From assembly GCA_028818855.1 (NCBI GenBank), contig JAPPMY010000124.1:1-64000 (forward strand): a stretch of DNA of 64,000 nt, read 5' to 3'. Shown in pieces: positions 1 through 64,000 of this stretch. The stretch's first letter is position 1. Each line of letters starts with the position of its first letter. The notes under the pieces are model-generated. The model was not told where the DNA came from. It saw only the letters and a program-made list of their open reading frames with translations, and searched no databases. Made by a program: the position numbers and the translations under genes. The DNA is from Rhodospirillales bacterium. GTDB lineage: Bacteria > Pseudomonadota > Alphaproteobacteria > UBA828.

Positions 1-439
1 TGTTGGGCAGATAGGTGTAGCGCTTGGGATCGACGTAATCGATCAGCATCGGCGCATCGGGGTCGGTGACGTTCACGCGGCGGACCGCGACCGTGACGAT
101 CTCGGCGCCCGACGCGTCCAGCGCCGCCGCGGTTTGCTCGAAGTCCCGGTACTTGCCGGTGCCGACGATCAGCCGCGAGCGGAAGCGCCGGCCGGCGACC
201 TCCCACGTGTCGTCGGCGGCAGCCGCAGGCGCAGCGTCGGCGCCGCCGCCGATGAAGTGCACGATCTCGAGCCGGTCGCCGGCAGCGACACTGGTCCGGT
301 CGTAGGCGCTCCGGGGCACGATCTCGAGGTTGCGCTCGACGGCGATCTTGCGCGGATCGAGGCCCATTCCGGTCACGATGCTGTGGACCGACTGGGGCTC
401 CTCGAACTCGCGGAGCTCGCCGTTAATCTGCACCTGCAT
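1..439 (-). CDS. thiSG: ThiS-ThiG fusion (sulfur carrier / thiazole synthase), partial
   Basis: The minus frame is open from ATG at 439 to the window edge, so the C-terminal part is missing. Residues 1-67 form a ThiS-like beta-grasp unit starting MQVQINGE and ending IVHFIGGG. After a linker rich in Ala and Asp, residues from about 84 match the ThiG start ([14 protein letters not shown], then the beginning of the barrel with VRRVNV). ThiG builds the thiamine thiazole ring from deoxyxylulose phosphate, dehydroglycine and sulfur carried on the ThiS C-terminal glycine. Here the ThiS Gly-Gly lies inside the chain, not at a free C-terminus. Translation shows no frameshift or stop. The gene is divergent from aroQ across 177 bp, and no thiamine riboswitch (CTGAGA / ACCTGAT elements) was seen there. 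Confidence 0.85.
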
Positions 440-616
440 GGGTGACGTTCCGTGAAAAATCCGCTTGCTGCCGCGATTCCGCGGCCTCTCCCTGAGTATT
501 GGTGAGTAGCATGGCGATTTCAACCGGTGACGCCGGCCCCGGACACGCGGATTGAAGCGCGAGTCCCCGCCGTGCTAGACCGGTCATGCGGGCGAGCATC
601 ACGACCCGGTGCGGCC

Positions 617-1060
617 ATGACTCACAATATCTTGATTCTGAACGGCCCAAACCTCAATATGCTGGGGTTGCGGGAACCTGAGATCTACGGTCGCGAGACC
701 CTGGACGACATTCGCGCGATGTGCGAGGCACACGCGAAGGGTCACGGGGTCGCTGTCGATTTCAGGCAGAGCAACCATGAGGGCGAGCTGATCGACTGGA
801 TTCAGCAGGCACCGAAGGCGCACGCCGGCATCATCCTCAATCCCGGCGGCTACACCCACACGTCGGTCGCCATCATGGACGCGCTGCGCGCGGTCGACCT
901 GCCGGCCATCGAGCTGCACCTCTCGAACATCCATCGGCGGGAGCCCTTCCGCCGGCGCTCCTACGTCGCCCAGGCGGTGCAGGGCTCGATCTGCGGCTTC
1001 GGCGCTGACGGCTACCTGCTCGCGCTCGACGGAATGCGCGCGCTCTTGATGGAGGACTGA
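617..1060 (+). CDS. aroQ: 3-dehydroquinate dehydratase, type II
   Basis: The 147-residue product is the usual length for the small dodecameric type II enzyme, which dehydrates 3-dehydroquinate to 3-dehydroshikimate in the shikimate pathway. Visible signatures are [19 protein letters not shown] near the N-terminus with the catalytic lid Tyr, the [12 protein letters not shown] segment, [12 protein letters not shown], and [14 protein letters not shown] with the active-site His. An in-frame start exists further upstream, but ATG 617 begins the conserved domain and gives the standard length. accB starts 4 bp after the stop, so aroQ-accB-accC-aat looks like one transcription unit, an order common in alphaproteobacteria. 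Confidence 0.95.
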
Positions 1061-1064
1061 CGCG

Positions 1065-1565
1065 ATGGCGGTGAAGCCTGTGCCGGATGCCCGGCCGGAG
1101 GACCCGGAGCCCGTGTTCGGACCCGATATCGAGCTGATCCGCGCGCTCGCCGCGGTGCTCGACGAGGCAGGTCTCACCGAGATCGAGATCGGCGAGGGCG
1201 CAAACCGCATCCGCATCGCGCGCGAGGCCGCGCCCGTCGCTGCGCCCGTGCCTGTCGCTGCCGCAGCCCCGGTCGCGGCGGTGCCCGTGGCGCAGGAAGA
1301 GCCCGCGGCGCTGCCCGCTGTGGAGGACGACCCCGGTGCGGTGACCTCGCCGCTCGTCGGCGTCGTCTACGTGGCGCCGGAGCCCGGCGGGCGACCCTTC
1401 GTCGTGGCAGGCGACGAGATCAACGAGGGCGACACGCTCTTCATCGTCGAGGCGATGAAGACGATGAACCCCGTCCGCGCCCCGCGCGGAGGGCGCGTCA
1501 CGCGGATTCTCGCCGAGAACGGTGCCAGGGTCGAGTACGGCGAGGTCCTGCTGATCCTCGAGTGA
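1065..1565 (+). CDS. accB: Acetyl-CoA carboxylase biotin carboxyl carrier protein
   Basis: The 166-residue protein has the AccB layout: an N-terminal helical region, an Ala/Pro/Val-rich flexible linker (about 55-90), and a C-terminal biotinyl domain. The biotin attachment motif EAMKTM places the modified lysine at residue 132. The thumb-type insertion and SPLVG segment at the domain start are present. The protein carries carboxybiotin between AccC and the carboxyltransferase to make malonyl-CoA for fatty acid synthesis. It also indirectly feeds the malonyl-using polyketide synthase nearby. The stop overlaps the region just before the accC start, indicating translational coupling. Confidence 0.95.
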   Translation: MAVKPVPDARPEDPEPVFGPDIELIRALAAVLDEAGLTEIEIGEGANRIRIAREAAPVAAPVPVAAAAPVAAVPVAQEEPAALPAVEDDPGAVTSPLVGVVYVAPEPGGRPFVVAGDEINEGDTLFIVEAMKTMNPVRAPRGGRVTRILAENGARVEYGEVLLILE

Positions 1566-1570
1566 GGCCG

Positions 1571-2929
1571 ATGTTCGACAAGGTCCTGATCGCCAACCGG
1601 GGGGAGATCGCGGTCCGGATCATTCGCGCCTGCCGGGAATTCGGCATCAAGACGGTCGCCGTTCACTCCACGGCCGACGCCGAGGCGATGCACGCGAGGC
1701 TCGCGGACGAATCGGTCTGCATCGGCCCGCCGGCGCCCAGGGAGAGCTACCTCAACATCCCGGCCATCATCGCCGCCGGCGAGATCACGAATGCCGACGC
1801 GATCCACCCGGGCTATGGCTTCCTCTCCGAGAGCGCCGACTTCGCGACCATCGTCGAGGAGCACGGCTTCATCTTCATCGGCCCGACGCCGACCCACATC
1901 ACGCTGATGGGTGACAAGATCCGCGCCAAGCAGACCGCGGCCGAGCTCGGCCTGCCGGTGGTGCCGGGCTCGGCGGACGCGCTGGAGAACGCCTCTGCCT
2001 TCGCCGAGGCCGCCGAGGAGATCGGCTATCCGGTGCTCATCAAGGCGGTCGCCGGCGGCGGCGGGCGCGGCATGAAACGGGTCGACAGCCGCGAGGAGCT
2101 GGCCACCGCGGCCAGCACCGCACGCGCCGAAGCCGAGGCGGCCTTCGGCAACGACGCGCTCTACTTGGAGAAGCTGGTAGCGGCGCCGCGCCATATCGAG
2201 GTGCAGGTGCTGGCGGACCAGTTCGGCAACGCGGTGCACCTGGGAGAGCGCGACTGCTCGCTCCAGCGCCGCCATCAGAAGGTGCTGGAGGAAGCGCCCT
2301 CGCCGGCGCTCGACCCGCAGCAGCGAACGGAGATCGGCGAGCGCGTCTCGACCGCCGTGCGCGAACTCGGCTATCGCGGGGTCGGCACGCTGGAGTTCCT
2401 CTACGAGGACGGCGCCTTCTACTTCATGGAGATGAACACGCGCATCCAGGTGGAGCATCCCGTTACCGAGATGATCACCGGGATCGACCTCGTGCAGGAA
2501 CAGATCCGGGTCGCCGCCGGCGAGCCGCTGGCCTTCGGCCAGGAGGACATCCGCTTCGAGGGCCACGCCATCGAGTGCCGCATCACGGCGGAGGACCCCG
2601 AGACCTTTCGCCCTTCGCCCGGCACCGTCAGCGGCTACCACACGCCCGGCGGGCCCGGCGTGCGCGTCGATTCCGCGCTCTACGACGGCTACCGGATCCC
2701 GCCCTACTACGACAGCCTCATCAGCAAGGTGATCGCCCAGGCCGGCGACCGCTCGGCCTGCCTGATGCGGCTCAGGCGCGCATTGGACGAGTACGTCATC
2801 CAGGGCATCGCGACCACGATTCCGCTGCACCTGCGGCTGCTCGCCAGCCAAGCGTTCGCGGACAGCGCCTACGACATCCACTGGTTCGAGCGCTTCGTGA
2901 CGGAGACCAGCGCAAACCCCAGCGCCTAG
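1571..2929 (+). CDS. accC: Acetyl-CoA carboxylase biotin carboxylase subunit
   Basis: The 452-residue product matches the usual AccC length. It begins [17 protein letters not shown], the conserved first strand of the biotin carboxylase N-terminal domain. An ATP-grasp core with the glycine-rich loop ([11 protein letters not shown]), [32 protein letters not shown] and the C-terminal domain with the RITAEDP segment follow. The enzyme carboxylates biotin on AccB using ATP and bicarbonate. A GTG at 1562 overlapping the accB stop would add three residues (MRP). I chose ATG 1571 because the family starts there. Confidence 0.95.
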
Positions 2930-2940
2930 CGAGAGACGGC

Positions 2941-3612
2941 ATGACCACGGTCGAGCTCACGCCCGCACTGATTCTCAGGGCGTACGGCTGCGGTCTCTTT
3001 CCCATGGCCGAGGGCAAGGCGGAGCGGGATGTCTTCTGGGTCGACCCCGAGTCGCGGGGCGTCATCCCGCTGGACGACTTTCACGTGGCCCGGCGGCTGG
3101 CACGCACGGTCCGCGCCGGGCGCTTCCGCATCACCGTGGACCGCGACTTCCCCCGCGTGGTGAGGGGCTGCGCGCGCCGCACCGGGCGCAGGCCCGAATC
3201 ATGGATCAACGGGTCCATCTTCGAGGCGTACTGCGCGCTGCACCGGCAGGGACACGCCCACAGCGTGGAGGCCTGGTGCGAAGATTCGCTGGCGGGCGGG
3301 CTCTACGGCGTGGCGCTGGGGGCCGCGTTCTTCGGCGAGAGCATGTTCAGCGCCGAGCGGGATGCCAGCAAGGTGGCGCTCGTGCACCTGGTCGCCCGCC
3401 TGAGGGCGGGTGGCTACACCCTGCTGGATACCCAGTTCGTCACCCCGCACCTCCGCCGTTTCGGCGCGGTCGAGCTGCCGCGGGCGCGCTACCTCTCGCA
3501 GCTCGCGGACGCGCTCTCGCGGCCCGCGACGTTCTATCCGGCCGGCTTCTCCGACGCGGCGGTGTCGCCTGCCGGCGCGGCCTCGCCGCAGGCCAGCACC
3601 CAGATGTCGTAG
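2941..3612 (+). CDS. aat: Leucyl/phenylalanyl-tRNA--protein transferase
   Basis: The 223-residue product is typical of Aat, which adds Leu or Phe to proteins with N-terminal Arg or Lys and marks them for ClpS/ClpAP. Recognisable segments are [10 protein letters not shown] near the N-terminus with the following [12 protein letters not shown], the [12 protein letters not shown] stretch, [31 protein letters not shown], and [24 protein letters not shown] 2941 lies 11 bp after accC. The 3' end overlaps the convergent DUF2155 gene by 79 bp, so these two transcripts are antisense over their tails. Confidence 0.95.
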
Positions 3613-3956
3613 ACCGGGTGCTCGAGCGCCGCCAGGCCCGGCGTGGACGAGAACATCCAGCCCGTGTAGAGGCGCACCGCGCTCTCGTCGTGGTGCACCT
3701 CGTCGATTTCCAGGAAGGCCGCGTTCTCCGGCGGCTCCTCGGGAGGCGCGGCGTGACAGGCGCGCACGATGATGCGGAGCGTGCCGAAGCGGACCGGCCT
3801 GTCGAGCGGCGCCTCCAGCTCGGACGTCCGCGCCACCACCTTGTCGAGCGCCTGGAGCACGGCGACCTCGCGCTCGGCCGCGGCGGCGCCAAGGCCGCAG
3901 GCCAGACTCGCCCCGAGCGCCGCGCCCGCGGCCAGGAACAGGAGACCGGGCTTCAC
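3534..3956 (-). CDS. DUF2155 domain protein, exported
   Basis: The 140-residue protein starts with a signal peptide (Lys, then a long Leu/Ala/Gly hydrophobic stretch to about residue 27, AAAAE cleavage region). The body contains the DUF2155 pattern: [23 protein letters not shown], paired cysteines ([13 protein letters not shown] and VLACGEA), and [28 protein letters not shown]. The family is alphaproteobacterial, periplasmic and of unknown function. The neighbouring mlaD gene abuts it with no gap, so a shared envelope role is plausible. In many relatives an NDUFA12-like gene sits nearby; none is present here. The tail overlaps aat on the opposite strand. Confidence 0.85.
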
Positions 3957-4397
3957 CTACTCGGTACCGAAGGCGAATTTGCCGATCAGCTCTTCGAGCA
4001 AGAGCGAAGACTGGGTGAAGGCGATGCGGCCGCCGTCCTTGATGAGCGTTTCCTCCGCGCCCGGCTGAAGATCGACGAACTTGCCGCCGAGCAGGCCGTC
4101 GCTCATCACCGCCGCCGAGGAATCCGTCGGCAGCTCGACCGTCTCGTCGATGCTCATGCGGAGCACGGCGCGGAAGTCTTCGGTATCGAGGGTTCGCTCG
4201 ACCACCGTGCCGATCTTGATGCCGCCGATGCGCACGTCGGACCCGTTGGAGATGCCGTCGACCCGGTTGAACGCCGCGCTCACCTCGTAGCCGCCTGCCG
4301 TGGCGACGCCGCTCTTGTTGTAGGCGAAAACGAGGAAGCCGATGGCCACCGCCAGCACCACCGCACCCAGCAGGGTCTCGACCAGGCTCCTCGACAT
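3957..4397 (-). CDS. mlaD: MlaD-type phospholipid-binding protein of the Mla ABC transporter
   Basis: The 146-residue protein has one N-terminal membrane anchor (LLGAVVLAVAIGFLVFAY, residues 8-26) followed by a single MCE domain (YEVSAAFNRVDGISNGSDVRIGGIKIGTV ... LGGKFVDLQPG) and a short C-terminal helical tail. This is the MlaD architecture: a periplasmic hexamer that ferries phospholipids for outer-membrane asymmetry. The ATPase, permease and solute-binding subunits are not adjacent, which is common in alphaproteobacteria. It lies 119 bp downstream of the reductase-sulfotransferase gene on the same strand and directly upstream of the DUF2155 gene. Confidence 0.93.
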   Translation of the reverse strand: MSRSLVETLLGAVVLAVAIGFLVFAYNKSGVATAGGYEVSAAFNRVDGISNGSDVRIGGIKIGTVVERTLDTEDFRAVLRMSIDETVELPTDSSAAVMSDGLLGGKFVDLQPGAEETLIKDGGRIAFTQSSLLLEELIGKFAFGTE

Positions 4398-4516
4398 GAC
4401 GACCTCCTTCCCTGCCTCTGGCGTCCCGGTGCGGCCCCGCCCGGCCGGGGCAGGCCCGCGTCGAGTCGCAGTCTGCCACAGCGTACCCGGTCTCGGGTAC
4501 CGACGCCGGATTGAAG

Positions 4517-7072
4517 TCAGGTGCTCCCGGAGAGGGCGATTCCGCGTGCCGCGACGAAATCCCTGTAGGGGGCGAAGGCCGCGTCCACCGCTGCGGGCGT
4601 GAGGCCGTAGTCCTCCAGGCTGTATTCGTGGCGGGGCTCGTGCCGGCGCTGCTCGGCCTGGAGATCGAGCCAGTCTTCCATGGCCCCGGCGGCGGCCTTC
4701 TCCAGCGGCCAGCCGAGCCGGGCATAGATGTCCCGCGCGACCGCCATCGGGTCCGCCACCAGATCGGCATAGCGCACGTCGACCCAGCGTTCCTCGAGCG
4801 CGGGGTTGGCGGCGCGGAACCGCATGGCGCCGTTGAGCATGCCGCTCATGAACGCCAACTGCTCGGCGCCGGTCTCGTGCGGCGGCCGCGGCTCTGTGGC
4901 AAAGCCGCGAAGCCGCTCCGCCAGGCTGTTCCAGGACGCCATGAACTCGACGGGCTCGCGATGGGTCTGGATGAAGACCGCATCGGGATAGGCCTCAAGC
5001 AGAGCCTCCAGCTCCCTGAGGTGGAACGGCGCCTTGAGCAGCCAGTGCTGCTGCCCTTCCGGCTCTCGCTGACGGCGCTGCCAGGTAAAGTTCTGCATGA
5101 CGTACCGGTGATGCGCGTAGACCTCGCGGGATCCGGCTGCGGCCAGCCAGCGGCCATACTCTGGCACGTAATGCGCGATGGTGAAGGCCCAGGTCCTGAA
5201 GGCGAGCCAAAGAAGCATGAAGTCCTCCTCCGGCTCGCTCATGTCAACGCGGTGAAGCCCGGCGAGCGCGTCGATGGCCCCGGTGGCGCTCAACAACTCC
5301 TCCGCGTAGACCCGGCGGGGATCCTCTGCCGTCCAGGCGACGGTGCCGTATTCGCCGGTGGACAGGACCGGCTCGGTCAACTCGTAGCGGCGCAATGCCC
5401 AGAACTGCGGATCACGTGACAGGAGGCGATGCAGAAATGTCGTGCCGGTCCGATTGATGCCGGCGACGAAAACCGGGCGCTCGATCTCTTCTCGCTCGAT
5501 TTCGGGGTGCTGCTGGCGCTCCCGCGCGAGCGTGGCGTTGTTGCGCAGGGCGCGGGTCAACCCATAGACAACATGACTGATCGCCGTCCCCCGCAACCCG
5601 GCGTCCGGCGATTTCAACGCCTCGATCAGTTGCTTGAGCCCCTCCAGCTTCCATGCGGGATAGGTCTCTTCGAAAGGAACACCCATGCGCCGGGCGTACG
5701 TCTCGGCCTGAGCGGCCAGGCCTTCGAAATCCAGGCGGGCCTGCGGGATGGCGTGGGGCCATTTCTCCTCATTTCGTCTGAGCCAGTCGTATGACCGCGC
5801 GTGCCGGATCAGCAATGCCGGCCACTTGATCGGGCGCGGGCAATCCTCCCGAACGGCACGATCGCTGATCGGCAACGTGTGGCGAATCTTGTCCTCGCTG
5901 AACCAGTAGGGCGCGAACTGGTCGAACAGCGACCATTGCCCGTGCAGCGGAGACTCCTCACCGACCGCCTGGCACGAACGCCTGAAGGACAGATATGAGA
6001 CCTCCTGCCAATAGAACCCGAACTCCGCCACTTCAAGATCCTCATGCGGCGGCTCCGGGTCACAACAGTGATAGACGGTGAATCGCCGGTCAGGGTTCAG
6101 GGAGATCGCCGCACATATTTCGATGACCGTATCCACCGGCTCGGATTGCCTTTGTATGGTAAAGCCTTGCGGCGCCTTCTCCAGTTGAGTCGCCGCGGCA
6201 AACAGCCGGGTCGGAAAGTCGTTCGCGTGCGTATACCCTGTGCTGGGCAAACCCATCAGCGGCAGGCGAAAGATTGCGATCGGCACGCCGGCCGACTTCG
6301 CGAACAGCACGCCTTGCTCCGCCACCAGCTTGCTCCACGGATAGCCAACGACGCCGAGCGGAAAGATATTCTTCATCTCCGTGACGTCGGGTGACATTTG
6401 ATCGTCGATGCGGCTCTGACTGTATTCCCGCGCAAAGTTGCAAAAATACGCAGGAAACACGCCCATGCTGGAGACGTGAAACAGGTGCTTGATGCGGGTC
6501 CGCAGACACAGCTCGAGCACGGGACGCATGCCGAGCGCGTTCGCCTCGCGTATGTCATCGTAGGGCACGACCAGGCCCACGTTGGCGGCGAGGTGATAGA
6601 CCGCGTCGATCCACCGGGAGAGATCCGCGAACGCGGCGTCGCCGAGGCCAAACTGCTCCGCGCAAACGTCGCCGGGAAGCGCGCGGAGCCGCGGGGCAAA
6701 GTCATCCTCCCAGAGCTCGGCCTCCTCCAGGCCCTCGCGGATGCGTTCGAGGCCATGCGCCACGCTCTCGGCACGCACGAGGCAGTGCACGATCAGGCGC
6801 TCGTTCTGCTGCAACAGCGCGCGCAGGAAGAAGCGCCCGACGAAGCCGGTGGCCCCAGTCAACAGGACCTCTCGGAATTCGTTTGGCGGCACGGCCTCGG
6901 CCGGCGTCTCTCGCGCGAGCGCGGCGCGAACGACGCGACGCAGCGCGTCCACGTCTCTTTGGCATTGGGGCGGCAACCGGCCGATGAGCGGCGGCACCTC
7001 CAAGTCGGTGGCGCGTGGTTCGGCCATGCTGTCTGATCTTGCCATTCCAGGCACCGCCGCGGGGTCCGTCAT
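4517..7072 (-). CDS. Thioester reductase - sulfotransferase fusion
   Basis: The 851-residue protein has two enzyme domains. Residues about 65-440 are an extended SDR of the thioester-reductase type: nucleotide motif GATGFVG (74-79), HVSSMG with the catalytic Ser (199-204), and YPWSK giving Tyr244/Lys248. Such domains reduce acyl-S-carrier protein to aldehyde or alcohol. Residues about 530-851 are a sulfotransferase: RTGTTFLHRLL (541-551, PAPS 5'-phosphosulfate loop) and THREP (703-707, 3'-phosphate loop) with Ser713. All key residues are intact. ATG 7072 sits 17 bp downstream of the polyketide synthase stop on the same strand, so the two are surely co-expressed. Inference: it releases the polyketide reductively, and if alcohol is formed, sulfates it. 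The substrate is unknown. Confidence 0.85.
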   Translation of the reverse strand: MTDPAAVPGMARSDSMAEPRATDLEVPPLIGRLPPQCQRDVDALRRVVRAALARETPAEAVPPNEFREVLLTGATGFVGRFFLRALLQQNERLIVHCLVRAESVAHGLERIREGLEEAELWEDDFAPRLRALPGDVCAEQFGLGDAAFADLSRWIDAVYHLAANVGLVVPYDDIREANALGMRPVLELCLRTRIKHLFHVSSMGVFPAYFCNFAREYSQSRIDDQMSPDVTEMKNIFPLGVVGYPWSKLVAEQGVLFAKSAGVPIAIFRLPLMGLPSTGYTHANDFPTRLFAAATQLEKAPQGFTIQRQSEPVDTVIEICAAISLNPDRRFTVYHCCDPEPPHEDLEVAEFGFYWQEVSYLSFRRSCQAVGEESPLHGQWSLFDQFAPYWFSEDKIRHTLPISDRAVREDCPRPIKWPALLIRHARSYDWLRRNEEKWPHAIPQARLDFEGLAAQAETYARRMGVPFEETYPAWKLEGLKQLIEALKSPDAGLRGTAISHVVYGLTRALRNNATLARERQQHPEIEREEIERPVFVAGINRTGTTFLHRLLSRDPQFWALRRYELTEPVLSTGEYGTVAWTAEDPRRVYAEELLSATGAIDALAGLHRVDMSEPEEDFMLLWLAFRTWAFTIAHYVPEYGRWLAAAGSREVYAHHRYVMQNFTWQRRQREPEGQQHWLLKAPFHLRELEALLEAYPDAVFIQTHREPVEFMASWNSLAERLRGFATEPRPPHETGAEQLAFMSGMLNGAMRFRAANPALEERWVDVRYADLVADPMAVARDIYARLGWPLEKAAAGAMEDWLDLQAEQRRHEPRHEYSLEDYGLTPAAVDAAFAPYRDFVAARGIALSGST

Positions 7073-7089
7073 CGTGCCGTAAGACCCTG

Positions 7090-10000
7090 CTACTCGGCGG
7101 CCAGTGCTCCCGGCGCGCGCCTTCCGGAGCAGGGCGCCGGCGGGAAGTGGTCCTCGGGCTGGCTCGCGAACACCGAAGGATTGCGGCGGACGCGGCGGGC
7201 AGCGACCAGGGGCGCATCCCCGGCCTCGCCGTCCTCGTCGTCGGCGTCCGCCTCGTCGTCCGTCTCGGTCCCATGGACGATGGCATGCGCCAGCGACTGG
7301 CAGGAGGCCGTGGTCATCAGCTCCAGCGCGCTCGCCTGGAAGCCGAACTCGCTCTGGATGAACGCCCCGAGCTCGGCGACGGAGATGGAGTTGAGCCCGA
7401 AGCTGGAGAGCGGCTCCTCCAGGCCGCCCTCGTCGTGGCCGCAGAGCTCGGCGACCTTGGCGGCGATCTGCGCCATCACGGCCTCGACCGTCAGCCGCTC
7501 GTCGGAGCCGACGCTGAATGCGTCCTGATTGCTCATCAGGCGGCCGGTCCGCATGTAATCGGAGGACTCCACGCTCCAGAGCAGGCGCTTGAAGAGCGCG
7601 GTGATCAGGTGGTCGCTCCCGCCCATCGTGCGGAGCGCGTGGTCGAGGTTGGCGACGGCGAAGTAGCTGCTGACCGGCGGCATGCCGGCGGCCTTCATCA
7701 GGCGGAGCACGCCGAGGTTGCGCGCGGCCATGCCGGCATCGGCGACGGCCGCAAGATTGTAGGAGAGCGCCGGCAGTCCCTGGCGGTGGCGGCAGGCGGC
7801 GAGGCCGTCGAGATAGGCGTTGGCGGCGCTGTAGTTGATCTGCCCCGGATTGCCGAAGGTGGAGGACGTGGACGACACCATGACGAAGTGATCGAGGGCG
7901 AGGCCTGCGGTGGCCCGGTGCAGATTGAGCGCGCCCCGGGCCTTGGGCGCGAACACGCGGGCCAGCGACTCCGCCGAGAGGTCCGCCAGCAGGCAGTCGT
8001 CCAGCGTGCCGGCCAGGTGGAACACGCCCTTGAGCGGCTTCTTTGTATTGGCGACGCAGCGGCGCACGTCCGCCTCCACCGCGACGTCGCCCTGGACGAG
8101 ATCGATCTCGAGTCCCTTGCCTATGTCCGTAAGGGTCGTTGAGCGCCGCAGCCAGGATTCGCTCCGGCGGCGCGCGGGGTCGCGGTCCATCAGGGTAAGG
8201 TGGCGGGCGCCGGCGCTCACAAGGTAGGGCAGAAGCCGCTGGCCGAAGCCGCCGAGGCCGCCGGTCACGAGGTAGGTCGCATCCGGGTCCAGCAGCGGCC
8301 GGCGGTCGTCGATGGGGAAGCCGGGATCGGCGGACGCCGGCGGCGCCTGAAGCACCAGCTTGCCCTGGTGCTGGCCCGTCGTCATCAGGCGGAGCGCCTT
8401 CGCGTAGTCGCCGTAGGGGAAGACGGTGACCGGCAGCGGCGGCACCACGCCGCGATCGAGCAGGTCGAGGCAGGCCTGGGAAAGCTCGCGGGAGAGCAGC
8501 GGATCGTCGACCATCAGGCGGTCGAGGTCGATGGCCGCGAAGCGCAGGTTCTTGCGGAAGACGCGCAGGCCCAGCGCACTGTCGGCGTAGATGTCGACCT
8601 TGCCGATCTCGCAGTGCCAGCCGCCGGGCCGGAGTGCCTCCAGGCAGAGGGACACGTGGCGGCCGGCCAGCGAGTTCAGCACGACATCGACGCCCTGGCC
8701 GCCGGTCGCCTGCATCAGCTCCGCGTACCAATCCTCACTGTGGGAATCGAAGGCCGCCCGGACGCCGAGTTCGAGCAACCGCGCGCGCTTGCTCTCGCTG
8801 CCCGCCGTGGCGTAGACCTCCGCACCCACGTCGTTGGCAAGCGCGATGGCCGCCTGCCCGATGCCGCCCATTGCCGAATGGATGAGGACGCGCTGGCCCT
8901 TGCGGAGCCGCGCCAGGTGAACGAGGGCGTAATAGGAGGTGACGTAGACCGAGAGCGACGACGCGGCTTCCTCCATGCTGAGGCCGGCGGGCTTCGGGAA
9001 GACGCGGTGCTGGCCCACGACCGTGCGGTTGGCGATGCAGCCGCCATCGACGAAGACCACCTCGTCGCCGGGCTCCAGCCCTTCCACCGCCGTGCCGGCG
9101 CGGCGGACCACGCCGCTCGCCTCCATGCCGACCTCGCGGCCGAGCGCCGAGCGTTCGTAGGCGAGCGCCGGCAGCAGGCCGAGCGTCACCATGACATCGC
9201 GGAAGTTGAGCGCCGCCGCGGCCACCTCGATCTCGACGTGGTGCGGCCCGAGCGGCGGCGGCTCGTAGGTCTTCATCTGGAGGCCGGCGATCTGGCCCGC
9301 GTTCTCCAGGAAGAGCCGGTAGGGCGGGTGCTCGCCGGCCGGCACGGGCGGGAACTCCTGCCGATTGCTGAGCACCCGGGGCACCCAGAGCCGGCCCGCG
9401 CGCACCGCAAGCTCGCGCTCGCGCAGGTCGTGCCGCGCGAGCCACGCGAGCGTCTTCAGGTCGCCGGCGTCGCCGAGATCCACGAGGCGGAAATCGAGCT
9501 TTGCCTCGTCTGCGACCTCCGCCGCCATGCTGCGTACCGCGCCCCAGAGCGCGCTGCCGCGCGCATCGTCCGCATCCAGGATGGCCTGGCGGGTCACCAC
9601 GGTGAGGCGGCATCGGCCGCTCGCTTGGTCGATCCTGTAGGGCACCAGCGACTGGATTAAGGCGACGAGGTGTGAGACGGCCCGCTCACCGGTCGGATCC
9701 TCCGGGTCCCGGTCGAAGAAGACGTCGATCGCCTGCACGTCTTCCGCATGCGGACACGCCTCGGGATCGAGGCGCTCGTCCGACGCGAGGGACTCCCAGG
9801 CAAGCGGATGGACGGAAGGATCGTCGAGCAGGCTCGCCCAGGCGGCGGCCCAGCTCTGCGGCTCGCCCAGCACCCAGCGGGGGCCCGGCAGCGCCGCGTC
9901 GCCCGGCTCGGCCGCGCTCCAGGACGGCGCCTGCAGCAGGGTCGAGCCCCGACCGGCACGCAGCGTGCGCCAGCCGGCGGCGGGCGCGATGGCCCGGCCC

Positions 10001-13000
10001 TCGTCGTGGGAGACCAGCGCCAGAGCGCCGGGGACCGCCACCGCCTGCCAGAAGCTCCATTCCTCGGCCGTGAACGCCTGCGCGTCGCTGTGCAGGAACA
10101 GGACCTCGGCCGCGTGCCGGCGCAGCAGGCCGCCCTCGAGCGCGGCGGGCTCGCGCGCGGTGGGATCGAGGCAGTCGAAGCGAAGCGCGGCGTCGTGCCC
10201 GTGGAAGGCGTCGAAGTGCGCCCGGGCGCCCTCCTCGTCGTCGCCGATGAGCCAGAACTCGCTCTGCGCCTCCTGCCGCGACAGGTGGTCGACACAGCGG
10301 TGGAGCACGGTCCGCTCCGGCTCCAGGGCGCCGGCAAACTCCAGCGCATGGCAGGCGCGGACGTCGCCGCCCTCGTCCTCGGGCCGCTCCAGGGCGGCGA
10401 TCAGCGCGGCGGGCTCGATCTCGCCCTCGGGCAATCGCTCCGCAATCGCGCGGCCGTCGGCGACGAACTTCGGCTGCCAGGCGATGCGGTGCTTGCTGTG
10501 CGGCAGGTCGACCCGCCTCGGGTTCGAGATGAAGGAGATGTACTTTTCGATGTGAAGGACGAGGTCCCCGGTCGCGCCGTCATAGCAGCTCAAGCTGCCT
10601 GAGACCCACTCGCCCGTCTGCACGGAGTATTGGCCCTTGTCGTCGACTTCGTAGCGAATTCCGCCGGGATAGGTTACGCGACAGGTCATCCGCGGCACCG
10701 TGGGTGGGCGCAGGAACGTCACGTTCTCGGCCCGGCGCGGAATGGCAAAGAGATCTGCGCCGAGCATCAGGTCGTAGAGATACGACTGCAGTCCACCGTC
10801 GAGCAGGGCCGGAAACAGGACATAGCCCTCCCTCTGGCCGCCTCGCCACAACGCTTCGTCCATCTCGACATCGAACAGCAGGTGGTCGGTAGCCACATCG
10901 CGCCGCAGGCGGCGCATGTTCCGGAAGTTGGGGCCGTACTGGAATGTCTCGCCGAGGACCGCCTCGAAACGTTCGTAAAGTTCATCGTCCGCCCCATAGG
11001 CCAGGGGCTGGTAGCGCGAGGCGTCGATCTCGGACACGTTTGCCGGCACGTCCGGCACGTTGTCGGGCCCGATGCGCCGCACATGCCCACAGCCGTGCAG
11101 CTCGCTCTTCGCGTCGATGTCGTAAGGCTGGGTCGTTACGGTGAGGGTGAATTCGTCCGGCGAATTGGGGACCGGCTGCAGGGCCGTCTGCAGCGGCACC
11201 GGCGTCCTCGGGATCGGGCAAGGCTGCAGGAATTCCAGCATCTCTATATGGACGGGCGCACCTTCGAGAGCCTGCAGAACGAGTTCTATAAAGCCGGCGG
11301 CCGGCATGATCGGCGCGTGATGCACGCGGTGCTCCGCCAGCCACGGAAAGGCTCGTTCCGATAGCCGCGCTTCGAACGAAAGGCGGTCGCCCGGTATGCG
11401 GTGGCCGACCAGGGGCCCGTGCGCGTACTCGCTCTGATAGAGGAAGAATTCGTCATCGAGCGTCCTGTCGACGGTCTTCTGCTCGTCGCGCGGGTGCCCC
11501 GGCAGCAGGGGGACGATGGGGTCCGGCCGCGGATACTGGGCGGCGAAGTCCAGCGGGACGCCGGCCCTGAAGAGGGCGCCGAGCGCCGCGTGGAAGGCGA
11601 GGCGCGTGTCGGTCTCCCGCATCAGGGTCGGGATGGAGACGGGCGGCGATGCGGCGCCTTCCACGCACTGGGCGACGATGGGCTGGAGCGCCGAGTGAGG
11701 CGCCACCTCCAGCACCACATCGGGCCGGTGCTCGCGGATCACCGTCTCCATCGCGGCGGCGAAGCGGACAGGCTGGCGGATGTTGGACCACCAGTAGGCG
11801 CTGTCCAGCCGCTCGGCCGCCGCGCCCGTCACGGACGAGACGAACGGCACGTCAAGCTCGAAGGCGCGATCGGCGAGGAAGGCAAGCGCGTCGGATGCGC
11901 CGTCCCTGATGGCGTCCATCGCCCGGGAGTGGAAGGCGATGTTGCCTGGGATCAGGCGGTTCTGGAGGCTGCGGCGATCCAGCGCCTCCATCACCGGCTG
12001 GAGGTCTCCCTCGCGGCCGCAGATGACGGTGTTGGCCGGCGCGTTCTCGCAGGCGATCTCGACGGCGACGGGCCCGCCCTCCTCGAGGCGGAAGGGGATC
12101 CTCATCTCGTCCAGCAGCTCTTCCACGCCGGGCCGGTCGAGGCCGATGGAGAGCATGCGGCCGGACCCTGCCACGCGCTGCTGCAGGGTGGCGCGATGGA
12201 AGACCAGGCGCGTGGCATCGGCAAGCGAGAGCGCGCCGCAGGCGTAGGCCGCGGCGACTTCGCCGGAGCTGTGGCCCACCACGCAGTCGGGATAGACGCC
12301 CCAGGTCTTGAACAGCTCCACCAGCGCGCACTGGATCATGAAGATGGCGGGCTGGGCGAGCTGAACCTCGTCGAGCTCGTCCTGCGGAGCGGAGAAGCAG
12401 GCCTCGCGCAACGAGGTCGTCGCATGTTCGCGCCAGTGCTCGTCGATGGCGTCGACGGCGCGGCGGAACACGGGATGGGCATCGTAGAGCGCGCGGCCGC
12501 AGCCGGCCCACTGAGTCCCCTGCCCGGCGAACACCATCGCGAGCCGCCGCTCGCCCTCCTCCGCCGAGGCGATGGGCGCTTCCTCCTCCACGAAGGCATC
12601 CAACGCCTCACTCAATTCGGGCACGCTCCGCGCCACGAATGAGGTGCGCGCGGCGAAGTGGGTGCGGCGGCGGCTGAGATTGCCGGCGAGCGCGTAGAGA
12701 TCCACCGATTGGTCGTCGAGCAGCCGGCGCAGACGCCCCGCGCTCTCGATCAGCGCCTTCGGCGTGCGCGCCGAGAGCGGGATCATGTAGCCCGCGTCAG
12801 GCGCCAGCGGCAGCGACCAAAGCCGGGGCCGCAGCGGCCGGTGCTCGCGCACCACGCAGTGCCCGTTGGCGCCGCCGAAGCCGAAGGAGTTGATCCCGAC
12901 GACGACGGGGTGCTCGGGGAACGGCTCGCATTCCGTCTGCACCTCCATGGGGCAACGCGCGAAGTCGATCTCCGGATTGGGGGCCTGGAAGCTCTTGGAC

Positions 13001-14157
13001 GTGGGCGCGAAGGTGCGCCGCCGCATCATCAGGACGACCTTGAGGAGCGCGCAGTGGAAGGCGGCGGCCTCCATGTGCCCGACGTTGCTCTTGACGCTGG
13101 AGACCCGGAGCGGGTCCGCGCGCCCGGAATCGCCGAACGCCTCGGCAATGGCGTTGCCCTCGATGCGGTCGCCGACGGCGGTTCCCGTGGCGTGGGCCTC
13201 GATGTAGTCGAAGTCGCGCGGCGAGAGGCCGGCGCGGGCCGACGCCGCGCGCATCAGCTCGACCTGAGCGTGGCGGGTGGGTGCGCTGATGAAGCGGCCG
13301 GGCGCGAGGCCCGCTGAACCGTCGGCCGTCCCGGCTGCGTTCACCGCGGTCGATTCGATCACGGCGTAGATGGGGTCGCCGTCGCGCTCGGCCGCCGCGA
13401 GCGGCTTGACGGCGAAGACGAACGAGCCTTCGGAGCGCATGTAGCCGTTGGCCCCGGCATCGAAGGAATGGCAGGTGCCGTCCGGGCTGATGATCCCCAT
13501 GAGGTTGAAGCTGCTGCTCATCCGGGCACTGCCGAGATAGGTGACGGCGCCGACGAGCGCCTGGTCGCAGTCGCCGCTGCGGAGCGCGTTCATCGCCGCG
13601 TGCAGCGCGGTCACGCCGGCGGAGCAGGCCGTGCAGTAGGTCGCCGACGAGCCCATGAGGTTGAAGTGGTAGGAGACGCGGTTGGCCAGCATGGCGAGGC
13701 TGATGCCGGAGACGGAGTACTCCGTGACGCCATGTTGCGGCCGCCAGTTGGAGACGGCCGGAACCTGAGAGCCGATGAAGACCCCGGTGGGGCTGTTGCG
13801 CAGCGAATGGAGATCCCAGCCGACGTGCTCGATGGCCTCCCACGCGCAATTCAGCAGCATCCTCACCTGCGGCTCGGTCTGCCTCAATTCGTTGTGGGAC
13901 ATGCCGAAGAAGGCGCGGTCGAAGAGCAACTCGTCCTCGTCGCGGATCAGCCCCTCGTAAGGGCTCGCGAGGCGGCCGGGGCCCGAAAATTCTCCTATGG
14001 GGACGTGGCCCTTGCCATAACGAACGCTTATAGGCTCCCGGACGACCTCGCGCTCGCTCAGCAGGCGCCAAAAATCCGCATCCGAGCGGATGCCGCCCGG
14101 CATGCGGTGGCTGTAGCCCACGATGGCGACCCCGTCGCCGACGTTGCGAGCGTCCAT
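7090..14157 (-). CDS. Type I polyketide synthase, one fully reducing module
   Basis: The 2355-residue protein is ordered as follows. KS about 8-440, with Cys178 in TACSA, His322 in HATGT and His361 in KSNVGH. AT about 538-850, with Ser630 in GHSSGE and an AFHS motif suggesting malonyl-CoA. DH about 905-1210, with His943 and Asp1120-x3-Gln1124. A central region about 1230-1610. ER about 1612-1940 with SAMGGIG. KR about 1955-2180, with TGGLGGFG, an LDD motif typical of B-type, and Tyr2109/Asn2113. ACP about 2220-2300, with Ser2257 in GLNS. There is no loading domain or thioesterase, so an iterative fully reducing synthase released by the adjacent reductase is the simplest reading. ATG 14157 directly precedes the KS domain. 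The first DH motif has His where Gly is usual. The C-terminal tail is acidic, then basic. Confidence 0.93.
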   Translation of the reverse strand: MDARNVGDGVAIVGYSHRMPGGIRSDADFWRLLSEREVVREPISVRYGKGHVPIGEFSGPGRLASPYEGLIRDEDELLFDRAFFGMSHNELRQTEPQVRMLLNCAWEAIEHVGWDLHSLRNSPTGVFIGSQVPAVSNWRPQHGVTEYSVSGISLAMLANRVSYHFNLMGSSATYCTACSAGVTALHAAMNALRSGDCDQALVGAVTYLGSARMSSSFNLMGIISPDGTCHSFDAGANGYMRSEGSFVFAVKPLAAAERDGDPIYAVIESTAVNAAGTADGSAGLAPGRFISAPTRHAQVELMRAASARAGLSPRDFDYIEAHATGTAVGDRIEGNAIAEAFGDSGRADPLRVSSVKSNVGHMEAAAFHCALLKVVLMMRRRTFAPTSKSFQAPNPEIDFARCPMEVQTECEPFPEHPVVVGINSFGFGGANGHCVVREHRPLRPRLWSLPLAPDAGYMIPLSARTPKALIESAGRLRRLLDDQSVDLYALAGNLSRRRTHFAARTSFVARSVPELSEALDAFVEEEAPIASAEEGERRLAMVFAGQGTQWAGCGRALYDAHPVFRRAVDAIDEHWREHATTSLREACFSAPQDELDEVQLAQPAIFMIQCALVELFKTWGVYPDCVVGHSSGEVAAAYACGALSLADATRLVFHRATLQQRVAGSGRMLSIGLDRPGVEELLDEMRIPFRLEEGGPVAVEIACENAPANTVICGREGDLQPVMEALDRRSLQNRLIPGNIAFHSRAMDAIRDGASDALAFLADRAFELDVPFVSSVTGAAAERLDSAYWWSNIRQPVRFAAAMETVIREHRPDVVLEVAPHSALQPIVAQCVEGAASPPVSIPTLMRETDTRLAFHAALGALFRAGVPLDFAAQYPRPDPIVPLLPGHPRDEQKTVDRTLDDEFFLYQSEYAHGPLVGHRIPGDRLSFEARLSERAFPWLAEHRVHHAPIMPAAGFIELVLQALEGAPVHIEMLEFLQPCPIPRTPVPLQTALQPVPNSPDEFTLTVTTQPYDIDAKSELHGCGHVRRIGPDNVPDVPANVSEIDASRYQPLAYGADDELYERFEAVLGETFQYGPNFRNMRRLRRDVATDHLLFDVEMDEALWRGGQREGYVLFPALLDGGLQSYLYDLMLGADLFAIPRRAENVTFLRPPTVPRMTCRVTYPGGIRYEVDDKGQYSVQTGEWVSGSLSCYDGATGDLVLHIEKYISFISNPRRVDLPHSKHRIAWQPKFVADGRAIAERLPEGEIEPAALIAALERPEDEGGDVRACHALEFAGALEPERTVLHRCVDHLSRQEAQSEFWLIGDDEEGARAHFDAFHGHDAALRFDCLDPTAREPAALEGGLLRRHAAEVLFLHSDAQAFTAEEWSFWQAVAVPGALALVSHDEGRAIAPAAGWRTLRAGRGSTLLQAPSWSAAEPGDAALPGPRWVLGEPQSWAAAWASLLDDPSVHPLAWESLASDERLDPEACPHAEDVQAIDVFFDRDPEDPTGERAVSHLVALIQSLVPYRIDQASGRCRLTVVTRQAILDADDARGSALWGAVRSMAAEVADEAKLDFRLVDLGDAGDLKTLAWLARHDLRERELAVRAGRLWVPRVLSNRQEFPPVPAGEHPPYRLFLENAGQIAGLQMKTYEPPPLGPHHVEIEVAAAALNFRDVMVTLGLLPALAYERSALGREVGMEASGVVRRAGTAVEGLEPGDEVVFVDGGCIANRTVVGQHRVFPKPAGLSMEEAASSLSVYVTSYYALVHLARLRKGQRVLIHSAMGGIGQAAIALANDVGAEVYATAGSESKRARLLELGVRAAFDSHSEDWYAELMQATGGQGVDVVLNSLAGRHVSLCLEALRPGGWHCEIGKVDIYADSALGLRVFRKNLRFAAIDLDRLMVDDPLLSRELSQACLDLLDRGVVPPLPVTVFPYGDYAKALRLMTTGQHQGKLVLQAPPASADPGFPIDDRRPLLDPDATYLVTGGLGGFGQRLLPYLVSAGARHLTLMDRDPARRRSESWLRRSTTLTDIGKGLEIDLVQGDVAVEADVRRCVANTKKPLKGVFHLAGTLDDCLLADLSAESLARVFAPKARGALNLHRATAGLALDHFVMVSSTSSTFGNPGQINYSAANAYLDGLAACRHRQGLPALSYNLAAVADAGMAARNLGVLRLMKAAGMPPVSSYFAVANLDHALRTMGGSDHLITALFKRLLWSVESSDYMRTGRLMSNQDAFSVGSDERLTVEAVMAQIAAKVAELCGHDEGGLEEPLSSFGLNSISVAELGAFIQSEFGFQASALELMTTASCQSLAHAIVHGTETDDEADADDEDGEAGDAPLVAARRVRRNPSVFASQPEDHFPPAPCSGRRAPGALAAE

Positions 14158-14215
14158 GTGAACTGAACTTCGACGAGAAGGCGTGGGTGACGCCGCACCG
14201 GCGACTACCTGACGA

Positions 14216-14244
14216 CCAGTCGGTGAAACGGAAAACCCGACTGG
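14216..14244. repeat. Inverted repeat in the polyketide synthase leader
   Basis: Perfect 8-bp arms CCAGTCGG and CCGACTGG are separated by 13 bp. The site lies about 60-90 bp before the synthase start and downstream of the predicted promoter, so it would be in the 5' leader. It has no following T-run, so it is not a normal terminator for the RidA-like gene. An operator or an RNA hairpin are both possible. Confidence 0.4.
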
Positions 14245-14319
14245 CCCTAGTCGATCGTGCCGCGTTTCAAGCCTTTTCGGTCGGCCTTCCTCCCCTTGGT
14301 CGACACGCGATGTTGAAAT

Positions 14320-14348
14320 CCTATAGCCAACGGCGCGATCACCTCCAA
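14320..14348 (-). promoter_or_regulatory. Candidate promoter for the polyketide synthase operon
   Basis: On the minus strand, TTGGAG (14348-14343), a 17-bp spacer and TATAGG (14325-14320) resemble a sigma-70 promoter. It lies between the RidA-like gene and the synthase, about 160 bp before the start codon. Prediction by eye only. Confidence 0.4.
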
Positions 14349-14402
14349 TATCGATTTCTTGGCCGCTCCATAAGTTTCGCTGATCGCTGGAGGCGTCCCT
14401 GC

Positions 14403-14813
14403 CTACGAGTCCACGATCTCGCCTTCGACCATGGCGATCGCCTCGATCTCGATTTCCAGCTCGGGCAGCGCGAGGCCCGTGATCTCGACGATGGTGTCGG
14501 CCGGATAGGGCGGTGTGAAGTACGTCTCGCGCAGGTCCACGATCTTGCCGAAGTTCCCCATGTCCTTCAGGTAGATGTTCACCTTGACGATCTTGGCCAA
14601 GCTGGAGCCGCCGGCCTCCAGCACCGCCGCCAGGTTCCTGAAGGTCTGCTCGGCCTGTGCGTCGAAATCGCCCGCGCCGACGACGTTGCCGTCTAGGTCG
14701 ATGGCAGCCTGGCCCGAGACGAAAATCAGGTCGCCGACGCGGTAGGCCTGCGCCAGCCTGAAAGCCTCGTAGGGATCGGGGTCGGTCTTGATACGAAGGG
14801 CGTTCTCGGCCAT
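14403..14813 (-). CDS. RidA (YjgF/YER057c/UK114) family protein
   Basis: The 136-residue protein is a RidA-family trimer subunit: VGDLIFVSGQAAIDLDGNVVG, the QTFRNLAAVLEAGGSSLAKIVKVNIYL core, and the C-terminal YPADTIVEITGLALPELEIEIEAIAMV strand pair. In true RidA a conserved Arg before TxVxV binds enamine or imine substrates. Here that place reads YPADTIVEI, with Asp in the region, so imine deaminase activity is doubtful. It lies 245 bp upstream of the polyketide synthase on the same strand and is divergent from the crotonase gene. It could belong to either pathway. Confidence 0.85.
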   Translation of the reverse strand: MAENALRIKTDPDPYEAFRLAQAYRVGDLIFVSGQAAIDLDGNVVGAGDFDAQAEQTFRNLAAVLEAGGSSLAKIVKVNIYLKDMGNFGKIVDLRETYFTPPYPADTIVEITGLALPELEIEIEAIAMVEGEIVDS

Positions 14814-14932
14814 CGGTCTTCTCCGTCGCTGGGTGATGAGGTGGCGTTGCCGAACGGCATCCTCGCCGAGGGCGCCGGTAGATGCTAGGACGCGCCGAGC
14901 CGCAACTGCAGCGCCAGCAGGAGACATGCGAC

Positions 14933-15730
14933 ATGAGCGACACTGTGCTGATCGAGCGAGGGGGCGGCATCGCCCGGGTGACCCTCAACCGGCCCGACGT
15001 GCTGAACGCGCTCAACGACGAGCTGTGCGATGCCCTGGTCGGCACGCTGGCCGCCGTGGAGCGCGACCCCGAGGTGCGCGTGATGGTGCTGCGGGGCGCC
15101 GGCGGCTACTTCATGGCGGGCGGCGACCTGCGCGCCTTCCACGCGCTGATCGAGCGTGCGCCGGAGGAGCGCAGGCGGCACTTCGAGACGATGATCGACC
15201 GGGTCCACGCGATCATCCGCATCATGCGGCGGATGCCGCAGCCGATCGTCGCCAGGATCGACGGCGCCGCCGGCGGCTTCGGGCTGAGCCTGGTGCTGGC
15301 CTGCGACCTCGCGATTGCCGCTGCTGACGCCATCTTCACCATGGCCTACTGCCGCATCGGCACTAGCCCCGACGGGTCTTCCACCTGGTTCCTGCCGCGC
15401 ACGGTGGGCGCCAAGAAGGCGATGGAGCTTGCGCTCTTGGGCGAGCGCTTCGGCGCGCGGGAGGCCGAGCGGCTCGGCATCGTGAACCGGGTCGTCTCGC
15501 CGCACCGGCTTGACGAGGAGACGGACGCGATGGCGCGGCGGCTTGCCGCCGGCCCGGCGCTCGCCTACGCCAACACCAAGCGGCTCCTCCAGGCCTCGCC
15601 CCATGCCTCGCTGGAGGAGCAGCTCCAGGCGGAAGGCGAGCGCTTCGCGGACTGCGCGGCGAGCGCGGATTTCGCCGAAGGGGTGACGGCCTTCGTCGAG
15701 AAGCGCAGGCCCGCCTTCACCGGGCGCTGA
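14933..15730 (+). CDS. Enoyl-CoA hydratase/isomerase family protein, PaaG-like
   Basis: The 265-residue crotonase-fold protein shows the oxyanion-hole segment GGYFMAGGDLRAF (57-69) and IDGAAGGFGLSLVLACDLAIAA. It has Asp147 in TSPDGSSTWFLPR where hydratases have a catalytic Glu. Asp at this place is typical of PaaG-type enoyl-CoA isomerases. The start ATG 14933 has an AGGAG about 9 bp upstream. A downstream SDR follows after 3 bp, so the two probably act on the same acyl-CoA. The substrate cannot be read from the sequence. Confidence 0.85.
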   Translation: MSDTVLIERGGGIARVTLNRPDVLNALNDELCDALVGTLAAVERDPEVRVMVLRGAGGYFMAGGDLRAFHALIERAPEERRRHFETMIDRVHAIIRIMRRMPQPIVARIDGAAGGFGLSLVLACDLAIAAADAIFTMAYCRIGTSPDGSSTWFLPRTVGAKKAMELALLGERFGAREAERLGIVNRVVSPHRLDEETDAMARRLAAGPALAYANTKRLLQASPHASLEEQLQAEGERFADCAASADFAEGVTAFVEKRRPAFTGR

Positions 15731-15733
15731 GCC

Positions 15734-16474
15734 GTGGCCGGGCGGCTCGCGGGCAAGACCGCGCTGATCACGGCAGCAGGGCAAGGGATCGGCCACGCGA
15801 CCGCCGTCGCCTTCCAGAAGGAAGGGGCCAGGCTCTGGGCGACCGACATCGACGAGGCCAGGCTCGCGGGCCTCGCCACGCTGGAGGGCGTGAGCTGCCG
15901 GGCGCTCGACGTGCGCGACGGCGATGCCGTGGCGGCGGCGGCCGCGGAGATCGGCGCGCTTGACGTGCTCTTCAACTGCGCGGGCCGCGTGCCCCACGGC
16001 GCGATCCTCGACTGCGAGGCGCAGGACTGGGCGGAGACGCTCGACCTCAACGTGACCGCGACGTACCGGATGATCCGCGCCTTCCTGCCGGCGATGCTTG
16101 CGCAGGGCGCAGGCTCGATCATCAACATGGCGTCGGTGGTCTCGACCGTGAAGGCCGCGCCCGAGCGCTGCGCCTACCACGCCAGCAAGGCCGCGGTCAT
16201 CGGCCTCACCAAGTCGGTCGCGTTCGACTACGCGGCGCGCGGCATCCGCTGCAACGCGATCTGCCCCGGCGCGATCGACACCCCCTCCTTCGACGAGCGC
16301 ATGAACGCGCACCCGGAGCCTGCGGCCGTACGGGCGGCCTTCATCGCGCGCCACCCGGTGGGGCGCATCGGCTCGCCCACGGAGGTCGCGGCGCTCTCCG
16401 TCTATCTGGCATCGGACGAATCTGCCTTCACCACCGGCCAGGCGCTGGTGATCGACGGCGCCTGGAGCCTATAG
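15734..16474 (+). CDS. Short-chain dehydrogenase/reductase
   Basis: The 246-residue classical SDR starts at GTG 15734, three bp after the crotonase stop. The cofactor loop is AAGQGIG (14-20), the NAG motif is NCAG (81-84), and catalytic residues are Ser134, Tyr148 and Lys152 (YHASK). The sequence style, including CPGAIDTPSF and the C-terminal GQALVIDGAWSL, resembles the type 2 (R)-beta-hydroxybutyrate dehydrogenase or sugar-acid dehydrogenase branch. The Asp at the end of beta-strand 2 (TDID) favours NAD(H). Pairing with the crotonase suggests a beta-hydroxyacyl substrate, but this is inference. Confidence 0.85.
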   Translation: MAGRLAGKTALITAAGQGIGHATAVAFQKEGARLWATDIDEARLAGLATLEGVSCRALDVRDGDAVAAAAAEIGALDVLFNCAGRVPHGAILDCEAQDWAETLDLNVTATYRMIRAFLPAMLAQGAGSIINMASVVSTVKAAPERCAYHASKAAVIGLTKSVAFDYAARGIRCNAICPGAIDTPSFDERMNAHPEPAAVRAAFIARHPVGRIGSPTEVAALSVYLASDESAFTTGQALVIDGAWSL

Positions 16475-16483
16475 CCGCCGATC

Positions 16484-18670
16484 CTACTTTCGGACCGCCG
16501 GGCCCCTGTTGCCGGTGAGGACGGTCACCATGTTGTCGATGAGGCGCATGCCGATGCCCTCGTCGAGGGAGAGGATCGATTCCGGGTGGAACTGCACGGC
16601 GGCGATGGGGCGCGCCCGGTGCTCCAGCGCCATGACGACGCCGTCGTCGGTCTCGGCGGTGACGGCGAGCAGGTCGTCGGGGAGCGAGACGCGGCGCGCG
16701 TAGAGCGAGTGGTAGCGGCCGACGCGGAAGCGCGCAGGCAGGCCCTGGAAGAGCGCGCTCTCCTGCACCGTGACGTCGGAGGGCTTGCCGTGGACCGGCT
16801 CGTCGAGCTGGCCGAGCGTCCCGCCGAAATACTCAGCCACGGCCTGGAGGCCGAGACAGACGCCGAAGAGCGGCACGTCGTGGGCGAGCACGAGCCGGAT
16901 GGTCTCGGCGGTGCCGAAGTCCTCGGGCCGGCCGGGGCCGGGCGAGAGCACGACCAGGTCGGGCGCCTCATCCTGCAGCATCCGGCGCGCGGGCTCGGGC
17001 CGGAGCGTCTCGACCTCGGCGCCGGTCTGGCGCAGGTAGTTGGCGAGCGTGTGGACGAAGGAATCCTCGTGATCGACCAGGAGCACGCGCCGCGCTGCGC
17101 CTGGCTGCACCGAAGGCGCGCGGACCGGCGCGGGCGCCGCCTCCGCGCGGACGGCCGCGAAGAGCGCCGAGGCCTTGAGGCGGCATTCCTCGTCCTCGGC
17201 CGCCGGATCGCTGTCGTAGAGCAGCGTGGCGCCGGCCCTGATCTCGGCGATACCGTCCTGCATGCGGACGGTACGCAGCGTAAGCCCGGTGTTCATCGCA
17301 CCATCGAAGCCGATGCGGCCGATGGCGCCGCCGTACCAGCGCCGCGCCGAGCGCTCGTGCGCCTCGATGAAGCGGATGGCCCAGTGCTTGGGCGCGCCTG
17401 TGACCGTCACCGCCCAGGTGTGGCTGAGGAAGGCGTCCAAAGCATCGAACTCGGGCCGGAGGATGCCCTCGACGTGGTCCACCGTGTGGATCAGGCGGGA
17501 GTAAAGCTCCACCTGGCGGCGGCCGATCACCCGCACGGAGCCCGGCTCGCAGATGCGCGACTTGTCGTTGCGGTCGACGTCGGTGCACATGGTGAGCTCG
17601 GCCTCGTCCTTGGCCGAGTTGAGGAGCTTCGCGATCTGGGCGGCGTCGCCGAGCGCGTCCTTGCCGCGCGCGATGGTGCCCGAGATCGGGCAGGTCTCGA
17701 CGCGGCGGCCCTCGACGCGGACGTACATCTCGGGCGAGGCCGCGACCAGGAACTCGCCGGCGCCGAGGTTCATCAGCGCGCAGTAGGGCGCAGGGTTGAG
17801 CGTGCGCAGGCGGTCGAACACGACGGACGGCGCATCGGCGCAGGCCTCGCTGAACTGCTGGCTCATCACGACCTCGAAGAGATCGCCCCGCCGGAACGCA
17901 TCCCTGGCGCGCTCCACGGTGGCCGGGTACTCGCCCGCCCGGTGGTCGTTGGCCGGCGGGCTGGCACCGGAGGGCGCAGGCGCGTAGGCGTCCTCGCGCG
18001 GCACACGCGGCATGTCGCGCGTGTCGCCTGCAGGCGCCGCGAAATCGTAGCGGTGCAGCACCGCCCTCTCCGACATGTGATCGACGACCAGGATCTCATC
18101 CGGCACGAAGAGCACGAGGTCGCGCTGGTCAGCCGGGCGTTCCAGGCGCAGCTCCACCGGCTCGAACTGATGGGCCAGGTCGTAGCCGAAGGCGCCGTAG
18201 AGGCCGAAGTGCTGGTCCTCGTCGTTGCCGAAGAGGTCGATGACCGCGCGCAGAAGGCTGAAGATCGAGGGCTGCCGGCTGCGCTGCTCCTCGGGCACGA
18301 TCTCCGTCGGCGGGTGGATCTGCCCGTGCAGGCGGTCGGCCTCTGCCTCCAGCGAGGCGACGGCGGCGAGCGGCTCGATGGCGGCGCGGATCGGCTCGAT
18401 CAGGACCCGGCCCCTGGGCTCCAGCGCGCTCACCTCGAACGCGCGCCCGCGGCAGGTGATGGCGAGCGGCGGTGCTGCGAAGCCCAAGTCCCAGCGCGTG
18501 TAGCGGCCGGGGAACTCAAAGCAGGACGACATGAAGACGCCGGGGTAGCGGTCCAGCCGCTCGACCAGGGCCTCGGCCGCAGGCCCCACCGCGGTCTCGC
18601 GGTCGCTGCGATGGACGGTGATGCCGCCGCGGGTGCGGTAGCGGCGGTCGCTGGAGGCAACGTCGTTCAT
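16484..18670 (-). CDS. trpEG: Anthranilate synthase, fused TrpE-TrpG
   Basis: The 728-residue product carries the TrpE chorismate-binding part (about 1-525, with LFEVVMSQQF, PEMYVRVEG, CPISGTIARG, DVDRNDKSRIC and GAPKHWAI) joined to a TrpG glutamine amidotransferase (about 533-728). The amidotransferase triad is Cys605 in GVCLGLQ, His695 and Glu697 in FHPES. It makes anthranilate from chorismate and glutamine, the first tryptophan step. The fusion is characteristic of alphaproteobacteria. ATG 18670 begins the protein at normal length. I see no leader peptide with tandem Trp codons upstream, so classical attenuation is not supported. It is the last gene of a minus-strand run. Confidence 0.95.
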   Translation of the reverse strand: MNDVASSDRRYRTRGGITVHRSDRETAVGPAAEALVERLDRYPGVFMSSCFEFPGRYTRWDLGFAAPPLAITCRGRAFEVSALEPRGRVLIEPIRAAIEPLAAVASLEAEADRLHGQIHPPTEIVPEEQRSRQPSIFSLLRAVIDLFGNDEDQHFGLYGAFGYDLAHQFEPVELRLERPADQRDLVLFVPDEILVVDHMSERAVLHRYDFAAPAGDTRDMPRVPREDAYAPAPSGASPPANDHRAGEYPATVERARDAFRRGDLFEVVMSQQFSEACADAPSVVFDRLRTLNPAPYCALMNLGAGEFLVAASPEMYVRVEGRRVETCPISGTIARGKDALGDAAQIAKLLNSAKDEAELTMCTDVDRNDKSRICEPGSVRVIGRRQVELYSRLIHTVDHVEGILRPEFDALDAFLSHTWAVTVTGAPKHWAIRFIEAHERSARRWYGGAIGRIGFDGAMNTGLTLRTVRMQDGIAEIRAGATLLYDSDPAAEDEECRLKASALFAAVRAEAAPAPVRAPSVQPGAARRVLLVDHEDSFVHTLANYLRQTGAEVETLRPEPARRMLQDEAPDLVVLSPGPGRPEDFGTAETIRLVLAHDVPLFGVCLGLQAVAEYFGGTLGQLDEPVHGKPSDVTVQESALFQGLPARFRVGRYHSLYARRVSLPDDLLAVTAETDDGVVMALEHRARPIAAVQFHPESILSLDEGIGMRLIDNMVTVLTGNRGPAVRK

Positions 18671-18686
18671 CGCGCCCTTATCCCAC

Positions 18687-18715
18687 CTGCCGGGAGGGCC
18701 AACAAGGCCGGGCAG
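18687..18715 (-). other. Hairpin upstream of trpEG
   Basis: An interrupted inverted repeat, with outer CTGCC/GGCAG and inner GGCC/GGCC arms around TTGTT, lies between the methyltransferase stop and the trpEG start. No T-run follows, so it could be an mRNA-stabilising hairpin or part of a leader rather than a terminator. Confidence 0.3.
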
Positions 18716-18791
18716 GCCGTAATCGAACCGAGCGTCAGCCAGGCGAACGAGCGAGGGGCACTGGTTCTCCCCGCCGGTGCCGGCGCGGGGC

Positions 18792-20117
18792 TCAGAGCCG
18801 GCGCAGCTCCACGACGGACTCGTAGAGAGTCCCACCGTTGGCCTTGCCGGCGCGGACGCTGGACTCGACGATGCTGCTGCCGACCCGGGTCTCGCGGGGC
18901 ACGTGGATGCCGGCGACCGCGAAGCCCCGCGTTTCGGCGATGGCGGAGAGGAAGCGGTCGGTCGGGATCGGCACCCCTTGCAGGATCGAGTTGCCGATCA
19001 CCACCAGGGCGGTTGCCCCCGGCCTGAGGCACCAGGACGCGCCGTCGAGGAAGCGGCCGCAGTCGTTGAAGTAGCGCGCCGCGTAGTTGGCCCAGCCGTT
19101 GCCGCCGTAGATGCCTTTGTCGGGGTTGCGCAGCCGCACCTCGCCGATGGTGGTTCGAATCGCGTCGTTTTCGATGGAAGGGTCGAGGTCGATCCGCTCC
19201 CGGTCGCGGGCATTCTGCCAGTAGGTGCCGACGTTGAGTTCCTCCAGCCGCTTCAAGTCATCCGGTGAGGAACAGAATCCGAGCCAGTAGAGGTGCGGGC
19301 GCGTGTTGCGGTTGTAGTGGTAGTTGTTGAGGTAGGGCGGCGAGGTGACGAGCAGGTCCGCGCTGCCCTCGTCGAGCGTGTCGAAGCCGTCGAAGAACGA
19401 ACGTTCCAGCACCCGCCCGTCGGCGCGCTCCGGCTGGGCGCGAGCGTGCCGGTACCATGCGGAATCGTCCGCCATCTGTTGGAGCTTTGCCGCGATGGCG
19501 CCGGCCACGTCGTCGTCCTCGACATCGGGGCGCCCGACCGAGGCCTTGCGCCCCAGGCTCGGCTCGTAGGAGTAGTTGGAATAGCCCACCATGGTCGCCG
19601 CAAAGGCGAGCCGGAAGAAGTCCGCGACGGGTGCATCCAGCGCGGCCATGAAATCGAAGGCCAGCAGCACCTTGCGCTCGACGGCCGGGCTGTAGAAGGG
19701 GGCGCGCGTGCGGAAGGCGGCGGGCGGTGTCGCCTCGGGCGCGCGGCCCATGCGCGCGCCCTCCTCCATGAACGCGACGAACTCCGCGATGCTGGCCTCG
19801 AGCTGCGCGGGCTTCAGCCGGTGCGCCCCCAGCTTCGTCCGCGCGGCGAAGGCCGCGTAGGGGTTGATCTCGAAGCCGATGGCGGCATGGCCAGCGAGGT
19901 CGGCCTCGATCAGCGTGGTGCCGACGCCGGCGAAGGGGTCCAACACCACGCCCGCTCCCGGCTCCGGAAGGTGACGGGCCAGCGCATCCCGCACGAACTG
20001 CCGCGAAAAGCCCGCGATCCAGGGAACCCACCGGTGCACCGGCGCGTCCCGGTTGGCGATGAAAGCCGGATCGCGGAAGGCCCCGCGGCCCTCCCCCTGA
20101 GCGGCGGCGGCGCTCAC
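18792..20117 (-). CDS. Solitary DNA methyltransferase (N6-adenine or N4-cytosine type)
   Basis: The likely 441-residue protein has the AdoMet motif DPFAGVGTT (60-68) and the catalytic TSPPY (258-262), with about 190 residues between. This alpha-type motif order places a probable target-recognition region in the middle. No ATG precedes motif I in frame. The next in-frame Met is after it, so GTG 20117 (MSAAAAQGEG) is my best start, 29 bp after qor. No restriction endonuclease lies nearby, so it is an orphan methyltransferase inside a metabolic run. The recognition sequence is unknown, and an RNA or other substrate is not excluded. Confidence 0.8.
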   Translation of the reverse strand: MSAAAAQGEGRGAFRDPAFIANRDAPVHRWVPWIAGFSRQFVRDALARHLPEPGAGVVLDPFAGVGTTLIEADLAGHAAIGFEINPYAAFAARTKLGAHRLKPAQLEASIAEFVAFMEEGARMGRAPEATPPAAFRTRAPFYSPAVERKVLLAFDFMAALDAPVADFFRLAFAATMVGYSNYSYEPSLGRKASVGRPDVEDDDVAGAIAAKLQQMADDSAWYRHARAQPERADGRVLERSFFDGFDTLDEGSADLLVTSPPYLNNYHYNRNTRPHLYWLGFCSSPDDLKRLEELNVGTYWQNARDRERIDLDPSIENDAIRTTIGEVRLRNPDKGIYGGNGWANYAARYFNDCGRFLDGASWCLRPGATALVVIGNSILQGVPIPTDRFLSAIAETRGFAVAGIHVPRETRVGSSIVESSVRAGKANGGTLYESVVELRRL

Positions 20118-20146
20118 CGGCCGCTGCAGCGCCGCCCTGCCGGCGG

Positions 20147-21124
20147 TCAGGGGGTGAGGATGGTCGAGCCCGTGGTCTTGCGGGCCTCCAGGTCGCGGTG
20201 CGCCTGGGCTGCGTCGGCGAGCGGGTAAGTCTGGTGAATCTCGATCTTGACCGCGCCGGAGCGCACGACGTCGAAGAGGGCGCCGGCGGATTCCTCCAGC
20301 TCCGGCCGCGTCGCGTTGTAGCCGAAGAGGGTGGGCCGCGTGATGTAGGCGCTCTTGGGCGCGAGCCGGGCGAGGTTGAGGTCGGTGATCGGGCCCGACG
20401 CGTTGCCGAAGCTGGCGAGCGTGCCCAGCCGCGCGAGACTGTTGAGCGAGCCTTCCAGCGTGTCGGCGCCGATGGAATCGTAGACCACCGGCACGCCCTG
20501 GCCGTCGGTGATCTCCATCACGCGCTCCGCGAAGTCCTCCGTCCGGTAGAGGACCGGGTGGTCGCAGCCGTGCGCGCGGGCAAGCTCCGCCTTCTCCTCC
20601 GAGCCCACGGTGCCGATCACCGTGGCGCCCAGGTGCTTGAGCCACTGGCACTGGATCAGCCCGACCCCGCCGGCGGCCGCGTGAACCAGCACGGTCTCGC
20701 CGGCCTTCACCGGGTAGGTGCGGCGGATCAGGTACTCGACGGTCATGCCCTGCAGCATCATCGCCGCGCCCTGCTCGAAGCTGATGTCGGCAGGAAGCTC
20801 GACCAGCGAGCCCGCCGGCATCACGCGGGCCTCCGAGTAGGCGCCGGGCGGCGGCGGGCTGGCGTAGGCGACACGCATGCCGGGGGCGACCTCGCTCACG
20901 CCCTCGCCCACGGCCTCGACCGTGCCCGCGCCCTCCATGCCGATGGGCCAGGGCAGCGAGGGCACAGGGTAGAGGCCGGTGCGGTGGTAGACGTCGATGT
21001 AGTTGAGGCCGATCGCCTCGTGGCGCACCATCGCCTCGCCGGGGCCGGGATCGGGCAGGCCCACGTCCTCGTAGTGCAGCACTTCGGGCCCGCCGGCCTC
21101 GTGCATCCGAACCGCCTTGACCAT
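20147..21124 (-). CDS. qor: NADPH:quinone oxidoreductase, zinc-free MDR family
   Basis: The 325-residue protein has the quinone oxidoreductase pattern: IGLNYIDVYHRTGLYP near residue 40, GMEGAGTVEAVGEGV, the dinucleotide loop VLVHAAAGGVG, and the segment DVVYDSIG-like (PVVYDSIGADT). Catalytic and structural zinc ligands of alcohol dehydrogenases are absent, as expected for this family. It reduces quinones or other alpha,beta-unsaturated carbonyls with NADPH in the cytoplasm. It sits between ogt (42 bp upstream) and the DNA methyltransferase in a same-strand run. Physiological substrate unknown. Confidence 0.88.
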   Translation of the reverse strand: MVKAVRMHEAGGPEVLHYEDVGLPDPGPGEAMVRHEAIGLNYIDVYHRTGLYPVPSLPWPIGMEGAGTVEAVGEGVSEVAPGMRVAYASPPPPGAYSEARVMPAGSLVELPADISFEQGAAMMLQGMTVEYLIRRTYPVKAGETVLVHAAAGGVGLIQCQWLKHLGATVIGTVGSEEKAELARAHGCDHPVLYRTEDFAERVMEITDGQGVPVVYDSIGADTLEGSLNSLARLGTLASFGNASGPITDLNLARLAPKSAYITRPTLFGYNATRPELEESAGALFDVVRSGAVKIEIHQTYPLADAAQAHRDLEARKTTGSTILTP

Positions 21125-21166
21125 GTGTCTCCCTTTCCTGTCCGGGGGCGCCCGCCCGCGCCTGGC

Positions 21167-21640
21167 TCAGACCGGGAGCGTCGGCGGAAGCGCGCGTTCC
21201 AGCGCGAGAAGCTGGCGCTTGGTATCACAGCCGGCGCCGCCGGAGAACCCGCCGAGCGCCCCGCCTGAGCCGACGACCCGGTGGCACGGGATGACGAGGG
21301 GGATGGGGTTGGCCCCGCAGGCGCCACCAATGGCGCGGGGCGCGCTGTCGAGCGCGCGGGCGAGGTCGCCGTAGCTCCGCGTCTGGCCGTAGGGAATGGC
21401 CTGCATCGCCTGCCAGACCCGAAGACGGAAGGGCGTGCCGGAGGGCGCGAGCGGGAGCGCGAACGCGCGGCGTTCGCCGGCGAAGTATTCCGTGAGCTGG
21501 CGCGCGGCCTCCGCCAGCACGCCCGTGTCGGGACGGGGGCCGCCGCCCGCGCCGAAATCGACTGCGGCGATCGCGCCGTCTTCGGCGCTGATGGTGAGGG
21601 GGCCGACGGGGCTCTCGATGGTGCAACGGGCGGCGGTCAT
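21167..21640 (-). CDS. ogt: Methylated-DNA--protein-cysteine methyltransferase
   Basis: The 157-residue protein is a complete O6-alkylguanine-DNA alkyltransferase. It has an N-terminal domain followed by the DNA-binding/active-site domain with FRLRVWQAMQAIPYGQTRSYGDLA, the Asn hinge (GANPIPLVIPCHRVV) and the acceptor cysteine in PCHRV. It removes alkyl groups from O6-guanine by suicide transfer. There is no Ada regulatory N-terminus. The start is 5 bp after the DUF255 stop, so translation is coupled. Confidence 0.93.
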   Translation of the reverse strand: MTAARCTIESPVGPLTISAEDGAIAAVDFGAGGGPRPDTGVLAEAARQLTEYFAGERRAFALPLAPSGTPFRLRVWQAMQAIPYGQTRSYGDLARALDSAPRAIGGACGANPIPLVIPCHRVVGSGGALGGFSGGAGCDTKRQLLALERALPPTLPV

Positions 21641-21645
21641 CGGCC

Positions 21646-23682
<2,037 letters not shown>

Positions 23683-23924
23683 GGCCCTTCCCGTCTGGTT
23701 CGGGCCGCGCGTGGCAAGGGAGCGGCCTTGGATCCTGAGCATAGGGGGACGGACGCCCCGCCGCCAGCGCGCCGCGCACGCATCCTCACGGAAGGACCAC
23801 GATCGCCCAGCGTTCGGGATGGTGGGCTGAAGCGGGTGACGTGCTCCGTGTTTCTGGACCGTTCATTCGGCAAATCGTAGGCTATGCCAAAACGACTATG
23901 CTGTCTGATCAGGGAGTCATGGCC

Positions 23925-24374
23925 ATGAAGCTCCGAACGCAGATTCTGTCACTCGTTTGCTTGTCGGCCTTGTCGATGACGGGCCTCGGTCTTGCCGAAA
24001 GCGTGGCGCGTGCCGGCGAGGGGAAGACGCTCGTCGCCGAGGATCTCCGTACACGCTTGGTGGACCACACGTATTTCTCTTCCGGGGGTGAAGGAGACAA
24101 TAAATGGAAGTCCTTCTTCTACTTCCAGCCGGACGGAACGGTACTCGCCAAATCATGGGGGAAGAGCTGGAGAGTTAGTGTTAAGGGGACTTGGGAAATT
24201 AGTGGGGACCTGATGTGCTCCAAGTACGAGAACAAGGACTGGGGCGAAGGTTGCTACGAATATTCCGAAAAGGGCGACGACAAGCTCCTCAGCACGGGCG
24301 TCAGCGGCACCAACAAGGGCAAGAAGTACGTGGTCAAACTCGTCGGCAAGGGGAACGTGAAGAACCTCGAGTAA
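23925..24374 (+). CDS. Secreted protein of unknown function
   Basis: The 149-residue product has a signal peptide: MKLR, a hydrophobic stretch to about residue 23, then a likely cleavage near AESVARAGEG. The mature part has hydrophilic beta-type sequence rich in Lys, Gly and aromatic residues (YFSSGGEGDNKWKSFFYFQPDGTVLAKSWGKSW) and two cysteines (about 98 and 111). I do not recognise the family. Of several possible starts, ATG 23925 has GGGAG at suitable spacing. ATG 23919 is too close to it. Codon use is less GC-biased than in neighbours. It is divergent from the DUF255 gene and convergent with the Fic gene. Confidence 0.7.
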   Translation: MKLRTQILSLVCLSALSMTGLGLAESVARAGEGKTLVAEDLRTRLVDHTYFSSGGEGDNKWKSFFYFQPDGTVLAKSWGKSWRVSVKGTWEISGDLMCSKYENKDWGEGCYEYSEKGDDKLLSTGVSGTNKGKKYVVKLVGKGNVKNLE

Positions 24375-24392
24375 GGGCCTGGCGGCGGCAAA

Positions 24393-25556
24393 TCAGAGCC
24401 CTGGGAGGCGAGGGCCTGGGTCAGCCGACACTTCCGGCAGTTCGTACGGGTCCCGAACCGCCCTGCTGCGCCTCGCGGCCTCTCTTGCCTCTCTCAGCGC
24501 CGTGCCGGCCGTGTAGTATCGGCCCCGCTTCTCGCCGTGCGGAACGAGGAGCGCCAGATCGGCCAAGGCCTTCAGATCGCGTCCGGCAACGTGGGTGCTC
24601 TCGTCTGTCTCCTTTTGATACCTGGCGTTGGTGATCCGCATTCCCACTGCCGCATTGAAGAGCGGCACAGCCATTCTCTCGTTGAGCCTGTGGCGCTCCA
24701 CGAGTGTCTCGATGCTGGAGAAGAGGGCTTCGTATTCCTCGTGGCGACGGATCACCGTATTGGCCTGCTGATAGTGGGCCTTGAGGCAAAACCGCACCCA
24801 CGGCAGTGCATCGTTTGCGGGATTCCATGCCCCTTGCCCAACGTCGGCAAGCACATCGTAATAGTCCTGGGTGTTGCGACCCAGCCATTCCTCGATGCTG
24901 GAGAAGAGCGGGTGAACCAATCCCTCCCGGGCGAGCACCAATGTCTGTAGAGCCCGCGCCATCCGGCCGTTTCCGTCCTTGAAGGGATGGATCAGGGTCA
25001 GGTTAAGGTGCGCCATGGCGGCGGCGACAACGACGGACTCATAATTTTGGCCATCTAGATATTCCACCAACTCGCTTACCAAATAGTCGACCAAGTCGGA
25101 GTACGGCGCATCGTAGACGACCACGCCTGTTGCGTGGTCCACGACCTGAACGGCACCCGGTCGCCAAGTCCCTGGATGTGCGTTCAAGTCGAAACCGGTC
25201 ATCATGAAATGCAGGCCCTTGAGGAATTGTTTGCTCCATTCAAAGTGGGGATCCTCCGCCGCCTGCATGATGCAGGTCATGGCGGCCCTGTAACCGCCAA
25301 TCGCGCGAGAGGTTTCGGTCCTCTCGTCGAGGGCAGGCTCGTCCTCCACAGCCGCCATGGCTTCGTCCATCGTCGCGTTGTAGCCCTCGATGGCGTTCGA
25401 GCCCTGGATCGCGCGCGCGAACATGCTTCGCCGCATGACCCCGTGCCAGCGGCGGGGGTTGTGCTGGGTCTCGATCCGCAAGCGGCGTCTCTGACCCTCC
25501 AGTATCTCCAGCACCTTGTGGTCTTCTCGCGACAAGGTGGGTTCGGCGAAGATCAT
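24393..25556 (-). CDS. Fic family protein (probable AMPylase)
   Basis: The 387-residue protein contains the full Fic motif HPFKDGNGRMAR (190-201), with catalytic His and nucleotide-binding loop intact. An N-terminal SNAIEG (53-58) fits the inhibitory helix consensus [S/T]xxxE[G/N], making it a self-inhibited class II Fic enzyme. The C-terminal third is helical and contains a winged-helix-like region (KALADLALLVPHGEKRGRYYTAG). Fic enzymes usually transfer AMP to Ser, Thr or Tyr of target proteins. No partner antitoxin gene is adjacent. Its promoter overlaps two dyads, suggesting repression, possibly by itself. Sequence upstream is AT-richer than the background. Confidence 0.9.
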   Translation of the reverse strand: MIFAEPTLSREDHKVLEILEGQRRRLRIETQHNPRRWHGVMRRSMFARAIQGSNAIEGYNATMDEAMAAVEDEPALDERTETSRAIGGYRAAMTCIMQAAEDPHFEWSKQFLKGLHFMMTGFDLNAHPGTWRPGAVQVVDHATGVVVYDAPYSDLVDYLVSELVEYLDGQNYESVVVAAAMAHLNLTLIHPFKDGNGRMARALQTLVLAREGLVHPLFSSIEEWLGRNTQDYYDVLADVGQGAWNPANDALPWVRFCLKAHYQQANTVIRRHEEYEALFSSIETLVERHRLNERMAVPLFNAAVGMRITNARYQKETDESTHVAGRDLKALADLALLVPHGEKRGRYYTAGTALREAREAARRSRAVRDPYELPEVSADPGPRLPGL

Positions 25557-25573
25557 GTTGGATATCTCGTTTC

Positions 25574-25612
25574 ATATCTGCGTAATGCAGATATATATCC
25601 TGCATTTCGCAG
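25574..25612. promoter_or_regulatory. Two operator-like dyads upstream of the Fic gene
   Basis: Two 13-bp elements of form CTGC-N5-GCAG lie at 25578-25590 (CTGCGTAATGCAG) and 25600-25612 (CTGCATTTCGCAG). Their centres are 22 bp apart, two helical turns. The first extends to perfect 8-bp arms (25574-25594). One sits in the promoter spacer and the other over the -10/start region, as expected for a repressor site. Confidence 0.6.
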
Positions 25613-25619
25613 ATGTCAA
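25592..25619 (-). promoter_or_regulatory. Promoter of the Fic gene
   Basis: On the minus strand, TTGACA (25619-25614), a 16-bp spacer and TATATA (25597-25592) form a near-consensus sigma-70 promoter, about 35 bp before ATG 25556. It is interleaved with the CTGC-N5-GCAG dyads. Confidence 0.6.
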
Positions 25620-25761
25620 TCCAGATGTCCTGCATGCACGCACCGGCCCCTGCAAACGGTGCAACGCCAACCGAAGGGACGGAAACCTGTTCAAGAGCCA
25701 GACTGCGGGGTATGGTCGCGCCCGTCGCCAGACCGGGCGCAGAGCCGCGAGCGAGGCCATC

Positions 25762-26034
25762 ATGAAGGTCAAGATCGAGATCGACTGCACGCCCGAGGAG
25801 GCCAGGGCCTTCTGCGGGATGCCGGACCTGACGGCGGCGCACGCGGCCATGGCCAAGGGCCTGGAAGCGCGGATCGCCGACGCCGTCGGCAGCATCGACC
25901 CCGAGGCCCTGCTGAAGGCCTGGCTGCCGGGCGGGCTCAAGGGCTTCGAATCCATGCAGCAGGCGTTCTGGGAGGGTTTCGGCCAGGCCGGTGGCGGCGC
26001 GCCCAAGGGGAGCGGCGGAGGCGGCGGGGGATGA
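25762..26034 (+). CDS. Small conserved protein, DUF6489-like
   Basis: The 90-residue protein begins MKVKIEIDCTPEEARAFCGMPDL, a start seen in a small alphaproteobacterial family (DUF6489). An amphipathic helical middle (AMAKGLEARIADAVGSIDPEALLKAWLPGG) and a glycine-rich tail follow. Function is unknown. Its ATGA junction overlaps the start of the ferredoxin gene, so the two are translationally coupled. Confidence 0.7.
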   Translation: MKVKIEIDCTPEEARAFCGMPDLTAAHAAMAKGLEARIADAVGSIDPEALLKAWLPGGLKGFESMQQAFWEGFGQAGGGAPKGSGGGGGG

Positions 26035-26417
26035 GCCGGGCGGACCCGCCGCTCTACTACCGGCGCCACGTCTTCTGCTGCGTCAACGAGCGCGCGCCCG
26101 GCCACCCGCGCGGCTGCTGCAGCGCGAAGGACTCGGTCAAGCTCCGGGCCCACATGAAGGCGCGCGCCAAGCAGCGCGGGCTCGCGGACGTGCGCATCAA
26201 CGCGAGCCAGTGCCTGGACCGCTGCGAGTTCGGACCGACCATGGTGATCTATCCCGAAGGCGTCTGGTACGCGCCCAGGACGGTGGCAGACGTGGACGAG
26301 ATCATCGAGACCCACCTCGTGGGCGGCGGCCGGGTCGAGCGGCTCATGCTGATGCCGGACCAGCCGCTCCCGGACGAGGCCGAAGACCCCGGCCGGACGG
26401 CGGCAGCCGCCTCCTGA
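26031..26417 (+). CDS. Thioredoxin-fold [2Fe-2S] ferredoxin
   Basis: The 128-residue protein has the pattern of thioredoxin-like [2Fe-2S] proteins (shethna/NuoE type): RHVFCCVNERAPGHPRGCCSAKDS near the N-terminus, then INASQCLDRCEFGPTMVIYPEGVWYAP. The cluster-binding cysteines are in the first CC/CC region and in QCLDRC. It is presumably a soluble electron carrier, partner unknown. ATG 26031 overlaps the preceding stop by one base pair step (ATGA). mnmE starts 49 bp downstream. Confidence 0.88.
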   Translation: MSRADPPLYYRRHVFCCVNERAPGHPRGCCSAKDSVKLRAHMKARAKQRGLADVRINASQCLDRCEFGPTMVIYPEGVWYAPRTVADVDEIIETHLVGGGRVERLMLMPDQPLPDEAEDPGRTAAAAS

Positions 26418-26466
26418 CCCGGCGCCGGCCTGCCGCAGGGTCTCGCGCGGCGCCGATCTACAGGCC

Positions 26467-27798
26467 ATGACTGGCGAGACGATCTTCGCGCTCTCGAGCG
26501 GCGGCGGGCGGGCCGCCATCGCGGTGGTCCGGGTCTCGGGCCCCGGCGCCGGCGAGGCGCTGGCCAGGATCGGCGGCGAGGCGCTGCCGGAGCCGCGCCG
26601 GGCCACGCTCCGCCGCTTCCGCGCGCCGGGGACCAGCGAGCCCATCGACCGGGGCCTTGCCCTCTGGTTCCCGGCGCCCGGCAGCGCGACCGGCGAGGAC
26701 ATGGCGGAGTTCCACGTCCACGGCGGGCCTGCCGTCCTTGCCGCGCTCACAGGCGCGCTCGCAGGCATGCCCGGCCTCAGGCCGGCCGAGCCCGGCGAGT
26801 TCACCCGGCGCGCCTTCGAGGCAGGCCGCCTCGACCTCACCGAGGCCGAGGGGATCGCCGACCTGGTGGCGGCCGAGACCGAGGGCCAGCGGCGCCAGGC
26901 CCTCGCCCAGACGGAGGGCGGGCTGCACCGGCTCTACGACGGCTGGCGGGAGCGGCTGATGGCGCTCCGGGCCAACGTCGAGGCCGCCATCGATTTCTCG
27001 GACCAGGAGCTAGGCGATGACCCGATGGCGGCGGCGGCACCGGGCCTGGCTGCGCTCGCGGCGGAGATCGCGGCCCACCTCGACGACGCGCGCCGGGGCG
27101 AGCGCCTGCGCGAAGGCTTTTGCATCGCCATCGTAGGCGCGCCGAACACCGGAAAATCAAGCCTTCTCAATCGGTTAGCGGGGCGCGATGCGGCCATCGT
27201 CTCGACCCGCGCGGGCACCACGCGGGACGTCGTCGAGGTGCGCCTCGACCTCGGCGGCTGGCCCCTCACCCTTGCCGACACGGCGGGCCTGCGCGAGAGC
27301 GGGGACGAGATCGAGAGCGAAGGGGTGCGCCGCGCGATGGCGCGCGCAGCCAGCGCCGACCTTTCGCTCGTGGTCTTCGACGCCGCGCGCTGGCCCGAGG
27401 CCGATCCGCAGAGCGTCGCCCTGCTCGGCGACGCGCTCGCGGTGCTGAACAAGACCGACCTCCTCGCAGGCCCCGCCCCCGTCGCGATCGCGGGCTGTCC
27501 GGCGCGCGGCGTCTCCTGCCTCACGGGCGAGGGCATCGACGGGCTGCTCGAGGCGCTGACGGACGAGATCGCGCGGCGCTACGCGCCGGGCGGCGCCCCT
27601 GTGCTCACCCGCGCGCGGCACCGCCACGCCGTGATCGAGTGCCGCGACGCCCTGGCGCGCGCCATCGCGGGCCCGGCCGACGAGCGGCTTGCGGAGGAGC
27701 TGCGCCTTGCGGCCCGTGCGCTCGGCCGCATCACCGGGCGGGTCGACGTGGAGGCCGTGCTCGACCTCGTCTTCCGCGACTTCTGCATCGGCAAGTAG
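26467..27798 (+). CDS. mnmE: tRNA modification GTPase MnmE
   Basis: The 443-residue protein has the N-terminal formyl-THF-binding domain, a helical domain, and an inserted G domain with P-loop GAPNTGKSS (about 224-232), DTAGL and NKTD. It ends in the invariant FCIGK, whose cysteine is needed for catalysis. With MnmG it makes the cmnm5 modification of wobble U34 in tRNAs. MnmG is encoded 82 bp downstream, as expected. The strand and position relative to rho differ from the common alphaproteobacterial arrangement. Confidence 0.97.
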
Positions 27799-27880
27799 GC
27801 GCTTTACGGGCGGGCGCGGCTGGCCTATAGGGTGCGCCGTCCGCATGTGCCGGGCCGGAAGGGCGGCCGGGAGGGCGGCC

Positions 27881-29767
27881 ATGGGCCGCGAGCGTTTCGA
27901 TGTCATCGTGATCGGGGGCGGCCACGCCGGCTGCGAGGCGGCGGCGGCGGCGGCGCGCGTGGGCGCGGCGACCCTGCTCGTCACCCAGAAGCGCGAGACC
28001 ATCGGCGCGATGTCCTGCAACCCCGCCATCGGGGGGCTCGCCAAGGGCACGCTCGTACGCGAGGTGGACGCGCTCGACGGGCTCATGGGCCGCGTCGCCG
28101 ACGAGGCGGGCATCCAGTTCCGCGTGCTCAACCGCAGCAAGGGGCCGGCGGTGCGGGGGCCGCGCGCGCAACAGGACCGCGCGCTCTACCGCGCGGCCAT
28201 GCAGGCGGCGCTCGCAGACCAGCCCGGCCTCAAGATCCGCGAGGGCACGGTGGAGGACCTCGCGCTCGAGACCGGGGCGGACGCCAGGCCCTGCGTGCGG
28301 GGCGTGGTCTTGGGGGACGGCACGCTGATCCCCGCGCCCCGGGTGGTGCTCACCACCGGCACCTTCCTGCGCGGGCTCATCCATATCGGCGCAAGGCAGA
28401 TCCCGGCCGGCCGCGTGGGCGACGCGCCGGCGACGGGCCTCGCGCTCACGCTGGAGCGGCTGGGCTTTCGCCTGGGCCGGCTGAAGACCGGCACGCCGCC
28501 CCGGCTCGACGGGCGCACTATCGACTGGGCGGGGTTGCAGGCACAGGAGGGCGACCGGCCGCCGGAGCCCTTCTCGTTCCTCACAGACGCGATCGCACGA
28601 GAGCAGGTGCGCTGCCACATCACCGCCACGGGGCCGGAGGGCCACGCGCTGATCCGCCGCAACCTCGCGCGCTCGCCCATGTACTCGGGCGCGATCGAGA
28701 GCCGCGGGCCCCGCTACTGCCCCTCCATCGAGGACAAGGTGGTGCGCTTCGCGGACCGGAACTCGCACCAGATTTTCCTCGAGCCGGAGGGGCTTGACGA
28801 CCACACGGTCTATCCCAACGGGATCTCGACCGCGCTGCCGGAGGACGTGCAGCGGGCGCTGGTGGCGACGATTCCGGGGCTGGAGCGGGCGGCGATGCTG
28901 CGGCCGGGCTACGCCATCGAGTACGACCACGTGGACCCGCGCGAGCTGGGCCCGGCGCTGGAGACCGCGCGGGTGGGCGGCCTCTACCTCGCGGGCCAGA
29001 TCAACGGCACCACCGGCTACGAGGAAGCGGCGGCGCAAGGCGTCGTCGCCGGCATCAACGCCGCGCGGGCGGCGGCGGGAGCCACGCCGTTCACCCTCGA
29101 CCGGGCGGACGGCTACATCGGCGTGCTGATCGACGACCTCGTCACGCAAGGGGTGAGCGAGCCTTACCGCATGTTCTCGTCGCGGGCCGAGTACCGGCTC
29201 AGGCTGCGGCCGGACAACGCGGACCGCAGGCTCACCCGGCGCGGGATCGACGCCGGCTGCGTAGGCGCGGAGCGGGCGCGGCGCTTCACTGCGAAGACCA
29301 GGGCGTTAGCAGCGGCCGAAGTCATGCTGGATTCGCTCGACGCCACGCCCGACGCGCTGCGCCGCCACGGGATCGCGGCCAACCGGGACGGACGGAGGCG
29401 GACGGCGCGGGAGCTGATCGGCTATCCCGACGTCTCGCTGGAGCGGTTGGGGGTGCTCTGGCCGGCGCTGGGGGGGCTCGCGCCCGAGATCGCCCAGGCG
29501 CTGGAGAACGACGCCCACTACCGGGGCTACGTGGAGCGCCAGGAGGCGGACATCGCCGCCTTCCGCCGGGACGAGGCGCTGCGGCTGCCGGGCGATCTCC
29601 GCTTCGACCGGGTGGGCGGGCTCTCCCACGAGATGCGCCAGCGTCTCTCCGCCGCGCGTCCGGCGACGCTGGGCGCGGCAGGCCGCGTGCCGGGCGTGAC
29701 TCCGGCAGCGCTGACGGCGCTGCTCGCCCACGTGCGCAAGAACGCGGCGGAGGCCGGGCGCCGGTAG
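27881..29767 (+). CDS. mnmG: tRNA U34 carboxymethylaminomethyl synthesis enzyme MnmG
   Basis: The 628-residue protein matches full-length MnmG (GidA). The FAD loop is [14 protein letters not shown] (8-21). [15 protein letters not shown] with the catalytic Cys, the PSIEDKV segment, HQIFLEPEG and [10 protein letters not shown] follow. MnmE partners it in tRNA wobble modification. Start ATG 27881 was chosen over upstream in-frame codons because it precedes the FAD domain at the normal distance. rsmG begins 5 bp after its stop. Confidence 0.97.
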
Positions 29768-29772
29768 GGCGG

Positions 29773-30399
29773 ATGGAGCCGGGCGAGGCCTTCCGGCGCG
29801 ATGTTTCACGTGAAACACGCGAGCGGCTCGAGATCTACGAAGCCCTGCTCCGGCGCCGCCAGCGGCGCACGAATCTGGTCTCCGCCGCCTCCCTGCCCGC
29901 TCTCTGGACCCGGCACTTCCTCGATTCCGCCCAGCTCGCCCCGCTGCTCGCCGACGATGCGAGCGGCCATACAGTCGACGTCGGCAGCGGCGCCGGCTTT
30001 CCGGGCATGGTGCTCGCGATCATGGACGGCGCGCGGCGGTACTCGCTGGTCGAGGCCAACGGCAAGCGCTGCGCCTTCCTCCGCGAGGTCGCCGACGCCA
30101 CGGGCACGGCGGTCTCGGTGATCGAGGGCCGACTCGAGGCGCCGGAGGTGCGAGCTGCGCTGGCGCCCGCCGGCACGATCGTGGCCCGCGCCTGCGCGCC
30201 GCTGGCCCAATTGCTAGGTCTGGTTTTCCCCGTGCTGGAACCCCATACATATTGTATATTCCCCAAGGGACGCCGCTATCGGAGCGAGTTGGACGCGGCG
30301 CGGCGGCGGTGGGACTTCCGGGCGGACATCGTCCCCAGCCGCACGGCGGCGGAGGCGCGCATATTGAGGATCAGCGATGTCGAACGCCGCAGCCCTTGA
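29773..30399 (+). CDS. rsmG: 16S rRNA (guanine-527-N7) methyltransferase RsmG
   Basis: The 208-residue AdoMet methyltransferase (GidB) has the motif [16 protein letters not shown] (about 68-83), the NLVS and RHFLDS signatures and the ARACAPL segment. It methylates 16S rRNA G527. Its N-terminal DVSRET codons contain a perfect parS sequence, so this stretch is read both as protein and as a partition site. The 3' end overlaps parA by 23 bp. Confidence 0.96.
29802..29817. other. parS: parS centromere site
   Basis: TGTTTCACGTGAAACA is a perfect 16-bp palindrome identical to the bacterial parS consensus bound by ParB. It lies inside the 5' coding part of rsmG, just upstream of parA-parB. No second perfect copy was noticed in the window. 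Confidence 0.95.
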
Positions 30400-31242
30400 G
30401 ACGGGCGGAGCGAAGGCGCAAGCCCCGCCGGCGCCTGCGGACCGGCCCCGCATCATCGCGGTCGCGAACCAGAAGGGCGGCGTCGGCAAGACCACCACCG
30501 CCATCAACCTCGGCACGGCGCTCGCCGCCGCCGGGCACCCGGTGCTGCTGCTGGATCTCGACCCGCAGGGAAACGCCAGCACCGGCCTCGGCATCCCGCA
30601 GGCAGACCGCGTGCCCGGCAGCTACGGGCTGCTCCAGGGCGCGCCCTTCGCCGAAATCCTGCGCAGGACGCCGGTGCCGGGGTTCTCCGTCATTCCGGCG
30701 ACCCGCGACCTCGCCGCCGCCGAGATCGAGCTGTCGCAGAGCCCCCGCCCCCAGCACTGCCTGAAGCAGGCGCTGGCGCCGGCGCTCAGCGGGAGCGGCG
30801 TGCAGGGCGGCGGGCCGGCGTACGTGCTGATCGACTGCCCGCCCTCGCTCGGGATGCTGACGGTGAACGCGCTGGTCGCGGCCGATTCGGTGCTGGTGCC
30901 GCTGCAGTGCGAGTTTCTGGCCCTGGAGGGGCTGAGCCAGGTGCTCAGCATTGTCGACCGCGTGCGCACCGCCTTCAATCCCGCGCTTCGGGTGCAGGGC
31001 GTCGTGCTCACCATGTACGACAAGCGCAACAACCTCTCCGCCCAGGTGCGGGACGACGTGCGCACCCACCTCGGCAACGCGGTGTACGAGACCATCATCC
31101 CGCGCAACGTGCGGGTCTCCGAGGCGCCGTCCTACGGTGTGCCGGTCCTGCTTCACGATTTCCGCTGCCCCGGCGCGCAGGCCTACGCCCACCTCGCGGG
31201 CGAGCTGCTGCGGCGCGAGCGAACCCAGACGGAGAGCGCAGC

Positions 31243-31246
<4 letters not shown>
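30377..31246 (+). CDS. parA: Chromosome partitioning ATPase ParA
   Basis: The 289-residue protein is a deviant Walker ATPase. Its P-loop is KGGVGKTT (33-40), [11 protein letters not shown] is the Walker A' region, [11 protein letters not shown] is Walker B, and the [14 protein letters not shown] stretch is present. A variable N-terminal extension of about 24 residues precedes it. ParA gradients move ParB-parS complexes during origin segregation. The start overlaps rsmG and the stop overlaps the parB start (ATGA). Confidence 0.97.
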
Positions 31247-32166
<920 letters not shown>

Positions 32167-32280
32167 GGACTTTAAGGTAATATTAGTAGTTATATCAATG
32201 TGTTAGATGTATTCCACAAATTTAGATGCCAAAGCAACAACATTTTGCGTTCTGGAGCTGACCCTGCGCCCGAATATTTC

Positions 32281-32296
32281 CATTAGCATGCTAATG
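32281..32296. repeat. 16-bp perfect palindrome
   Basis: CATTAGCATGCTAATG is fully self-complementary, with no spacer. It lies 115 bp after parB. It may be a dimeric regulator site, or chance in AT-rich DNA. Confidence 0.5.
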
Positions 32297-32659
32297 TTTC
32301 GCGGGGCTTGTCGGGTGCGGCCCGGAGAGAGGTGGGGGAACGCGCGACCCCGGCGTGTGGAATGTCCCGTGTATCCCGCTTAATTCCACCCAATTCCGCC
32401 ATGAATCAGTCTGATCCAGTGGAACAGACCGACCGTGCGAGAGGGGCCGTCCGGAGAGTGGGATTCCTCATGCCATCTGCGCGACGCATCCTGCTTATGC
32501 CGGTGAATCTCGCTGAGTTTCGTCAACAATATTTCGCCACGGTGGGACGGCCAACCCTGCGGAAGACGGGCCGCATGGACAAAGCGACGATCAATTGAGA
32601 AATGCTGTAAAGATGTTCAAGTGTTCAGAAAACATCAATTCTGCACGACATATACTCGA

Positions 32660-32687
32660 TTGTTGTACACTGCACACTATTTATATT
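32660..32687 (+). promoter_or_regulatory. Candidate promoter for the small YHYH-type gene
   Basis: TTGTTG (32660-32665), a 16-bp spacer and TATATT (32682-32687) resemble a sigma-70 promoter about 45 bp before the GTG start at 32731. Judged by eye only. Confidence 0.35.
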
Positions 32688-32730
32688 CTCCATTCATCTC
32701 TCATGGTCCAATCACGTTGCGTGGCCGTTT

Positions 32731-33033
32731 GTGCTCTCGATATTACACCACAAATTGCCAACACGGATCGCATGGGGCCTGGCAGCCCTGCTGGGGTTCT
32801 CGCTCCTGATAGCACCCATCAGCGACGCCTTTGGGCACAGCGGGGGCACGAATGCGGCGGGCTGCCACACCAATCGGAAAACCGGCGACTACCACTGCCA
32901 CCGAAGCAGCTCCCTCGCGCCGGGACAGCCAACTTGGTGCCACGTGGTCGGCGGAGAGCAGCGGTGCGGCTACGCGCTCTCGACGTGCGGCGACCTAGTG
33001 GACACGTTCGGGGGCTATTGCGCCAGGAAATAG
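32731..33033 (+). CDS. Small secreted YHYH-motif protein
   Basis: The 100-residue product from GTG 32731 has an N-terminal signal/anchor (TRIAWGLAALLGFSLLIAP) followed by HSGGTNAAGCHTNRKTGDYHCH. That is the Gly-Cys-His...Tyr-His-Cys-His pattern seen in small secreted 'YHYH' proteins. Two further cysteine pairs follow (WCHVVGGEQRCGY and STCGDLVDTFGGYC), suggesting disulfides or metal binding. The function is unknown. It lies alone between parB and rho in AT-rich DNA, which suggests acquisition. The exact start is uncertain; a TTG within the same frame would give 92 residues. Confidence 0.65.
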   Translation: MLSILHHKLPTRIAWGLAALLGFSLLIAPISDAFGHSGGTNAAGCHTNRKTGDYHCHRSSSLAPGQPTWCHVVGGEQRCGYALSTCGDLVDTFGGYCARK

Positions 33034-33143
33034 CCTGGCGAACCTCGCAAGCCCGCTACACACACCCCGAGAATCATTTGGCTCAGCCCGAGACGGCCTT
33101 TCGGCGATCCGTCTGATCTTAGCGCGAGTCTCTCGATGTCGCG

Positions 33144-33169
33144 CTCGCAAGACCCTGCGGGCTTGCGAG
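33144..33169. repeat. Hairpin 1 of a twin pair
   Basis: Perfect 8-bp arms CTCGCAAG and CTTGCGAG enclose the 10-base loop ACCCTGCGGG. The flanks (GTCGCG...) are shared with hairpin 2. It lies in the convergent gap between the small secreted gene and rho. Confidence 0.55.
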
Positions 33170-33182
33170 ACTCTTTGTGTCG

Positions 33183-33208
33183 CGCTCGCGACCCTGCGGG
33201 CGCGAGCG
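33183..33208. terminator. Hairpin 2, abutting the rho stop codon
   Basis: Perfect 8-bp arms CGCTCGCG and CGCGAGCG enclose the same loop, ACCCTGCGGG, as hairpin 1. It begins two bases beyond the rho stop codon. There is no long T-run, so it is either a weak terminator/3'-end hairpin for rho or one member of a palindromic repeat family. Confidence 0.45.
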
Positions 33209-33209
33209 A

Positions 33210-34466
33210 CTATGTATTCATCGAGGCGAAGAAGTCCTCGTTGGTCTTGGTCGCCTTGAGCTTGTCGACCAGGAACTCCATCGCGTCCACGGTGCCCATC
33301 GGCGAGAGGATGCGGCGCAGCACCCACATCTTGGCGAGCGTCGCGCGGTCGACCAGCAGCTCCTCCTTGCGCGTGCCGGAGCGCGCGATGTCCATGCTGG
33401 GCCAGGTGCGCTTGTCGGCGAGCTTGCGGTCCAGGATGATCTCCGAGTTGCCGGTGCCCTTGAACTCCTCGAAGATCACCTCGTCCATGCGGGACCCCGT
33501 GTCGATCAGCGCGGTCGCGATGATCGTGAGCGAGCCGCCGTGCTCGATGTTCCGCGCGGCGCCGAAGAAGCGCTTGGGCCGCTGCAGGGCGTTCGCGTCC
33601 ACGCCGCCGGTCAGCACCTTGCCCGACGACGGCACCACCGTGTTGTAGGCCCGCGCGAGCCGGGTGATCGAATCCAGCAGGATCACCACGTCCCGCTTGT
33701 GCTCCACCAGCCGCTTCGCCTTCTCGATCACCATCTCCGCCACCTGCACGTGGCGGGACGCCGGCTCGTCGAAGGTGGAGCTCACCACCTCGCCCTTCAC
33801 CGAGCGGTCCATGTCGGTGACCTCCTCGGGCCGTTCGTCCACCAGCAGCACGATGAGATAGGCCTCGGGGTGGTTCTCCTCGATCGAGTGCGCGATGTTC
33901 TGCAGCATCATGGTCTTGCCGGTGCGCGGCGGGGCCACGATCAGCGCCCGCTGGCCCTTGCCGAGCGGCGCCACGATGTCGAGGATGCGGCTGGTGGTGT
34001 CCTTCCGCGTCGGGTCGGCGACCTCCATGCTGAAGCGCTGCTCGGGGTAGAGCGGCGTGAGGTTGTCGAAGTTGACCTTGTGGCGGAGGTTCTCGGGCGG
34101 GTCGAAGTTGATGTTGTTGAGCTTGAGCAGGGCGAAGTAGCGCTCGCCGTCGCGGGGCGCGCGGATCTGGCCTTCCAGCGTGTCGCCGGTGCGCAACCCG
34201 AAGCGGCGGATCTGGCTCGGGCTCACGTAGATGTCGTCGGGGCCCGGCAGGTAGTTGGCCTCCGGCGAGCGCAGGAAGCCGAAGCCGTCCTGCAGCGTCT
34301 CCAGAACGCCCGAGCCGAAGATCGCCTGATCGTTCTCCGCAAGCTGGCGGAGGATCGCGAACATCAGGTCCTGCCGGCGCATCGAGTTCGCGTTCTCGAT
34401 CTCGAGCTCTTCGGCGTAGTCGATCAGTTGGGTCGGGGTCTGGGTCTTGAGCTCTTGCAGATGCAT
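33210..34466 (-). CDS. rho: Transcription termination factor Rho
   Basis: The 418-residue protein (E. coli 419) starts [14 protein letters not shown]. It has the RNA-binding cold-shock-like domain ([20 protein letters not shown]), P-loop PPRTGKT, Walker [17 protein letters not shown], the Q-loop [12 protein letters not shown] and the R-loop region RKEELL. It terminates transcription of many operons as a hexameric helicase. It is the distal gene of the minus run hemE-hemH-hemJ-dcd-rho. In most alphaproteobacteria mnmE follows rho co-directionally, but here parB faces it from the opposite strand. Confidence 0.98.
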
Positions 34467-34575
34467 GACGGGAGCTGCCGTTGTGGAAGGAGAACCGCAC
34501 CGCCGGACGGCGGCACGCGAAGGGCGCAAACCTGGTGACGGCGGCAAGCGGCTTTATGCGAGAGGATGCGCCGAC

Positions 34576-34594
34576 GGCGGGCAGGAAGCCCGCC
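34576..34594 (-). other. Hairpin in the dcd-rho gap
   Basis: Perfect 7-bp arms GGCGGGC and GCCCGCC flank a 5-base loop in the 210-bp gap between dcd and rho. It has no T-run. It may be a dcd 3'-end structure or part of the rho leader, which is autoregulated in other bacteria. Confidence 0.3.
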
Positions 34595-34676
34595 CGCTGC
34601 GGCGGACGTGCACGCTAGCCTATCGGCTGCCGTTCCGCCGTGTCAAACGAAGATTCGATGGCATTATGCCGGGTGG

Positions 34677-35792
34677 TCATGGCGTCCGGGCGTCGTGCGG
34701 ATCGGCATGCCTGAACTGCTTGGCGAGCGCCAGCCCCTGGCGCTGGTAGGAGGAGCCGATGCCGCGCCCGTAGAGTTCCGCCGGCCGCTCGGTCAGCGGC
34801 TCGAAGAGGAGCCGGCCGATGGTCTGGCCGTCCTCGATCATGAACGGCACGTCGTGGGAGCGGACCTCGAGCACCGCGCGCGTGCCGCCGCCGCCGGCCT
34901 CGTCGTGGCCGAAGCCCGGATCGAAGAAGCCCGCGTAGTGCGCTCGGAACTCGCCCACCAGCGTGTCGTAGGCCACCATCTCGGCCGCGTGGTCCGGCGG
35001 AATGCGCACGGATTCCTTCGACGCCAGGATGTAGAAATCGTCCGGATTGAGGATGACGCCGCCGGTTGCGGGCCGCGCGATCGGCTCCCAGAAATCGCGC
35101 GCCGCGTAGCGGCCGACCTCGTCGAGGTCGATGAGGTCGGTATGGCGCTTCGCCTTCCAGCCCACGAGGCCGCCGTCGCCCAGCAGGTCGACGGAGAGCG
35201 GCAACCCGCCGGCGAAGCCGCCGCGGGCGATCTCGCCCTCGACCAGGCGGCGTTCGGCATGGAGGCGCTCGAGCGCGCCCTCCGAATAGCCGGGATCGCC
35301 CCGCTTGAAGCGGACCTGGTTGAGCCTGCTGCCCGCGCGAACCACGACACTGAAGGTGCGGGGCGAGACCTCGGCATAGAGCGGGCCCCGGTAGCCGGGC
35401 TGCACGCGGTCGAACTCGTGCGCCTCGTCGGCGATCAGCCGGGTGAAGATGTCGAGCCGGCCGGTGGAACTCTTGGGGTTGGCGTGGGCCGCGACGTCGG
35501 GGGCGAGTGCCAACCCCTCCATGAGCGGCACGATGTAGACGCAGCCGCGCTCCAGCACCGCGCCCGGCCCGAGATCGATCGCGTGCATGCCGAGGCTTGC
35601 GATCTTCGCGCTGACGCTCTCGCGCCCCGGCAGGAAGCTCGCGCGCACGCGGTACGCCTTGGGCCCCAGCCTGAGATCGAGGCTCGCCGGCTGGATCTGC
35701 GCGGCGCTGATCGGCTCGTCCGCGCTGACCGCACCCGCCTCGATCAACGCCGTGATCGCCGTGCTCGACAGGACGCCCGCTCGCTCAGTCAT
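34677..35792 (-). CDS. dcd: 2'-deoxycytidine 5'-triphosphate deaminase, long form
   Basis: The 371-residue protein is about twice the length of E. coli Dcd and contains two trimeric-dUTPase-like units. The first carries QIQPASLDLRLGPKAYRVRASFLPG and NPKSSTGRLDIFTRLIAD. The second carries HYAGFFDPGFGHDEAGGGGTRAVLEVRSHDVPFMIEDGQTIGRLLFEPL. This long 2'-deoxycytidine triphosphate deaminase form is known from alphaproteobacteria. It supplies dUTP for thymidylate synthesis. It lies 20 bp downstream of hemJ, so it appears to be co-transcribed with haem genes. Confidence 0.88.
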   Translation of the reverse strand: MTERAGVLSSTAITALIEAGAVSADEPISAAQIQPASLDLRLGPKAYRVRASFLPGRESVSAKIASLGMHAIDLGPGAVLERGCVYIVPLMEGLALAPDVAAHANPKSSTGRLDIFTRLIADEAHEFDRVQPGYRGPLYAEVSPRTFSVVVRAGSRLNQVRFKRGDPGYSEGALERLHAERRLVEGEIARGGFAGGLPLSVDLLGDGGLVGWKAKRHTDLIDLDEVGRYAARDFWEPIARPATGGVILNPDDFYILASKESVRIPPDHAAEMVAYDTLVGEFRAHYAGFFDPGFGHDEAGGGGTRAVLEVRSHDVPFMIEDGQTIGRLLFEPLTERPAELYGRGIGSSYQRQGLALAKQFRHADPHDARTP

Positions 35793-35812
35793 CCCTTGCG
35801 CTCTCCGCCGGC

Positions 35813-36256
35813 TCAGAAGGGCTTCACGATAACCAGAATCACGATGCCGATCATGGCGAGCGTCGGCACCTCGTTCATCCTGCGGAAGAAGCGCTCGCTG
35901 TGCCGGTTGCGGTCGGCGGCGAAGTCGCGGCGCCAGCGCGCGAGCAGCCCGTGGTAGGCGGCGAGCAGGGCCACCAGGGCGAGCTTGGGATAGACCCAGA
36001 TGTCGCCCGACCAGTCGATCACGCCGGGGTGCGCGAGCAGCGCGCCGCCGAAGGCGAAGGTCGCCACCATGGCGGGGTTGATGATGATCCTGAGCAGGCG
36101 GCGCTCCATGACCTTCAGCGCCTCCGAGAGCTCGGAGCCGGGCTCGGCGCGGGCGTGATAGACGTAGAGCCGGGGGAGGTAGAGCATCCCCGCCATCCAG
36201 GCGATCACCGCGATCACGTGGAGCGCGCGGAGCCAGGCGTAGAGGTCGCCCGCCAT
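35813..36256 (-). CDS. hemJ: Protoporphyrinogen IX oxidase HemJ
   Basis: The 147-residue membrane protein has four hydrophobic segments and the HemJ signatures ALHVIAVIAWMAGMLYLPRLYVYH near the N-terminus (with the conserved His) and NPAMVATFAFG in the middle. It oxidises protoporphyrinogen IX in the inner membrane, the step before HemH. The start overlaps the hemH stop. The protein ends at IVKPF, normal for the family. Confidence 0.93.
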   Translation of the reverse strand: MAGDLYAWLRALHVIAVIAWMAGMLYLPRLYVYHARAEPGSELSEALKVMERRLLRIIINPAMVATFAFGGALLAHPGVIDWSGDIWVYPKLALVALLAAYHGLLARWRRDFAADRNRHSERFFRRMNEVPTLAMIGIVILVIVKPF

Positions 36257-37290
36257 CAGCGGGTCGCCAGCGGGCAGCAGCGGTGAGGGGCCGGGCAGAG
36301 CCGGTCGCCCTCGCCGGAGGCGAGGCCGCCATCGCGTTCAAGCGCCCCGCGCACGAGATCGGCCAGGGCCGCGATGAACGAGGGGTGGGTGCCGAGCGCG
36401 GGCACCCGGTGGTAGGCGGGGACGCCCGCCGCCCGGGCATGGTCGCGGTAGGTGACGTCCAGCTCCACCAGGGTCTCGCTGTGCTCGGAGACGAAAGCGA
36501 TAGGCACGATTACGACGGGGACCCGGTCGCGGCCGGCACGGTCGATCTCGTCTGCGATGGAGGGCTCCAGCCACGCCATCGGCCCCACCTTGCTCTGATA
36601 GCAGACGCGCCAGTCGAGCCCGTCGCGATCCAGTCGGGCGACGATTTGCCGCGCGGTCTCCTCCACCTGCCACTGGTAGGGATCGCCGCGGGCGACCACC
36701 TTCCTGGGCAGGCCGTGGGCGGAGAAGAGGAGGCGGGGCTTGCCTGCCTCGGCCGCCGTTGCCAACAGCGGCTCGATCAGCGCCGCGTGGGCCTGGATCA
36801 GCCCGTCCGCGCGGGGGTAGCAGCAGACGGCCTGCGTCGGCGCGGCGATGCCGGCGCTCTCCGCCGCCTTGCGCCAGGCCGCCAGCGAAGACGCCGTGGT
36901 CGTGGTCGAGAACTGGGGGTAGAGGGGCAGCAGCACGACGCGGTCCGGCCGGAAGGCGGCGACCTTGTGCGCCGCCGCCTCGCTCATGGGGTGCCAGTAG
37001 CGCATGGCGACGGTGACGGCCGCCTCGCCGCAATCCTCCAGGGCGCGGGCCAGCGCGGTCGCCTGCGCCTCGGTCTCGGCAAGCAGGGGTGAGCGGCCGC
37101 CGATGGTGCGATAGATGTCCCGCGCCTCTGGCCCGCGCCGGCGCGCGATCAACCAGGCGATCAGGCGGCGGAGGGGCGCGGGCGCCCGGATGATCGCCGG
37201 ATCGCGGAAGAGGTTGAGAAGGAAGGGCTCGACGGCATCGAGGGAGTCCGGTCCACCGAGGTTGAAGAGGACCACCGCAAGGCGGCTCAT
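36256..37290 (-). CDS. hemH: Ferrochelatase
   Basis: The 344-residue protein inserts Fe2+ into protoporphyrin IX. It shows VVLFNLGGPDS, RYWHPMSEAAAHK, LLPLYPQFSTTTT, FSAHGLP with the catalytic His, and PIAFVSEHSETLVELD. The C-terminal tail has three cysteines (RLCPAPHRCC) and there is an internal Cys pair (AVCCYPRA). Ferrochelatases of some bacteria, including Caulobacter, bind a [2Fe-2S] cluster with such residues, so a cluster is plausible here. Both ends overlap neighbouring hem genes by ATGA junctions. Confidence 0.95.
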   Translation of the reverse strand: MSRLAVVLFNLGGPDSLDAVEPFLLNLFRDPAIIRAPAPLRRLIAWLIARRRGPEARDIYRTIGGRSPLLAETEAQATALARALEDCGEAAVTVAMRYWHPMSEAAAHKVAAFRPDRVVLLPLYPQFSTTTTASSLAAWRKAAESAGIAAPTQAVCCYPRADGLIQAHAALIEPLLATAAEAGKPRLLFSAHGLPRKVVARGDPYQWQVEETARQIVARLDRDGLDWRVCYQSKVGPMAWLEPSIADEIDRAGRDRVPVVIVPIAFVSEHSETLVELDVTYRDHARAAGVPAYHRVPALGTHPSFIAALADLVRGALERDGGLASGEGDRLCPAPHRCCPLATR

Positions 37291-38345
37291 CGCGCGTCCC
37301 CGCCCGGCCAGGACTGCACGATGTCGGCAAGCGCTGCGACGTGATCCGGTGGGGTCCGGGGCAGGACGCCCTCGCCGAGGTTGAACACGAAGGGCCCGTG
37401 AGCGAGCGCGTCCAGGATGGCGCGCGCGGCATGGTGCAACGCATCGCCGCCTGCCACCAGCGCTGCCGGGTCGAGGTTGCCCTGCACCGTGCAATGCGGC
37501 TGCAGGTGCGCGGCTGCCCAGCCTGACGGCACCGTGCTGTCGATGGAGACGGCGTCCACGCCGGTCTCTCCCACGAAGCGCTCAAGGGCGAGGCCTGCGC
37601 CGCGCGGATAGCCGATCACCGGGGCTCCGGGGTGGGCTGCCTTCACGGCGCTCACGATCCGCGCCACGGGCACGATGCACCAGCGCCGGAACGCGCTTTC
37701 GGGCAGGGCGCCGGCCCAGCTATCGAAGACCTGGACCGCATCGGCGCCGGCGTCGAGCTGGGCGATCAGGTGGTCCGCGACCGCCTCCTGAAGCGTCGCG
37801 ATCAGCCGGGCGAAGCTCTCAGGCTCGCGGTAGGCCCAGCCCTTCACGGCCAGGAAATCCCTACTCCTGCCGCCACCCACCATGTAGGTTGCGAGCGTCC
37901 AGGGCGCCCCGGCAAAGCCCAGGACGGTGGCGCGAGCGGGCGCTGCCGCAGAGACCTGCGTCATGGCCTCGTAGACCGGCGCCAGATGCCGCCGCTGGCG
38001 TGCCGGATCGAAGACCGGCAGAGCATCTCCTTCGCGAACCGGCTCCAGGCGTGGGCCTTCGCCCTCCTCGAACCGGAGCGTCACCCCGAGCGCTTCGGCC
38101 ACCACCAGGATGTCGGAGAAGAGGATCACGCCGTCGAGGCTGAAGCGCTTCAAAGGCTGGAGGCTGGCTTCCGTCGCCAGCGCCGGGTCGTAGCAGAGGT
38201 CGAGGAAGGAGCCGGCCTTGGCCCTGAGCGCGCGGTACTCCGGCAGGTAGCGCCCCGCCTGGCGCATGAGCCAGAGCGGCGGGGGCTGGCGCACCTCCCC
38301 CCGAAGCGCCGCGAGGAGCGGCTTGTCGTTTGGGTTCCCGGTCAC
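37287..38345 (-). CDS. hemE: Uroporphyrinogen decarboxylase
   Basis: The 352-residue protein decarboxylates uroporphyrinogen III to coproporphyrinogen III. Conserved parts are PPLWLMRQAGRYLPEYR with substrate-binding Arg, FSDILV, GFAGAPWTLATYM, VQVFDSWAG and the C-terminal FNLGEGVLP. The start is GTG 38345. It is the first gene of a coupled minus-strand haem operon. Its upstream region is the conserved alphaproteobacterial origin position. Confidence 0.96.
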   Translation of the reverse strand: MTGNPNDKPLLAALRGEVRQPPPLWLMRQAGRYLPEYRALRAKAGSFLDLCYDPALATEASLQPLKRFSLDGVILFSDILVVAEALGVTLRFEEGEGPRLEPVREGDALPVFDPARQRRHLAPVYEAMTQVSAAAPARATVLGFAGAPWTLATYMVGGGRSRDFLAVKGWAYREPESFARLIATLQEAVADHLIAQLDAGADAVQVFDSWAGALPESAFRRWCIVPVARIVSAVKAAHPGAPVIGYPRGAGLALERFVGETGVDAVSIDSTVPSGWAAAHLQPHCTVQGNLDPAALVAGGDALHHAARAILDALAHGPFVFNLGEGVLPRTPPDHVAALADIVQSWPGGDAR

Positions 38346-38750
38346 GAATCGGCTCTTTTCCCCGGCTTCGCCAGACTATCTTCAATTAACCTCTTATTGA
38401 TAAGGATGGTTGATGTTGGGAGCCGGGAGGAGGGGATTCTCGCGTTCATCCCGTGCGTGGGCCGGCGCGCGGAGCAGGTGTGTAGGACGGAGCGGCGATG
38501 GTGGAAAAACGGCCAATTGGCGCTTCCGCGAGGCGGTCCGCCAGGGCGGAAAAGCGCGAACAACGTGGAACGACGGGGGCGGCGGGAATGACTCCACCGT
38601 TATCCCCGCTATGCCGAACATGCGGATTGGTCGATCCTACAAGCTGGGAATAAGCTGTAGGGTACGGCCTGCGGCCGCGTTGCCCACGGCTTTTCCAGAT
38701 GCAAGCGTTGAAAAGCGCGCGGCCGCGCAATCGGGAGCCTGAGCGGAACA
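38346..38750. other. oriC: Candidate replication origin (oriC) between hemE and the RP001-type gene
   Basis: No gene is present. The Caulobacter and Rickettsia origins lie between hemE and RP001, and the gene to the right is the RP001-type DUF299 homologue. An AT-rich stretch (38376-38412) contains TTAA-N7-TTGA (38386-38400), close to a CtrA site, and the dyad CTTAT-TG-ATAAG (38393-38404). Near-consensus DnaA boxes (judged against TT[A/T]TNCACA) are at 38500-38508 (complement TTTTCCACC), 38645-38653 (complement TTATTCCCA) and 38691-38699 (TTTTCCAGA), with a weaker TTATCCCCG at 38600. parS lies 8.6 kb away. The assignment rests mainly on gene context. Confidence 0.6.
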
Positions 38751-39566
38751 ATGCGGAGCTTCCACCTGCACCTGGTCTCCGACGCCACCGGCGAGACCTG
38801 CATCACCATTGCGCGTGCGGCGGCGGCGCAGTTCCAGGGCGTGGATGCGGTCGAGCATCTATGGTCGCTGGTGCGCACCGAGAGCCAGCTCCGCCGCGTT
38901 CTCGCCCATGTCGAAGGCGAGCCCGGGGTCGTGATGTTCACCCTGGTCGACCCGCAGCTCCGCGCCCTCCTCCTCGAGGAGTGCGGGCGCATCGACGTTC
39001 CCTGCATCCCGCTTCTCGACACGGCGATCGCGGCTTTGAGCGGCTTTCTCGGCGTGGAGAGCCGCAACCAGCCCGGCCGCCAGCATGTCATGGACGCGGC
39101 CTATCTCAAGCGCATCGAGGCGATGAACTACGCGCTCGGCCACGACGACGGCCGCTCGCCTGCGACGCTCGGCGAGGCGGACATCGTTCTCGTCGGCGTG
39201 TCGCGAACGTCGAAGACGCCCACCTGCTTCTACCTCGCCAACCGCGGCCTCAAGGCCGCGAACGTGCCGTTCGTCCCCGCCTGCCCGCTGCCGCCGGAGC
39301 TTGAGTCGCTCAAGGGTGCGTTGGTCGTCGGCCTCACCTGCCACCCGGAACAGCTCATCGACGTGCGCCGCAGCCGCATGCGCATGATCGGCGACGTCGG
39401 CGAGACCGGCTACGTTGATCCGCTGCAGGTCGAGGAGGAGGTGAGGCAGGCGCGGCGGCTCTTCGCCACGTGCGGATGGCCGGTGATCGACGTGACCCGG
39501 CGTTCGATCGAGGAAACCGCCGCCGCCATCCTGCAGTTGCACGACCGGCGCGCGCAGGCCGGCTGA
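38751..39566 (+). CDS. Pyruvate, phosphate dikinase regulatory protein (DUF299, RP001 type)
   Basis: The 271-residue protein is a bifunctional serine/threonine kinase and phosphorylase family member. It begins FHLHLVSDATGET and carries the nucleotide-binding GVSRTSKTPTCFYLANRG (about 151-168), YVDPLQVEEEV and WPVIDVTRRSIEETAAAIL. It controls pyruvate phosphate dikinase, or PEP synthase, by ADP-dependent phosphorylation. It is the homologue of the Rickettsia RP001 gene beside the origin and heads the plus run to dnaQ. Confidence 0.92.
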   Translation: MRSFHLHLVSDATGETCITIARAAAAQFQGVDAVEHLWSLVRTESQLRRVLAHVEGEPGVVMFTLVDPQLRALLLEECGRIDVPCIPLLDTAIAALSGFLGVESRNQPGRQHVMDAAYLKRIEAMNYALGHDDGRSPATLGEADIVLVGVSRTSKTPTCFYLANRGLKAANVPFVPACPLPPELESLKGALVVGLTCHPEQLIDVRRSRMRMIGDVGETGYVDPLQVEEEVRQARRLFATCGWPVIDVTRRSIEETAAAILQLHDRRAQAG

Positions 39567-39638
39567 GCGGTTGGCGGGGAGCGGGAAGCGTATATGCTGC
39601 GGCGCACCCGAGACGAGATGGGCGAGGAAGCCGGACGC

Positions 39639-40280
39639 ATGGCAGTCGGCGAGGCGAATCCGGCCGCTCACGGAGAGGTCGGCGAGAGACGCCTGGTGCT
39701 CGCCTCCCAGGCGGTGGTGCGGGCGTCGATGCTGCGCGCGGCCGGGCTCTCCTTCACCGTGCAGCCGGCGCGGGTGGATGAGGGCGCAGTCAAGGGCGCC
39801 ATGCGGGGCGAGGACGCCGACGGGCGCGAGACCGCGCGCATGCTCGCCGGCCTCAAGGCGCGGCGGGTGAGCGCGGGCGCGCCCGGCGCCTTCGTCATCG
39901 GCGCCGACCAGCTTCTCGTCTGCGGCGGGCAGTGGTTCGACAAGCCGGTGGACGTGGACGACGCGCGCGGGCAGTTGAGGAGGCTCAGGGGTCGCAGCCA
40001 CACGCTGGTCACGGCAGTCTGCGTGGCCCGCGACGACGCCGAGATCTGGGGCGACGTGGCGTGTCCGGAACTCACGATGCGGCCCTTCTCGGACGCCTTC
40101 CTGGAGCGCTACCTGGAGCGCGCAGGGGACGGCATCCTCGCCTGCGTCGGCGGTTACGAGGCGGAGGGCCTGGGCGCGCAGCTCCTGGCCGAGATCAGGG
40201 GCGACTGGTTCTCGGTTCTCGGCCTGCCGCTCATGCCGCTTCTCGCCTTCCTCCGCGAGCACGGGCTCGTGGAGATATGA
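39639..40280 (+). CDS. maf: Maf-family nucleotide pyrophosphatase
   Basis: The product is a Maf protein: RLVLASQAVVRASMLRAAGLSF, the VDEGAVK segment, IGADQLLVCGGQWFDKPVD with the catalytic Asp, and GGYEAEGLGAQLL. It hydrolyses modified or non-canonical nucleoside triphosphates. LASQAVVR replaces the more usual LASxSPRR and resembles the alphaproteobacterial variant beside aroE. ATG 39639 gives 213 residues and has AGGAAG 8 bp upstream. ATG 39594 would give 228 residues and cannot be excluded. The stop overlaps the aroE start. Confidence 0.88.
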   Translation: MAVGEANPAAHGEVGERRLVLASQAVVRASMLRAAGLSFTVQPARVDEGAVKGAMRGEDADGRETARMLAGLKARRVSAGAPGAFVIGADQLLVCGGQWFDKPVDVDDARGQLRRLRGRSHTLVTAVCVARDDAEIWGDVACPELTMRPFSDAFLERYLERAGDGILACVGGYEAEGLGAQLLAEIRGDWFSVLGLPLMPLLAFLREHGLVEI

Positions 40281-41116
40281 TGCTCACCGGCGCGGCGCGG
40301 CTGGCGGGTGTCATGGGCTGGCCGGTCGCGCACTCGCGCTCGCCCCGCATCCACGGCTACTGGCTCGAGGAGAAGGGGATCGACGGCGCCTACGTGCCGC
40401 TCGCGGTCCGGCCGGAGGCCTTGGGCACGGCGCTCGCAGGGTTGCGGGCTCTCGGCTTTCGCGGCTGCAACCTGACCGCGCCGCACAAGGAGGCCGCGCT
40501 CGCGCACATGGCCTCGCTGTCGCAGACCGCGCGCCGCATCGGCGCCGTGAACACCGTGACCGTGGGCGATGACGGCGCGCTCCACGGCGACAACACCGAT
40601 GGCTTCGGTTTCGTGAGCCACCTCCGCCAGGAAGCGCCGGACTGGGCGCCCGCGTTGCCGGTGGCGATGCTGGGCGCCGGCGGGGCGGCGCGTGCCGTGG
40701 TGGATGCGCTCGCCGCCGCAGGGGTTGCGGAGATCCGCATTGCCAACCGCTCGCCCGCGCGTGCGGCGGCGCTGGCCGGGGCGGCCGGCGACATCGTCCG
40801 CCCCTGCCCCTGGGAAGAGCGGGAGGCCGCGCTCGAAAGCTGCGGCCTGCTGGTCAACACGACGAACCTCGGCCAGGTGGGCAAGGCTCCGCTCGACCTC
40901 GATCTCGGGCGGCTGCCGGCCGCTGCGGTGGTCTACGATCTCGTCTACGCGCCGCTGGAGACGGCGCTGCTTCGGGCGGCGCGGGCGCGGGGCAACACGA
41001 CGGTGGACGGCCTCGGCATGCTGATCCATCAGGCAAGGCCGGGCTTCGCCGCTTGGTTCGGCGCCGAGGCCGAGGCGACAGCGGCGCTCCGCACCTTCGC
41101 CGCAGACGGGCTCTGA
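40277..41116 (+). CDS. aroE: Shikimate dehydrogenase (NADP+)
   Basis: The 279-residue protein has the AroE signatures: GWPVAHSRSPRIHGYWL, CNLTAPHKEAAL with catalytic Lys, NTDGFGF with the partner Asp, the Rossmann loop AMLGAGGAARAV, NRSPARA for NADP specificity, and DGLGMLIHQA. It reduces 3-dehydroshikimate. Two ATG codons in tandem start the frame, and the first overlaps the maf stop. maf-aroE-coaE-dnaQ is a conserved alphaproteobacterial run. Confidence 0.95.
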   Translation: MMLTGAARLAGVMGWPVAHSRSPRIHGYWLEEKGIDGAYVPLAVRPEALGTALAGLRALGFRGCNLTAPHKEAALAHMASLSQTARRIGAVNTVTVGDDGALHGDNTDGFGFVSHLRQEAPDWAPALPVAMLGAGGAARAVVDALAAAGVAEIRIANRSPARAAALAGAAGDIVRPCPWEEREAALESCGLLVNTTNLGQVGKAPLDLDLGRLPAAAVVYDLVYAPLETALLRAARARGNTTVDGLGMLIHQARPGFAAWFGAEAEATAALRTFAADGL

Positions 41117-41128
41117 CGGGCGCGGGCC

Positions 41129-41797
41129 GTGGTCGTCCTTGGGCTCACCGGCTCGATCGGCATGGGCAAGACGACCGTGGCGGGCGCCCTCAAGGCCTGC
41201 GGCGCTGCAGTCTACGATGCCGATGCGGCGGTCCACCGGCTGCTCGCGGCCGGCGGGGCAGCGGTGACGCCGGTGCTCGCGCGCTTTCCCGATGCCGGGA
41301 CGGGCGAGGGTGCCGCGCGGGCGGTCGACCGGGGCACGCTCGGCGCCAAGGTCTTCGCGGACGCTGATGCGCTGGCCGAGCTGGAGGCGATCCTCCACCC
41401 CCTGGTCCGTGCTGGCGAGCGGCGCTTCCTCGCGGCCGGGCAGCGCCGGGGTTGCCGCCTCGCCGTCCTCGACATGCCGCTCCTCTTCGAGACCGGGGGC
41501 GAGGCCAGATGCGACGCCACCCTGGTGGTCTCCGCCCCTGCCGCGGTGCAGCGGGCGCGGGTGCTGGGCCGCGCCAGGATGACCGAGGAGCGGCTGGCTG
41601 CCATCCTCGCGCGCCAGATGCCCGATGCCGAGAAGCGCCGGCGGGCGGACTTCGTGATCCGAACTGGCCTCGACAGGCGGGTATCGCGGCTCGCGGCCCG
41701 GCGGGTCGCGGCGCGGCTTGCCGCCGCGCGGGGCACGCGCTGGCCTTCGTGCTGGGCGGGGGCGCTGATGCAGGATGGAGAAGGTCGCCATGCGTGA
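41129..41797 (+). CDS. coaE: Dephospho-CoA kinase
   Basis: The 222-residue protein starts at GTG 41129 (MVVLGLTGSIGMGKTT) with the P-loop GSIGMGKT. It has DADAAVHRLL, the VLDMPLLFETGG lid segment and RQMPDAEKRRRADFVI. It phosphorylates dephospho-CoA to CoA. The C-terminal tail after about residue 200 is variable. The end overlaps dnaQ by 8 bp. Confidence 0.94.
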   Translation: MVVLGLTGSIGMGKTTVAGALKACGAAVYDADAAVHRLLAAGGAAVTPVLARFPDAGTGEGAARAVDRGTLGAKVFADADALAELEAILHPLVRAGERRFLAAGQRRGCRLAVLDMPLLFETGGEARCDATLVVSAPAAVQRARVLGRARMTEERLAAILARQMPDAEKRRRADFVIRTGLDRRVSRLAARRVAARLAAARGTRWPSCWAGALMQDGEGRHA

Positions 41798-42464
41798 GGT
41801 CGTGCTCGATACCGAGACCACCGGCCTCGACCCCTCGGCCGGGCACAGGATCGTCGAGGTCGGCGCGGTCGAGCTGGTCAACCACATCCCGTCCGGCCGG
41901 CGCTTCCAGCGCTACCTCGACCCCGAGCGCGACATGCCGGAAGGCGCCGAGCGCGTGCACGGGCTCACCAGCGACTTCCTCGCGAAGCAGAACCGCTTCG
42001 CCGACGAGGCCGACGCGATCCTCGAATTCATCGGCGATGCGAAGCTCGTCATGCACAATGCGCCCTTCGACCTGGGCTTCCTCAACGCCGAGCTGGAGCG
42101 CATCGAGAGGCCCCCCATCCCGGCGGAGCGGGCGGTGGACACGCTGGTCATCGCACGCCGGAAGTACCCCGGCGCGCCGGCCAGCCTGGATGCGCTCTGC
42201 AAGCGCTTCGGGATCGACCGCTCCGCGCGAGAGAAGCACGGCGCCCTGCTCGACGCCGAGCTGCTCACCGACGTCTACCTGGAGCTCACCGGCGGCCGCC
42301 AGCCGGCGCTGGGTCTGCAGCAGGCGGCGCCCGCGGCGGTCGCCGCGCCGGCAGCCGGGTCCGCCCGAGAACGGACGCCCCGCGCGCACGCGCCGACCGA
42401 CGCCGAGGCCGCGGCGCACGCCGCCTTCGTCGCCACCCTGAAGGACCCGATCTGGCACGGGTGA
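41790..42464 (+). CDS. dnaQ: DNA polymerase III epsilon subunit (3'-5' exonuclease)
   Basis: The 224-residue protein has Exo I DTETTGLDP, Exo II HNAPFDLGFLNAEL and the Exo III region KHGALLDAELL with catalytic acidic and His residues. An Ala-rich linker (about 180-200) and a C-terminal polymerase-binding tail follow. It proofreads for the replicative polymerase. ATG 41790 has GGAG 8 bp upstream; ATG 41775 would add five residues. It overlaps coaE upstream and the FkbM gene downstream. Confidence 0.94.
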   Translation: MREVVLDTETTGLDPSAGHRIVEVGAVELVNHIPSGRRFQRYLDPERDMPEGAERVHGLTSDFLAKQNRFADEADAILEFIGDAKLVMHNAPFDLGFLNAELERIERPPIPAERAVDTLVIARRKYPGAPASLDALCKRFGIDRSAREKHGALLDAELLTDVYLELTGGRQPALGLQQAAPAAVAAPAAGSARERTPRAHAPTDAEAAAHAAFVATLKDPIWHG

Positions 42465-43204
42465 ATAGCGCCCGTCCGGTCAACGCAAGAGGGATGCGGC
42501 TAACTCTTCGACAGAGAGCGACGTGGTGTGCCCACCTGTGGAAGGCGCTCGTGCGCCAACACCACAGGGACATGATGCCGGTCATTCGCCCCCACGTGCC
42601 GCCTGACGGTGTCGTATTCGATGTTGGCGCGCACGCCGGGCACTTCACCAAACTTTTCGCCGGAATGTGTCCCCAGGGTCACGTCCATGCTTTTGAGCCG
42701 GGCACCTATGCTCTTTCCGTGCTTTACAAGATGAGAGCGGTCAGGCGGCTTTCCAACGTCACCATCCATCCTATCGGCCTTGGCGACGCTAACGACACGG
42801 CCACGCTCGCCGTGCCGCTCAAGCAGTCTGGCAGTGTGGGTTTTGGCCTCAGCTTCATCGGAGACCGAGCCGCGACGGTCCGGCCGACGATGGCGGAGTC
42901 CGTCACCGTGCGTAGGCTGGACGATGTCGTCGAGGAGCGCGGTATCTCGCGTGTCGACTTCATCAAGGTGGATATCGAGGGATCGGAGCTGCGGATGTTG
43001 CTTGGCGCTGAGCGCACGCTGCGACGGTTCAGGCCAACGCTCCTGCTCGAGGTCGTGGATGACTACCTGACCCGTCGCGGCGATAGTTCCGAAGAGCTAG
43101 CGCGTTACCTGAAGGATCTCGACTATGCGCCCAGGAGCGGTTGGAGCGCTTTTGGGCCGCCTGGCGACATCCTGTTCCTTCCCAGAAGTTCTGCGGAGGT
43201 CTGA
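42461..43204 (+). CDS. FkbM family methyltransferase
   Basis: The 247-residue AdoMet methyltransferase has VVFDVGAHAGHFTKLFA (motif I, about 51-67), HAFEPG (motif II), IDFIKVDIEGSE-type motif (VDFIKVDIEGSEL) and the FkbM-typical LLEVVDDYL. Such enzymes O-methylate sugars, lipids or secondary metabolites. The substrate is unknown. The start is GTG 42461 overlapping the dnaQ stop (GTGA); ATG 42494 is an alternative. The base composition is visibly less GC-rich than dnaQ, suggesting insertion into the conserved run. In relatives dnaQ is often followed by secB. Confidence 0.85.
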   Translation: MNSARPVNARGMRLTLRQRATWCAHLWKALVRQHHRDMMPVIRPHVPPDGVVFDVGAHAGHFTKLFAGMCPQGHVHAFEPGTYALSVLYKMRAVRRLSNVTIHPIGLGDANDTATLAVPLKQSGSVGFGLSFIGDRAATVRPTMAESVTVRRLDDVVEERGISRVDFIKVDIEGSELRMLLGAERTLRRFRPTLLLEVVDDYLTRRGDSSEELARYLKDLDYAPRSGWSAFGPPGDILFLPRSSAEV

Positions 43205-43220
43205 ACCCACTGCGGGCCGG

Positions 43221-44072
43221 TCAGCCGATGCGCGCCATGACGCCGCCGTCCACCGGGAGCGCCACGCCGGTGATGAAGCGGCCGGCGTCGGAGGCGAGGA
43301 AGAGCGAGGCCTGGGCCACGTCCCAGGCGCTGCCCATGCCACCCCGGAGCGGGGTCCAGGTGTCGCGGGTGGCGGCGATCTCCTCGCGCGGGCGGCCGTA
43401 GCGGCGGGCTTGCGTGTCCACCGCCATGGGCGTGTCCATGTAGCCGGGCAGGATGGCATTCACGCGCACGCCGTCCGGCGCGCAATCGAGCGCGAGCTGG
43501 CGGGAGAAGGCGATCATGCCGGCCTTGCTGGTCTTGTAGGTGACGGACTTGTAGTCGACCACGGCCGCGATCGACGAGATGTTGGTGATGACGCCGCTGC
43601 CCTGGCCGCGCATGACCGGGACGACGTGCTTGCAGGCCATCACCGTGCCGCGCAGGTTGATCGCCATGACCCGGTCGAAGCTCTCCTCGTCGAGGTCCGC
43701 AAGCGGGGAATCGCCGCCGGTGTAGGCGACGCCCACGTTGTTCTGCAGCACGTCGATGCGCCCGTGGCGGGCGACGACGGCCTCGACCGCCGCGAGCAGC
43801 GCCGCCTCCTCGGTCACGTCTACGACCATCGCCTCGGCGCTGCCGCCGTCCTTCTCGATCATGGCGGCGGTTTCGCGCGCAGACGCGCGGTCCCGGTCGA
43901 GCGCCACCACGTGCGCGCCGGCACGGGCGAAGAGCACGCAGGTGGCCCGGCCGTTGCCGATCACGGGCCCCGGCGTCTGGCCGGCGCCGGCCACGATGGC
44001 GACCCGGCCGCTGAGGCTGAGCGTCGGGCTTTGCCAGGGTGCCGCGCTCGCGGCGGGGGTGTCCTCGGTCAT
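43221..44072 (-). CDS. Short-chain dehydrogenase/reductase
   Basis: The 283-residue SDR has NNVG (about 111-114), ISSIAA with the catalytic Ser, YKTSK with Tyr and Lys, and the C-terminal GVALPVDGG. The cofactor loop reads GAGQTPGPVIGNGRA (29-43), longer than the usual TGxxxGIG, which marks a particular SDR subgroup. An N-terminal extension of about 20 residues precedes the Rossmann fold. It is divergent from the luciferase-like monooxygenase gene. Substrate unknown. Confidence 0.85.
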   Translation of the reverse strand: MTEDTPAASAAPWQSPTLSLSGRVAIVAGAGQTPGPVIGNGRATCVLFARAGAHVVALDRDRASARETAAMIEKDGGSAEAMVVDVTEEAALLAAVEAVVARHGRIDVLQNNVGVAYTGGDSPLADLDEESFDRVMAINLRGTVMACKHVVPVMRGQGSGVITNISSIAAVVDYKSVTYKTSKAGMIAFSRQLALDCAPDGVRVNAILPGYMDTPMAVDTQARRYGRPREEIAATRDTWTPLRGGMGSAWDVAQASLFLASDAGRFITGVALPVDGGVMARIG

Positions 44073-44212
44073 GGCGATGCTCGGGGCGCGGTGGCGGAGT
44101 TAGGGCGGGCAGGCTCCGCGCACGCCTGCGGCTTGTCAAGGCGAACGCCGCGTGAGAGCGTGCGCCGCGCCGGCCACGCCGCGATGCGCCAACCCACCCG
44201 GAGCAGACACCC

Positions 44213-45049
44213 ATGAAGATCGGCGTCACCATCTTCGCCACGGACTATTCCATTGCGCTCACCGAGCTCGCGCCAGCGCTGGAGGAACGGGGGTTCGACG
44301 CGCTCTTCGTGCCCGAGCACACCCACATCCCCACCAGCCGGCGCTCGCCCTGGCGGGGCGGGGCGGAGCTGCCGCCGGAGTACTCCCACACGCTCGATCC
44401 CTTCGTGAGCCTGGCGGCGGCCGCGGCGGTGACGAGCACGATCCGGCTCGGTACGGGGATCTGCCTGGTCACCGAGCGCGACCCCATCGTCACCGCCAAG
44501 GCGGTAGCGAGCCTCGACCTGGTCTCCGGCGGGCGCTTCGATTTCGGCATCGGTGCCGGCTGGAACGCCGAGGAGATGGAACACCACGGCACGCGTTTCG
44601 AGACCCGCTTTCGCCTCATGGAGGACCGGGTCAAGGCGATGCAGGCGATCTGGGCCGAGGACGAGGCTGCCTACGCGGGCGAGTTCACCGCCTTCGAGCC
44701 GAGCTGGTCCTGGCCCAAGCCGGTGCAGAAGCCGCACCCGCCGATCCTGCTGGGCGGCGAGACGGTGCACACCATGCGGCGCGTGATGGACTTCTGCTCA
44801 GGCTGGTTCCCGCGCGGCGCGATGCTGCCCGATCCGGCCGAGGGCATGGCGAGGCTGAGCGCCGCGGCCGAGGACGCAGGCCGCGACCCGGCCACGGTCT
44901 CCGCCACGGTCTTCGGCGCACCGGCCGAGGCCAGATACTTGGACGCCTGCCGCACGGCCGGGATGGACCGCGCCCTGTTGCTGCTGCCCTCCGAAGGGCG
45001 CGACGGGGTGATGCCGCTGGTCGATCGCTACGCTGCGCTCATCGGCTGA
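44213..45049 (+). CDS. Luciferase-like monooxygenase (LLM class, F420/FMN-dependent family)
   Basis: The 278-residue TIM-barrel protein starts MKIGVTIFATDYSI and carries FVPEHTHIP, IRLGTGICLVTERDPIVTAKAVASLDLVSGGRFDFGIGAGWNAEEMEHHG and PPILLGGE, all typical of the bacterial luciferase-like superfamily. Many members are F420-dependent; FMN is also possible and cannot be decided here. Possible partners are the divergent SDR and convergent cytochrome P450. The end overlaps the P450 gene by 11 bp. Confidence 0.87.
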   Translation: MKIGVTIFATDYSIALTELAPALEERGFDALFVPEHTHIPTSRRSPWRGGAELPPEYSHTLDPFVSLAAAAAVTSTIRLGTGICLVTERDPIVTAKAVASLDLVSGGRFDFGIGAGWNAEEMEHHGTRFETRFRLMEDRVKAMQAIWAEDEAAYAGEFTAFEPSWSWPKPVQKPHPPILLGGETVHTMRRVMDFCSGWFPRGAMLPDPAEGMARLSAAAEDAGRDPATVSATVFGAPAEARYLDACRTAGMDRALLLLPSEGRDGVMPLVDRYAALIG

Positions 45050-46520
45050 GCGGCCGCCGGCCGAGGTGCGCCGGCGTCATCGAACGGAAGGCCTCGCGCG
45101 CGGCATCGGCACCAAGCGCACCCCAGAGCGCGCCGCCCAGCACGGCGCCGAGCGGGCCCCAGGGCTTCTGCTGCGCGAGCGGCTGCGGGGCCCCGCGCCG
45201 GCCCCGGACGCGAACCTTGAAGGATTCGGCCGGCGCGGGCATGGGAAACTGCGTGGTCTTCAGGCTGTAGCCGGCGCGGTCGAGGTCGAGATTGACCTCG
45301 TTCAGGATGGTCGCCATGGTGGCGGCGATCTGCACCTCGGCGAAGCCGTTGCCGAGGCAGCGATGGGGGCCTAAGCCGAAGGGCGCATAGACGTAGGGCT
45401 GCTTGTGCTCCGCCCGCTCGGGCGTGTAGCGGTCGATATCGAAGCGCTCCGGCTTGGGGAAATACTCCGGCAGGTAGTGCGGCACGGCGGTGGCGATGAT
45501 CAGCCGCTCGCCTGCGGGGATGCGATGGCCCGCGAACTCGAAGGAGTTGGCGGCGGTGCGGATGAGCATCGGGGTCACCGGATACATCCGCATGGTTTCC
45601 ATGGCCGCGCGGTGCGTGGCGTCCATCTCGCGCAACGCCTGCTCCGCCGGCATGTCGCCCTCAAGCAGGGCGTCGGCCTCCTCCCGCACGCGCTCCAGCA
45701 CGTCCGGGTTGCGCAGCAGCGCGTAGAGCATGAAGGCGGTGGTGCCCGCCACCGTGTCCAGCGCCGCGACGAAGGGGCCCATCGCCGCGATCTTGAGGTC
45801 CGCCTCGGGGAAGAACTTCGGGTCGGCCTCGTGCATGTCCAGCAGGTCGTCGATCAGGTCCGGCTCCGCGCCGTGCCGCTCCCGCATCGTGCCGGAATGG
45901 CGCTCGATCACCTCGTGGTAGAGCTTTTCCACGCGCGCCGAGGCGCGGCGGAAGCGCGGCGACCAGCGCACGTAGGAGCCGGGGACCAGGGTGGCCGAGA
46001 GCAGCCCGTGGACGTAGCGGACGAGGTCGTCGTTGTAGGGGCGGGGCGAGACGCCGGCGACCAGCGTGCCGACCTGGTCGGTGACGATCCGCTGCAGCGC
46101 CGGCACCGCGGCCATCGGCCTGCCCTGCGGCCACGCCGCGATCTCCCGGCGGGCGATGTCGACGAGGCCGTCGATGTGCTCCACGGCGTACTCGCGCGAA
46201 TAGCCCCGTCGCAGCGTGCGGCGGAACGCCGCATGGTCGGGCCCGTCGGCGCTCAGCGTCGAGCGGGCCGCGCCGAACCAGGCGTTGAAGCCGCTCCAGA
46301 AGTCGAACGAGCGGACGTGCTTCGTGCCCTCCCGCGCGAGGAAGCGGTTGGCCTCCATCCCGGCCAGGACGGTGAAGCGGCGGTTGAACAGCCGCATGCC
46401 GTAGACCGGCCCGTGCTCCAGGTAGCTGTCGGTCATGAAGGCGCGGATGTCGCGCGCCATGTCGAAGACGCTGCCCACGACCGGCAGGCCGCGCGCCATC
46501 GGTATCGTCGAGGTGGCCAT
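45039..46520 (-). CDS. Cytochrome P450
   Basis: The 493-residue P450 has the haem-binding loop FGLGPHRCLGNG with Cys388, the ExxR helix (AMETMRMYP), and an I-helix region AALDTVAGTTAFML where the usual acid-Thr pair appears as DT. The haem loop is followed by a tail of about 105 residues. Its last about 50, after the normal fold, contain a Gly/Ala/Leu-rich stretch (WGPLGAVLGGALWGALGA) that could touch membrane. No ferredoxin or reductase is adjacent. Substrate unknown. Confidence 0.9.
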   Translation of the reverse strand: MATSTIPMARGLPVVGSVFDMARDIRAFMTDSYLEHGPVYGMRLFNRRFTVLAGMEANRFLAREGTKHVRSFDFWSGFNAWFGAARSTLSADGPDHAAFRRTLRRGYSREYAVEHIDGLVDIARREIAAWPQGRPMAAVPALQRIVTDQVGTLVAGVSPRPYNDDLVRYVHGLLSATLVPGSYVRWSPRFRRASARVEKLYHEVIERHSGTMRERHGAEPDLIDDLLDMHEADPKFFPEADLKIAAMGPFVAALDTVAGTTAFMLYALLRNPDVLERVREEADALLEGDMPAEQALREMDATHRAAMETMRMYPVTPMLIRTAANSFEFAGHRIPAGERLIIATAVPHYLPEYFPKPERFDIDRYTPERAEHKQPYVYAPFGLGPHRCLGNGFAEVQIAATMATILNEVNLDLDRAGYSLKTTQFPMPAPAESFKVRVRGRRGAPQPLAQQKPWGPLGAVLGGALWGALGADAAREAFRSMTPAHLGRRPLSR

Positions 46521-46749
46521 CTCCCAGCCCTCTGCGGTCGTGCCCCCGCCCGCCGGTGTCGCGTCCCCGGGCGGGCCGTGAGGTGCCGCCGCCTGCTCCT
46601 ATCATGGGGATGACAGCGGGCGAATTCCAGCCTTTCCGCTATGCCGCCCTGCTCCGGCGGCATGCCGTGAAATTTGGTCCGGCAGCGGACTGGTGGGCAG
46701 GCGTTCGCGCATGGTATAGCCGCGCGCCGTAGACACGTGGAGCCGGACG

Positions 46750-47088
46750 ATGGAAGTGAGCAGCGAGCGGTGCGGCGATGTCCTGGTCGCAGGGGTGAGC
46801 GGGCGGATCGATCCGAAGAGCGCGGGCACGCTCGAGGCGACGATCACCAAGGCGCTCCAGAATGGCGACCGGGCCGTGATCCTGGACTTCGAGCAGCTCA
46901 CCTATATCGGCAACGTCGGCCTCCGCGCGCTTCGAATCACCGCCAGGATCCTTCGAGACCGTGAGGTCAGCCTGGCCATCTGCGCGCCGCAGGGGGTCGT
47001 CGCCGCGGTCTTCGCGGGCAGCGGAGCGGACAGGCTCATCAAGGTCTACCCGAGCAGGGCTGCCGCCCTCGAGGCTCTGAAAGACTGA
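46750..47088 (+). CDS. STAS-domain protein (anti-sigma factor antagonist-like)
   Basis: The 112-residue protein is a stand-alone STAS domain: VLVAGVSGRIDPKSAGTLEATI, AVILDFEQLTYIGNVGLRAL and VAAVFAGSGADRLIKVYPS. Classical antagonists have Ser at the phospho-site of the YISS-GLR loop. Here it reads YIGNVGLR with Asn, so this protein probably cannot be phosphorylated there. It has its own upstream gap of 229 bp divergent from the P450 gene. No anti-sigma kinase is nearby. It may be constitutively active or purely structural. Confidence 0.85.
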   Translation: MEVSSERCGDVLVAGVSGRIDPKSAGTLEATITKALQNGDRAVILDFEQLTYIGNVGLRALRITARILRDREVSLAICAPQGVVAAVFAGSGADRLIKVYPSRAAALEALKD

Positions 47089-47274
47089 GAGGGACGAGGA
47101 CGGCCGAAATTCAATCCCCGTAACATGCTCATCGCGCATAGTTGATTGTCTGCAGGGTTGGCACGGGCCGCGATCGTTCGTATCGTTCCCCCGCGCCGCG
47201 GACAGGGGCCGGACGCGGGGACGCGTTCTCCGACGAAGGCCACCGGCGGCGCCCGCTCTTCAAGGGGGCAGAGC

Positions 47275-47487
47275 GTGGACGCGGCACGCATCGTTATCGA
47301 GGTTCTGCAGTATTACGGCTACGTCGGGCTCGCCGTCGCGGCCGCATTCCTGCTCTACGGCATCGAGCGGGTGGATGTCCGTGCGCGGCGTGTCTACGCG
47401 TTCCGCCCGCTCCTGATCCCCGGCTGCATCGTGCTCTGGCCGCTGGTCATCTGGCGCTGGATCGAAGCCGAGCGGCAGCGGGGCTGA
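47275..47487 (+). CDS. Small two-helix membrane protein
   Basis: The 70-residue product from GTG 47275, with GGGGG about 7 bp upstream, has two hydrophobic segments (GYVGLAVAAAFLLYGI and LLIPGCIVLWPLVIW) and a basic C-terminus (RWIEAERQRG). A longer frame from 47146 would add a non-hydrophobic, low-conservation-looking N-terminus and is less likely. It is the first of a compact run leading to the ferric-reductase-like/Rieske gene. The function is unknown, but a small accessory subunit of a membrane redox complex would fit. Confidence 0.6.
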   Translation: MDAARIVIEVLQYYGYVGLAVAAAFLLYGIERVDVRARRVYAFRPLLIPGCIVLWPLVIWRWIEAERQRG

Positions 47488-47497
47488 GGGCGCTCGC

Positions 47498-47689
47498 ATG
47501 CTGCGTCGGCACCGCACCGCCCACGCCTACATGTGGAAGGCGCTCGCGATCTTCCTGCCCGCGATGCTGATCGCGGCGCTCGCCATTCGCCAGCACGGGC
47601 CGACGGAGAAGCCCGCCGTGCAGCTCGAGAAGCCCGCGGCCGAGGTCGAGGCGCCCGCGCCCAAGTCGGACGAGCAGGGGGGCGGCTGA
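47498..47689 (+). CDS. Small single-pass membrane protein
   Basis: The 63-residue protein has a short basic N-terminus, one membrane helix (ALAIFLPAMLIAALAI, about 15-30) and a hydrophilic tail of Pro, Ala, Glu and Lys residues ending in glycines. Gaps of 10 bp upstream and 3 bp downstream place it in the redox run. I do not recognise a family. Orientation suggests a periplasmic Pro/Ala-rich tail. Confidence 0.6.
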   Translation: MLRRHRTAHAYMWKALAIFLPAMLIAALAIRQHGPTEKPAVQLEKPAAEVEAPAPKSDEQGGG

Positions 47690-47692
47690 GCG

Positions 47693-48775
47693 ATGAGCGT
47701 GCGCTACGCGCCGGTCGGCTGGAACCGCAACAAGATCTTCTACGACGTGGTGCTGCTGGCGGCCGTCGTCGCCTTCATCCTTCTCTACATCAAGATCGCG
47801 CCGGGCTTCCAGGACGTCACCAGACCGACCAGTGGCGCAATTCTTCGGGCGCAGGCCTTCGGCACGTGCGCCTTCCTGATGCTCACGTTCATTCTCTGCA
47901 TCGGGCCGCTCGCACGGCTGGATACGCGCTTCCTGCCGCTGCTCTACAACCGCCGCCACTTCGGCGTGATCACCTGCGCAGTGGCCTTCACGCACGCGAG
48001 CACCATCGTCAGCATCTATTACTCGTTCAGTCCGCTGAACAAATACGTTGCCGTGCTGGCGAGCAACACGAGCTACGACCGGTTCCTCGGGTTCCCTTTC
48101 GAGACCTTCGGCATCTTCGCGCTCTTCCTGCTGCTGGTGCTGGCGGCGACGAGTCACGACTTCTGGCTCAGGTTCCTGACGCCGCCGATCTGGAAGGCGA
48201 TCCATGTCTCGATCTATGTCGCCTATGCGGCGATCGTCTGCCACATCGTGCTCGGCTCGCTGCAGTCGAAGCAAAGCCCGCTGCTGGCCGCCGTCGTGGG
48301 CCTCAGCGTGATCGCGGTCGCCGGCCTGCACCTGGTCGCCGGGCGCATCGAGCGGCAGAAGGACCGCGACACCGCCGAGAGCGCGTCCGAGAGCGCCGCC
48401 GAGGCGCCCTGGGTCGTGGCCGGCCAGGTGGACGATATCGCCGACGGGCGCGGCATCGTGGTGGCGCTGGAGGACGGCGAGCGCGTCGCGGTCTTTCGCT
48501 ACGGCGACAGGCTGTCAGCGCTCGCCAACGTCTGCGCCCACCAGAGCGGCCCGCTCGGCGAAGGGCGCATCGTGGACGGCTACGTGACCTGCCCGTGGCA
48601 CGGCTTCCAGTACCGGCCCAGTGACGGCTGCTCGCCGCCCCCCTTCACCGAGAAGGCCGCCACCTACCGTCTCAAGCTCGACGGCAGGCGGATCCTGCTC
48701 GACCCCCGGCCCAACGAGCCCGGCACCCATGTCGAGCCCGTTCGCATCACTCCTGCGAGCGAGACGGAGGCGTAA
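47693..48775 (+). CDS. Ferric-reductase-like transmembrane protein fused to Rieske [2Fe-2S] domain
   Basis: The 360-residue protein has an N-terminal six-helix haem-b domain (about 15-220) of the ferric reductase / MsrQ type. Candidate haem histidines include THAS, ATSHD, AIHVS and CHIV. A C-terminal Rieske domain (about 235-350) follows, with Cys281-x-His283 (CAHQSG) and Cys300-x2-His303 (CPWHGF). It would move electrons across or along the membrane between quinol or haem and the iron-sulfur centre. Neighbouring genes overlap or are within 4 bp. The partner oxidase or reductase is not identified. Confidence 0.85.
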   Translation: MSVRYAPVGWNRNKIFYDVVLLAAVVAFILLYIKIAPGFQDVTRPTSGAILRAQAFGTCAFLMLTFILCIGPLARLDTRFLPLLYNRRHFGVITCAVAFTHASTIVSIYYSFSPLNKYVAVLASNTSYDRFLGFPFETFGIFALFLLLVLAATSHDFWLRFLTPPIWKAIHVSIYVAYAAIVCHIVLGSLQSKQSPLLAAVVGLSVIAVAGLHLVAGRIERQKDRDTAESASESAAEAPWVVAGQVDDIADGRGIVVALEDGERVAVFRYGDRLSALANVCAHQSGPLGEGRIVDGYVTCPWHGFQYRPSDGCSPPPFTEKAATYRLKLDGRRILLDPRPNEPGTHVEPVRITPASETEA

Positions 48776-48776
48776 C

Positions 48777-49565
48777 ATGGCAGGCCGCGCACCCGATTCC
48801 GGCTTCTTCGTGGGCTACCTGAACACGGTTCCGCGCCCGCTCGCGGTCTTCCTCGTGGTGGTGGCCGCCCTGCTGATCGGCAGCATGGCGGGCCTCGGCT
48901 ACGCGCTCGGCACCAACGCGAACGATCCCGGCGACGGCACGTTCGCGCGCAAGCTCGGCAAGCAGGAGATGACGGGGGTCCTGCTGGAGAAGCCCTATCC
49001 GATCCTCCGTGTGCGCCCGGACGCCAAGAACCCCGAGGCGCGCACGGTCATGCTCACGGTGCCCGGCAAGCGCAGCGTCAAGCGCCGCGGCCGCAAGCTC
49101 TTCGATCAGCTCGTCGACGTGAAGGGCTTCATGTTCCAGCGCGGCGACATCGACATGCTGCAGATCCAGGGCAAGAACTCCCTGAAAGCCGTCGAGGTCG
49201 CCGAAGGTGAGCCGCCGCCCGAATTCACGCCGGTGCCGGCGGAGCCCCTCGGCCGCTGGCGCCTCATCGGCGAGATCTGCGACAGCAAGTGCCATCTGGG
49301 CGCCATGCGGCCCGGCGACGGGCTCGCGCACAAGGCCTGCGCCAACCTCTGCATCTCCTCCGGCGCGCCGCCGATCTTCGTGACGCAGGAGGAAGGCGCG
49401 ATCGCCGGCGAGACCTTCCTGCTGATGGCCGACGAGGCGGGCGGGCCGCTCCCCGACCACTTCGGCGACTACGTGGCGGTCCTCATCCAGCTCGAAGGCG
49501 AGGTCGAGCGTCTCGACGACCTCCTGGTCTTCAAGGTCGACATCGACAAGGCCAAGGTGTTCTGA
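48777..49565 (+). CDS. Membrane-anchored protein with paired C-x3-C motif
   Basis: The 262-residue protein has one N-terminal membrane helix (about 20-44) and a soluble, probably periplasmic, part. Its hallmark is Cys168-x3-Cys172-His173 followed by His185-Lys-Ala-Cys188-x3-Cys192 within CDSKCHLGAMRPGDGLAHKAC. That could bind a metal or cluster, or form redox disulfides. Similar CY-G-M-PG...HKACA...C...G-PP motifs occur in uncharacterised proteins near membrane redox genes. It follows the ferric-reductase/Rieske gene by one bp. Confidence 0.7.
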   Translation: MAGRAPDSGFFVGYLNTVPRPLAVFLVVVAALLIGSMAGLGYALGTNANDPGDGTFARKLGKQEMTGVLLEKPYPILRVRPDAKNPEARTVMLTVPGKRSVKRRGRKLFDQLVDVKGFMFQRGDIDMLQIQGKNSLKAVEVAEGEPPPEFTPVPAEPLGRWRLIGEICDSKCHLGAMRPGDGLAHKACANLCISSGAPPIFVTQEEGAIAGETFLLMADEAGGPLPDHFGDYVAVLIQLEGEVERLDDLLVFKVDIDKAKVF

Positions 49566-49568
49566 GCG

Positions 49569-49808
49569 ATGCGCAACGTCGCCTGGATCGTCGTCGGCGC
49601 GATCGTGACCGCCGGCCTCGGCTACGCCTCCTGGTGGGTCTATCTGGAGGTGCAGCAGCAGATTCGCGGCACGCTCATCTCCGGCTTCGGCATCTTCGCG
49701 GGCGTCATGGGCGCCTTCGCTCTGCTGTGTGTCGCCCACACCGTCTCCAGGCAAGCCAAGCGCCTGCTGGGCAGACGCGGAATATCCCTGGCCGACGCAG
49801 ACGAGTGA
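49569..49808 (+). CDS. Small two-helix membrane protein
   Basis: The 79-residue protein has two hydrophobic helices (VAWIVVGAIVTAGLGYASWWVYL and GTLISGFGIFAGVMGAFALLCVA) and a basic cytoplasmic-type tail (SRQAKRLLGRRG). It follows the C-x3-C protein after 3 bp and precedes the Rieske/flavoprotein gene. It is not recognised as a known family. It probably belongs to the same membrane complex as its neighbours. Confidence 0.65.
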   Translation: MRNVAWIVVGAIVTAGLGYASWWVYLEVQQQIRGTLISGFGIFAGVMGAFALLCVAHTVSRQAKRLLGRRGISLADADE

Positions 49809-49872
49809 GGGGGCGCGTGACCATCGAGAGGACGCCGCGCACGCGCCGCGCGGTGGCGGAGGGTTGGGGCCG

Positions 49873-51483
49873 ATGAACAAGATCGCGATCAAGACGCTCG
49901 ACGAATTGGCAGACCGCGAGCCTGCCTACGCGCTGGTCGGCGACGTCGATCTCTGCGTCGTGCGCTACGACGACAACGTTTCGGTCTTCTACGGCCGCTG
50001 CCTGCATCGGGGCGCGCTCATGGCGGACGGCTACGTCGACGGCGAAAACCTGATCTGCGGCGTCCACGACTGGGACTACCGGCTCGACACCGGCGTCAGC
50101 GAATACAACAACGAGGAAATCCTGCCCAAGTTCACCTCGTGGATCGAGGACGGCCAGATCCTGGTGGACGCCGACGAGATCGGCGCGTGGGAGGAGGAGC
50201 ACCCGCAGCCCTTCAGGCGGGACGAGTATCTCGGCCTCTACGCCGACACTCACCCCGCACCTGAGGAGCCCCACGTCGGGCTCATCCAGGGCTATGCGAA
50301 GGACGGGCTCAGCAAGACCGGCCATCACGGCGTCGTCGTGGCCATGGGCGTGCCGCGCCAGGACCTGCCGAGCTGGGACGACATCCAGTTCATCACCGCG
50401 CAGCTCCACCGCATGCCGCACCTGGACGACGAGCCGGTGGGCACCGAGGTGGTGATCGGGCCGGGCGCGCAGAAGCCGCTCACGCTCGAGATTCCGCTCC
50501 TGGTCTCGGACATGAGCTTCGGCGCGCTCTCCGAGCCCGCCAAGGTCTCGCTCGCGCGCGGCGCGGAGCTCTCCGGCACCGGCATCTGCTCGGGCGAGGG
50601 CGGCATGCTGCCGGAGGAGCAGCAAGCCTGCAGCCGCTACTTCTACGAGTATGCCTCCGGCCGCTTCGGCTTCTCCTGGGACAAGCTCGACACCGTGCAG
50701 GCCTTCCACTTCAAGGGCGGCCAGGGGGCCAAGACCGGCACCGGAGGCCACCTGCCGGGGCACAAGGTGACGGGCAAGATCGCCGAGGTGCGGGGCCTGC
50801 CGGAAGGCTCGCCCGCGGTCTCGCCGCCGCGCTTCCCGGACTGGGCGGACTGGCGCCAGGTGCGGGACTTCGCCGACGAGGTGCGCAGCCATACCGGCGG
50901 CATCCCCATCGGCTACAAGCTCTCGGCCCAGCACGTCGAGAAGGACATCGACGCCGCGCTCAAGGTGGGGGTCGACTACATCATCCTGGATGGCCGGGGC
51001 GGCGGCACCGGGGCGGCGCCGCTCATCTTCCGCGACAACATCTCGGTGCCGACGATCCCGGCGCTGGCCCGCGCGCGGCGCCATCTCGACACGAGCGAGC
51101 GGGGCGACGTGACGCTGGTGATCACGGGCGGCCTGCGCAAGCCCGCCGATTTCGCCAAGGCGCTGGCGCTCGGCGCCGATGCGGTCGCGCTTTCCAACGC
51201 GGCGATCCAGGCGATCGGCTGCCTTGGCATGCGCGCCTGCCACACCAACAACTGCCCGGTGGGCATCGCGACGCAGAAGCCGCATCTCGCCGCGCGGATC
51301 GAGGTCGAGAAGTCCGCCCGTCGCCTCGCCAACTTCTTCGAGGCAAGCGTCGAGCTGATGAAGATCATGGCGCGCGCCTGCGGGCATTCGCACCTGAATC
51401 AGCTCGCGCTCGACGACCTCGTGACCTGGAAGGAGGACATGGCGCGTCTCTCCGGCGTCGCCTATGGCGGGGTGGGCGGCTGA
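49873..51483 (+). CDS. Rieske domain - glutamate synthase-like FMN/Fe-S protein
   Basis: The 536-residue protein has an N-terminal Rieske domain with Cys43-x-His45 (CLHRG) and Cys62-x2-His65 (CGVHDWDY). The FMN-binding domain of glutamate synthase (GltB centre) follows: LVSDMSFGALS, SGEGGML, FKGGQGAKTGTGG, DGRGGGTGAAP and the [3Fe-4S] motif CLGMRACHTNNCPVG. The glutaminase domain and GltB C-terminus are absent. The substrate is therefore not necessarily glutamate. Rieske plus FMN plus 3Fe-4S makes a linear electron path, plausibly linked to the upstream membrane Rieske protein. Confidence 0.87.
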   Translation: MNKIAIKTLDELADREPAYALVGDVDLCVVRYDDNVSVFYGRCLHRGALMADGYVDGENLICGVHDWDYRLDTGVSEYNNEEILPKFTSWIEDGQILVDADEIGAWEEEHPQPFRRDEYLGLYADTHPAPEEPHVGLIQGYAKDGLSKTGHHGVVVAMGVPRQDLPSWDDIQFITAQLHRMPHLDDEPVGTEVVIGPGAQKPLTLEIPLLVSDMSFGALSEPAKVSLARGAELSGTGICSGEGGMLPEEQQACSRYFYEYASGRFGFSWDKLDTVQAFHFKGGQGAKTGTGGHLPGHKVTGKIAEVRGLPEGSPAVSPPRFPDWADWRQVRDFADEVRSHTGGIPIGYKLSAQHVEKDIDAALKVGVDYIILDGRGGGTGAAPLIFRDNISVPTIPALARARRHLDTSERGDVTLVITGGLRKPADFAKALALGADAVALSNAAIQAIGCLGMRACHTNNCPVGIATQKPHLAARIEVEKSARRLANFFEASVELMKIMARACGHSHLNQLALDDLVTWKEDMARLSGVAYGGVGG

Positions 51484-51500
51484 GCGAGGCCGGCGCCGGG

Positions 51501-52559
51501 CTACATGCCCTTCACGAACGTCCTGTTGGCCTCCGGGATCTCGGGCACGGTGCCGAGGTAGGCGTGGCGTGACATGTCGGGCGAGTACCGGCTCGCCGGC
51601 GGGCGGCGGCCCAGCGCCTCCGCCATGCTGCGGACATGGTGAGGGGCCGCGCCGCAGCAGACCCCAAGGTAGCCCACCCCCAGATCCCGCGCCGCCTTGG
51701 TGAACTCCGCGATCTCGTAACGGTTGCACGCCAGGTTGTCGAGCGCGGTGGGGAAGGCGCGTCCCTCCGGCAGGCAGGCGCAGTCCGCATCGCTCATCGA
51801 GAGGAAGGTCGGCTCGTTGGCGCTAGTGCGGTAGGCCACCGGCAGCGCCGAGACGTGGCAGCTCACCGCCTCGCGGATGGAGCGCAGCAGCGGCAGCATG
51901 GTCGCAGGCCCGCGCACGCAGTTGAGCCCGACCACGGCGGCGCCCGCGTCTTCCAGGCGCTTGCACGCCTCGGCAGGGGTCAGGCCTTCCCGGGTGAGCG
52001 GCTCGCGGAAGATGGCGAGGTTGATCACCGCAGGCAGCCCCGCCTCGTTGATGGCGTCGAGCGCGAGCAGGGCCTCGCTGACGTAGGAGATGGTCTCGGC
52101 GACGATGAAGTCCACGCCTTCGTCGACGGCCCAGCCCACCTGCTCGTCGAACATGGCGCGAACCATCCGCGCGGACTCCGGCTCGCCGTCCACGTAGACG
52201 TTGGAGTTGCACACGTTGCCGGCGACCAGCGCGTCGCCTTCCTGCGCCACGGTCCGCGCGAGGCGGATCGCGGTGCGGTTCATCTCTTCGAGCGCGCCCT
52301 CCTTGCCGATCAGCCGAAGCTTCTCCCGATGAGCGTAGTAGGTGAACGCGAGCATGACGTCGGAGCCCGCGCGCAGGAAGTCGCGGTGCAGCCGTATCAC
52401 CGCGTCGGGGTGTTCGAGCACCGCCTCGGGCACGTAGGGGCCGGCGGTCACGTAGCCGGCGCGCTCCAGCTCGAACAGGTAGCCCTCGGCGCAGATGACC
52501 GGCCCCGCCTCAAGGCGTTCGAGAAGGCCCGTGGTGGCGGTCGCTGAAGGGTCGATCAT
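51501..52559 (-). CDS. Homocysteine S-methyltransferase family protein, copy A
   Basis: The 352-residue TIM-barrel protein has the zinc-cysteine signature of this family: Cys in GLNCVRGP and the CC pair in GVCCGAAPHHVR. AGNVCNSNVYVDGE and FIVAETISYVSEALLAL are also present. Members transfer methyl from S-methylmethionine or similar donors to a thiol. The donor here is unknown. It is a tandem paralogue of the next gene with the same length. The last residues converge on the Rieske flavoprotein gene with an 17-bp gap. Confidence 0.87.
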   Translation of the reverse strand: MIDPSATATTGLLERLEAGPVICAEGYLFELERAGYVTAGPYVPEAVLEHPDAVIRLHRDFLRAGSDVMLAFTYYAHREKLRLIGKEGALEEMNRTAIRLARTVAQEGDALVAGNVCNSNVYVDGEPESARMVRAMFDEQVGWAVDEGVDFIVAETISYVSEALLALDAINEAGLPAVINLAIFREPLTREGLTPAEACKRLEDAGAAVVGLNCVRGPATMLPLLRSIREAVSCHVSALPVAYRTSANEPTFLSMSDADCACLPEGRAFPTALDNLACNRYEIAEFTKAARDLGVGYLGVCCGAAPHHVRSMAEALGRRPPASRYSPDMSRHAYLGTVPEIPEANRTFVKGM

Positions 52560-52630
52560 AAGGAACACTCCTCGCTCGCGCGGGCCGTCAGGCCGGCGCG
52601 GCTCGACAAATGGGGCGGGGATAGCCGGCG

Positions 52631-53689
52631 CTACAGGTTCTTCGAGAAATCCTTGTATGCGGACGGGACCTTGTCGGACGTGCCGTAGAAGGCGTGCGTC
52701 GACATGTCGGGCGAATACCTGCTCGCGGGCGGGCGGCGGCCCAGCGCCTCGGCCACGGCGCGGATGTGATGCGGCCCCGCGCCGCAGCAGACTCCGAGAT
52801 AGTTCACACCGAGCGCGTGCGCGGCCCTGGCGAATTCCTCGATCTCGTAGCGGTTGACCGTGAAGGGATCGAGCGCCACGGGGAAGGGGCGCCCGTCGGG
52901 CAGGCACGCGCAGCCGGGATCCTCGAGCGACTGGAAGGAGGGCTGCTCCTCGGTGGTGCGGTAGGCCACCGGCAGCGCCGCGACGTGGCAGCTCACCGCA
53001 TCGCGCATGGGGCCGAGCAGCGGCAGCATGGTGGCAGGTCCGCGCGTGCAGTTGAGCCCGACCACGTCGGCGCCGCCATCCTCCAGGCGCTTCGCCGCCT
53101 CGGCCATGCTCAATCCGTCCCGCGTGATCGGCTCGCGGTGCACGGCGAGGTTGATGACGGCCGGCATGCCTGCGGCCTTGATCGCCTCCAGCGCGAGCAG
53201 GGCCTCGCTCACGAAGGAGATGGTCTCGGCGACGATGAAGTCCACGCCCTCGTCGACGGCCCAGCCCACCTGCTCGTCGAACATGGCGCGAACCATCCGC
53301 GCGGACTCCGGGTCGCCGTCGATGAAGACGTTGGAATTACATACATTTCCGGCGACCAGCGCGTCGCCCTCCAGCGCTGCCTCCCGCGCGAGGCGGAGCG
53401 CGGTGCGGTTGATCTCCTCCAGCGCGTCCTCCTTGCCGATCAGGCGGAGCTTCTCCCGGTGGGCGTAGTAGGTGAACGCGAGCATGACGTCGGAGCCTGC
53501 GTGCAGGAAGTCGCGGTGCAGCCGCGCCACCGTGTCCGGGTGTTCGAGCACGGCTTCCGGCACGTAGGCGCCGGCGGAGAGATAGCCGCGGCGCTCGATC
53601 TCGAACAGGTAGCCCTCGGCGCAGATGACCGGCCCTGCCGCCAGCCGCTCCAGCAGGCCCGGTCCGCCAGCCACGGTGGCGTCAGTCAT
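52631..53689 (-). CDS. Homocysteine S-methyltransferase family protein, copy B
   Basis: This 352-residue tandem paralogue of copy A keeps all metal ligands (GLNCTRGP, GVCCGAGPHH). The two share most of their sequence, and a 97-nt block (53215-53311) is identical to 52085-52181 except for one base. It lies 71 bp upstream of copy A on the same strand, so both are likely transcribed together. Differences in loops (for example SDKVPSAYKDFSKNL at the C-terminus) may reflect distinct substrates. Confidence 0.87.
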   Translation of the reverse strand: MTDATVAGGPGLLERLAAGPVICAEGYLFEIERRGYLSAGAYVPEAVLEHPDTVARLHRDFLHAGSDVMLAFTYYAHREKLRLIGKEDALEEINRTALRLAREAALEGDALVAGNVCNSNVFIDGDPESARMVRAMFDEQVGWAVDEGVDFIVAETISFVSEALLALEAIKAAGMPAVINLAVHREPITRDGLSMAEAAKRLEDGGADVVGLNCTRGPATMLPLLGPMRDAVSCHVAALPVAYRTTEEQPSFQSLEDPGCACLPDGRPFPVALDPFTVNRYEIEEFARAAHALGVNYLGVCCGAGPHHIRAVAEALGRRPPASRYSPDMSTHAFYGTSDKVPSAYKDFSKNL

Positions 53690-53708
53690 GGGGCAGCCCT
53701 CCCTCTCC

Positions 53709-54710
53709 CTATCCGCCGGCGTGGCCGGGGTGCAGCGGCGAATCCTTCACCCGCCACAGAAACCGCCGCAAGATATCGCCGTAGCCGGTGAACAGGAAGC
53801 CGCCGTTCTCCGCGAGCACCCGCTCCCGCTCAGCGCGGTAGACGCGGGGCAGCTCGTACCACGCGATGCCGGGGCGCTCGTGGTGGAGGGCGTGGAAGTT
53901 GTTGCTGAGGAAGAGCAGCCGCATCAGCGGCCCGGCCTCCACGATGACCGTGCGCCGGGCCTGCTCCGCCGCCGGGCGGTGCTCGGTGTAGGAGCGAAGC
54001 AGGATGAGCGCGGTGCCCGGATAGACGTAGAGCATCACATAGGCCCAGAGCGGGATGCCGCAGACCCAGAGCACCCAGAGCAGCACCGCGGCCGTCAGCA
54101 CGGCGTGCGCCGCCCATATGCGCACGCATCCCGGCTCGTTGCGCAGGAGCCGGGCGCCTTCCTCCCGCCAGAAGGCGAGGATCGTGAGCGCCGGCCCGAG
54201 CAGCAGCCGGCCGGCCAGCGTGTTGTGCACCCGCAGAAGGGCCCGCCGGCCAGGCCCCAGCCGGCGCCAGCGGCCGGGCTCCACGTAGAAGCTCTCGGTG
54301 TCGGCCAGCGGGTCGGTGAGCTGCGGCGTGGCGTGGTGGCTGAGATGGCGGCTGCGGTAGAGGGGATAGGGCAGCCAGAGCGCGACCGGCAACATGGCGA
54401 GCGCCGCGTTGACCCCGGGCCGGCGCGTCGGGTGCCCGTGGATCACCTCGTGCTGCAGGCCGCCGTGCCAGCCGATCAGCCAGCCGCCGAGCGGCAGGAC
54501 CAGCCACCAGGGCAGCGCGTGGTGGTGCCAGGTGAGCAGGAACCACCCGCCGTAGACCGCTGCCGCCACGAGCCAGGTCGGCCCCTCGACACGTCGCCAG
54601 AGGGCAGGGAGGTCCGCTCGTGCGAGGGGGTGGTCGGTGCACTGCAACGCATTGACCCGGCTGTGACGGCAGCAATGCGCCACACTGCGGCCCGCCCGGC
54701 GATGAGACAA
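53709..54710 (-). CDS. Membrane fatty acid desaturase family protein
   Basis: The up to 333-residue membrane protein carries the three histidine boxes of the desaturase superfamily: HEVIHGHP, HLSHH and FHALHHERP, separated by hydrophobic helices (WLVAAAVYGGWFLLTW, LWVLWVCGIPLWAYVMLYVYPG). A di-iron site would oxidise a lipid or carotenoid-like substrate. The listed start is TTG 54710, the furthest upstream. A GTG around 54683 is also possible, so the first about 20 residues are uncertain. It is divergent from an XRE regulator that could control it. Confidence 0.82.
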   Translation of the reverse strand: MSHRRAGRSVAHCCRHSRVNALQCTDHPLARADLPALWRRVEGPTWLVAAAVYGGWFLLTWHHHALPWWLVLPLGGWLIGWHGGLQHEVIHGHPTRRPGVNAALAMLPVALWLPYPLYRSRHLSHHATPQLTDPLADTESFYVEPGRWRRLGPGRRALLRVHNTLAGRLLLGPALTILAFWREEGARLLRNEPGCVRIWAAHAVLTAAVLLWVLWVCGIPLWAYVMLYVYPGTALILLRSYTEHRPAAEQARRTVIVEAGPLMRLLFLSNNFHALHHERPGIAWYELPRVYRAERERVLAENGGFLFTGYGDILRRFLWRVKDSPLHPGHAGG

Positions 54711-54763
54711 CGTGCGAATTCGCGCGTTCTGTCAGAATCCTCCCTATAAGTCCCCAATTGGTG

Positions 54764-54782
54764 ATTTAACCGCGCTATGGTT
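54764..54782. promoter_or_regulatory. Operator-like dyad between desaturase and XRE regulator
   Basis: TTAACC and GGTTAA arms separated by 7 bp lie 31 bp before the regulator start, in the divergent gap. The place and symmetry fit autoregulation by the XRE protein and possible control of the desaturase. Confidence 0.45.
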
Positions 54783-54813
54783 AAGTATATCTCGCATCGG
54801 CAGGAGAACCTGC

Positions 54814-55671
54814 ATGGACAGGCGTGACACGGCGCAACGCTTCCGCGAGCGACTGTTCGAGGCCATGGCGAACGCGCGGGTCAACCGCTCGACCCTCGCT
54901 GCGCGGATCGGCATCGATCGCTCCACCCTCTCGCAGCTCCTGTCGCCGGAGGCCGACCGCCTGCCGCGCGCCGACACCGCCGCCGCAATCGCCTCGGCCC
55001 TCCAGGTGAGCCTCGACTGGCTGCTCGGCCTCAGTCAGCAGCCGAAGCTCGGCGCCGACATCCTGCTGGAATCGGTAGAAGTGCGGGCGAGTGCCGGCGA
55101 GCCGGCGGACGAGAGCCTGGCTGCCTGGTACACCGAGGCGGCCGGCTACAAGATCCGCCACGTGCCGGCGACCCTGCCGGACCTGATGAAGACCGAGGAG
55201 GTGCTGGACTACGAGTATCGCGATTTCGCTGCGCGATCCGCCGACCGGGCCATCGCCGCCTCCCACGGCCGCCTTGCCTACGTGCGGCTGCCGGAGACGG
55301 ACATCGAGATCTGCCAGTCGCGCCAGTCCCTTGAATCGTTCGCGCGCGCCGAGGGCATCTGGCGCGATCTCTCGCTCCCGGCCAGGCAGGCGCAGCTGGA
55401 TCACATGATCGGGCTGGTCGACGAGCTCTACCCCACACTCCGCATCTTCTTCTTCGACGGACTCACCCACTTCTCCGTGCCCTACACGGTGTTTGGGCCG
55501 CAGCGGGCGGCGGTCTACGTCGGCCAGATGTTCTTCGCCTTCAACACGCTGGAGCACATCCGCGTGCTCACGCGGCACTTCGACGCCCTGGTGCGGGCCT
55601 CGACCGCGCCGGCCCACGTGGCGGGCGATTTTCTGCGCGAACTGCGGCGTGAGCTTAACGAGAGCGCCTAG
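54814..55671 (+). CDS. XRE-family transcriptional regulator
   Basis: The 285-residue protein has an N-terminal helix-turn-helix (VNRSTLAARIGIDRSTLSQLLSPEADRLPRADTAAAIASAL, about 23-64). A C-terminal domain of about 200 residues follows, with many aromatic and acidic residues (ELYPTLRIFFFDGLTHFSVPYTVFGPQRAAVYVGQMFFAF). That part is probably an effector-binding or dimerisation domain; I do not recognise it. AGGAG lies about 8 bp before ATG 54814. The divergent desaturase is the likely target. Confidence 0.82.
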   Translation: MDRRDTAQRFRERLFEAMANARVNRSTLAARIGIDRSTLSQLLSPEADRLPRADTAAAIASALQVSLDWLLGLSQQPKLGADILLESVEVRASAGEPADESLAAWYTEAAGYKIRHVPATLPDLMKTEEVLDYEYRDFAARSADRAIAASHGRLAYVRLPETDIEICQSRQSLESFARAEGIWRDLSLPARQAQLDHMIGLVDELYPTLRIFFFDGLTHFSVPYTVFGPQRAAVYVGQMFFAFNTLEHIRVLTRHFDALVRASTAPAHVAGDFLRELRRELNESA

Positions 55672-55790
55672 ACTCGCCGGCCGGCCCGGTCGGCGCCGCG
55701 TGGACCATGGCCCTGCGGAGAATTCCGGGTAAAGATCGAGGCCGGAAACGCTCCATCGGCTCGGCTCCAAGAACGGGAAAGGTCAACACC

Positions 55791-56813
55791 ATGCCACGCA
55801 TCGTACGCTTCGCGAGACACGGCGGCCCCGAAGTCCTCGAGGTTCGCGAGGAGCCGCTCCAGGAGCCGGGGGAGGGCGAGGTCCGCCTCAAGATCGAGGC
55901 GATCGGCCTCAACCGGGCCGAGATCATGTTCCGGAGCGGCGCCTACATCGCGAACCCCACCTTCCCGTCGCGCATCGGGATCGAGGCAAGCGGCACGATC
56001 GATGCCGTGGGGCCGGGCGTCTCCGGCTTCTCCGTCGGCGAGCGCGCCGGCGCCGTTCCCTTCAACTCGTGGGACCAGTGGGGAAACTGGACCAGCGATT
56101 CGGTCAACAGGTACGGCCTCTACGGCGAGAGCGCGGTGGTGCCCGCGTTCGCCGTCGCCCGCAATCCCGACAACATATCGGCGGTCGAGGCCGGTGCGAT
56201 CTGGTGCCAGTACGGCACCGCGTGGGGCGGGCTCGTGGACCACGCGAACGTCTCCTCCGACGACATCGTGCTGGTCACGGCTGCGAGCAGCAGCGCCGCG
56301 CTCGCCGGGCTGCAGATCGCGAAGAACGCCGGCGCCACGGTGATTGCCGCGACGCGCAGGTCGGACAAGGCGGAGTTCCTTCTGGGCGCCGGCGCCGATC
56401 ACGTCATCGCCACCGAGGAGGAGGACCTCGAGACCCGGGTGAAGGCGATCACCGCCGGCCAGGGCTTCACCATCGCCTACGACCCGGTGGGCGGCGCCTT
56501 CATCGGCGATCTCGTCGCAGCAGCGCAGCCCTACGGGCTGATCGTCAACTACGGCAACCTCCGCACCGAGCCCATCGACATCCCGGTTCTGCCGATGCTG
56601 GCCAAGCGGCTCTTCTTCAAGTTCCACAGCCTCTACGACACGATGCGCCTGGCGGAGAAGCGCGCCGCCTGCTTCGCCTTCGTGCACGACCAGGTGGCGT
56701 CCGGCGCGCTCAAGGTGATCGTCGACCGGACCTTCCCGCTCGAGCAGATCGTCGACGCGCACCGCTACATGGAGTCCAACGTGCAGCGGGGGAAGGTCGT
56801 CGTCACGACCTGA
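55791..56813 (+). CDS. Zinc-independent MDR oxidoreductase (quinone oxidoreductase-like)
   Basis: The 340-residue protein has IEAIGLNRAEIMFRSGAYI, GIEASGTIDAVGPGV and a dinucleotide-binding region VLVTAASSSAALAGLQIAKNAGATVIAATR. The glycine-rich loop is replaced by AASSSAALAG, as in some crotonyl-CoA-reductase-like or etr-type relatives. Zinc ligands are absent. Start ATG 55791 precedes the conserved domain. It is convergent with the acyl-CoA dehydrogenase. It may act on alpha,beta-unsaturated acyl or quinone substrates. Confidence 0.82.
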   Translation: MPRIVRFARHGGPEVLEVREEPLQEPGEGEVRLKIEAIGLNRAEIMFRSGAYIANPTFPSRIGIEASGTIDAVGPGVSGFSVGERAGAVPFNSWDQWGNWTSDSVNRYGLYGESAVVPAFAVARNPDNISAVEAGAIWCQYGTAWGGLVDHANVSSDDIVLVTAASSSAALAGLQIAKNAGATVIAATRRSDKAEFLLGAGADHVIATEEEDLETRVKAITAGQGFTIAYDPVGGAFIGDLVAAAQPYGLIVNYGNLRTEPIDIPVLPMLAKRLFFKFHSLYDTMRLAEKRAACFAFVHDQVASGALKVIVDRTFPLEQIVDAHRYMESNVQRGKVVVTT

Positions 56814-56840
56814 GCGTTTCGGCCTCCGGCCCGCGCCGCC

Positions 56841-57980
56841 TCACTCGGCGAGAAGACGGCGCGCGATGATGAGGCGCATGATCTCGTTGGTGCCTTCGAG
56901 GATCTGGTGGACGCGCAGATCCCTGAGGTGGCGCTCGACCGGGAAATCCATAAGGTAGCCGTAGCCGCCGAGCAACTGGAGCGCCTGGTTGCAGACCTCG
57001 AAGCCCGCATCCGTGGCGAAGCGCTTGGCCATGGCGATCGTGGCGGTGGCGCCGTCCTCTCGCGCATCGAGCGCGGCGGCGGCCCGGTGGATCATCAGGC
57101 GGGCGGCCTCGAGGTTCGTCGCCATGTCGGCGAGCGTGAACTGCAGCGCCTGGAAGTCGGCGAGCCTGCGGCCGAACTGCTGGCGCTGGAGCAGGTGGTC
57201 GCGTGCGATCTCCAGGCTCGCCTGGGCGGCGCCGAGCGAGCAGGCGCCGATGTTGATGCGCCCGCCGTCGAGGCCCGCCATGGCGATCCTGAAGCCCTGC
57301 CCTTCCGCGCCGACGAGGTTCGCTGCCGGCACGCGGCAATCCTCGAAGATCACCATCGACGTCGGCTGGCTGTGCCAGCCGAGCTTCTTCTCCTGAGCGC
57401 CGAAGGTGAGCCCCGGCGTATCCCGCTCCACCGCGATGCACGAGATGCCGCCCGGCCCCGGCCCGCCGGTGCGCACCATGCAGACGTAGACATCGGCAGA
57501 GCCGCCGCCGGAGATGAAGGCCTTGGTGCCGTTCAGCACGTAGTGATCGCCGTCAAGCTGCGCGCTGGTTCTGAGCGAGGCGGCATCGGACCCTGACCCC
57601 GGCTCGGTCAGGCAATAGCTCGCGAAGTGCTCCATGCTGGCGAGCTGCGGCAGGAAGCGTCGGCGCTGCGCGTCTCCGCCGAAGCGGTCGATCATCCAGG
57701 ACGCCATGTTGTGGATCGAGATGTAGGCCGCGGTCGAGGCGCAGCCCCGCGCCAGCCCCTCGAAGATCAACGCAGCGTCGAGCCGGGTGAGGTTCGATCC
57801 GCCGACGTCGTCGCCGACATAGATGCCGCCGAAGCCCAATGCGGCGGCCTTGCGCAGGGTGTCGACGGGGAAGGTGCAGTCCCGATCCCACTGGGCCGCG
57901 AAGGGGGCGAGCTCGTTCTCGGCGAAGCTCTGCGCGAGCTCGCGGAACGCCTGCTGTTCTTCCGAAAGGGTGAAATCCAT
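56841..57980 (-). CDS. Acyl-CoA dehydrogenase, isobutyryl-CoA dehydrogenase-like
   Basis: The 379-residue flavoenzyme shows [32 protein letters not shown], the [20 protein letters not shown] signature and [20 protein letters not shown]. The tail's catalytic Glu in ILEGTNE is intact. Sequence style matches short branched-chain enzymes such as isobutyryl-CoA dehydrogenase of valine breakdown, though this is not certain. Start ATG 57980 gives the normal length. It lies next to the AbrB-type membrane gene on the same strand after 7 bp. Confidence 0.88.
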
Positions 57981-57987
57981 GATCCGC

Positions 57988-59103
57988 CTAACTTAGCGAG
58001 CGCCGCCCACGCTCGGCGAGACGAAAAAGCAACGGCGCCGCAATCACGATCAAGATGATGCGCGCGATATGGTGAGTGGAGACGAAGGCGGCGGCGCTCC
58101 CCATGGTGAGCGCGATCAGGCTCATCTCGGCCAGTCCGCCGGGTGCGAAGGCGAGGAACAGGACCGGGCCGGATTGATCAGTCGCGGCGGAAAGACCATA
58201 GGCCGCGCCGGCCGTGACCAGCACCATCAACACCGCGACCAGGACGGCCAGCAGGACGATGCGGCGCAGCTCGTTGAAGGCCATGCCGACGAAGCGCGCG
58301 CCGATGGCGGCGCCGAGCACCACCTGGGCGGCGGCGATCAGCTCGCCCGGCGGGTGCGCGGAGACCAACCCGCTCAGATGCAGGGCCGCGCTCAGCACCA
58401 GCGGCCCCACAAGCTGGGCTGCCGGCACGCGCAGCGCCTTGGCCGCCGGGTAGCCGACGAGCGCACACGCGACCAGCGCGAGGAGATCGATCCAGGACGC
58501 CGCCGCCGGGCCGGCCGGGACCGGGAGGCCGACCGGAGCCACCCCCTCCACCAGCCGGAAGTAGAACGCGATCAGGAAGACGGCGACGAGGATGCGCGTG
58601 CCGTGGGTGAGCGAGATCGTGCGCCCGTTGCCGCCCAGGGTCTCGCCCAGCACCATCATCTCGCTCAAGCCGCCCGGCATGGAGGCGAAGTAGGCGGTCA
58701 CCCGGTCGTAGCCGCCGAGCCTGCGGAAGGCGACATAGGCCATGCCGGCCGCCAGTGCCGTGGAAAGCACCACGCCCGAGAGGCCGACGTACCACTCTGC
58801 GATCCGGTCGAAGAGGTCGATGGTGAACTGGCTGCCCAGCAGCACGCCGAGGATCGCGATCATGGCGTTGCGCACCTGGGCGGGGACGGCCAGCGGCGCG
58901 CCCGCGAGCGCCGCCCCCGTCGCCGCCGTCATGGCGCCCAGCATCCAGGGGAGCGGAAGCGCCAGCGCGAAGAAGACCGCCCCGCCGACCGCGCCAAGGC
59001 CGATGGAGAGGGCGAAGCGCAGCGCGGCGACGCGGAGCCGCGCAGCCCGGAAGCCGTCGACGAACAGGGTTGCCGAGGGTTTCACGATGCGCGGGCGGCG
59101 CAT
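57988..59103 (-). CDS. AbrB/AmoA-like multipass membrane protein
   Basis: The 371-residue protein has about ten hydrophobic segments in two related halves. Each half contains a Pro-Gly-Gly-Leu-x-Glu-Met motif ([14 protein letters not shown] and [17 protein letters not shown]). This duplicated pattern defines the AbrB (ammonia-monooxygenase-like, Pfam AmoA) family, whose transport substrate is unresolved. It overlaps the flanking nadK gene closely (2-bp gap) and precedes the acyl-CoA dehydrogenase. Confidence 0.85.
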
Positions 59104-59105
59104 CC

Positions 59106-59873
59106 TCAGGGGGTGAACTGCTCGCTGAGGATACGCTCGGTCAGGCTGTGCTCGGGGTCGAAGAGGAGGTGGATCGCCGTCGCGTGATCGACTGCGACCT
59201 CGACCGACGCCACGTCGCGCACCTCGGTGTAGTCGGCGACCGCGCTGACCGGGCGCTTGTCGTGCTCCAGCACGTCGAGCCGCACCGTCGCCTCGTGCAA
59301 CAGCAGGGCGCCCCGCCAGCGCCTGGGCCGGAACGCGCTGATCGGCGTGAGTGCGAGGATGTTGGCGCCGAGCGGGATGATGGGCCCGTGGGCCGAGAGG
59401 TTGTAGGCGGTGCTGCCGGCGGGCGTCGCCACCAGCACGCCGTCGCAGATCAGCTCCGGCACGCGCACGACGCCGTCCACGCTGATTCTGACCTTGGCGG
59501 CCTGGCGGGTCTCGCGCAGCATCGAGACCTCGTTGATGGCGAGCGCCTCCTGCGTCTCCCCGTGGATCGTCTCGGCCCGCATGCTGAGCGGGTGGAGGAT
59601 GGTGCTGTGCGCCTGCTCCAGGCGCGCAGGCAGGTCGTCCTTGGAGAATTCGTTCATCAGGAAGCCGACCGTGCCCCGGCTCATGCCGTAGACCGGCTTG
59701 CCCTGGCTTAGCAGGCGGTGCTGCGTCTCCAGCATGAAGCCGTCGCCGCCGAGCGCGATGATGACGTCGGCCTCGTCGGGTTCCACCAGGGGATAGCGGG
59801 CGGCGACGTCGGCGAGCGCGGCCTGGGCCTCGGCGGCAGTCGACGCGACGGCGGCCATCCTCCGGTAGCGCAT
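59106..59873 (-). CDS. nadK: NAD kinase
   Basis: The 255-residue protein has the GGDG motif (42-45, LGGDGFML), the NE motif region INEVSML and the conserved [24 protein letters not shown]. It phosphorylates NAD to NADP. Start ATG 59873, with Met6 as an alternative. It sits between moaA and the AbrB-type gene on the same strand. Confidence 0.95.
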
Positions 59874-59937
59874 GGAATCCCCCGATGGGTTGCGCCGGCG
59901 GCGGCGCGATGCGGAAAGCGAGCCGGGCGGCGGCGGT

Positions 59938-60930
59938 TCAGCCGCCGGTCACGTTCATGTGGCGGCCGACCGCAGGCCGTGTGTGGCGGCGGTCGATGAT
60001 GAAGTCGTGGCCCTTGGGCTTGCGCCCGATCGCCTCGTGGATCGCCGCGACCACGGCTTCGTCGCTCTCGCTCCGGCGGAGCGGCGTGCGCAGGTCAGCC
60101 GCGTCCTCTTGCCCTAAGCACATGTAGAGCGTGCCCGTGCAGGTGAGACGCACCCGGTTGCAGGATTCGCAGAAGTTGTGGGTGAGCGGCGTGATAAAGC
60201 CCAGGCGCTGGCCGGTCTCGCGCACGGTCACGTAGCGGGCCGGACCGCCCGTGCGGTGGTCGCTTTCCTCCAGGGTCCAGCGCTTGCGGAGCTTCGCGCG
60301 CACCAGGGAGAGCGGCAGGTACTGCTCGGTGCGGTCGCCGTCGATCTCGCCGAGCGGCATCGTCTCGATGAAGGTGAGGTCGTGGCCTTCGTCCCCGCAC
60401 CAGGCGACGAGGTCTTCGATCTCGTCCTCGTTCACGCCGCGCAGGGCCACGGTGTTGATCTTGATCCTGAGCCCGGCGGCGCGGGCCGCGTCGATGCCCG
60501 CCATCACCTGTTCGAGCCGCCCCCAGCGGGTGATCTCGGTGAACTTGTCAGGGTCGCGGGTGTCGAGGGAGATGTTCACCCGGCGCACGCCTGCGGCATA
60601 GAGCCGCTCCGCATGGCGCGGAAGCTGGCTGCCGTTGGTGGTGAGCGTCAGCTCGTCGAGCGCGCCGCTGCTCAGGTGCCGGCCCAGGCTCTCGAAGAGG
60701 CCGATGACGCCCTTGCGCACCAGCGGCTCGCCGCCGGTGATGCGGAGCTTGCGCACGCCGAGCCGCACGAAGGCGCTGCACAGGCGATCAAGCTCCTCCA
60801 GCGTCAGCAGCTCCGCCTTGGGGAGGAAGCTCATGTGCTCCGACATGCAGTAGACGCAACGGAAGTCGCAGCGGTCGGTGACCGAGACCCGCAGGTAGGT
60901 GACGTGGCGCTCGAATGGGTCGATCAGCAT
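59938..60930 (-). CDS. moaA: GTP 3',8-cyclase (molybdenum cofactor biosynthesis MoaA)
   Basis: The 330-residue radical-SAM protein has CDFRCVYC (Cys21, 25, 28) for the first [4Fe-4S] cluster. A C-terminal cluster motif ([21 protein letters not shown]) and a C-terminal Gly-Gly follow. It converts GTP to the cyclic pterin precursor of the molybdenum cofactor. ATG 60930 was chosen over an upstream start because the family begins at this position. Partners such as moaC are not in the window. Confidence 0.96.
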
Positions 60931-61116
60931 GGCTTGCACTCCGCGGGCACGCGGCGGTTCTTCCACCGCGCGCCACGCTGCATCTTACGCGAGGGCGCCC
61001 GAATTCTCCCGGAGAATCTGGGTACGATCCGCTCGGCGTCAAGCGGCCCGCTCGCGCAGGCTGGGCTGCGGCTGCTACAGTCCGCCAGCCAAGGGCCAAG
61101 CTGTGGAGCGCCGACG

Positions 61117-62133
61117 ATGTCGCAGTCTCTCGTCCCGGTCATCGACATTGCTCCCTTTCTCGCGGGCGGGCGCGCCGACAGGGCGCGGGTCGCCGCCGAG
61201 GTGGATGACGCCTGCCGCGAGATCGGTTTCCTCGTGATCTCGGGCCACGGCGTGGCACAGGCGCAGATCGACGACATGCGCCGGGTGACCCGTGCCTTCT
61301 TCGACCTGCCGCACTGGGAGAAGCTCAGGGTCAAGATGCCGCCGGACCGCTACCGCGGGCTGATGACCGTCGGCAGCGAGGATACCGCCTACAGCATGGA
61401 CGAGGAGGAGAACGCGCCGGACTGGCGCGAGAGCTTCGTCATCGGCCCGCACGACCACGACTACGACGAGTATCACTACGGGCCTGCGGGCTGGCGTTTC
61501 TTCGCCGCGAACCTCTGGCCCGACCGGCCCCATGAGATGCGGCCGCTGTGGGAGGCCTACTACCGGGAGATGGAGCGGCTCGCGGGCGACCTGATGCGGA
61601 TTTTCGCCTGCGCGCTCGGCCTGCCGGAGACCTTCTTCGCCGACAAGATCGACCGGCACATTACCAACTTCATCGCCTCCTACTATCCGCCGCAGACGAC
61701 ACCGCCGCTCCCGGGCCAGCTCCGCTGCGGCGCCCACGCGGACTACGGCAGCCTCACCATCGTCTCCTCCGACACGCCCGTGGGCGGGCTGCAGGTGCTG
61801 GGCAGGGACGGCACGTGGTCCGACGTGCCCTGCATCCCCGGCACCTTCGTGATCAATCTCGGCGACCTGATGGCGGAGTGGACCAACGACCGCTGGCGCT
61901 CGACGCTCCACCGGGTGGTCAATCCGCCCCGCGAGGAGGCCGACAGCAGCCGGCTCTCGCTGCTGTTCTTTCACCAGCCCAACTACGACGCCCTGATCGA
62001 GTGCCTGCCGAGCTGCACCGACGCAGCCAACCCGCCACGTTACGAGCCCGTCACGTCCGGCGCCCACGTCGCGCGCAAGATCGATCTCAGCCGCCGCCCG
62101 CTTCTCGAAGACGCGAAAGCGGCCGCGGGTTAA
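61117..62133 (+). CDS. 2-oxoglutarate/Fe(II)-dependent oxygenase, isopenicillin N synthase-like
   Basis: The 338-residue protein has the iron facial triad His207-x-Asp209 (GAHADYGSL) and His265 (TLHRVVNP), with the RLS co-substrate motif. VIDIAPFLAGG at the N-terminus and FLVISGHGV are typical of the isopenicillin N synthase / plant-type dioxygenase family. The substrate is unknown. A strong terminator overlaps its stop codon. It is divergent from moaA across 186 bp. Confidence 0.9.
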   Translation: MSQSLVPVIDIAPFLAGGRADRARVAAEVDDACREIGFLVISGHGVAQAQIDDMRRVTRAFFDLPHWEKLRVKMPPDRYRGLMTVGSEDTAYSMDEEENAPDWRESFVIGPHDHDYDEYHYGPAGWRFFAANLWPDRPHEMRPLWEAYYREMERLAGDLMRIFACALGLPETFFADKIDRHITNFIASYYPPQTTPPLPGQLRCGAHADYGSLTIVSSDTPVGGLQVLGRDGTWSDVPCIPGTFVINLGDLMAEWTNDRWRSTLHRVVNPPREEADSSRLSLLFFHQPNYDALIECLPSCTDAANPPRYEPVTSGAHVARKIDLSRRPLLEDAKAAAG

Positions 62134-62172
62134 AGCGTATCCGTTTTTGCCGGATACGCTTTAACAATTTTT
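62130..62172 (+). terminator. Intrinsic terminator of the 2OG-Fe(II) oxygenase gene
   Basis: A 14-bp perfect stem (62130-62143 with 62151-62164) and 7-base loop are followed by CAATTTTTC, giving a U-rich tract. The stem begins at the last base before the TAA stop. It is the clearest intrinsic terminator in the window. Confidence 0.85.
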
Positions 62173-62249
62173 CGCTCACGGCAGCCGGCCTGCGGCCGGC
62201 GCCTCCGCGAGGGCGCCGCAGGAGCGGCGGGCCGCAGTCGCGGCCTGTC

Positions 62250-62274
62250 GCGCGTCCGTCAAAAACGGACGCGC
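62250..62274. repeat. Palindromic repeat after the terminator
   Basis: Perfect 10-bp arms GCGCGTCCGT and ACGGACGCGC enclose CAAAA. It resembles the preceding terminator stem in part (CCGT...ACGG-type) and lies in a GC-rich, low-complexity gap. It could be a REP-type element or a second terminator. Confidence 0.5.
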
Positions 62275-62376
62275 TCTAGCGCCGGCGCCATCCGCTCTTG
62301 ACTCGACGGGCCTGAGGCCGCGAATTCGGGCCGCCCGCGGGGCGGGCGAGGGATGCGTTGGCGAGAGGAGGCAGCC

Positions 62377-63726
62377 GTGGCCGACAACGGAGGGCAAGGC
62401 GCCCGCGATCAGGTAGCAGACGCGCTGGCAGGGCTCGAGCGCGACGGAATCCAGCACGTCCGGTTCGAGCTGCCGGACATGCACGGCTCCGCACGTTCCA
62501 AGCAGGTGCCGATCGAGCAGTTCGCGGCCTCGGCGCGAGGCGGCCTGAACATGTATGGCGGCATCGTCGCCCTCGACACCGCCTCCCACGTGATTCCGGG
62601 GACCCTCTACAACGAGGAGGTCAAGTACAAGGACCAGACGCTGCGCCCCGACCTTTCGACCCTCGCGACGGTGCCGTGGCTGGATGGCATGGCGAAGGTC
62701 ATCTGCGATACCGAGTGGGAGGACGGCACGCCGCTCCACGCGGCGCCCCGCAACGTCGCCCGGCGCCTGCTGGAGAGGGCCGCAGCGCTCGGCTTCGGCA
62801 TCCAGAGCGCCCACGAGTACGAGTTCTACGTGCTCGACAGCGAGACTCACCAACCGCTCTTCGGCGGCGTCCACATCTTCAACAACCTGCGCAACGACCA
62901 CATTGCCGCGATCCGCGAGGTGGTCGACGGCCTGCGCGCCGCCGGCATTCCCATGCTGACGGCCAACGCCGAGTACGCGCCCTCCCAGTACGAGCTGGTC
63001 TACAGCCACGCCGAGGGACTGGCCGGCATCGACAACGCGTTCACCTTTAAGAACGGGGTGAAGGAGATCGTCCAGCACGCAGGGCTCACCGCGACCTTCA
63101 TGGGCAAGCCGTCCGCGGCCTCGGCGGGCTCCGGTTGCCACTACCACATCAGCCTGCACGAGACCGAGAGCGGGCGGAGCGTCTTCCACGACCCCGAGAA
63201 CCCGAATGAATTCACACCGGCGCTCAGGCACTTCGTGCAGGGCATTATCGATCACGGCGCCGCCTGCATGGCGCTCTTCAACCCGACGCCCAACTGCTAC
63301 CGCCGGCTCACGCCCCACACCTTCGCGCCGTCGAACGTGAGCTGGGGCGAGGAGGACCGGAGCGCGATGGTGCGCATCAAGCAGCCGGGAGCACCGGGGA
63401 TGCACGTGGAGATGCGGGCGTCCTCGGCCATCAGCAATCCCTACCTCTGCGCCGCCGGCACGCTCGCCTGCGGCCTTCTCGGGCTGAGCGAGAAGCGCGA
63501 CCTCGTCGCGCAGTCCGCAGGGCCCAGCGAGGACGACCCGAGTCTGCCCCCCTTCCCCGCCAACCTGGAGGCAGCGCTTGCCGCGCTGGAGGCGGATCAG
63601 GCGATGGTGGACCTGCTGGGCGAGGAGTTCGTCACCGTCTTCACCACGATGAAGCGCGCCGAGCTCGCCCGCTTCAACGCCTACGTCACCCAATGGGAGC
63701 GGGACGAGTACATCGAGCTTTACTGA
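62377..63726 (+). CDS. Glutamine synthetase family ligase, substrate uncertain
   Basis: The 449-residue protein has the GS fold signatures: HEYEFYVLD, NAEYAPSQYELVY, FMGKPSAASAGSGCHYHISL, NPTPNCYRRLTPHTFAPSNVSWGEEDRSAMVRI, and EMRASSAISNPYL. Adenylylation-site and GlnA N-terminal features are not clear, so gamma-glutamylation of an amine is possible as well as glutamine synthesis. Start GTG 62377 follows GAGAGGAGG; the upstream ATG 62353 is less well placed. It ends 200 bp before a partial next gene. Confidence 0.87.
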   Translation: MADNGGQGARDQVADALAGLERDGIQHVRFELPDMHGSARSKQVPIEQFAASARGGLNMYGGIVALDTASHVIPGTLYNEEVKYKDQTLRPDLSTLATVPWLDGMAKVICDTEWEDGTPLHAAPRNVARRLLERAAALGFGIQSAHEYEFYVLDSETHQPLFGGVHIFNNLRNDHIAAIREVVDGLRAAGIPMLTANAEYAPSQYELVYSHAEGLAGIDNAFTFKNGVKEIVQHAGLTATFMGKPSAASAGSGCHYHISLHETESGRSVFHDPENPNEFTPALRHFVQGIIDHGAACMALFNPTPNCYRRLTPHTFAPSNVSWGEEDRSAMVRIKQPGAPGMHVEMRASSAISNPYLCAAGTLACGLLGLSEKRDLVAQSAGPSEDDPSLPPFPANLEAALAALEADQAMVDLLGEEFVTVFTTMKRAELARFNAYVTQWERDEYIELY

Positions 63727-63926
63727 GGTACGGTCCGCGCGGGAAGCGCGCGGCGCGTGGCATTTTGCGGCCGTCGCTACTATCATCGTTCCGATACCGA
63801 ATTCGCCTCGCGGTGGAGGTTCGTCGCGCCGGAGATATTTCGAGTGACTGCTCGGTCCGGGGCGCTCGCGTCGCGGGTACTCGTGCGCATTGTCCGAGCC
63901 CTGCGCCGAGTCAGAGGAATGAAGCC

Positions 63927-64000
63927 ATGTACGATTTGAAACAGCTCGAGCCTCAGGAGAAGCAACGGCTTTACGAGAAGTTTTCGGAAGAGTTCAGGAC
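63927..64000 (+). CDS. N-terminal fragment of an unidentified protein
   Basis: An ATG at 63927 with AGAGGA upstream opens a frame (MYDLKQLEPQEKQRL...) that runs off the right end after 24 codons. The fragment is helical and charged. I cannot assign a family. The 200 bp before it contain no other convincing gene. Confidence 0.5.
   Translation, partial: MYDLKQLEPQEKQRLYEKFSEEFR

Follow-up and report, generated by a model that had tools for sequence, protein, structure and literature searches.

A copy of the swf polyketide synthase cluster, inserted among housekeeping genes of a probable sponge symbiont

Two adjacent open reading frames, both on the minus strand at 4517–14157 of the window (the whole 64,000-nucleotide stretch of DNA that was analysed), are almost certainly a copy of the swf cluster, as judged by ORF and Pfam analysis and by their signature motifs. 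The pair is not a new system, since this cluster of sponge symbionts was already published in 2013: swfA encodes a mono-modular PKS/FAS, swfB a reductase joined to a sulphotransferase and swfC, present in some of the clusters, a radical SAM protein (PMC3908369). The assembly that holds the window is MAG-like (4.78 Mb, 294 contigs), and the host is a Defluviicoccus-like alphaproteobacterium, probably a sponge symbiont. Taking the explanation as a whole, we think it somewhat probable that the pair represents the swfAB of such a symbiont, in which an acyl chain would be built iteratively, released by reduction and then sulfated to give an alkyl sulfate. The window pair shares the mono-modular synthase, the fusion, the motifs and the gene order with the published clusters PS11G3 and PSA11D7; PSA11D7, too, is limited to swfA and swfB at its locus and was published without swfC (PMC3908369). 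It differs from the published clusters in its Defluviicoccus-like host, in its housekeeping site between mlaD and a RidA-family gene, and in that the swfC of the genome lies on another contig.

SwfA (7090–14157, minus strand) is a mono-modular, fully reducing type I PKS/FAS of 2355 amino acids with the domain order KS-AT-DH-ER-KR-ACP; the published SwfA proteins have 2349 and 2361 amino acids (PMC3908369), and the homologues are 60–87% identical. A sequence-only reading of this DNA had described a one-module, fully reducing PKS without thioesterase or loading domain, and Pfam confirmed this by giving just these six domains in SwfA, with no loading domain in it and no thioesterase in either SwfA or SwfB. 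All the published SwfA signatures are present in the window protein, namely a DPQQR box in which the second Q is changed to V or I (here EPQVR), HATGT, IAFH, GHSSGE and the unique QCALVEL (PMC3908369). The KS, at approximately 12835–14136, has its Cys in TACSAG, followed by EAHATGT and KSNVGH; across the alignment, 34 of 38 rows have V or I in place of the second Q of the box, and all 38 keep HATGT. The AT (11557–12534) contains GHSSGE, the malonyl-type IAFH and QCALVEL, which is found only in swf. In the DH (approximately 10663–11415), the catalytic His 943 and Asp 1120 are invariant in 41 rows, while the ER (approximately 8338–9300) carries the NADPH motif HSAMGGIGQ and the KR (7741–8280) an LDD motif with the catalytic Ser and Tyr. 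The KS Cys and both His, the AT Ser and His, the DH His and Asp, the KR Ser and Tyr and the ACP Ser are all intact, and the cofactor motifs of ER and KR are kept. The earlier observation that active-site residues are intact in both proteins of the pair holds over 38–49 aligned rows, depending on the domain, in which these positions are invariant or conservatively replaced.

The capsule synthases WcbR and RkpA were also considered and ruled out: they have intact DPQQR and HGTGT motifs and lie inside a cluster for capsule polysaccharide synthesis and export (PMC3908369), whereas SwfA has both motifs altered and no capsule cluster as neighbour. Besides swfA, the host genome has a second, larger PKS in two pieces, L105 (G000:C34) and L106 (G000:C237), one of them with a C-methyltransferase domain. 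Its KS is 35–37% identical to that of SwfA, and genomes of the same genus have a version of about 3460 amino acids.

The ACP of SwfA (7279–7470) bears its phosphopantetheine Ser 2257 in FGLNSIS. Among the 41 aligned rows, nearly all have GL(T/N/S)SI here rather than GxDS; T, N or S precedes the Ser in every one of them, and the usual Asp is absent. The published swf ACP was left unmodified by E. coli AcpS and was fully modified by Svp, an Sfp-type enzyme (PMC3908369); to judge from the alignment, the missing Asp is a likely reason for both the failure of AcpS and the need for an Sfp-type enzyme. Two genes of the ACPS family (PPTase family) are encoded in the host genome, and the ACP would be primed, probably, by the Sfp-type phosphopantetheinyl transferase of this genome.

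SwfB (4517–7027, minus strand) is a fusion of a thioester reductase (NAD_binding_4, E = 2.5e-48) and a sulfotransferase (Sulfotransfer_3, E = 8.6e-37), as had been read from the letters alone. It has 836 amino acids from the ATG at 7027, or 851 from the ATG at 7072; published SwfB proteins have 832–839 (PMC3908369). The gap of 17 bp between the genes that was first given holds only with ATG 7072. In at least six homologues, an in-frame stop falls on the residue aligned with SwfB position 13, and the family has a consensus Met near residue 16, so that translation most likely starts at ATG 7027, 62 bp past the swfA stop. The Pfam cores cover 6119–6862 for the reductase and 4700–5476 for the sulfotransferase, both on the minus strand, and an AlphaFold2 model (pLDDT 87.4) gives two full domains, at residues about 32–446 and about 444–836, respectively. 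Tyr 244 and Lys 248 of the reductase are invariant in a 49-row alignment; at residue 202, 48 of the 49 rows have Thr and the window has Ser, a change that is probably harmless. In the sulfotransferase, the 5' phosphosulfate- and 3' phosphate-binding motifs GINRTGTT and THRxP...SWxS (THREP...SWNS in the window) are kept in 48–49 rows. Residues 444–836 of the model match Stf1 of M. tuberculosis (PDB 2zq5; Z 38.8, rmsd 2.7, 358 residues) and, with both binding motifs and this fold, the domain is a PAPS sulfotransferase of the Stf1-like kind (PF13469). Residues 32–446 match the myxalamid terminal reductase MxaA (PDB 4u7w; Z 41.0, rmsd 2.9, 381–382 residues), whose R domain, at about 28% identity, is the closest solved relative of the SwfB reductase in both sequence and structure. 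MxaA and Stf1 are the closest solved folds of the two SwfB halves, but they are separate proteins from unrelated pathways; outside swf, a contiguous pair of reductase and sulfotransferase was reported only at the end of the coccidian type I FAS (PMC3908369).

For the chemistry of the pair, we give a mechanism ending in an alkyl sulfate about an even chance. The single SwfA module would iterate with malonyl-CoA to form a mostly or fully reduced acyl chain, the iteration, the starter and the chain length all being presumptive. Because there is no thioesterase, the SwfB reductase would take the chain off the ACP, using NADPH and probably two rounds of reduction to reach a primary alcohol. Such a four-electron release is deduced from the resemblance to MxaA (about 28% identity): the myxalamid R domain falls in a group reported to give primary alcohols by four-electron reduction (PMC2835699), and a reduction of this kind would supply the hydroxyl for the sulfotransferase. 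The fused domain would then move sulfate from PAPS to this alcohol, and we infer that it acts on the reductase product rather than on some other hydroxyl. SwfC, a B12-radical SAM protein encoded on the other contig, may methylate the chain. The domains, the intact catalytic residues, the constant pairing of swfA and swfB, the purifying selection, the two PPTase-family genes and an APS kinase gene (for PAPS) in the host genome support this mechanism. On the other side, expression of the whole swf cluster in E. coli gave no product, and such alkyl sulfates are not known as widespread in sponges (PMC3908369). A literature search limited to open-licence papers found no later product assignment for swf. 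That the chain is released by reduction and then sulfated to an alkyl (primary) sulfate had already been proposed for swf (Della Sala 2013, PMC3908369). Thus, the release model that the sequence-only reading put forward for this pair is sound and plausible, but it was published before, and the claim that it is a distinct release logic fails.

The reductase might instead stop after two electrons, giving an aldehyde, and the sulfotransferase would then sulfate another lipid or some other hydroxyl of the chain. Carboxylic acid reductase R domains, which stop at the aldehyde, also match the SwfB model, with Z 31–33, and the acceptor of the sulfotransferase is not readable from sequence. We nevertheless regard this as rather unlikely, with the four-electron MxaA R domain as the nearest solved relative in both sequence and structure and with the fusion kept in all homologues, which favours the handing of the reductase product to the sulfotransferase.

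Olefin synthases and CurM of the curacin pathway likewise have a PAPS sulfotransferase at the PKS end. In them the sulfate serves as leaving group and a thioesterase releases the product, whereas in swf the thioester reductase is the sole release domain; an olefin synthase with sulfotransferase-thioesterase release was ruled out, as neither protein has a thioesterase domain. A related route, in which the sulfotransferase would sulfate an ACP-bound beta-hydroxyl as leaving group and the reductase would release a sulfate-free aldehyde or alcohol, unsaturated or allylic, seems improbable to us. Sulfation is used as activation by olefin synthases (PMC3908369), and SwfA could leave a beta-hydroxyl if its last round skips ER and DH, but without a thioesterase the decarboxylative elimination cannot run as known. 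Moreover, the sulfotransferase comes after the reductase and not ahead of a thioesterase, and a PDB sequence search with this domain returned only Stf1 and Stf9 as convincing matches.

A scan of 84,980 species genomes by SwfB alignment gave 49 SwfB loci (L016–L064), mostly full-length, and two reductase-only matches; the scan relied on two exact peptide patterns, both taken from alphaproteobacterial SwfB, and more distant fusions could escape it. Co-occurrence of the PKS and the fusion, suggested earlier as a check, was found throughout: SwfA lies upstream on the same strand in all 46 SwfB loci with upstream contig sequence, either directly or with swfC between. About 30 of the 49 loci have swfC at or near them, between swfA and swfB, downstream on the same strand or convergent. 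By MAG label, the hosts are Alpha- and Gammaproteobacteria, Nitrospirota, Latescibacterota, Acidobacteriota, Gemmatimonadota, Rhodothermota and Verrucomicrobiota, and every one of the 49 matches comes from a MAG. Several of these MAGs have bin prefixes (RHO, IRC and COS) that fit the host sponges of PMC8163846; other bins are named jk18x and p16x. The closest SwfB to that of the window, 82% identical, is in the 'Defluviicoccus sp.' bin RHO2_bin_2. In a profile search, full SwfB was present in four of 385 alphaproteobacterial genomes (two of 276 genera), and swfA and swfB are also found in the same-genus genomes G014–G017. A plasmid collection gave no record of the reductase-sulfotransferase fusion covering 80% of the query.

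To explain the nine host groups on the SwfB tree, 14 changes are required where 8 would be the least possible, and clades of mixed hosts are well supported. The pattern points towards horizontal transfer, although misbinned contigs could contribute to it. Clusters of the swf type were already reported, independently of taxonomy, in Nitrospirota, Latescibacterota, Acidobacteriota and Tectomicrobia (PMC9426513, 2022; PMC10227082, 2023, 'Ca. Thalassonella'), so the wide host range is an extension and not a discovery. What is added here are Rhodospirillales, Rhodobacterales, Gammaproteobacteria, Gemmatimonadota, Rhodothermota and Verrucomicrobiota (all by MAG label), the tree and an empty insertion site.

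Many of these loci have a gene for a STAS-domain (anti-anti-sigma-like) protein up to about 2 kb upstream of swfA: L029, L031–L034, L040–L043, L045 and L049, and, in the same position, L051–L053, L055, L060, L062 and L063. In L037, L046 and L059 the gene is on the other side. The presence of STAS genes near swf suggests partner-switching control. No STAS gene adjoins the window swf copy; the one clear STAS-like match in the window, at 46750–47085 (32% identity, E = 2e-14), lies far from swfA.

In the window, swfA and swfB alone form an inserted segment of about 9.9 kb (4500–14407), flanked by mlaD and the RidA-family gene, and its edges match the adjoining ends of an empty site in the same genus (L116, 5608|5615). 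In G015, the window edges 4499 and 14408 map 7 bases apart. The same-genus genomes G014, G015 and G017 all have mlaD beside RidA without swf between, and their swf genes are elsewhere. At this site G020 retains three short pieces of swfA, in order, and the C-terminal 113 residues of swfB (L115 4128–4728, G020:C147), which would be either a decayed swf copy, left by a genuine deletion in several steps, or a collapse in the assembly. The mlaD-RidA gap of G017 (L117 about 5900–6300, G017:C14) contains a short antitoxin-like frame, read by eye, that starts MRTTIDVNDDLLQAV. The spot between mlaD and RidA may accept insertions repeatedly.

The neighbours of the window copy are aroQ-, accBC-, aat-, mlaD- and trp-type genes. 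That mlaD and DUF2155 lie just downstream had been taken as a hint of an outer-membrane lipid, and a pathway coupled to them would be a further explanation of the locus. The two genes are indeed there, but the three same-genus empty sites, in genomes with swf elsewhere, largely refute this coupling. Moreover, no gene flanking the window copy, not even mlaD or DUF2155, is again found in synteny with swf at the 49 other loci or at the same-genus L104, and a housekeeping block of accC, aat, DUF2155 and mlaD also occurs in another genus of the family (L120). The neighbours are thus incidental, and we find the coupling hardly credible. Elsewhere in the window, two tandem sequences of about 1 kb (51550–52531 and 52680–53661), 83% identical, are an apparent gene duplication.

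Purifying selection on swfA and swfB is clear, with dN/dS of 0.18–0.23 for both genes in the comparison of the window with two relatives. Together with an intact window copy that has all its catalytic residues, this makes it very improbable that the locus is decaying or cryptic and has no present function, an explanation that could draw on the G020 remnants at the same site and on internal stops in a few homologues. The stops are found in swfB of L026, L032 and L048 and in swfA of L027, and the swfA of L032 also lacks its middle; these may be pseudogenes or assembly errors. Taken together, the wide host range and the empty site suggest a locus that passes from genome to genome and is retained by selection.

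The description of a two-gene system holds for the locus but not for the genome, where a third gene is present. No swfC-like match (E ≤ 1e-3) was found within the 64-kb window, and swfC lies on the separate contig C94, where it encodes B12-binding, Radical_SAM and DUF4070 domains and is 81% identical to the swfC of locus L016.

Two PKS families are reported to be widespread in high-microbial-abundance sponges, and swf is one of them. The near-complete genome studied here shows that swfC can be unlinked from swfAB, and therefore a fosmid with just two of the genes may be missing an enzyme that is needed. A broader reading, possible but somewhat doubtful, is that swfA, swfB and swfC have spread horizontally as a set and enable symbionts of many phyla to make one and the same lipid, a primary alkyl sulfate that may be methyl-branched. 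The release that forms it, first reductive and then sulfating, would be of a kind so far demonstrated in no organism, and the lipid would act in sponges as a surface or symbiosis factor that these bacteria share. If this is true, the clean two-gene insert described here would be one unit of the spread of swf. We think that the ACP motif and the unlinked swfC can help toward an experimental answer on the swf product.
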